From the NCBI GenBank assembly GCA_037893245.1, contig JBAIAA010000102.1:930001-994000 (forward strand): a stretch of DNA of 64,000 bases. The letters run 5' to 3'. Positions 1-64,000 of this stretch are shown here, in pieces. Numbering within the stretch: position 1 is the first letter of the stretch; each line of letters opens with the position of its first letter. A program made the position numbers and the translations under genes. The notes beneath the pieces were generated by a model, which was given only the letters and a program-made list of their open reading frames with translations, was not told the origin of the DNA and ran no database searches. The DNA is from Crossaster papposus (taxonomy: Eukaryota; Echinodermata; Asteroidea; Velatida; Solasteridae).

Positions 1-688
1 CATTCCACAAAAACACATGCATTCAGAAGCCCTCTTTATTTGCAACACTCCTTGTTCACTAAATTTGATTTGAAATTGACTGGAGCAGGACTCGAACCTG
101 CGACCTCCAGATTGTCATTATCTTTCTTTGTTCAGGGAGCGTTAGTCGGAGGCTTTTGACTAGCGCCCCATGAACAAAGTCAATTTATTTGTTCAAATCT
201 GAAAAATATATACCTATACAAAAATATACAGAAGACTGTATACAAATTGGAATAACTGTCTGGCAGTGTTCGGAAACATCTGCGAGTCTTGTACACACAC
301 TGTCAATAGCTCAACCCCATACAGGTTATCTATCAAATTTTTCCTCGCATGTTGCTCCTGAGGAAATTTTTTTTTTTTATTGCAAATTTGCCTCGAGCAA
401 AGCTATAAAAGCCACTCTTCGCAAAGGGCTAGGAAGAAGAAAAATGGAATGAAAAATATAACAACGGGAATGCTGGCGGTAGAAAATAATATTTGCCCTA
501 AAACAGGCTAAATCATAGAATGGACGGAATAACATGCATGTACTAGGCCAGAAGTCCCAACATAGTACCACCCGTTAAAGTATACAATATTGAATAGTTG
601 GTATGTCCATGTGAAGTTAAGACAAATATTTTATACTCATACACGTGAAAAAAACCTGCTCATTTAATTTCTCTTCTTTTGCCACCAG
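1..688. other. EPRS1 intron, left edge of window
   Basis: Apart from the hairpin at 126-179 and a B-box-like gactcgaacctgcgacc on the minus strand at 91-107, I see nothing supported here. The final 15 bases form the splice acceptor. Confidence 0.7.
126..179. repeat. 22-bp-stem hairpin
   Basis: ctttgttcagggagcgttag + tc, loop ggaggctttt, then the mirrored gactagcgccccatgaacaa + ag (two mismatches). Confidence 0.85.
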
Positions 689-25888
<25,200 letters not shown>

Positions 25889-25933
25889 ATCCAACGGTTT
25901 CTCGAATCTAAGTACAAATTTCCCTCTTGTTTC

Positions 25934-26188
25934 TTAACCAGTTCGCGCCAGGATTATTTTAACATCACCGAGCCGACGCGCGGGATTATTTTTAACGCAA
26001 CTCGATCCGAAGCGGGTTCAGGCCGATAGTACCGGCCGCCAGTACCGGGAAGCACACCCACACATTTCCGGCCTTGCTCGTTGATGACAGACATTTCCGG
26101 CCTTGCTTGTGGCGTGTTTATGCACCATCCGTTTTGAATCTGGGGAAAACTTTGCGTTTATATACGTCATCCGGCGCGAACTGGTTAA
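25934..26188 (+). mobile_element. F1 MITE, copy 10, in the EPRS1 3' region
   Basis: ttaaccagttcgcgccagga to tccggcgcgaactggttaa. It starts 46 bp after the EPRS1 stop. It carries a short internal repeat of agtaccgg. Confidence 0.9.
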
Positions 26189-26413
26189 CTGTCTTTATTC
26201 TTTACCAATTGGTTGTGCCTGATGGGTTTAAGAATTACATCTAAAGCTGCTGAAGATTTAGGTTTTGTTTTGTTGGTAAGTTGCAGATTTTAAACTACTC
26301 AGAATGCCAACAATGCCTGCTGATCTTCAGAAGTTATATTTTTGTAAAGGTCGTTTTGTAGTACCCATTTTTTTTTTTTTTAATGTTGTTGTTGCTATTT
26401 TGTATAAGGCCTT

Positions 26414-26812
26414 GGGCCGATTTCACGAAACTTGTCTTCACTTACGACTTATCTTAGGAATTAGGACGAGTCGACACTCTAAGATCGATCTTGGACATGT
26501 CCTAAGATCGATTAAATTTTGTAACTAATTTGCTTTAAAAACTATACACACATATCAAAAATTGTTTCAAATCTGTTTCTTCTTTGAAACCACAACACTT
26601 TTCTGGCGATATTCAAATGAACACATGGATGAATGAGATAAGACGGCCCTCGGACCAATTTTAAGTCAAGACGAGTTCAGCCGCGTTACTAAGGAAGTAA
26701 GGACGTGTTGAATGCATCTTAACTTTGGTGAAATCGATCCTAGGACAAGTCATGAGTTATATAGGAGTTACTTTTCCTAAGACACGTTTTAGCATTTTGT
26801 GAAATCGGCCCT
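26414..26812. mobile_element. Inverted-repeat element, GGGCCGATTTCAC ends
   Basis: gggccgatttcacgaaactt is mirrored by attttgtgaaatcggccc. The sub-terminal cttaggaaat/taggac motifs are mirrored too. It resembles F4 only at the very ends. Confidence 0.82.
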
Positions 26813-27117
26813 ATGCTGTGTGAACTTGGTTCTTAAAATTTCATGAACTTCCTAAGCATCCAATGAATTTGCTTTACATAAATTGTCAGAAACTTTGTCA
26901 CAAAATATTTCTGGATAGCCTGTTCTTACTAATCAAAATAATGTCTGTAAGATTCACCCTTGGCTATATTTTGTGTCTGGATTCTAATGGGATTGACTTT
27001 TGTTTTGGGTGGTAGTCTTTTTCACAAGGTGATAAAATAGACTGTCCTTCTATTAGGATTTTATTTACAGAAATCTAATTGCAAAAAAAACTACACGTTC
27101 ACAATAGGTTATAATCT

Positions 27118-27359
27118 TTAACCAGTTCGCGCCGGATGACGTATATAAACGCAAAAATTTTCCCAGATTCAAAACGGATGACACATAAACACACCAAGTT
27201 CAAGTTCGGAAATGTATGTCAGCAGCGGGCAAGGCCGGAAATGCGTGGGTGTGCTTCCCGGCACTATCAGCCTGAACACGCTTCGGATTGAATTTCGTTA
27301 AAAATAATCCTGCCCGTCGGCTCGGCGATGTTAAAATAATCCCGGCGCGAACTGGTTAA
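27118..27359 (-). mobile_element. F1 MITE, copy 11
   Basis: ttaaccagttcgcgccggat to cccggcgcgaactggttaa; intact ends, TTAA both sides. Confidence 0.9.
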
Positions 27360-27527
27360 AAAGTTTTCATTTTATTAAAACGGCACTGTTTGGGTCATTT
27401 ATTACAAATTCTCTTTTTGTTCATAGTTGAACCATCGAAAAGGGGCTCTTTAGGTAGTATTCCTTATTTGCAGCAAGGTTTTTACAATTTGTCTTTTTCA
27501 TCGTCCGAGAATTAAAAATATACCTTG

Positions 27528-27608
27528 TTTAAAGGGATCGTATACCAAGTAGGTTTTTATTGCCATTAATTTTTGGAGTAATTACCAAACGTATACGATC
27601 CCTTTAAG
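27528..27608 (+). mobile_element. F3 MITE, minimal 81 bp derivative
   Basis: tttaaagggatcgtatacca followed by aagtaggtttttattgccat and the right end gtatacgatccctttaa. Nearly the whole F3 body is deleted, leaving both ends. Confidence 0.88.
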
Positions 27609-29405
27609 GACAGTTTGTGAACTTCGTATGACAGTATTCGATGGGTGACATTTGTCTTGTGTTGTTTGATTGGGTCAATTTAATTATCTGAAGAAAAACA
27701 AAATGTTGACAAATCTTGATTGGCCTTATGGTGTTCAGAAATCAGGATCCATACTCGTCCAAGGAACACAGGTCTCACTGAGATCCTTGTTTCAAAAATC
27801 TGGAGATTTTTATTTCAATTGAATTCCTGAAATGTATACATCCATTTCAATAATGTACCAAGTAAACTACATGTAAATGTATTTCATCCCAACAGCATAA
27901 GATAATAAACAATAGCAGTCGCAAGATTATTTCAGTTAAATGCGTACACAAATTTACAAAACAAGAACCACAAGTTGACGGTTAAATCCCAAACCACTAA
28001 AACCAAGTCTAGGCTCGATCAGGAAGAAGAGTACATGTATGTGGCATCAACTGAAGGGTCTGTGTACATAATGTTGCGACCACACGCAGCTTATTAGAAC
28101 ACTCATTACTCATACTCGTTTTACTCACACCATGAAAACGAATTTAAACCCAAATTTTGGATCGTGTTCCACTTCATTTTTCTACAAACCCTAACCCCAT
28201 TTTAGCGCTAAAGTTCTTTTTCAGAGGGGGAAATCCTTGTATCTGCATTCAAATAGTGGCTGTAGAACAACAGAGGTCAATAGGGTCCACGATGGAAAGT
28301 GTTTACACACAATTATGCGAACCTTACTATCACTGTGTGGACATCCTTTGTATTCGTGTAGTTAAGAACCATTGATCAAATTTCACCAAATACTACTATT
28401 TCTCACACCGTGAAGTTTTTTCCAATCCACATATGTGACTGTTATACCCTAGGATGTTCCTCTTCACTTTTTCTATATGTAATCCTAACTCGCTTTTCCT
28501 CTAGCATTCTTTATCAGAGGGAAAACTTTGTGTGGACTTGGCCAAGTCCACAGAAGGTTTCAGGTCTGTGTAAAGTGTGAACCTTTTTTGTTACCAAGTC
28601 CACACTAAGATAGCAAGGTACGTACACACATGTCGACATGGGCAAGTCCACACATTGTCTTTACAACCTGCCTTGTGTGGACATCTTTTGTTCAGAGGTT
28701 CACACAGTGCTTGTACACGTTATCAAGGTGTTTTTGATCGCTGTAGCCAGGATGACAAAGTGTGTGCAGGAGATGTTATCATTGCTAGTCTTGTATTAAG
28801 TTGGTTGGAGAGCACTTACAAATGGATCACTCTAGGTATATGGATCTCATAACTTCAATTTTGTGCGCATTATTTTAATGGAATGTTTATAACTCTGCCT
28901 TCCACAGTTCGGCCATACTTTGTGTTTACACACCTAATGTATACAAAAAGGTAATAAATGTTTACATTTATTATAGCTATTTACATTTTTCTAAATATTC
29001 TATGCACTTTTCTTTCTTTTTTTCTCTATGCTTGGTCTTTTATAAAGCTTTAAGCTAGGTTTATATTTATGTTGTTCTTTAATAATCAATCTCTAACTCT
29101 ACAAAATTAAGTTTTCAAAATAATTATTATAGAAATACCACGGATTTCTTCTCCCTCAGAGAATGTTCGTGAATATTAACAGTTTTTACCAGGAATGTAA
29201 TGATCATGCCTTATTGTTGAATAAACACCAATTCAAATTGAACAATGAGCACATATTTACAATGTTTATCATTTTTTACTAAATGTTTATTAACCGACAT
29301 GTTTAATCTGTACTATCTTCCTGTATCCTGTGGACATGTTTTGTTTGTAGGTCCACACACAACAGTTTTTTTCAAAGCGTTACTCAAAAGTTGAACGGGA
29401 GTAAC
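27609..29405. other. Intergenic, GTCCACAC-rich segment
   Basis: From about 28300 to 29360 the motif gtccacac or gtgtggac recurs at least eight times, and the segment 28090-28240 resembles 28370-28540 (ctcacaccrtgaa, ttatcagaggg). Probably an old repeat. No ORF is supported. Confidence 0.5.
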
Positions 29406-29586
29406 TTGAACCAATTCGCGCCGGGATTATTTTTAACGAAACTCGATCCGAGGCAGATTCAGGCCGATGGTACCAGGAAGCACACCCTCGCATTTCCACC
29501 CTTTCTCGTGACGTGTTTATGCGTCATTCATTTTGAATCTGGGGAAAACTTGGCATTTATCTACGTCCTCCGGCCCGAACTTGTTA
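29406..29586 (+). mobile_element. F1 MITE, copy 12 (shortened)
   Basis: tgaaccaattcgcgccggga to ccggcccgaacttgttaa. The left TTAA has mutated to tgaa and about 60 bp of the body is missing. It is the last F1 copy I see in the window. Confidence 0.8.
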
Positions 29587-29991
29587 ACAGTAAATGCGCA
29601 GGAACGACGTGCATCACAAATAAATTATCAACCATTAGCTATTGATCGATCTTTTTACAAAAGACCGGTAAAATTCAAACCAGACCAAGACTTCTATATT
29701 GTCGGCTACTAAGATAATACAAGGTTTAACACAGTGTGGCAGATAGGTAATAGAATTGTTCCTTTGATGATACAATCATGGAATGAAGAAAGATTGTTGT
29801 CCTTGATAGATAGAATAAGAATTTTGAGAATTGCTTGTTATTCTACCTGTAGTTAATGTACATATACTGCTAGGTCTACTCAAAACTGGTTGACGGAGTA
29901 TAAACAATACATTAGTGTCATTGTTGAAACTACTGAATAATCATGATACGAGGGGTCTAGCGTTGCCAATTTATGATAATTACCCCTAATC

Positions 29992-30214
29992 ACTAGGAAA
30001 GGTATGATGTGATTTTGCATTCAAAGCGGACACGGTCCTCAGCAGAATGTGATTTCAACAGAAGATTTCCAAAATCACATCCAAATTCACATCCTGGGTT
30101 AAGTGGAAGTGTATGGTGAATTTGGAGCATTTTGATGTGATTTTTGAAATCACATCCTGTTAATAAGGACCATGCTCGCTTTGAATGTAAAATCACATCA
30201 TGCCCTTTCCTAGT
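29992..30214. mobile_element. Inverted-repeat element 38 bp beyond SLC51A copy 1 stop
   Basis: cactaggaaaggtatgatgt + gattttgcattcaaagcg is mirrored by cgctttgaatgtaaaatcac + atcatgccctttcctagtg. It probably lies in the 3' UTR. Confidence 0.9.
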
Positions 30215-30251
30215 GTAACCCTCCTGCCTACCGGTCCCCATTCCATCGCCT

Positions 30252-30547
30252 TTATACCGTTATGACACTCCCATAACTCTCTTTGAGGTCGCTCTGACTA
30301 CGCGCTCGGCGCATGAACAGCGGTGTTTTCTCCGAGGCCCTGCTGTCTAACTCGGCGGTCGCTTCCTTGGCCTCCTCCAAGTCCCCTCTCTCTTGGACAG
30401 CTTTCATCAGCGACTTGCCGCCATATGACCGAGACTTTTTGAGCTTCTGCGGAATGAACAGCACGTTGCCCTTCAAGGTGCGGAGGTATCGTATGCAGAT
30501 TGGCTGAAATATCAGACTTTCCAGGATTATCAGAAAGCAGTTCCATA
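30252..30547 (-). CDS. SLC51A: SLC51A-like copy 1, last exon with cytoplasmic tail
   Basis: 296 bp including the stop, phase 1 in. Codes WNCFLIILESLIFQPICIRY and LRTLKGN, the last helix and a conserved RTLKGN motif shared with copy 2. A polar tail with KKSRS, EEAKEAT and RRARSQSDLKES follows. The tail differs strongly from copy 2. A palindromic transposon lies about 38 bp beyond the stop. Confidence 0.87.
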
Positions 30548-33500
30548 CTGTCAAAAAAGATGAAAAAAAGAAGGGTACAGGGTTTCATCAACACAAAAGC
30601 TAAATGAGCTTTCGTCCAAACGTCACAAAACATGAGATGCAGGATTTTTTGGGCGAGAATGTTACTTCATCAAAGAATCCACGATTGGAAACTAACTCGG
30701 TTCCCTTTACAAAATGTTATGGCAGTAACTGCCAACATAGATTGGAACAGCTCACTGTTGGTGAGTGCTGGTATAAATTCATGATGTGCATCGGGTTGGG
30801 TTGATCGGGCCAAAGCGAATCCGAACCAAAGCCGATCTGAACTTCCTAAATCAATCCGAGTTAAAAAAAAAATTATATCAAGCTTTATAGCTAGTCCTCG
30901 ACTAGTCCTCGACTAGTCCTCGACTAGTCCTCGACTAGTCCTCGACTAGTCCTCGACTAGTCCTCGACTAGTCCTCGACTAGTCCTCGACTAGTCCTCGA
31001 CTAGTCCTCGACTAGTCCTCGACTAGTCCTCGACTAGTCCTCGACTAGTCCTCGACTAGTCCTCGACTAGTCCTCGACTAGTCCTCGACTAGTCCTCGAC
31101 TAGTCCTCGACTAGTCCTCGACTAGTCCTCGACTAGTCCTCGACACTATAAATCACTGCACGTTTTCTTGATGCACTCACTGTAATCCCGGGACTTGTAC
31201 GGGTAAGGGTTGCCACAGCCCCCTATTCCATTCAGGATGAAGTTGATTAATGTGTTCTGAAGATTACACATGAGCAGGGCAAACTGAATGATCAGGAACT
31301 TGGACTGGGTGCTGTACTGCTTGAGGTGTGCTCTACATGCGTCGTTCAGTGTTCCCAGGACCTGCATTGCCGTGAGCGTGCTGGTCGCAGTCATGATTTG
31401 TATGTAGAGACCAGGAGCCATGTAATTCTAGATTTGAAAAAGAAAAGAGGTAGAGATGCTGTTAATGCACAGTGTCACAGAGAAAAAAAACTCAAATTAA
31501 AGGTGAATTTACAACTGTGCTGTACAACTATAATCATTTTATTTGCCATAAAGGAGCTAAATGCTATCAAATGATATCTTGATGTCATTCCTCCAGTCAC
31601 GCCACACCCAGCCCCATTGTTTTAAAAATAGTGTGTGAAAACCAATTTGCGTCAGTTCAGGATCACATCTAAGCATGGCCTATAGACGATGTGCCCTCTG
31701 ACGTCAAGTGTTTACATCTGTATTTAAATGTGCCTGGCAGTATGCGCACGCATTGTGTTTTACATACAATTTGAATTATGCGACCTCTGATGTCATCTCT
31801 TAACCAAATTTATGTAAAACATGATGTGTGCGCATACTGCCGGGCACATTTGAATACAGATGTAAACAGAGGGCACATTGTCTATAGATACTGTAGGCTG
31901 TTTTCCAAAACCTAGTTGGCTTCGGCTCCGTCTCCAGCCCCAGGCCATTGCTCTAAACTGCATGAATGAAGCCTCAGACGATGACAAAGTTGAGGGATTG
32001 GAAAACGACCCTAATGTCAAGACCCGAAAATGTAAGATGCAACAATTTGACACTCACAAATGGATTGTCCACTGGAAAGGAGCCGTCAATGACGAACGTT
32101 TGGGACAGAAACAAGAGTAAGGGTCGGACGACCGCAATCTGCATGACCAGCAACTCCAATATGCTGAAGTGGTGTCTGGGAAAATATCAGTGAAATAAAT
32201 AAATAATGATTTTGGAGGATTTGGGAGGGTTACGGTTAAATTGTGAAGACCTGCCAGAGCCGAAGGCAAGGGTCATTTTTTGCGTTAGGTCATTTACAAA
32301 ACACTTGAATAAATTATCATATAAATAATAAAATAAAATGTGACTCGAATCGGACTCGAGTCAAGTCATTTCTTTCACAGGATCTCACTTTTTCAGCACG
32401 GCGGAGAACTTCCCAGGGCAGCAGCAACAACAGCCTAAACACGGCGGCTTGTTGTACTTGACCGGGTGGTTCTTCATCTTGCTGATCATTGCATCCTCAC
32501 CGCCGAAGTAGTCCACTAGGAGAGCCAGGAAGTTGTAAATAGTTGGGAATAGAAACCTGTCCAATAGAAATATCAAGAAAACAAAGGTAAAATGAGGTGA
32601 GTTTGGCAATTTGGGGGCTACTTTGTTAGATCGTTTATTGGAGTAAATATTTGTGCAATTTATAAAATATTACAACAGATTCAGTTTTATATTATTTTTC
32701 AACCCCTTTTTGTTCAATTAGTTAAATAAAAACAAACAAACAAATAAAAAAATGAAAAAAGTTACCCCTGCGTGCCAAAGTTACCTAATTTTACAATATT
32801 ATATACATGTAGCTAAGAATTGATGACATCAACTTTTGCTATAAAATTAATCGAATCATGTGTGTGCCACATTATAGTTGCACCCTTTACAACAGTAGAA
32901 TAAGTTGAGAGGGCCTTTACAAAAGTGTCGGGTTTTATATTTGGCGGGAGGCCATTTTGAAGAAAAACAAAACAAAACAGTGGAATTCCCTAACGTGGCG
33001 TAATTCGACGTTTCCCTTGACAAACTTCAAATTAACGCAGTTAGATATACTGGTCCGTTTATCTTAATAATGCTTGCTGTTGAGTATTTGTGATTTCCGT
33101 GTCATGAAATGTTATACAAAAAACAATGGCGTCCGGAAATTGGGCACAACATCGACCTAGTGTTCCCTATAACGAATAAATCTTTCCTCAAAATTCACAA
33201 ATACTGATAAAGCATTACTACCTACGCTCACATTCCCATTAGAAATTTGTCAGAATTGTTTTTTTCTTAATTTTGGTTCATTGTGCAGCTAAAAATAAAA
33301 TAGGAAAATTATGTCTCAAAAGATGTCTCTGTTTACTTTCGCCGGTAAAACTCGAAGTTTACGAACAAGAATGTTTAGTTTGGAGCTAAATTATGAAATT
33401 TTAAGTAAGGTTAAACATTTGCTCAAGAAACTAAAGGTGAAAAGGGGCGCCACGTTAGGGGCCGCGCCCCTATAAGGGACAGTACATCAACCATTATACA

Positions 33501-36500
33501 TTTGTACGTACTTCATTTGAGAATAATGATCACCTCTTACACTTTTTTCCCATGAAATAAAATTAATAAGGCCACAAGGTTCTCAATCATTAAAAACAAA
33601 ATTACTTACAAATTTGCACCGGCGTTGGAAAGAAGAGCAGCTTTCGGTATATATAAACCGCACAAGGAGACGATACAAAACACCTGGACGGGCAAGACAA
33701 TTGACGGAATGATACCTCGTGTAAACAATATGTTTAACAAAATCCAAACAAAATATAACGTAATGCCACACATGGAATGTGTAACCGACATAGATAATGT
33801 AGGTATGGTTTGGAAGATACACCTTAAAACTTTAAACTGAGACATCAAACGTGCAAATCTGATAATGTTTGATAGAGTTATGAGTCATTTCACAAGAGAG
33901 GTCAAATTGACCATGGGACTAACTTGTTCGATTTTGTTTGGATGTCGAAGTGTTGCAATGTGGATGCTAAGCTGTTGGGTGCAGCAGCTAAACCACGTGT
34001 AAAATTTCTCAACATCAATGTCGTACAATATCCATCCTCGGCCTCACACATTCGCATTTTTGTATCACTGTGGAGACATGGCTTTGTTCTCGTGTACAAA
34101 ATGGTTATAAAGTCGAGCAAGTTTTTCCAAATGCTCCCATTTTAACCACAATTTAACCAACAAATTAACCACAATTATTTTCCTGGGTTGAAATTTCGAC
34201 CCAATATACCCTATATTATTTATACCCTAACCCAAACACTAGCCCTAATCCACATCCGAACCCTAGTTTTTGAGTAATTTAAGTACAATCCAAACAATCT
34301 AATTCGTGAAATTCCTAGTGGAGACCTAATTCATCTATAGAAATTACTCTTTGGAGGTACTTTTCACTCCCATTGTCCCCATTGTGTTCACGTCTCCAGA
34401 GGGTACCGTATTTCGCACCATGCTAAACAAGTTTAGCATGTAAACATGTTTACAAACATTAATTTTATTCCCTTACTAAAGACAGTTTTTGCAATGTAGG
34501 TCAGGCAATTATTCAAACATAAGCAAGTAGCTAGGCTGCCGTTCTAAAATATAGCTTGGTTCCGCGTATTAGTCAATTTGAGCTCTCTTGGGAAATTACT
34601 CCTAACTTTCTATATAAAATTATCAGATTTGCACGTATGGCGTATCATTTTAAAATGGAAAGGTGATCTTTCAAACAATACCTATATTACAAAGTGTATG
34701 TTGGTTAACACAATATTCTATACGTGTGGCATTCCATTATATTTTGTTTGCATGTTTTAGGAGACACATTGTGTAAGCGTATACCCTGCAGGTGGGTGAT
34801 GCGCGTGTTGCAAATCCTCTACATACCCAGCAATTCTTCAGTGTTGAATTTCGACATAATTGTTTTAAAGGGATCGTATACGTTTGGTAATTGGAACCCA
34901 CTATTTGTTTCAATCCTATATAGTTATAGATATATACCATAAAACTAACCTGTAAAGATTTCATTTCAAAAGGTGATAGCGATTTTAAGATATTGCCGAA
35001 ATTCTGGAGCGGTTTTGTCCACGCAGGAAGAATAATCTGCATTGGAATACACACTCTGAGAAACATCACTGCAGTAACGCTTTTCAGATTCAAATTTTTG
35101 GGGATAAAAAGTGATATCTTTTTCCATAACCGCAGTGCTTCGAAGTGAAAAGTTTCAAAAAATGCATTATACTATCCAAAGCTGCTCTACTTCTTACCAA
35201 GTAAGTTTTTATTGCCATTAATTTTTAGTAATTACCAAACGTATACGATCCCTTTAAAGGTGGATACACCATTGGCCGATATCCAAAAGATTTACTACCG
35301 AATTATTAAGAAATATCTTACTTTTTTGAAAGTAAATAATGATTCTAGGCATCCAGCAACATTATTGTGCTAGATATCTTGTAATTGTTCCGAAAAACTC
35401 GAATTGAAACAAACCACGATCGTTAGACGACGGCTAAATATTATTGCATTTAAAAGAAATTGCAATCGCCAGACGGCAATCGCTAAACAACCTAAGAACA
35501 ACATAAGAACCACTGCCTGACGACGGTTGAGAACGAACGCCGTTTTTTTTGCTTTTTTTCAGCATCCATGATTGTAAAACTTCGGACAGGTCAGTTAAAC
35601 GACATTTACTATAAAATACAACCCCCCCCCCCCCCCCCCCAGATCCCCCTTATTCATAATAATTCAAGCATTAACCAATGGCGTATCCTACCTTTAAAGG
35701 TAGTATACACCATTGGTCATTGCTTGAATTGTCATGAATTGGTAGCTTTGGTGGGTTGTATTTTATAGTAAATATCGTTTAACTGAGCTGTCCGAAGTTT
35801 TAGAATCATGGATGCCGAGAAAAGCACGAAAAACAGCGGTTTTTTTCAACCGGCGTCAAGCAGTTATTCTTATGTTGTCTTTGTTTTTTCGCGATCGCCG
35901 TCCGGCGATCGCGAATTTTTCATTATAAAATTATATTTTTCGGAATAATTACAGGATATCTAGCGCAATCATTTTGCTGGATGCCCAGAATCAACATTTA
36001 CTTTCAGATGAGTAGGATATTTCTTAATAATTCGGTAGTAAATATTTTCGATATCTGCAAATGGTGTATACTACCTTTAAGAGTGCCGCGCCGGCGTCCA
36101 AAAGCATTTTTTTCTTTACAAGAAAACTACATTTGAAGGTTTGCATGGTGAAAAGGCAATAAATGCGATAGTGCCATGTGGCAATTCTCTTTTGTGAGTT
36201 TGTGTGGTTCTAACTGAAAGAACCTGAAGGAATTCGTTTCGATAGTATGGATTGTTGGTGTTTTTTGTTTAACGAAAATCTATAAAGGACAGTACATTCC
36301 ATGGTACATTGTACAACTTTCAGTGTATACAAGTGATATGAAATTGGATGCGTTTGTATTGACCGGCAGTCGTGGTCGTCGGACAAAAGAATTGGGAGGC
36401 AAACAATGGGTCCACGATTGACACAACGTCCACGATCTCAACTCGTGTACAAATCCTATGGCGATCATCCGAAAAAGTTAGTACAAACAAAAGAGGGAAG

Positions 36501-36722
36501 ACGGTCGGACAATGCCCCGTCCACGATTGCCGGTCTATACATGACTGCGTGTGTTTCCTACCGGCCAGATGGAGTATATCCATATCATGGAGGAGGACCT
36601 CTCTGCGTGTGGGATGTTCTTAGATATCCAGACTAGACCATCGATCATGATAACCGTCTGAACTGCTGTGATGACGGTAGCGATGATCAGACAAACCAGG
36701 CCGCCTGGGTTGTGTTCAAAAA
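30252..36722 (-). CDS. SLC51A: Organic solute transporter subunit alpha-like gene, copy 1 (6 exons, 5' end missing)
   Basis: Exons in transcript order: 36722-36562, 33683-33610, 32556-32389, 32175-32058, 31427-31181, 30547-30252 (TAA at 30254-30252). Junctions are GT-AG and phases agree. The family (OSTalpha) is a seven-helix plasma-membrane protein that, with the beta subunit, exports bile acids or steroid conjugates by facilitated diffusion in vertebrates; the invertebrate substrate is unknown. Seen: hydrophobic segments CLIIATVITAVQTVIMI, VFCIVSLCGLYIP, NFLALLVDYFGGEDAM, LLVMQIAVVRPLLLFL, ALLMCNLQNTLINFIL and CFLIILESLIFQPI. The cysteine cluster CLGCCCCCPG after the GGEDAM helix is the family hallmark. 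It ends in a polar 70-residue tail rich in Lys, Glu and Ser. The initiating exon(s) upstream of 36722 were not found. The TMEM184 branch of the same superfamily is the alternative, and the Cys cluster argues against it. Confidence 0.85.
30891..31144. repeat. 11-bp satellite, about 23 perfect copies
   Basis: Unit ctagtcctcga repeated without visible error. It ends 36 bp from the splice donor of the transporter exon 31181-31427. Confidence 0.97.
31181..31427 (-). CDS. SLC51A: SLC51A-like copy 1, exon with two helices
   Basis: 247 bp, phase 0 in and phase 1 out. Codes NYMAPGLYIQIMTATSTLTA and on through LLMCNLQNTLINFILNGIGG to CGNPYPYKSRDY. Helices 5 and 6 of the family are expected here. The donor GTGAGT lies only 36 bp before the 11-bp satellite that ends at 31144. 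Confidence 0.88.
31670..31889. mobile_element. Inverted-repeat element in SLC51A copy 1 intron
   Basis: gtttacatctgtatttaaat + gtgcctggcagtatgcgcac is mirrored by gtgcgcatactgccgggcac + atttgaatacagatgtaaac. Confidence 0.9.
32058..32175 (-). CDS. SLC51A: SLC51A-like copy 1, exon LVMQIAVVRPLLLFLS
   Basis: 118 bp, phase 2 in and phase 0 out. Codes HHFSILELLVMQIAVVRPLL then LFLSQTFVIDGSFPVDNPF. This is a membrane helix followed by the DG-containing extracellular loop seen in family members. The donor is TTT|GTGAGT. Confidence 0.86.
32389..32556 (-). CDS. SLC51A: SLC51A-like copy 1, GGEDAM helix and Cys cluster
   Basis: 168 bp, phase 2 in and phase 2 out. Codes FLFPTIYNFLALLVDYFGGE then DAMISKMKNHPVKYNKPPCL and GCCCCCPGKFSAVLK. 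The poly-Cys motif is a known palmitoylation-type feature of OSTalpha proteins. The copy 2 exon has a three-base longer Cys/linker segment. Confidence 0.88.
32987..33465. mobile_element. Possible inverted-repeat element
   Basis: ccctaacgtggcg at 32988 is mirrored by cgccacgttaggg at 33449. Inner parts show acaaatact motifs in both orientations. No ORF. Confidence 0.5.
33610..33683 (-). CDS. SLC51A: SLC51A-like copy 1, exon VFCIVSLCGLYIPKAALL
   Basis: 74 bp, phase 0 in and phase 2 out. Codes VFCIVSLCGLYIPKAALLSN then AGAN. It is identical in length and phases to the copy 2 exon at 63796-63869 and similar in protein (GLYIP.AALLSN). Donor is GTAAGT. Confidence 0.88.
33684..34863. other. SLC51A copy 1 intron, unassigned
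   Basis: No exon or element recognised. Contains ctgtggagacatggctttgt, which also recurs loosely around 41330, suggesting old repeat material. Confidence 0.5.
34864..35258 (+). mobile_element. F3 MITE, copy 1
   Basis: tttaaagggatcgtatacgt to gtatacgatccctttaaa. Ends TTTAAAGGGATCGTATACG define F3. No ORF. Directly joined to F2 copy 4. Confidence 0.88.
35253..35698 (-). mobile_element. F2 MITE, copy 4
   Basis: tttaaaggtggatacaccat to ggcgtatcctacctttaaa, reverse orientation, with a C run of about 18 at 35623-35640. Shares TTTAAA with the element on each side. Confidence 0.87.
35693..36080 (+). mobile_element. F2 MITE, copy 5
   Basis: tttaaaggtagtatacacca to aaatggtgtatactaccttt. Opposite orientation to copy 4 and joined to it at CCTTTAAAGG. 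Confidence 0.87.
36361..36535. mobile_element. Small inverted-repeat element beside a transporter exon
   Basis: gaccggcagtcgtgg is mirrored by ccacgattgccggtc; gtcggac occurs in both arms. Ends 26 bp from exon 36562-36722. Confidence 0.7.
36562..36722 (-). CDS. SLC51A: SLC51A-like copy 1, first exon found
   Basis: 161 bp, entering in phase 1 (two leading bases) and leaving in phase 0. Codes FEHNPGGLVCLIIATVITAV then QTVIMIDGLVWISKNIPHAE and MIWIYSIWP. One clear membrane helix is followed by a short loop. An inverted-repeat element ends 26 bp from the donor. The exon has no start codon in context, so at least one upstream exon is missing. Confidence 0.82.
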
Positions 36723-36839
36723 CTAGGAGGAAAACGAAGTTCATTTAGAGGTTAGCGGTATATATATGGTAGCGTTTAAAGGGGGAGTAGGGGGGGGGGG
36801 CTAAAGATAAATAATTATAGGTTTTCCCGGCAATTTTTT

Positions 36840-37070
36840 ATTTTTTTTAAATTTCATTCAAATTCATCAATTCTCGCATTTAATTTTGTCCGAGGGAAAA
36901 CAATTGCACACGCTTTTACCAAACCACTCTAGTCATTTACAATTCAGTTTCAAAATGTTGTCGCTCTATATTAATTTTAAACATTTCTCGGAGATATTCG
37001 TATTGCAGATCAAATTCGATCAATCAATTTCAAACTTGTGTTAAACAAATTAGTCTGACGTTTGCTTGAG
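36840..37070. mobile_element. F6 family, copy 2 (half)
   Basis: gcttttaccaaaccactcta, attttaaacatttctcggag and agtctgacgtttgcttgagt match one arm of 57105-57620. It ends exactly where an F3 copy starts. Confidence 0.65.
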
Positions 37071-37467
37071 TTAAAGCGATCGTATGTACGTTTGGTAATT
37101 GGAACCCACTGTTTGTTTCAATCCTATATAGTTATAGATATATACCATAAAACTAACCTGTAAAAATTTCATTTTAAAAGGTGGTAGCGATTTTGAGATA
37201 TTGCCGAAAATCTGGAGCGGTTATGACCACGCGGGAAGAATAATCTGCATTGGAATACACAATCTGAGAAATGTCACTGCAGTAACGCTTCTAAGATTCA
37301 AATTTTTAGGGATAAAAAGTGATATATTTTTTCATAACCGCAGTACTTCGAAGTGAAAAGTTTCTGAAAATGCATTTTACTATCCAAAGCTGCTGTACTT
37401 CTTACCTAGTAAGTTTTTATTGCCATTAATTTTTGGAGTAATTACCAAAGGTATACGATCCCTTTAA
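37071..37467 (+). mobile_element. F3 MITE, copy 2
   Basis: ttaaagcgatcgtatgtacg to ggtatacgatccctttaa. Very similar to copy 1 throughout (ctggagcggtt, cgcaggaagaataatctgc-type body). Confidence 0.87.
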
Positions 37468-37552
37468 GCACACGCCAGACAATTTAATTGAGTAAAACAC
37501 TGCTTATTATGGTGTATGACTGTTGTACAGTAGAGTCATGAAAGGTATACCC

Positions 37553-37757
37553 AGCAAGATATGGGACCGCCGAGCGCCCCCCTTAGCCCACTAGGCCTAT
37601 ACATATACACTCCCTATACTATTGTTACCTAACGCACCACACCCCCCTCTCCCCTCCCCTCCCCCAAAAACAACAACTCAAAAGAAACCACAACATTCCG
37701 CAAGCACAATGACCACCACAAATAGGGGGGGGGGGGGGGTTCTCTCCGTCCCATATA
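37553..37757 (+). mobile_element. F7 MITE
   Basis: gcaagatatgggaccgccga ... ctattgttacctaacgcacc ... agcacaatgaccaccacaaa ... gttctctccgtcccat. GGGAC(C/A)G and GTCCC form the ends. Confidence 0.77.
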
Positions 37758-38639
37758 ATGCTTCATACGATGAAAGGATGTCATTTTGTCTTTGCGCTTC
37801 CGGACCCCCGTGACCCGGCCATTCTATGGGCATTTTACACGGGGTTGCCTTTACTCTTACTTTGAACTGAATAATATCTAATTATACTCTCCTCCGAGAA
37901 ACATCAATGTTTTATTTTATCTTAGCATTCAACAAGAACAAAATAACATGAAAACCCTGTTAGAAATTGGTTTAAATGAATTGTACTTATGACCTTCACA
38001 TCCGGATTTTCGTTCCTAGGTCTCCTTGTTCAACCACGCCACTTTTTACCTTGCGAACTTGCGAGAGAACGAAAATGACTTGGAGATTTACCTACATCCG
38101 ATGGATTCTAGATTGTATACAGGCTCATTTAGATCACTTTTTCAATTATTCTTATCAACGGTCCTTTTAGATTTGTTTGTAAATGAAAAGAAGTCTATTT
38201 TTTTTAAATAAATGTGTGTCTCAAAATACATTCTTTATCCTATTTAAGTTAAGTTTTTATATCCAATGACCGCCAAAACAATATTTCATATATTTTCATC
38301 TTTGTACGAGTGCTTCGATTTTACGAGTCCACATGTATTTTAGATTTTCGAAAGTGAGAGGTCAAGATTTGGCACGATATTTCTCTTTCAGTTTTTCAGT
38401 GTTCATATATTGAGATGCTAAACAGGTCAAAAGAAATAGTCTCCCCTAGGAAATGTGCATTTTCTGGAAAACAGTTAGGCTCCTTAACCTGTTACACAAA
38501 TGTAAAATGTAGTCTGAAATGTTACACATTTATTGTGTAATAAGTTTCACCCAACAGCTAACCTTCGCCTTGAAATGCTGCCGTTTATTACATGTGATGA
38601 CCAATAAAAAATGACACTTTCTTGCATAGGCATTGGACA

Positions 38640-39003
38640 AACTGATGAAATTTTAAGCCCATCGGCCAACAATTTATATTGATGGACGACAATGCAACGC
38701 CACACAGAGCGAGGATCCCTAACCAATTCTTGGATGACCAAAGAATATTGAGCGCCTGGAATGGCCATCAAAGTCCCCAGACTTGAACCCAATTGAACAT
38801 CTCTGGGACCATCTCAAGCGGGAAGCAGACAAGAAGATCAAAGAAAACACTACTCTTCAGGAGCTTCAAAGAATCCTGGAAAACGCATGGGAGCGAATTA
38901 ACCAAGGCCGTATCAGAAATCTTATCAACAATATACGCGTCGACGATGTACTGAAGTGGTTGATAGTCAGGTTTCTTATGTTATTTCGTTCATTTTTTGT
39001 GTA
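38640..39003 (+). pseudogene. Tc1-type transposase C-terminal fragment
   Basis: Two frames give DDNATPHRA and then SPDLNPIEHLWDHLKREADK, the D..D.PHR and SPDLNPIEHLW signatures of Tc1/mariner DDE transposases. A further helix-rich segment ends the domain. The frame breaks between the two motifs, and the N-terminal half is absent. It lies inside a large fold-back element. Confidence 0.85.
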
Positions 39004-39488
39004 GATTTGCTAAACTATACATTTTTAGGAAAGTTAGGATATACTTAACATGAAAACCAATGTTTACATTTGCTTTCAGGTTCTTTATGCGGCCATCTTG
39101 GATTTTGTAATGGCATTTTGATTACGTCACACATTTTTCACAATTGTGTGCATATGTCTATGACCCAATAAACATATTACACAAAGAATTGTACATTTAT
39201 TATGTTCTGTTGATGAGATATGACTTAAAAGTCCAAAAATAAATCATATAAAATCACACGATGACGTCATCACGATGTCACTTAAAGATGGACTACAACG
39301 GAATAATGATAAAGGCTGTGTTGCTGTTTTTTGTTCGAGAAATGTATAATGATTACTAATATATCATTAGTATTCAATAAATCTTGTTCCTTCATGCAAA
39401 AAAACAACAAAATTGATCGGCGTTCTACGACCCAGATAAACTCAGTTTCAGCAAAAGCCCTTAATTCATGAATAATTCATACTTTGTG

Positions 39489-39749
39489 TGTGACGTACTA
39501 CCCATGAAAACGCATACATATGGTGGCCCTGAAGGGACTCCGCAGATCGCGAATATTGACGTCAAATTTGACGTCAATATTCGCGACTTTTGGGGAAAGT
39601 CGTGAATATCGACGTCAAATTTGACGTCAATATTCGCGACTTTTGGAGAAAGGCGTGAATATTGACGTCAAATTTGACGTCGATATTCGCGATCTGCGGA
39701 GTCCCTTCAGGGCCACCATGTATGCGTTTTCATGGGTAGTACGTCATCA
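39489..39749. repeat. 260 bp palindrome with three 40-bp self-palindromes
   Basis: Outer arms (tactacccatgaaaacgcat, then ccctgaagggactccgcaga) are mirrored. Inside are three units at 39547-39586, 39600-39639 and 39653-39692, exactly 53 bp apart. Each unit is itself a palindrome of tcgcgaatattgacgtcaaa plus its complement. The first is perfect. The whole structure is centred on the middle unit, at 39619.5. Confidence 0.93.
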
Positions 39750-40745
39750 CTTTTCGCTGGTCTACAAGTCCGCTGGTACTATATCGTGGATTTCATTGTG
39801 GTTTTCAGTGGATCTTTGCCGGGAACCAGTACAGATCGGGAAATTTCAAAATCGAAGAATCGAGGTCTAATTTTTTCGGTCAAATTGCAACAAAATTATT
39901 TAGAGAAAAACATGACCGTAACAATAAAGTGTTACCTGAACACAACATAAACAAGGTCCGATAATACATTTAATGTGTGAGTTTTCGTTGTAGTCCATCT
40001 TTAAATGTATAACACATCCCGCCATACCTGCATACCAAGTTTGAACCCAATCGGGCTTATACTTCCAGAGATATAGGGTATTGAAAAAAACCCCGGACCT
40101 TTAATGTGACACCCAATGACTTTTCATGTGTCACATTAAAGATTTATTTTTTTCAAAAGAACCTAAAAACAAATGTAAACATTGGTTTTTATGTTGAGTA
40201 TATCCTAACGTTTCCACAAATGTATAGTTTAGCAAATCTACAAAAAAAAGTGAACGAAACTTTCAATATGTACATTATGAACCTGATATGATAAGCAATG
40301 ACGGCCAACCCATTACTGAAACGAAAGGACCAACAAAAAACCTTTCCATTTCCACAAAACCTTTATGTTTAAAAAAATTGTTTTGCTTGGGTGACTCTAA
40401 TTTACTGTACTTCGTAAATTTACAAAATTTAAATGCATGTTTACATTTTGTACACTTAAGGAAAATTAATTGAAGTGAGAAAAGAATATTAAAAAATTAT
40501 GTAAAAACTTGATTTTCTACATTTGTCCAATCCATATGCAAGAAAGTGTCATTTTTTATTGGTCATCACATTTAATAAATGGCAGCATTTCAGGGCGAAG
40601 GTTAGCTATTGGGTGGAACTTTATTGCACAATAAGTGTGTAACATTTCAGACTACATTTTACATTTTTGTAACAGGTTAAGTTTTCCAGAAAAATGCACA
40701 TTTCCCAGGGGACTTATTTCTTTTGATCTGTTTATATAGCAACAA

Positions 40746-42540
40746 TTTTACAAAGGCCATTTCCGGGGGTGATTTTTTTTAAGAATTCAATGTTACCAAT
40801 AAACATTTTAAAACTCCGACTTTTACACGCTGATTGTCCTAATCGAGGGGTTCCGAAAGCGCGCGACCAGGGGTCAACTTTGGGGCTCTATTTCACGTCA
40901 AATTTGCTATTAAATATGAGATTAAGCTAGGCAAAATACACATTAATATCGAAACTACGCGTGTACTTGGCTTGCAAGCTGAAATGAGCCAAACTTTAAA
41001 GCAAATATATCAACGGTTAATCGACGATAACAGGGTCAAAAGTCTAAAAGGCAAATAATAACGACCACCCTTGCAACCAATGCCGTGTCATCGGATGATT
41101 CGTTAGTATTGTGTCTGAAATAAAACGGCTTTATTCTTATATCGTAGGTTTTTCTTTTAATTCTTTTAACTTCTCTATAGAGACATGGACACACATAGAT
41201 AAAGAGACTAAATCAGTCTCCACCAGCACAAGGCAATTATATGGGTTAGGATGTCTCCACAAGGAATTGTGTACGAGGTCCATGGGGTATGCTTAAATAC
41301 AAGGACACAGGGAAGAACAATGCCATGTCTCCACAGGGCTGCAACAATTTAAATGTATGAACAACGGGGAAACGATAGCGACAATATTACCTCGTAAGTT
41401 CTTCTTTAGAAATCCATGTACCCCACAATATTTATTGTCTTTTGGGATTATTTCAACCTGATTTTTTTTAAGGTTTCCTTTTGAGTGTTCTCCTTTGTTT
41501 TACCACACATAACCATAAACGTATACATGCCTCTGAAACTGTTTTTTCAGACAGGGAGAAACGTTATGTGGACGTAGGGAAGTCCAAAATATTTCCATTT
41601 GTGCGAAAACTGGAAAATAATATATGTTTTTTCTTTTTCTTTTCACAATCATTAGCTTTCAATTTTGGTAACTATCGTATAAAACATACAACTGATTTTC
41701 TAAAAGTTGTCATTTTGACGCACTAATATTGTTACGTGCGACTAAATCATAAGAACCCAAAATAAGTATAGTGCACGACAGAGACAAATCAAACGGCAAT
41801 TATGGAAAGAAAGGTACCCAGCAACTATAATTACATACATTTATTTACTTCACATCTCCAACATAACATTAAGGCAATTTAAATACAATTAAAATAAAAA
41901 TACATTGGTTTAAACACCCTGGAAGTATCGGCTTTTGGCTGGGTCTGTACTTGGGCGGTTGTAGTCAAGCTGTGGCACACTTCATGGTTTGGAGTTGGAG
42001 ACTTAAAAAGTGAAGCTCACTGGTGCACTGGACCGGTCTGGTCCAGGCCATCTAGGCAGAGCCTCAAAAAACCAGTCTGGTTTTAGGCCATAGAAGACTG
42101 CTAGAACCGGGTGGATCAGGCCAGGAAAAGTAGCAGGTGAGTTTTAAAAAAGGAACAAATATCCCATCTGTAACAATGTTGCGAGACGTGGCCTTCGTGT
42201 TTGGAGCTCACAGAACCATTAAGATGCAGTTCTTTTTTTGTCATATTTCCAGATGAGTTTTAAACAGCGGAAACGGCATAATTAAATCACATTTTCTAGA
42301 ATTGATTTGTTATGTCAACAATTACTGAGAGGCTTTATAAAGTGTCAGGTTTTCACTGTACTGAAAATTACCTTGGGTGGTCACATTGAAACTTGCGTAT
42401 ACATGTATGGCTTCCCTAAAACACCAAAACGGCGACCGTTGAAGCGTTAGTAGTGCATGCTTGTTGTCCGTTTGTAATATTAATACTTGGTATACATTTT
42501 GTATGGAAAGTTATGTGCTGAGTTTGTCTCCACACAAATT
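40746..42540. other. Intergenic, no gene seen
   Basis: AT-rich with short open frames of no recognisable protein. gtctccaca/gtggac motifs at 41210-41580 resemble the 28.3-29.3 kb segment. The missing first exon(s) of SLC51A copy 1 could lie here or at 37.8-38.4 kb, but none is supported. Confidence 0.5.
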
Positions 42541-42565
42541 TGGTGGTGGTGGTGGTGGTGGTAGT

Positions 42566-42616
<51 letters not shown>
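42541..42616. repeat. (GGT)n followed by a G run of about 48
   Basis: Seven GGT units, then uninterrupted G to 42615. Strong G-quadruplex potential. The length is likely to be uncertain in the assembly. Confidence 0.95.
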
Positions 42617-42913
42617 ATCCAATATGGTCCATCCCCATGTCAAACAGTTGGGCGGTATATATATCTCCACCCCAGCCCCCTGAGATTCACACCCATGATG
42701 AAGCATAAAGATACACGTGTGCTTTAATTTAACCATATTTGGACAAAAAAATGAAGGTTCCCTTTTATGGTTGTTAAACAATTTTCTTTTTTAAATAATA
42801 AATCATACTCTGGTACAAGGGGGTTTAAAATGCATCGATGAAGGGCGCTACTAACCCAAATCCTGCCCATATACAGCAACTTAATAGCCAAACTTATTTA
42901 AACATTTCTTTCC

Positions 42914-43307
42914 TTAAAGGTCGGATACACCATTGGTAATTGTTTGAATTATCATGAATGGGTGGATTTGGGGGTTTTATTTTATAGTAAATATCGTTAA
43001 ACTGACCTGTCCGATTTTCTTTTTACAATCATGGATGCTGGGAATTAAAGCAAGAAGAACGGCGGTCTTTTTCAATTGTCAACCGACGTTGAGCAGTGTT
43101 TTTTATGTTGTTCTTGTTTTTGTTTTATTTTATAAAATTCAATTTGTCGGAGCAAATTACAGTATATCTATTATATTTTAAGATATCTAGGAAAACTATT
43201 TTGCTGGATGCATACAATCATTATTTACTTTCAAATACGTAATATAATTCTTAATAATTCGATAGTAAACATTTTCGATATCTGCAAATGGTGTATCCTA
43301 CCTTTAA
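42914..43307 (+). mobile_element. F2 MITE, copy 6
   Basis: ttaaaggtcggatacaccat to atggtgtatcctacctttaa, with a small internal TATCTA duplication. Confidence 0.86.
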
Positions 43308-43831
43308 ATAAAACAAATAATCTTACATGCAAACATCTCGGCCGCTGTAGGATCCGATGTGCAGTTGAACACTTTATAATATTCCGTTTCGTTGAAGTCT
43401 TCTTCCATTGTGAATGATATAATTAGGCTTACCCAAATCTGTAGTTCCAGAAACAAAGTCTGGTATTTATTCCAAATACACACAACTCGCAGTTATACGA
43501 ATGTAATTCACCGTGGAAAACAACATCCACGCACCGCTATAATTATGTTACGACGCTTGAAAACCGATCAAGAATACTTAAGTTGCTCATAATTCATGTG
43601 GCATTGTTTGATTCAAAATCGTTCTTAAAATTTGACACAGTATAAAATAACGTTGTCGTCGAAAAAAGAAAATGTTAGTGGAATTTGGCGGACTAATCGA
43701 CCTTGTTTGCCCCGCCTGGAAAGAGACTTCCAAAGTGACAAGACCTTTGACTGGTGGGCAAAGTACGCCTCTATAAATAGGTGCCTTGATAAAGGCAACT
43801 AATTATCTTATCTGTGTGGAACGTGCACCGG

Positions 43832-43992
43832 TATACCCAGCAAGATATGGGACCGCGCGACTCCCCTATACCTATACACTCCCTAGACTATTGTTACCTA
43901 ACGCACCTCCCCCTAAAAACCTCAAAAGAAACCACAACTTTTCACAAGCACAATGACCACCACAAAGGAGGGGTTCTCTCCGTCCCATTACT
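43832..43992 (+). mobile_element. F7 MITE
   Basis: Same order of motifs as the 37553 copy: gcaagatatgggaccgcgcg, ctattgttacctaacgcacc, agcacaatgaccaccacaaa, gttctctccgtcccat. It immediately precedes the palindrome chain. Confidence 0.78.
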
Positions 43993-44008
43993 ATAGACAT
44001 GGCAATGA

Positions 44009-44122
44009 GGTCACTAGAGCACGTCTATTCCCCCGAGGGACTGTGAGTGACCAAAAGGGTGAAATAGGTCTTTCTTTTGGTCACTCACAGGCCCGAGAGG
44101 GGAAAGACGTGCTCTAGTGACC
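44009..44122. repeat. Palindrome, 114 bp
   Basis: ggtcactagagcacgtct at the left end is mirrored by agacgtgctctagtgacc at the right end. The centre contains a second mirrored pair, tgtgagtgaccaaaag and cttttggtcactcaca. It is the first of a chain of palindromes extending to 46597. Confidence 0.9.
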
Positions 44123-44278
44123 GAATCATGCCAGTCCATATGTGTTTTATAACACACCCCGGTCCAAAATATAAAAATAATCGTGATCCGATCGAGACTC
44201 CGCCATTTTTGTATATTAAGATGAGCCTGGCAAACCTCTCGAGGGCGCTGTAACCAGTCAAAATTATTAAGCCTATTG

Positions 44279-44597
44279 CCCCACTGACCTCTACACCTGG
44301 ACGGATCATTGTCCATATTCTGCTGTGCTAACACTTGAAGTCGGCGCGAACTGGAAGTGCAACATGGCGGACCCAAGACGTCACTGCTGTGAGCCAATGA
44401 AATGTCCAGGTGTAGAGGTCAGTGAATTTACTTTGTACGTTTTGTATTTATAAACATTACGTACTACGTATCGTACCAACACCTGGACATTTCATTGGCT
44501 CACAGAGTGACGTCGTGGGTCCGCCATGTTGCACTTCTCCGCATGCCGACTTCAAAATAAAACAATGATGATCTGTCCATGTATAGAGGTCAGTGTA
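44279..44597. repeat. Inverted repeat, about 320 bp
   Basis: Arms 44279-44421 and 44477-44597. The outermost motif cactgacctctacacctgg is mirrored as ccatgtatagaggtcagtg. The inner arms share agtgcaacatggcggaccca. It abuts the outer NotI-palindrome arm directly. Confidence 0.87.
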
Positions 44598-45918
44598 TTG
44601 CCCGCTTCGGGAACTATTTCCCGCAAATTCACGGTGGCGCAAATCTCATGCAACAGCCTATGTTTATTAGTTAACCCCACGTGACCGTGTTTCAGCCAAC
44701 CAGAATACAGAACTAGCAAGAGGTGTGTTATAATGCTACATATGCACCGGCGGCGCTCCATTGTTCAATGGCATGCAGATATCAATTCAGGTGTAGGCCC
44801 ATTATTTAGACACTGATATGCCATGTCACATATGAAGTAAGATATGGGACAGAGAGAACTGTATACTACGGAAGCCCGTTAGGGCCAGGTACCTCTTTCT
44901 CTTTCACAGAGGTTCGTTTCTCTTTCACAGAGGTTCGTTTCTCTTTCACAGAGGTTCGTTTCTCTTTCGCGGTGGTGCGTTTCTCTTTCAGAACGTGTGT
45001 CTCTCTCTTTCAAGGGGCAAGTCCATTTTTCACAGGGGTGCATTTATCATGTATTGCGATTAAGTCGCGGCCGCGAGTTAGTATGTCGCGGCCGCGACTT
45101 ATTATGTCGCGGCCGCGACTTAATTATGTCGCGGCCGCGACTCCCCAACTCGCGGCCGCGACTTAATTATGTCGCGGCCGCGACTTACTAACTCGCGGCC
45201 GCGACTTAATTATGTCGCGGCCGCGAGTTAGTAAGTCGCGGCCGCGACATAATTAAGTCGCGGCCGCGAGTTGGGGAGTCGCGGCCGCGACATAATTAAG
45301 TCGCGGCCGCGACATGGGGAGTCGCGGCCGCGACATACTAACTCGCGGCCGCGACTTAATCGCAATACATGATAAATGCACCCCTGTGAAAAATGGACTT
45401 GCCCTTTGAAAGAGAGAGACACACGTTCTGAAAGAGAAACGCACCACCGCGAAAGAGAAACGAACCTCTGTAAAAGAGAAACGAACCTCTGTGAAAGAGA
45501 AACGAACCTCTGTGAAAGAGAAACGAACCTCTGTGAAAGAGAAAGAGGTACCTGGCCCTAACGGGCTTCCGTAGTATACCCCTTTAATAATATGATAGCG
45601 GCGCTGCGGTAAACTTGAGGTCAAAGTTCAAGTAGTGTTTTTAAATAGAACAAACTTGTCCAAACGGGAAAGGGTGTTATACCAAATATATTGACGCGCT
45701 CTTTGTTGGTGTTCTGATATGGGCTTTCAGATCGTTGATAGTAGTTAGCTGATTAGTTAGTTAACTGTGCATGTGCTGTGTGCAATAACACACGTTTTGC
45801 TAGTTCTGTATTCTGGTTGGCTGAAACACGGTCAGGTGGGGTTAACTATTATAGGCTAGTGCATGAGATTTGCGCACCGTGAATTTGCGGGAAAACGTTC
45901 CCGAAGCGGGCATAGACT
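44595..45918. repeat. Outer inverted repeat enclosing the NotI palindrome
   Basis: 44595-44738 (cccgcttcgggaactatttc ... agaatacagaactagcaaga) is the reverse complement of about 45780-45918. The two arms are about 140 bp each with scattered differences, so the outer arms are older or less constrained than the inner palindrome. Confidence 0.88.
44861..45579. repeat. Large palindrome with 14 phased TCGCGGCCGCGA dodecamers
   Basis: Arms begin gtatactacggaagcccgtt and end with its complement. Going inward there is a 20-21 bp ladder (tctctttcacagaggttcgt, three copies on the left and four on the right), then a unique segment. The core holds 14 dodecamers starting at 45065, 45086, 45107, 45129, 45150, 45172, 45193, 45215, 45236, 45258, 45279, 45301, 45322 and 45343. 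The spacing is 21 or 22 bp and is mirror-symmetric around 45209.5. Confidence 0.95.
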
Positions 45919-45959
45919 TACAGCAACATTTTGCTTACGACAGTTTTACGAAAGTATGA

Positions 45960-46180
45960 CAGTGCGTAAGTCCAGGGTTTACGCAACAAATTGTGACACA
46001 GCACTAGTAAGTTAGACACTTTGAGGCAAAAATGAAATTTGAGATTTTGATTTCATCATTTGAAGCTTGTTTAGCTTTAAATGATGAAATCAAAATCTCA
46101 AATTTTATTTTTGCCTCAAAGTGTCTCATTTACTCGTGCTGGGTCACAATTATGGCGTAGCTTGCGCAGTCAATTATTAG
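45960..46180. repeat. Palindrome around 46071
   Basis: gacactttgaggcaaaaatg and aaatttgagattttgatttc on the left are mirrored on the right up to 46127. Weaker matching extends to about 46180. The loop is short (gaagcttgtttagctt). Confidence 0.88.
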
Positions 46181-46239
46181 GTGGCGTAAGATGCGGCTTA
46201 GCAACTGAAAATGACCTATTTTACCAGCAAATCGTAATT

Positions 46240-46590
46240 AACCATTTGCGTGTGGAATTTAAATAATATCTTGTTCACACAGCTTGGCACAGTTTGACTT
46301 TAAATTATCCAGACCAAAATACACTGTTGCTATATCACGTGATTCGGGGCAAGCTCTTGCATAGTAGTTAGAGACGCTCAGCACCAATACATTGTTCATA
46401 ATGGTTGAGAATGGTACAAAGACACCAGACCATTCCAGAGCCGGGGGTTGCTAGCGTAAGGCTTGCTCCGAATCACGTGATATAGCAACAGTGTATTTGG
46501 TCTGGAGAATTTAAATGTAAACTGTGCCAAGCTGCGTGAACAAGTCAGTGTACCAGATATTATTCAAATTCCACACGCAAATGGCCAATT
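46240..46590. repeat. Inverted repeat with 120 bp arms
   Basis: 46240-46357 and 46460-46590 mirror each other, including accatttgcgtgtggaattt, cagcttggcacagttt and actgttgctatatcacgtga. The spacer is about 100 bp. It is the last palindrome before the LINE region. Confidence 0.88.
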
Positions 46591-46837
46591 GACGTGGAGC
46601 CTGTAATTGTTCAACTTATTAAGCTTGGTAAAAAACACTCACAGTTTTATGTTTGAAGTAAAGACATTATTTACCCGTGACATAATTTTTAACGTTGCCG
46701 CACGATTCTTCGGAAAGCAAAAGACGGAGAAAACTATTTTTAAAATGGCGGGCGAAGGTGATACAACGGCGATTTCGTAAAAAAACCACAAATATACACA
46801 AACAGTCGTCGTAAACGGTGTTTAAAACGTTGGGCAG

Positions 46838-47097
46838 CTATAGACCGAATGCGTCACGTGACCTATAGTGGGTATCAAACATCATCAAACAAGGCGTCCT
46901 TCATAGCAAAGTGCCGCTGTTGCAATTAAAGTACAGGATGATTGTTGCATTTGTTTCTTCGATCGAGGCTTTTCTTTCTCGAAAACTCTGAAGAATATTC
47001 TGGAGTTTGTACCCGAGACCTTACCGGAATGGCTGAATAAAGCCAGTAAGGACAGTTCCAGCAAGTCTTGGAACTTCTACAAGGAACGTTATGTTCA
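46838..47097 (+). pseudogene. Broken copy of the LINE 5' region, opposite orientation
   Basis: 46838-46985 on the plus strand matches the minus strand of 50568-50405, from the sequence before the TATA-like box into the Cys-rich N-terminus. The start codon has become AAG, and a 4-base change shifts the frame. After 46985 the two sequences diverge, but an open frame of about 45 codons (KTLKNILEFVPETLPEWLNK onward) continues to the LINE tail. It may be a different element or gene sharing the same 5' module. Confidence 0.6.
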
Positions 47098-50000
47098 CAA
47101 TTTATTTATTTATTTATTCCATTTCTTTACCCAGGGTGTGCCCAAACAGTTTAAAACTGGTTTTCATTGGGGCCCTGCATACATCATCAAATAAAATAAC
47201 AGTACATATTATAAATACAAGGATATTACAGGAATTCTAAACATTAATACTAATTCTGATTTACGAGATAGGCAAAAACCCGCCAAATAAAAAACCTTTT
47301 AGGTGAAAAATAAGAAGGGGAAATTCCTATCCGGCTCCACATTATAGTGGCAACCAAGTTCTAACTCCGTAGATCAGCGCAATTGGCATAATATCTAACA
47401 CTCAGATGGCATGTCGGAGCTCTGATTTAAATGTGCTTAATGAGTCCAATGTTCGCAATTGTTCGGGCAGATTATTCCAAATATTTGCACCACTCACAGC
47501 GAAACTTGTGGCGTAGCATTCTTTTTTGGCGAAAGGAACTTTCAGTGCCGTGTGGGTTGATTGCCTTGTTTCGCGAATTACTGTAAGTGGTTTGAAAATA
47601 TTTGTCATGTACAAAGGAGTCATTTTGTTGATACTTTTGAAGACAAGAATAGCCTTTTTTGACTTGACTCTTTTTGAAAAAGGGGTCCAATTAAGACGAG
47701 CAAACATATCCTCTGAAGGGGTGAGGAAGGGACATTTAAGGATTATCCGCGCGGCTCTTTTGAGACATTTGTTTAACATATTATCGTGAGATATGTACCT
47801 TCCTCCCCACACAGTACAACAATACTCTAATGTTGGCATAACTAGACTTACAAATAGTGTGTGCAAGCTGTGCTGAGGAATACAATCACGGATTCTTCTT
47901 AGTATACCTAATTTAGACACCACATTTTTTCTTACGTATTCGACATGTGGGCCCCAACTTAATGCTTCATCAATAATTACACCCAAACATTTATAAGACT
48001 TCACATTTTCAATACGACTACCAGCAATGCATACATTTAAATTAACATTAGATATTTTCTGCCTAGTACCAATAAGCATGCATTTGGTTTTGGTGGCATT
48101 TAAAGCTAGCTTGTTTCTTCCGCACCAGTTGTGAAAACTAGTAAGAGCTGTATTTAAGCTACTTTCTATTATATTAATGTTGGAGGAGCTACACGTTAAT
48201 GTTGAGTCATCTGCATACATAAATAAGTTGCAGTTTGGGGCAATACAAAATGGAAGGTCACTAGTATAAACAATGAATAAAAGTGGACCTAGTATCGACC
48301 CCTGTGGAACACCAGTGTTTACGGACAGGACCTTTGATATGGTGCCGCCAATATTCACAGACTGACTACGTTCACTTAGGTACGACTTAAACCAATTTAT
48401 TACAGAAGATGACATGTTCATCCTTTCTAGTTTCTTTAGTAAGATTTCATGATCAACACAATCAAATGCTTTACTGAGGTCTATAAACACACTGCCTGTA
48501 ACTTGTCCATTCTCCATGGCCGCAAAACACTTGTTTGTCAAGTCATGTAGGGTGCTTTCAGTTGAGTGCAGGGGTCTAAATCCCGACTGGCAACTAGGAA
48601 TCAGATTGTTTTCATCAAGATATCTATATACCGATGAGTGCACCCATCTTTCTAAAATCTTAGAGATAATTGGCAGTATAGAAATTGGACGATAGTTACC
48701 TGTACTACATTTATCTCCTCCCTTGTGAATTGGTGTTACTAAAGCATGTTTCCAATCTTTAGGGTATCGCTCACATCTTATAGACAGGTTAACAATATGA
48801 GTTAAAGATTTAATGATATAAGGTGAAGCAATTTTAATCATTTTAACACTAATTCCATCCGGACCTGTTGCTTTCCCAACCGACATGGATGATATTTGCT
48901 TTCGAACAAACTCTTCTGTAATGTTAGGTACTACGCAATCTTCATCAACAGAATCAAATATAGAGGCGTCAGTATTGTCATCTATTTCAAGTTCACGCAA
49001 AGGGTAATTTCCAGCAGTACGCTTGCCGATTGTTGAAAAGTGTTCATTTAATGTATCAGCAATGTCGGCGATATTGTCAATATTTTCCCCATTTGGGGAA
49101 GTAATCGAATTTGGTACAGTTTTTTGTTTCTTAGGGAGTACCTCCTTCAGAGTTTTCCACAGCATAGAAGAGTTGCTTTTATTTTCTTCTATGGCGGATG
49201 TGTAGTAATTACTCTTTTTACTGCGGATTTTATTAGTAACATTGTTCCGCAGGTTTTTGTATGAATCCCAATGAATTTGTAAGCCTGTGTGCTTTGCAAT
49301 TTTGTGTACACGATCGCGCTGCCGCATAAGTTTAAGAATTTCGCTATCGAGCCACGGTACTGAGGCACCCCGAATGCGTTTGGTTTTGACTGGCGCATGG
49401 AGGTTAATAATACTCATAAATATGGAGTACCATATAGACCATGCATTATCCACATCATAACAACCAAAAACATCTTGCCATGGTGCATTACGGAGATCGT
49501 CCGTAAATGCATCACTGTTTATATTTTGTAGACATCGAAAATTTATTGAACGACCTTTCATTTTTGGTGTTTTCCAACTGTGTAGCCCATAAACAAGATA
49601 ATGATCACTGATTAGGACTGGTAAAACACCACAGTCCTTTATGAGCTCTGGGCGGGAACTAAAAATGAGATCGATGGTAGTTTTAGTAGATTCAGTGACA
49701 CGTGTTGGGTCATGTATGAGTTGCGCCATTTGGAACAAACTAAAGCAAGAAATAATTGGATTTGATTGCATACTATCGTATTCCTCTGAAACATCACAAT
49801 TAAAGTCCCCAGTTGTAATAATTTCTTTACATTCACACGAGGCCTTATTAAGGATATCACTCAGTTTTCCCATAAATTCGACAGAGCTTGAAGGAGGCCT
49901 ATAAATAGAACTGATAAGAACAGGCTGTCTTTGTTTACACTTAATTTCAACCCATATACACTCGACATCATCTATTTCGAGATCTTCACGACGAGAGAAC

Positions 50001-50575
50001 ATTAGGGTATCTCGAATGTAAATTGCAACCCCGCCACCATGTCGGTTCCTGTCTTTTCTGACAATAGAATAATTTGGTAGAGTTATTTCGTCATCAGAGA
50101 TTGAGGCGTCGCAAAAAGTTTCGTTTAGACAGATGATGTCGAATGGATTTTTAGACATTACAATCTTAAAATGGTCAAATTTGTTTATGAGGCTTCTTAC
50201 ATTAAGATGGGCGAATGAGAAACCCTCTGAACTTTGATTGCAGATAATACCATCTGTTATGTCTATTTTAGAACCTTGCCTTGTGGGTTGAGCAGCTCCC
50301 TGACCATTTTCAGATGTTGGTTCCACTCCTGGCCTCGATAATGTGTCGGGGCGGGTGCTCTGGTCTGGGATACTGGCACGGAACGTTGGGACCTGCACTA
50401 GCACTAGCACCAGCGAATTCGAGAAAGAAAAGCCTCGATCGAAGGAACAAATGCAACAATCATCATGTACTTTGCAACAACGGCACATTGCTATGGAGGA
50501 CGCCATGTTTGTTGATGTTTGATACCCACTATAGGTCACGTGACTTAGAGGGCGCAATCGGTCTATATAAAAGGT
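47098..50575 (-). mobile_element. Near full-length CR1/L2-like LINE
   Basis: Spans the intact ORF, a 300 bp 3' UTR and a terminal (AATA)n tail read on the minus strand at 47117-47100. The 5' end is taken at the TATA-like box near 50570. The first 160 bp at its 5' end recur in opposite orientation at 46838-46985, immediately left of the 3' tail. Confidence 0.8.
47402..50506 (-). CDS. Intact non-LTR retrotransposon ORF: endonuclease plus reverse transcriptase
   Basis: About 1034 residues from the ATG at 50506 (ORF open upstream to 50689). I chose this start because of the context aacATGG and a TTTATATAG box about 60 bp upstream on the same strand. The product nicks target DNA and reverse-transcribes its own RNA. 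An apurinic-type endonuclease shows HLNVRSL, NETF, TGDFN and SDH. The RT domain shows motif A FIDLSKAFDCVDHEILL, motif B GVPQGSILGPLLF and motif C FMYADDS. The N-terminus is Cys-rich (CRCCKVHDDCCIC). No stop or frameshift is seen, so it could be active or very recent. Sequence style fits the jockey superfamily (CR1/L2/Rex-like); the exact clade needs a tree. Confidence 0.93.
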   Translation of the reverse strand: MASSIAMCRCCKVHDDCCICSFDRGFSFSNSLVLVLVQVPTFRASIPDQSTRPDTLSRPGVEPTSENGQGAAQPTRQGSKIDITDGIICNQSSEGFSFAHLNVRSLINKFDHFKIVMSKNPFDIICLNETFCDASISDDEITLPNYSIVRKDRNRHGGGVAIYIRDTLMFSRREDLEIDDVECIWVEIKCKQRQPVLISSIYRPPSSSVEFMGKLSDILNKASCECKEIITTGDFNCDVSEEYDSMQSNPIISCFSLFQMAQLIHDPTRVTESTKTTIDLIFSSRPELIKDCGVLPVLISDHYLVYGLHSWKTPKMKGRSINFRCLQNINSDAFTDDLRNAPWQDVFGCYDVDNAWSIWYSIFMSIINLHAPVKTKRIRGASVPWLDSEILKLMRQRDRVHKIAKHTGLQIHWDSYKNLRNNVTNKIRSKKSNYYTSAIEENKSNSSMLWKTLKEVLPKKQKTVPNSITSPNGENIDNIADIADTLNEHFSTIGKRTAGNYPLRELEIDDNTDASIFDSVDEDCVVPNITEEFVRKQISSMSVGKATGPDGISVKMIKIASPYIIKSLTHIVNLSIRCERYPKDWKHALVTPIHKGGDKCSTGNYRPISILPIISKILERWVHSSVYRYLDENNLIPSCQSGFRPLHSTESTLHDLTNKCFAAMENGQVTGSVFIDLSKAFDCVDHEILLKKLERMNMSSSVINWFKSYLSERSQSVNIGGTISKVLSVNTGVPQGSILGPLLFIVYTSDLPFCIAPNCNLFMYADDSTLTCSSSNINIIESSLNTALTSFHNWCGRNKLALNATKTKCMLIGTRQKISNVNLNVCIAGSRIENVKSYKCLGVIIDEALSWGPHVEYVRKNVVSKLGILRRIRDCIPQHSLHTLFVSLVMPTLEYCCTVWGGRYISHDNMLNKCLKRAARIILKCPFLTPSEDMFARLNWTPFSKRVKSKKAILVFKSINKMTPLYMTNIFKPLTVIRETRQSTHTALKVPFAKKECYATSFAVSGANIWNNLPEQLRTLDSLSTFKSELRHAI

Positions 50576-50621
50576 CTGTAAGAAAATAGCGCAGCTAGCC
50601 GCAACGTTTTGGTTGCGTAAT

Positions 50622-51063
50622 GGCCCCTTACACAGGGCTGCGACCTTTGTGCCAGCTTTGAAAGACAAACATTTGGCCAGGACGCTCAATGGTCGCCTAA
50701 ACCCAGAAAATCATGTTTCTTTGTAACTGCTCCAGTGATCCTTGTGCCTCCCGAGCGTGACCATTTGGGCGACTAATGTGCCTCCACTCTCCAACCACGG
50801 CAACGATTGAAACCCCCTTCTGCCCCATTTGAGCCACCTTTGAGCAACCATCTCCGTCCTCGGCGACCTTTGTGCGACGTTTTGAACATGTTCAAACATT
50901 TACGGCGACCATGGTGTCCATGGGGATGTATGAACCTTCCGCGTACCACCTTTGAACGACCTAGGCAACCATTCTGCCTCCTTTGAGCCTCCAACGGTGA
51001 CCTGGCAAATTGTATGGTCGCACAAGATAGACGCAAAGGTCGCCATCTATATGTTAAGGGGGC
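50622..51063. mobile_element. Inverted-repeat element rich in GCGACCTTTG
   Basis: ggccccttacacagggctgc + gacctttgtg is imperfectly mirrored by cgcaaaggtcgccatctata + tgttaagggggc. Variants of gccacctttgagc recur throughout. Confidence 0.72.
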
Positions 51064-51160
51064 TTTAAGCCTTACACCACTTTTTAAAATGGCGCAAGCT
51101 ACTCAAGCTCATTTAATTCCATTCCTTTGTGTGTTTAATCAATGAAACTAACTATTTCCA

Positions 51161-51454
51161 TTGTTGTTAACCCAAGCGTACTCTACGTATAAAGCGACCG
51201 GGCCTTTCACTTTCAGGCCAACGCTTTACGTCGAGGATCAACCCGTTATTTGTTGTTCTCCCGTGCACCCGTTAAATTCCTGTATTGCTCTTTCTTGGTG
51301 TATTTTTATTTTTTCTTCTTCAAGGTATGTCAAATTAATTTGTTTCAACTGCATAATGTACGGGCATTGGTTCCGTGACTGCCCCTTCGCCAATACCTCC
51401 ACAATCTCGCACCAAACTAGACCCAACGCAAGATCTGCACTCCCTCTCGGATAA
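51161..51454 (+). pseudogene. Gag-like zinc-knuckle ORF remnant
   Basis: A 97-codon open frame holds one zinc knuckle of spacing C-x2-C-x4-H-x4-C near residues 67-80. The usual glycine after the second Cys is not conserved. Such knuckles are typical of retroelement nucleocapsid/Gag proteins. There is no protease or polymerase beside it, so it is probably a fragment. An exon of an unknown gene is the alternative. Confidence 0.4.
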
Positions 51455-51600
51455 ACTATTTATCATAACAGAGGCATCCCATGGCAAGCATCCAACGACC
51501 ACCATAGAACTTCATCCCTTAAATTGAAGGACCCTCCTCAGGATACACAATAAAATTCACAAGCACCGATGATAAGCCCACTGCTTGATTTATACGACCT

Positions 51601-51845
51601 GGGGCCAATTTCATAGAGCTGCTTAAGCACAAAATGTTGCTTAAGCAACAAAAACCCTTGCTTAATAAATCAGGTAAGGAGCCAAAATTCCATGCGATTG
51701 TTATGCTAAGCTAACAACAGCTAAGTACCAATCACAAACAATACACATCACATGGAGTTGTGGCTGGTAAGCTGGTTTGACTAAGCAAGAGAGTTTTGAG
51801 CTTAAGCATTTTGTCTGCTTAAGCAGCTCTATGAAACTTGCCCCT
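51601..51845. mobile_element. F4 MITE
   Basis: ggggccaatttcatagagct to cagctctatgaaacttgccc, with mirrored gcttaagcacaaaa ends. Confidence 0.87.
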
Positions 51846-51984
51846 GCCCCAAAGTGGCTAATTAGCAACTAAGGAAAAAGACAAGAAAAAATATATATAC
51901 CAAAGGGTTCAGGCAGACATTAATAAAATTGTCTGTATTGGGTTATCTAAATTTGTGGACAAATATCGTTCTAGTGATACATGT

Positions 51985-53030
51985 TGTTTAATATCCCAAG
52001 ATGGAATTGCTGAAAATATGACCGAGTAGAATGTTAAATGTATTCTGCTTAGAAAGATTTGGACAAATAATGCTCGGGATATGGTATTGAATCCCTGATG
52101 TATTGATTCCCGAATGGTATTCGCTGAAATTGACGATTGGTATAATTTCCTTTTGTTGTTGTTATGAATTGTGGTTCTTTGTATTTTATTCCGAATAACA
52201 GTTCTGAGCTAAAATCCCAGAAAGGGATTAGATTTGAATTGTTGTTTAATAATTTTGGCTAACTCTAAAAGTAAAACACTGTCTTGCATTTTAAATAACT
52301 ATGATTCCCCCAAAAACATTTAAAAAACATTCTGGACAAACAATTTGAAGGTCAATGATGGATGGTTTAATATCCCAAGATGGGATTTGCTAAAATGTTT
52401 TGGAGTATATATTGAAAATGTTTAATAAAATATACATTTGTTGTATTCCGTTTAGAAAGTCTGGTCAAATAATTGCTCTGGATATCGAAAGAGCCCTGAT
52501 GGATTGTATCCCAAAATGAAATTTACTGAAATTGATGATTGACAGATTTGTTTCTTTATAATTTTCGTAGTTCCAGGCAGATAATCCGAAGAGCGTTTGG
52601 GAGCTAATAATACCAAAGTGGGATTAGCTCTTTGCACTTAGCCCCGCGCTACTTCTGACTTATAAGTCCCTTATAAGCTCCTGGGGGTCAAAATATTCCT
52701 CCCAGATTATAGCCCTATGTGTAAGCTTTCCAATGATACATAATTATATGGGATTTGTACACTGTAAATGATATTTGTATATACAAACTAGCAACACGTA
52801 CAAAATCTTCGAAAACAGGCCTGAGTTTAAAGGGTTAATGGAATTGTGACTAAATATAATAGGACTTTTTCCTGTTGGTAATAAAATGTTTTGTAATTTT
52901 GTTTTTATAGTAAGAATTTTGTATAAATACCAGACAGATATTTATCCGGACAGATAATCCGAAGAGCCTATAGAGGGCTACAATCCCGAGTTGGGATTTG
53001 CTGAGATAATACATGTATATATCTATTGGT
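51985..53030. repeat. Diverged tandem repeat, about 390 bp unit
   Basis: taatatcccaagatggratt + tgctraaa occurs at about 51990 and 52377; a third, shorter match (gttgggatttgctgaga) is near 52990. cagataatccgaagagc also occurs twice. Confidence 0.6.
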
Positions 53031-53390
53031 TGTTTAATGTACAAATCTGATTCTATGTTTTACTTTTTGATGGCTATTTTATAGCTTCTTTCTATTTGAT
53101 GAATTTTGTAAAATAAGAAACCCTTTACTTATATGTACATTTTCCACATTGTAATAGTCGATGCAAAATATATAACTACACACTTAAACAATATATAATT
53201 TCGTGAATCAAGTAATTTTGTATATCAAAAGTTTTCACTTAAAGGGATCGTATACGTTTGGTAATTACTCCAAAAATTAATGGCAATAAAAACCTACTTG
53301 GTAAGAAATACAGCAGCTTTGGATAGTATAATGCATTTTTAGAAACTTTTTACTTCGAAGTACTGCAGTTATGGAAAAAGATATTACCTT

Positions 53391-53739
53391 TTATAACACC
53401 TCACTCACAGATTCTGTGTCTTGAATGGACGAGAGCGCGGCACGTGTCACTTGCTATTTTTACTATTTTTTACTTGCGCTATCCAAAAAGACTATACCAC
53501 GCAAAAAGGACTATGCGCAAAGCAACACACGAACTATGCGCATAGCAACGAAAGCGTGACTGAAACCCAGACGTGTGTTTCGGTGCATTGCGTAAACATT
53601 GCTCTATCACCTTCGCACCCGTTCATCAAGGCAACAAAGTACACGTATGATCGAGAGACGTATAATTCGGAGATTTTTTGTCATTACTATACTTTCAGGA
53701 AGCTTAAATTGTGCAGAATCTGTGAGTGGGGTGTTATAA
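53391..53739. mobile_element. Inverted-repeat element inside F3 copy 4
   Basis: ttataacacctcactcacag and attctg are mirrored by cagaatctgtgagtggggtg and ttataa. About 350 bp, no supported gene. Confidence 0.75.
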
Positions 53740-53915
53740 AACAAATATTGACTGCTTTATTTCGCGGTATAGTAAAACTAGCCCCCCTCGGTGATCCATG
53801 GAGCATTCTATTTTCCCTCGGCTTCGCCTCGGGAAAATAGAATGCTCCATGGATCACCTCGGGAGGCTAGTTTTACTATACCACTCAAAGCAGTCAATAT
53901 TTGTATATTATCCCC
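53740..53915. repeat. Long hairpin, 175 bp
   Basis: caaatattgactgctttatt and gtatagtaaaactagcc are mirrored. The inner arms gatccatggagcattctatt are mirrored around tcggcttcgcctc. Related sequence (atattgactgctttat, gtggagcattcta) is at 21625-21700. Confidence 0.88.
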
Positions 53916-54492
53916 AAAAATTTGAATCTGAGAAGCGTTACTGCAGTGACGTTTCTCAGACTGTGTATTCCAATGCAGATTATTCTTCCTGCGTGGACAT
54001 AACCGCTCCAGATTTTCGGAAATATCTCAAAATCGCTACCATCTTTTGAAATGAAATGTTTACAGGTTAGTTTTATGGTATATATCTATAACTATATAGG
54101 ATTGAAACAAACAATGGGTTCCAATTACCAAACGTGTACGATCCCTTTAAATATTTCTGCATTCATTATTATAAAGCCACAGTGTGATACTCGGCACCAG
54201 ATCAAACATGGCCACACTCACTCCCATGCTTTAATAAATTATAATAACAAAACCGAATTGTGTTTTTTGTATTCATTAAGGTTGTCTTAATATTATAATT
54301 AAGCTATTTTTTCATGCGGATGAGCGCAGCGAAGGAGCATGAAACGAGACTTTAATTTTGTCCCCGAACATCGCCGAGCTCAGTTCCAAATTTCAATTTC
54401 AAAAGGTTACCAAAATATTTCATTTGAAGTGCAGTATGATTCAAATTGGCAGCATTCCGATTCGTGCTAAATTCGTGAAATTCGTCCCATCA

Positions 54493-54719
54493 GGGCCCAA
54501 TTTCATAGAGATGCTAAGCACAACAATTTGCTTAGCATGAGAATTTGTCCTTGGCAAAAACAAGGTTACAGACCAAATTTTCATGTGATTTTTATTATTT
54601 TGATTGATAATCAGCTGGTTTTTTGCTTAGCATGAAAAACACGTCGAATTTTGGCTGTTAACCTGCTTTTAATGAGCAATACTTTGTTGTGCTTAGCAGC
54701 TCTATGAAATTGGGACCAG
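54493..54719. mobile_element. F4 MITE
   Basis: gggcccaatttcatagagat to agctctatgaaattgggacc; inner ends gctaagcacaac mirrored. Confidence 0.87.
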
Positions 54720-56063
54720 GTGGTCGGCGTAAAATCGAAGAAGCATATTCATTTGTTGTCATTCGTTTTAACACTTTGGTCATTTAAATTAATTTCATTA
54801 CCGTTACTTTTAAGAGTATATAAACGGAACCAAATTGAACGACAACAGCGTCAAATTAAATGAAGAAAAAAAAATTGCTTTTTTCAATTCAACACCCATT
54901 GCTCTACTACTAGACGAATTTAACAAATTTAGGACGAATCGATATGATAACAATTTGAATGTTACTAAACTTTAAATGAAATATATTGGTGACTTTTTGA
55001 AATTCAAATTTTAAATTGAGCTTGGCGATGTTTGGCGGCGAAATTAAATTATCGGTAAGGAATTTATGTGATATAAGTATTAAAATGAGCGGAAAAACCT
55101 ATATTAAAGGTCATATGCAAACGTAAATAACTACAAACTTGTAAAACTATAACACTTACGCTCAGTTCAGACAGGCGTTCCACAGTCGCGCCGAACCAAA
55201 TTGAAATCAAGTCGCTCCTGAGTCGCTCTAACAACTCCAGCAGTCGAGCGTTCGCCGTCTGGCGCACATTGTCGCCCGTATCCGTTTCAGACGTCGGACT
55301 CAATTCGCTCATTTGGTTCGGCGCGACTGTGGAACGCCTGTCTGAACCGAGCGTTACTTGACTGTTAGTAAATAATAGTATCAATCATCCTGTAAAATAA
55401 TGGCACCTGGTGTGCTGTAATTCTCGAGAGAGAAAAAATATTTGAATCACTTTTCATACATACACTGCCGCAATTTACAAAATCCAGTTAGTCCACATTT
55501 ATTTTATTGTTTGTAATCCATTACACTCTAAAAACTACTTTTGTATTTAGCGGGTAAACACTTTTATTGCTATCAGTTTGTAAACATGTTTGCTAAACGC
55601 AGGTATCCAATTCCTAAACATCAATGGTCAATGGCTAACGTTATCCGCAACCTCATTATTTGTTTTCTCTTTCTGGTAATGAGACTGCCAGGGATCCCTG
55701 AAAAGCGCCCTAGGCACTTTTTGGGAAAAGCATCTACCACATCGCGTACAGAACCGCGGGCCTTGAATCGCGGCGTATGTCACAGTGTTTGTGCCAGGTC
55801 AGCGCGAGCTCAGTGGCAGCGCCATGATTCAGCACTAGTGCTTGCAATTTCTCGACTTCAGGATTTGTTCTATTTGTCTTCGGAAAGGTCCCAGTAATCG
55901 TCATAGGTATTACTTTCTGGTCTTGATGGTTTTTTGGGGTAGAAAAGAATAAGCTTAAACAAATAATTTTGTCCCGTGTGGTGCACGAGGTGCATGGAAA
56001 TCAGCAGGGCTGATCATGCATCAAGACTGACCACGGTATAAACCTTAGTATAAACCTTACGAT
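54720..56063. other. Region 3' of SLC51A copy 2
   Basis: Holds the MITE at 55159-55353 and a possible minus-strand AATAAA at 55568-55563. The open frame at 55541-55897 has no recognisable domain. Nothing else seen. Confidence 0.5.
55159..55353. mobile_element. MITE with 40+ bp near-perfect ends
   Basis: cgctcagttcagacaggcgt + tccacagtcgcgccgaacca is mirrored by tggttcggcgcgactgtgga + acgcctgtctgaaccgagcg. Only about one mismatch over 42 bp by eye; probably a recent insertion. Confidence 0.92.
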
Positions 56064-56392
56064 CTACACCTCTACGACCGATCCATGGACGGCCCCGTAC
56101 GTGGCACCTTCGTCTACGCATCCCGTGCTGTACCGGCGTCGGCGCAGCGGTGTCCGCTCATCCACCTCCGACGCCTCGGCAGCTTCCTCGTCAACCGACG
56201 ACGACACGTCCCCACCCCGCAACATGCGCCCCCTGGCCCGGGCGATAAGGCTTGACAGATTGGCAGATTTCTTGTCCATGTGGCGGAACTTGGAGGGCAG
56301 GCTGATGACGTTGCCCTTGAGCGTGCGCAGGTACTTGATGCTAACGGGCTGAAAGACTATGCCCCAAAGGATCGTAATGAACGCATTCCAGC
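56064..56392 (-). CDS. SLC51A: SLC51A-like copy 2, last exon with cytoplasmic tail
   Basis: 329 bp including TAG, phase 1 in. Codes WNAFITILWGIVFQPVSIKY then LRTLKGNVISLPSKFRHMDK and a Ser/Arg/acidic tail ending in GSVVEV. The exon is far more GC-rich than its surroundings, as the other true exons are. A possible polyadenylation signal on this strand (AATAAA) is at 55568-55563. Confidence 0.87.
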
Positions 56393-59300
56393 CTAAACAG
56401 AAGAAGTTAAGAACATTTATTGAATTAACCCAAACAGTCCTTAATCGTCACATTATAATAGGAATCTGCACACACCGTATAGAATGTGTCAGGTTGGCGT
56501 AATGGTTCTTTTATCGCCTTCCACCATGACCCGGGTTCGAGCCATGCCTGGGCCAATAACGATTGGGTTTTCAGTCCCTGCCTGACTCCGTGGGTTTCCG
56601 CCAGTGTTTTCCTCCGTGGGCTTTCCTCCTACCTCTAAAACTGTACCTTCTTCTTCTCATTGTCTTCTCTCTACAGGTTTCTTCAAGCTTGCGAGCTACA
56701 GTGCCTTGGGCACTTTTAAGGGATCCTTGGTTTCATTACCAGAAATATATAATAATAATAATAATAATAATAACCGAAAATGGTACATTTGGGAGACCTC
56801 TCCATAATGATGTGCACAACATTTTCCATTCTTTATTGTAACCTAACCCGTTTTTACCTAGAGCTTTTCCCACGAAATTTCATATTAATGCATTTTGGAC
56901 CCTACTCTATCGATCTGGACTGTTAAATGTTAAAAAATGTATCTCCTTCCTGTAGTTGGAACGTTAAGGAGACCTAATACGTAAATGTCTCTAAAGACGT
57001 AAATGTCTCCCTAATGACCATGGTCTCCCTAATGTTGTTAACATTACGCAAAATGGGTTTTTTTCAAAAATTGACTTTTTGTGTGTGTTAGATTTTCCCT
57101 GCTATTAATTTTTTCAAATTAGTTTATTCAAATTCACCAACTCTTGAATAAAGTTTCGTCCCGAAATAATTCAAAAGGTTTTTACCAAACCAATTTAATC
57201 ATTTACCATTCTATAGCCTATTGGTCACCCTGTTTAAACATTGTCTCGTGAATATTCTTCATTACAGATCAAATTCGTCTAAGCTGTTGCCGAAGGGCAG
57301 CATTCAAAGATCGAATTCGTCTTATAGGCCTACCAATCAATCAATTTCACACTTATGCTAAGTAACTTATTCTTTTGCGTGATTGAGTCAAGCACACAGG
57401 ATAATGTATTTAACATAAGTTTGAAATAGATTGATATAGAACGAATTCGATCTCTGAATGCTGCCTTTCGGCAAAAGCTCAGACAAATTTGATATGTAAT
57501 TACGAATATTTCCCTGACAATGTTTAAATAGAGTGACCAGCATTTGAAATTCAATGGTAAAATACTAAACTGGTTTGGTAAAAAGCGTGTGAATTTTTTC
57601 TCGGACGAAATATACCGTGTAAGTTTTACGCACAACGGACGCAATGGAACTTCCGGGGAAAACCGAGCCGCTGACTATAGGAATATGTGACCCGCTCCCA
57701 CGAAACCAGACATAAGTGTTTTTTTTTGTTAAAGTGAGATATTGTTATTTCCATTAGGACACATCTTCAGCTTTCATTTGGTACCAAAACCACCTTTATG
57801 CCATACATACTTCCAATTTTATGAGGATTTTAAAACTGCCCTGTACACGCGATTCTATGGAAATAAAAAAATGAAAATAACAATATCTCACTTTTCAACA
57901 AAAACACTTATGTTTGGTTTTGTGGGAGCAGGTCACATATACGTATGGTTGATTTTGTTTTCAATAATAGTTTGTTTCTACAGAGATTTGAACCATGAAA
58001 CGGCCATAAATAAGAATAATAAATTGTAGCTTAATGTTATAATATATAAAAACATGCACAACTGTGTAAATTACAGAAGAAAAATTGAGGAAAAAAACGT
58101 TTGACATGAGCGTACAAGTTGCAACGTGATTGGCTCATTGTGGGAAGAGAAATCCCGGCCCGAAAAATCCATGTCGGTGCGCTGACGTGTGGCAACGTCG
58201 AAATGTACATACATTATATAAGACGGCCGCCTTATACTGCATGTAGTCTACGCTTTTTGAAATACTAGCGGGTGGATGAAATGGAATGACGTATGTGTGA
58301 TGTAACTTACAAAAACAATATCCTTTTTCCTAATTTGATATATTGTTTACCTTTTGAAAATTGAAATGAAAACTAATATTTATTTAAACGTTTTTATCTA
58401 TATTTTAGTAAAAAGAACGGCGTTAAAACAAAGTATTTCAAGAAAACTACTCACTTTACAAGTTGAAGCTTCTATTCGGTTTGCCCAGAAAATTCGGTTT
58501 CTCGTAAAGTCTCGTACGTTCTCGGGGTCAACGTACACGCTCTTTTAAATGTGTTTTAAAATAGGCGGGAAAACATATAGAAGCTTCGTAATGCTATAGC
58601 ACAATGCAATGTAAAGTTGGGTAGACAGGAAAGTAAACCATCTATATAGGACGACGTGCGTAAGCTCTTACTTATAGGAATTTCCAGTGGCTTTGTGTGT
58701 GTAACAATACAAAGCCAATGAGAATTATGACCAGTAAAGGCTTACGGATGTCGATATAAATTGCCTCCTTTCCATATACACTCAATGAAAAAAAACCCGC
58801 AACACGTAAATTTTTCATTTTTTTAAGGAAATAGGACCGGCATTGTAACAATGGTACATGTTCTAGATTTTGAGCAATTTAGAGATAAACGTCAATCTTT
58901 ATTTATCTCGTTACGGCTGAGTGATTTGGGTGAGTTCCAAAACTGTGTTTGTGCATTTTATCCTAATGGATATACACATGAGAGAATCCTAGAGATGAGT
59001 TTGACCACTCCTGTCCTGAACACAACCCTTGCCTATAAAAAGACACCAAAATTATGCCAAAAACACTTGTATCCATGATGCCACGACATGACATTACTGT
59101 CGATCCATGAGGCGACGAATTACAGCTGTTCTTGACGCGAATGGAGGTCATGTTAATTATTGAACTGTAAATGCAACTTTTGTGAGCAGTGGTGCTAACT
59201 TGTTTTGTTTTTTTGTAAAAAAATTAATAAACATTTTAGATTACTGGGCTAAAATGTCAAGGACATATGTGGAATTCAAACACATACATTTGATTTCACA

Positions 59301-62300
59301 AAATTCGGGCAAAACTATAAAAAAATCTCAGTGGTGCGTTTCTTTTTTTCTTGAGTGTAGTTAGGCGTAACAACTTCACCTACTTGAGCTTCTGGACATG
59401 AAGGGGAAGGGCTTGCTGCAAGGCACGCCCCCACTGGCAAAGCCGATGATTGACAACTGCAGACCGCTAATCAGAACGAATGACTCTAGAAGAATGAACT
59501 TGGGCAAGGTGCTGTAGCCTCCTAGCTCCTTGAGGGCGGGCTTGGCCGAGTTGTAGATGATCAGGATACACTGCATACTGGACATTGTACTGATGGTGTT
59601 CAGGACTAGGATGTACACGTGCGGTGACCGGGGGTCCTAGTTTGTACGTGGGAAAGAATCAGAGTTGTCAAATCGTCATCGCAATGCCACGACACAATGC
59701 CTCATAAGTCAGGACTCAAAAGCACATAACTAAACCAAACAAACTACAACAAAAAACCCGAAAGCTTACATAGCTTGGGTACGGAAAGGTACCATCCAAG
59801 CTGAACAAAAGAGTCAGGAATTGCATGATGGGTCGAACAACCGTCACCTGCATCACCACGATCTCCAAGAAGCGGTACTTTTTCCTGTGGTACGACAATA
59901 TTTCATATTAAAGGTTAATTACAACGTTTGCAGATATAGAATTTGTTTGCTACATGTACCAAATTATTAAGAACTATCTTACTAATTCTAGGCACCCCGT
60001 AAAAAGATTGCGCTAAATATGCTGAAATTGTTTGCGATCGCGAAACAAACCCTAAAAAACAAGAAGAACAACTGCCCGACGCCGGTTGAAAACGAACACT
60101 ATTTGCATATACATGTACATGTATCAAAAAGTTTTACTACCGAATTATTAAGAAATATATTACTTATTTGAAAGTAAATAATGATTGTGGGTATCCAGCA
60201 AAATGATTGCGCTTAATATCCTGTAGTCGCGAGAAGAAAAAAAGAACAGCATAAGAACAACTGCCCGACGCAGTGAAAACGAACGCTGATTTTTCTTGCT
60301 TTACTCATCATCCATGATTGTAAAACTTTGGGTCAGTTAAACGATATTTACTATAAAATACAGCCACCCAAATCCACCCATTCGTGATAATTCAAGCAAT
60401 TATCAAACAAGTTGATGACATAAATGCAGCTTCAAGACATTTTACCATCTCTATAAGAAAAGCTGGCTTTCTAGAATGGGTGCACTTCTGTTGCTCTTCC
60501 GCTTACATAAACACACACCCCATCTGAATTTTGTAGGCCTGCTCTTCGAGTGTATTAACATCTCTGCGTATCAGAAAGACATGGGGGGCCGGGGAGCGAA
60601 TGTTTTTTTCCTGAACCTTTCGGGCAGATTTCATGAATTATTCAGTAGTTTGGATGAGAAGTTATGTTTATTCATCGGAATAAAACATGACGTCACAGCA
60701 TTGTTGTTTTTTAGTGAACTAGTTACATTAACTCACATTAAAGAACAGCTGTTGTCGAGCTGCTATACGTAGTGTAGTGGATAGTGGGATTGGCTATGAA
60801 TCAAAGATTCCTGGTTCGAATCCTGCTGTAGGTCACCTCGTTTTTTCTAGTCAAATTGATATCTTTGGAGTATTTTTAGTTTAAGGGAAAAAAGAGACAT
60901 AGAACCTAAGTGTTGTACAGTGATCAATGCAATACCGAATAATTTATTAAATCTGCCCGAAAAGTTCATGGAAAAAAATCGCGGCCGGGGATGCCCGCCT
61001 ACCAATTTTTTGTTCTTTCTAAATTACTTCCGAACGGCATGTACGCTATGAGATTTCGTAACACTAAGTGGTAATTCTCTTTAGTGAGATGGGTGGTTCT
61101 GAAAAGAACCGGAGGGAACTCAACGTTTCAGACAGTAACAAGATAAGTAGTTTGCGGTAACACCATGTGGTAATTCTCTTTAAAAGTGAGATGTGTGGTT
61201 CTGAAAATATCCGGGGGGAACTCAACGTTCCGGACAGTAATAAGACAGGTAGTTTGCGGTAACACCAGTAATTTTCTTTAGTGAGATGTGTGGTTCTGAA
61301 AAGAACCAAAGGGAACTCAACGTTTTGGACAGTAATAAGATAAGTAGTTTGTTGTTACACCATGTGGTAATTCTCTTTAGTGGGATTTGTGGTTCTGAAA
61401 AGAACCAGAGGGAACTCACTTCCGGACAGTAATAAGACAAGTAGTTTACAATAACACTATGTGGTAATTCTTTTGGTGAGATTTGTGGTTCTGAAAAGAA
61501 CCGGAGGGAACTCAACGTTTCGGACAGCAATAAGATAAGTAGTTTTTGGTGACACCATATGTGGTAATTCTCTTTAGTGAGATGTGTGGTTCTGAAAAGA
61601 TCCGAGGGGAACTGATCACTTCCGGACAGTATATAAGACAAGTAGTTTGCGGTAACACTATGTGGAAATTATCTTTATAGTGAGACGAGTAGTTCTTAAA
61701 AAAACTGATTACACTATTGAACAGATATGAACAACTTAACTGCTGTGTGTGTCGTGGAATTAAAGGTGGTATCCTTATACTCGTCTGAAACATTCAGGCG
61801 AGATGTTATGCCCTTGATTATGTTCTAGCCTTTTATCTTAAATTTGTGTTTACTTAGTTTACTAAAATGAACAACCGAAGCTTTTTGCTCTGTTTCACCG
61901 CCCCACACTGGGAAGTGCTTTTGGCCCTGATTGGATAGATTTTGTGTGACCTGTGAACTCAATGTCACCAGTTCCGCGGCTCAGCTGCGCTGCGTGCATT
62001 GTGAACGGTCATGGTACGCTACCCAGAATGCCATGCGTTTCCTTTACATAAATCTGTACGGCTGCAGCAGTGATTCCCAGCGCCTAGTAAGGGCGGTGAA
62101 ACCGAGCGAACCAAAGATTCAGTAGTTTACTTTGTCAGCTTGTTGTGGCAAAGAGCCTTAGGACAGCAGCAGCAACAACACAGCAAGGGCGCCTGGTTGA
62201 AGTGCATTAGGTGATGCCTCATCTTGCCGATGAGGGCGTCCTCTCCTCCAAAGTAGTCTACAATCAGCAGCAAGAAGTGGTACATGGTCGGGTACAGAAA

Positions 62301-63869
62301 CCTGGGGATGGTAGCGATAAAGGAATTCAATTTATAACGATACGCTCGCTCAGCGGTAGCCATGAAATACAGGGTGACTAACAAACAAACCGGTCAAGCA
62401 TTATGCTTCCACTATTCTGAAGCCACAACTACCAAGGATGGAAAATCTTTTCAGAAGTTAAATGATACCAAGATATCTCGATTTGGGCTAGTAGTTTTAG
62501 CTCCAGACTCTATTTGTGAAGCATGTCAGGGGCCCTTTCGAAGCAGGAAATAACTAACCGCGCCCGCAAATTTAAAATGACATGGTTCAGTTATTTTTTA
62601 GTGCGAAAGGACCTCAGACTTCGCTTCACAATTGAGGCCCGGAGGCGATATGTTTTCTGCAGGTAGGTTGGTACATAGTGTACCTTTATTAGCCAATCAG
62701 AACACAGATGGTGTTGACGTCATCGATAATGCTCAAGTTGTCTGGGCTCTGACAGGGGTTAGGGGTTAGGGGTTAGAGTTAGGGTTAGGGTTAGGGTTAG
62801 GGTTAGGGTTAGGGTTAGGGTTAGGGTTAGGATTAGGGTTAGGGTTAGGGGTTAGGGTTATGGTTGTCTCATGGATGACTCTAACATCATCGATGACGTC
62901 AACACCATCTGTGTTCTGATTGGCTAATGTACCAACCTACCTGCAGAAACAATTATCGCGGCCCGGAGCTAACTGCTAGCACAAATCGAGAATCTCCAAT
63001 CATTGTTATACATGTAGGTAGTTTTGGCCCCATAGTGGAAGTGTGATGTCCGTTGATGATGTATACTTGTCTGTTGTTTTTTTGGCCACCATGTATAGCA
63101 AGGGACCAATGGGCCGTCTTTCTGAACAAAGACGACATTTTGTTGGGTACAGAAAGTACATGTATTACTTTTGTTTATTGCACTCGAAAAATTACCGTAC
63201 TATTTTACGGTGGAAAGGCGTGCAGTAAGGTGCCATCCGTCAGCCGTATTGTTTTACGTCTTAACCGTAGTTGTGTTTTTGATGAATCGTATTTTTTACG
63301 GTAAAAAGTGTGAGCAATTCTGCACTTTATTGCGACCCAAGAGGAGGCTTCGAATTCGAAGCCTCCGTTAGCGAAAAATCCCTGCTCACTACAGCAGAAA
63401 ATTCGGTGCTTACGGTAAACGTATTTCACGCGTTAGCGAGGAATTTTGGTCTCTGAGCATGCGTACATCCCGTAACTAAGGATTCTGTGCTTACATGGTA
63501 AGCAAATAATTTTTCTGCTAGCGCGGTTAGCGAAAAATGGTGACCATAAGCGCGGAATTCTGTGGTTATAGCAGAGCCAAAGAAATTGGGCCCTGCTCCC
63601 ACGGAAACTCAGGTCGCGCAATGTTATATATTATATTTTTCTAATTATATATCATTTTAAAGCTAGGAATTCAAGGAATCTGGAAATACCAATATCTCAA
63701 AATATCAAAAAGGCAACTTTACTCTGATTTCGTGGGAGCAGGTCACATTATGGCCGTGCTTCAATAAACCCAAATGATCTGAAAACGAGACTCACATATT
63801 GGCGGCGATGTTGCTCAGAAGAGCCGCTCTTGGAATGTACAAACCCACTAATGATACGATGCTGAACAC
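56064..63869 (-). CDS. SLC51A: Organic solute transporter subunit alpha-like gene, copy 2 (5 exons, 5' end off window)
   Basis: Exons in transcript order: 63869-63796, 62301-62131, 59884-59770, 59636-59384, 56392-56064 (TAG at 56066-56064). GT-AG junctions and phases (0/2, 2/2, 2/0, 0/1, 1/stop) are the same as in copy 1, so the two genes are tandem paralogues. Seen: VFSIVSLVGLYIPRAALLSN, the helix HFLLLIVDYFGGEDALIGKM, the cluster CCCCCC, then LEIVVMQVTVVRPIMQFLTL and a last helix WNAFITILWGIVFQPVSI with RTLKGN. The tail is Arg/Ser/acidic, with RARGRM, SSSVDEEAAEASEVDE and LRRRRYSTG. It is a membrane solute transporter subunit by family; the substrate is unknown. Upstream exons should lie beyond 64,000. 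Confidence 0.85.
56484..56775 (+). mobile_element. tRNA-derived SINE with (ATA)n tail
   Basis: A-box-like gttggcgtaatggttc and B-box gggttcgagcc about 40 bp apart, then a tRNA-unrelated body (cgtgggtttccgccagtgtt) and the tail aataataataataataataa. Lies just downstream of the splice acceptor of the copy 2 last exon, in the intron (plus orientation). Confidence 0.75.
57105..57620. mobile_element. F6 palindrome, full
   Basis: tttttaccaaaccaatttaa, tgaatattcttcattacaga and gttgccgaagggcagcattc on the left are mirrored on the right (gaatgctgcctttcggcaaa, aaactggtttggtaaaaag). Centre about 57360. Confidence 0.85.
57686..57937. mobile_element. F5 MITE
   Basis: tgtgacccgctcccacgaaa + ccagacataagtg is mirrored by cacttatgtttggttttgtg + ggagcaggtcaca. 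aacaatatctcac-type inner ends also match. Confidence 0.88.
57938..58779. other. SLC51A copy 2 intron, unassigned
   Basis: AT-rich, no element or exon recognised. Confidence 0.5.
58780..59359 (+). mobile_element. Tc1/mariner deletion derivative
   Basis: Ends tacactcaatgaaaaaaaac and ttctttttttcttgagtgta are mirrored. Near 59110-59160 an open stretch reads AVLDANGGHVNY followed by a stop, the usual C-terminus of Tc1-type transposases. The catalytic core is absent. Confidence 0.78.
59384..59636 (-). CDS. SLC51A: SLC51A-like copy 2, exon with two helices
   Basis: 253 bp, phase 0 in and phase 1 out. Codes DPRSPHVYILVLNTISTMSS and on through KFILLESFVLISGLQLSIIG to CSKPFPFMSRSSS. It is six bases longer than the copy 1 exon. 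A Tc1-type deletion derivative ends about 25 bp beyond the donor. Confidence 0.87.
59770..59884 (-). CDS. SLC51A: SLC51A-like copy 2, exon VVMQVTVVRPIMQFL
   Basis: 115 bp, phase 2 in and phase 0 out. Codes KKYRFLEIVVMQVTVVRPIM then QFLTLLFSLDGTFPYPSY. It aligns with copy 1 exon 32058-32175 at LE.[VL]VMQ..VVRP and at DG.FP. Confidence 0.87.
59908..60405 (-). mobile_element. F2 MITE, copy 7 (partly duplicated, one end lost)
   Basis: Starts ttaaaggttaattacaacgt. The body region ccgaattattaagaaatat ... gcccgacgc occurs twice. The right terminus stops at ttcaagcaattatcaaa. Intron of SLC51A-like copy 2. Confidence 0.75.
60763..60837 (+). pseudogene. tRNA-like sequence or SINE head
   Basis: A-box-like tagtgtagtggat and B-box ggttcgaatcc are correctly spaced. 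The acceptor and T stems pair poorly (about 4 of 7 and 3 of 5), so a working tRNA is unlikely. Confidence 0.4.
61060..61705. repeat. Minisatellite, about 98 bp unit, seven copies
   Basis: Units begin at or near 61068, 61167, 61265, 61364, 61460, 61560 and 61661 (gtggtaattctctttagtga, ggttctgaaaagaaccggag, gtagtttgcggtaacacca). Single or partial units also occur at 36173-36235 and 981-1005. Confidence 0.9.
62131..62301 (-). CDS. SLC51A: SLC51A-like copy 2, GGEDAL helix and Cys cluster
   Basis: 171 bp, phase 2 in and out. Codes FLYPTMYHFLLLIVDYFGGE then DALIGKMRHHLMHFNQAPLL and CCCCCCPKALCHNKLTK. The donor is GTAAAC, weaker than average. Confidence 0.88.
62636..62966. mobile_element. Inverted repeat enclosing the TTAGGG tract
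   Basis: ctgcaggtaggttggtacat ... agccaatcagaacacagatg + gtgttgacgtcatcgat at the left is mirrored at 62887-62960. Arms of about 80 bp. Confidence 0.92.
62755..62862. repeat. Interstitial telomere-type (TTAGGG)n
   Basis: About 16 TTAGGG units with a few ggggtt and gatt variants. Confidence 0.97.
62967..63591. other. SLC51A copy 2 intron, unassigned
   Basis: Contains a short mirrored pair, ttcgaattcgaa at 63349-63360, and several ttagcgaaaaat-type words. No gene or element is supported. Confidence 0.5.
63592..63747. mobile_element. Small F5 MITE
   Basis: cctgctcccacggaaactca at the left; gatttcgtgggagcaggtca + ca at the right. A related internal segment (ccaatatctcaaaatatc) occurs inverted at 10590-10625. 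Confidence 0.72.
63796..63869 (-). CDS. SLC51A: SLC51A-like copy 2, exon VFSIVSLVGLYIPRAALL
   Basis: 74 bp, phase 0 in and phase 2 out, equal to its copy 1 partner. Codes VFSIVSLVGLYIPRAALLSN then IAAN. The acceptor is ...acaagcag and the donor is GTGAGT. A small F5 transposon lies about 50 bp downstream in the intron. Confidence 0.88.
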
Positions 63870-64000
63870 CTGCTTGTATAAAGCAGAAACAAAAGAAACC
63901 TAAAGATGAACACAATATGAGTAATTATTGAGTAATGAGTCTTCTCCAAACTGTGATATTCTAAACTTACTTGGTAAAGAGTCAAAATGTTTGCAACATT

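Follow-up and report, generated by a model that had tools for sequence, protein, structure and literature searches.

The locus and the element

Within the window, as we call the whole 64-kb stretch of DNA analyzed here, the dodecamer TCGCGGCCGCGA occurs in 14 exact copies, every one of them within 45065-45354 and placed, from start to start, 21, 21, 22, 21, 22, 21, 22, 21, 22, 21, 22, 21 and 21 bp apart; both the count and the order of steps given in a first-pass annotation of this DNA were reproduced exactly. The giant palindrome described there is likewise real, as positions 44896-45209 and 45210-45523 form an inverted repeat with 314-nt arms that are 98% complementary and have 0 nt between them, and the ladder of about 20-bp units that the arms contain consists of direct repeats of 21 bp (Table 1). 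When folded as a single strand, the 707-nt element reached -476.6 kcal/mol, compared to a mean of -114.8 for 20 shuffles. The extent previously assigned, 44861..45579, is that of the palindrome but not that of the element proper, since 6 bp at either end of it belong to a target duplication. We found that the palindrome ends sharply (TACGGAAGCCCG..CGGGCTTCCGTA) with GTATAC adjoining on either side, and because this duplication is self-complementary, the apparent palindrome is 6 bp longer per end than the element. The observed/expected ratio of CpG was 1.57 in the element vs. 0.87 in the window, whose GC content was measured at 39.5% rather than the approximately 37% given earlier.

Table 1. 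Features of the element and its immediate borders (window coordinates).
Feature	Position	Strand	Remarks
Left target-site duplication	44861-44866		GTATAC, 6 bp
Non-autonomous foldback element	44867-45573		707 bp, TACGG...CCGTA
Left arm	44867-45064	+	198 bp, terminal TACGGAAGCCCGTTAGGGCCA up to the array
Left-arm direct repeats	44896-44990	+	21-bp unit TTTCTCTTTCACAGAGGTTCG, 4.5 copies
Array	45065-45354		14 TCGCGGCCGCGA dodecamers, 21/22-bp steps, 9- or 10-nt spacers
Center	45205-45226		Mirror axis 45209/45210 inside quasi-palindromic spacer 45205-45214
Right arm	45355-45573	-	219 bp, one 21-bp unit more than the left arm
Right-arm direct repeats	45429-45544	-	21-bp unit, 5.5 copies
Right target-site duplication	45574-45579		GTATAC

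A separate repeat of ~140 bp occurs in inverted copies at 44599-44737 and 45785-45912, one on either side of the element. We rejected these outer inverted repeats as part of the element, as they belong to the separate repeat, for which there were 892 first-look candidates genome-wide (40 of these scored) and which was present in one place only in each of 19 other loci examined (~3 kb each). None of these 19 outer-repeat loci (L010-L028) spanned the junction as a paralogous empty site. Three more inverted repeats in the window (44009-44122, 45989-46151, and 46317-46498, with arms 88, 92, and 97% complementary, respectively) are possibly other MITE-like insertions, and a 1095-aa open frame at 47402-50689 on the minus strand, with endonuclease and reverse transcriptase domains, belongs to a non-LTR retrotransposon.

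Phasing of the dodecamers across the genome

The 1.02-Gb genome contains 1540 occurrences of the dodecamer, compared to 18 of a reversed control. Among pairs of intact dodecamers, 752 stand at a step of 21 bp, 544 at 22, six at 23-41 and none at 12-20, so that 1296 of the 1302 pairs at steps of 12-41 are separated by 21 or 22 bp, which is approximately two helical turns (mean step 21.42). The search for this spacing elsewhere in the genome that the first-pass annotation had proposed therefore returned the same spacing, and random spacing in other copies, which it had named as grounds for abandoning its reading, was not found. There are two step sizes because the spacers are 9 and 10 nt long. 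The remaining 244 of the 1540 dodecamers lack an intact neighbor at 21 or 22 bp on one side, and would be array ends, neighbors of a dodecamer with a substitution, or isolated copies. It had also been stated that all copies lie on one face of the helix. This is true between neighbors but not for the whole array, along which the position drifts by 171 degrees over 14 copies at 10.5 bp per turn; placing the entire array on one face requires a helical repeat of ~10.7 bp. Given this drift, exact one-face phasing along the whole array is unsupported at 10.5 bp per turn, and pairwise rather than global phasing is defensible.

A dispersed family with its own ends and target duplications

The end motif TACGGAAGCCCNNTAGGGCCA was found 251 times in the genome (132 forward, 119 reverse), and its reversed control 0 times. 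Among the 100 places listed of these 251 there were 33 pairs of forward and reverse motifs, 32 of which span 449-1246 bp and one 11,581 bp. Using the end motif with one substitution allowed, we delimited 27 distinct copies: the window copy, four loci from the dodecamer listing, and 22 out of 30 loci retrieved with the top matches to the window arm, for which 40 of 466 candidates had been scored. As 22 of the 27 were taken from the best arm matches, the sample is biased to young copies, and as all were delimited via the end motif, they are on their own no test of that motif; one of them (L038) begins TACAGA. Exact 6-bp target duplications border 20 of the 27 copies, and all 20 are different sequences, while the exact duplication is absent from the other seven, from two of them by one base. 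The feature in the window is a mobile element with TACGG..CCGTA ends and 6-bp target duplications, and it belongs to a dispersed family. The first-pass annotation, which had read it as a multi-site binding array or a rolling/hairpin replication product of very recent origin or under active maintenance, had missed the transposon ends, the target duplication and the relative predicted to code for a transposase; its recent origin was borne out, whereas hairpin or rolling replication as a general route was not.

Near-perfect palindromes are a known class of assembly artifact, and a collapsed or inverted read is one way in which the structure could have arisen. We rejected this explanation and give it practically no credence, as the copies are found on many contigs with flanks of their own, and the 20 exact duplications differ from copy to copy. 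Regular, phased, CpG-rich sites might equally be expected of a host regulatory or chromosomal binding array that is not a mobile element, but the dispersed copies, the transposon ends and the differing target duplications make this extremely improbable, and a host array or satellite as the origin was also rejected. The host could still have put the array to use later.

At C101:1056373-1056426 and C196:1365399-1365452, the end motif occurs twice on the same strand, 33 bp apart, and the left flank of copy L034 (contig C624) resembles the end of another copy; both observations may reflect self-insertion or local duplication. Ends of the CCCAATAGG type, including those of copy L005, mark a diverged sister subfamily of shorter elements (449-773 bp in eight listed pairs). 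The L005 arm is ~11% different from that of the 11.6-kb copy described below, and a CCCAATAGG-type copy at C31:3576075 was absent from the genome-wide lists of 21/22-bp dodecamer pairs.

An 11.6-kb relative with a predicted transposase gene

The longest pair of end motifs delimits an 11,581-bp copy on contig C55 that starts at 916103 and has the same terminus at its right end (927683), with the 6-mer GGATAG before the left end and after the right end. Unlike the copies delimited by the end motif, this one was found by arm similarity, and it has a TA..TA-type end motif at both ends. Its 198-bp left arm and the left arm of the window copy differ by 0 substitutions. The copy was read outside 920701-927629, and its dodecamer array is known at the left end, where 24 dodecamers stand at 21/22-bp steps with spacers of the forward types only. 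A short tandem array with a unit near AACAATGCATTTAAAGAGT (L089, ~C55:920050-920240) also lies within this element.

We searched the genome with the profile of PF24764 (integrase core), chosen as the query because we presume it to be the IS3EU transposase domain, and obtained 150 scored matches among 434 candidates. One match, C55:917962-918414, falls inside the 11,581-bp end pair. The gene model that we read there by eye from the sequence comprises exon 1 (917608-918411), a GT-AG intron and exon 2 (919057-919386), and predicts a protein of 268 + 109 = 377 aa. Exon 1 matched PF24764 with an E-value of 4.8e-24; in a Pfam scan, exon 1 gave this family only and exon 2 gave none. Among nine aligned sequences of the same genome, D158 and E191 are in the 21 columns that are invariant (9/9), and the first D is present in all seven sequences that cover its position; in our reading, these three residues would be the catalytic DDE triad. 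A search for relatives of the exon 1 protein with solved structures returned 0 at E 0.1. The predicted transposase gene could move non-autonomous copies of the window type. A second PF24764 match of equal score (86.1 bits), at C980:263955-264407 on the minus strand, is possibly another coding copy.

Superfamily assignment

According to the parts of the reports available to us, IS3EU elements are characterized by TA..TA termini and 6-bp target duplications (PMC10045372, PMC12730594), and one set of fungal IS3EU families ends with TAYGG..CCRTA (PMC12730594). The present family has such termini, including both ends of the 11.6-kb copy, together with duplications of 6 bp (exact in 20/27 copies, and GGATAG on both sides of the 11.6-kb copy), and the predicted 377-aa product with its PF24764 match would provide an integrase-like DDE transposase. 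Its ends and duplications match the IS3EU superfamily, and the three features would all be shared with IS3EU/GingerRoot elements; what differs is that internally repetitive ends, a dodecamer array or spacer-free palindromic derivatives are not described for those elements in the parts of that literature examined. The fungal TET-bearing IS3EU families also carry TET/JBP and alpha-kinase genes (PMC12730594, as far as the accessible text goes). A TET/JBP gene of the present element was rejected, as the two matches in the genome are both on contig C797, outside the C55 element. These TET/JBP matches, and genes with introns such as the one predicted in the C55 copy, mark the genome as eukaryotic. 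Its long inverted ends, internal tandem repeats and palindromic copies also place the family among foldback-type (long-TIR) elements.

Other superfamilies make target duplications of similar length. Those of Dada elements are ~6 bp, and Polintons are 15-20 kb long with polymerase B and capsid genes. The 6-bp duplication is common to Polintons and the present family, in which the places listed yield no pair longer than 11.6 kb, a copy read outside 920701-927629. Six-bp duplications beyond IS3EU are also reported in the accessible portions of the literature for Polinton (PMC10045372) and hAT6 (PMC12730594). Nevertheless, with TAYGG..CCRTA ends and a PF24764 integrase-core transposase predicted in the 11.6-kb copy, we consider it very unlikely that the element belongs to a superfamily of this kind. 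Membership in the Galileo/P superfamily, which is recognized by 7-8-bp duplications and a THAP transposase, was rejected, since here the duplication is 6 bp and the Pfam scan of the C55 exons gave only PF24764; CACTA membership was rejected in the absence of CACTA ends and 3-bp duplications.

Spacer order and the formation of the palindromes

We sorted the spacers into a few types, A (CTTAATTATG), B (CTTACTAAC), C (CTTATTATG), D (GTTAGTATG), and E (CTCCCCAAC), with these forms and their reverse complements almost equally frequent. Across 26 copies (the old sister copy L005 being left out), we counted 27 switches of spacer orientation at which the ladder remains unbroken, 21 at an intact dodecamer and six at a substituted one; in the window copy, orientation flips at the eighth dodecamer (45215-45226). 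With self-complementary spacers counted as possible switch points, 21 of the 26 copies have one, two have two and three have three. The numbers of units before and after the switch differ widely, and the 26 window-type copies have arrays of 7 to 40 units and arms of 156 to 240 bp, whose lengths mostly change by 21 bp at a time.

Copying of one arm from the other through a hairpin should leave mirror pairs of spacers on either side of the switch. We found mirror-type switches at one of the 27 positions vs. 9.3 expected under independence, and the alternation of 10- and 9-nt spacers was kept at 24 of 27 switches vs. 283 of 417 neighbors within same-orientation runs (p 0.029; these statistics treat related copies as separate and, because the copies share ancestry, the switch counts are not independent and the p-values are indicative). 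The central mirror run was 0 units in 18 of 23 copies, with a mean of 0.61 vs. 1.23 in permuted pairings; in this test, an axis inside a quasi-palindromic A spacer was admitted, self-complementary spacers were coded as A, and L008, L030, and L041, which misfit the one-switch form, were omitted. The mirror symmetry that had been ascribed to the array is present in the window copy, apart from one unit that is not the same in both halves, but a central mirror unit is missing from most of the copies tested.

Read in the same direction, left and right spacers are identical at 8/10 positions for type A, 6/9 for C and 6/9 for B; D and E, which are rarer, reach 4/9 and 2/9. With a dodecamer that equals its own complement and commonest spacers that partly do, arrays that are inverted relative to each other are also direct repeats in register, and deletion or exchange between the end-arrays would explain why the ladder is unbroken, why spacer lengths alternate and why unit numbers vary. 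The spacer order suggests in-register deletion between the two inverted end-arrays, rather than hairpin copying, as the origin of the palindromes. Hairpin-templated or rolling replication, in which one arm is copied via fold-back priming or template switching, would account for the perfect continuity at the center and the 98% complementarity of the arms, as well as for the window copy and L034, both of which are mirror-symmetric over four units about an axis in a spacer. The order of the outermost spacers is also more alike within copies than between them (end match 0.61 vs. 0.50 in 23 copies, reached by 0.5% of permutations), which speaks against full independence of the two ends. However, the near-absence of mirror-type centers is joined by an edit distance over the whole spacer order that is no smaller within copies than when permuted (0.509 vs. 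0.519), and by equal arm lengths in only 6 of 27 copies, below the shuffled mean of 9.7. We therefore disfavor the rolling/hairpin product as a general route and regard it as improbable.

The order of spacers serves as a fossil record able to separate deletion from hairpin copying. More generally, the family points to an uncomplicated way in which palindromes with zero spacer may arise: inverted ends built from palindromic repeat units are repeated directly as well, so that an ordinary deletion is enough to produce a giant palindrome.

Age and conservation of the copies

Within a copy, the two arms are on average 1.3% different (27 copies), compared to 2.0% between copies, and the mean arm difference is ~0.7% once L005 is left out. 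Together with the exact duplications, this upholds a recent origin, in a sample biased to young copies. Relative to the nearest type, the 27 copies have 17 substitutions in 6228 bp of dodecamers and 25 in 4622 bp of spacers, a count that misses slots with more than three substitutions; CpG transitions make up 12 of the 17 dodecamer substitutions. Among the 26 younger copies, the dodecamers were not significantly better conserved than the spacers (15/6144 vs. 14/4565, p 0.58). The two rates agree within error and give no overall indication that the dodecamer is under selection; youth suffices to explain its state, and the active maintenance that had been suggested receives no support. In L005, the one old CCCAATAGG sister copy, substitutions amount to 2/84 in dodecamers vs. 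11/57 in spacers (p 0.0017), and five of its seven dodecamers are unchanged while the spacers differ. This contrast hints at function, although it comes from one copy in which two spacers may be of another type rather than mutated.

Proposed mechanism and role of the array

We consider it highly probable that a cut-and-paste DNA transposon of the IS3EU superfamily gave rise to the feature, as a non-autonomous foldback copy that transposed recently, with an array that serves for docking, palindromes made by deletion, and spread in trans. The dodecamer array would be the subterminal part of long inverted ends and would act as a docking platform for multiple dimers, by which the transposase or an accessory factor recognizes and synapses the ends, with neighboring sites facing almost the same side of the helix. 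The left and right arrays, inverted but directly homologous, would then be prone to in-register deletion through single-strand annealing, slippage or unequal exchange. Such a deletion would remove the coding interior and leave a spacer-free palindrome with an unbroken 21/22-bp ladder, after which the palindromes lacking a transposase would spread in trans and their array length would keep shifting via unequal exchange. By analogy with Galileo and CACTA, a transposase-docking role is likely, and the multi-site protein-binding array proposed in the first-pass annotation is plausible as these precedents fit it.

The main rival to the docking role is a neutral minisatellite: the same transposon with an array that sits in its ends, where the transposase binds only the outermost arm. 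Its quasi-palindromic units would recombine easily, leading to expansion and contraction, and the observed range of array and arm lengths and the similar decay of dodecamers and spacers in the 26 window-type copies are in line with this possibility. On the other hand, the phase is held in 1296 of 1302 pairs despite two spacer lengths, both of them giving about two helical turns, the diverged L005 retains most of its dodecamers unchanged, and every one of the 27 copies retains at least seven units. A neutral array is thus a real possibility, albeit one that we find somewhat doubtful. A more elaborate and, in our opinion, unlikely form of the docking model is that the array is a methylation-sensing synapsis platform that sheds the gene into foldback decoys, or titrators, of the transposase. 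Dimers of the transposase or of a CpG-reading partner would bind cooperatively to the 12-bp palindrome, with its four CpGs every two turns, only when it is unmethylated, and the self-complementarity would cause the element to continually shed its gene and become spacer-free foldback copies. If true, the element would be a built-in generator of its own non-autonomous parasites.

Comparison with known systems

The end architecture described here was not met in the IS3EU literature examined. An IS3EU element with a subterminal or palindrome array was not found among the literature titles and beginnings of abstracts listed, a scope that lies outside Repbase and most subscription journals; the dodecamer itself appears in 13 papers, and a transposon is named in none of their titles. 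With the present family, the IS3EU superfamily gains a concrete end architecture (an arm, 21-bp repeats and a phased palindromic array) plus a candidate transposase, which makes end recognition testable.

The CACTA elements, including En/Spm, similarly have many copies of a short motif near their ends, but their subterminal motifs are irregularly spaced and the motif is not known to be a perfect palindrome. In the available parts of a report on these elements, the many short motifs next to the ends (12 bp in En-1) are bound by a protein that the element itself encodes, the GC-rich part of the motif is suggested to be methylation-sensitive, and the elements differ from ours in their CACTA ends and 3-bp duplications (PMC2613891). 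A likeness is also seen in the "2-TIR" copies of Galileo (P superfamily, Drosophila), which, in the portions of the reports consulted, share the long repeat-bearing ends, internal transposase sites and many two-end copies (PMC3688188, PMC3573991, PMC4168063): the THAP domain of the Galileo transposase binds several sites in internally repetitive ends (PMC3688188), and the tandem repeats in the ends vary in number, with two-end copies being common (PMC3573991). Galileo differs in its 7-bp duplications, THAP-type transposase and units of ~140-210 bp, not described as self-complementary in those portions, and its two-TIR class has a short middle region between the ends. Tetris and Foldback elements (Drosophila virilis and others) differ in that the units of Tetris are ~220 bp and seeded satellite arrays, with 12-bp palindromes unmentioned in the text available, but they too are apparently non-autonomous foldback elements with internal tandem repeats in their ends (PMC4079207).
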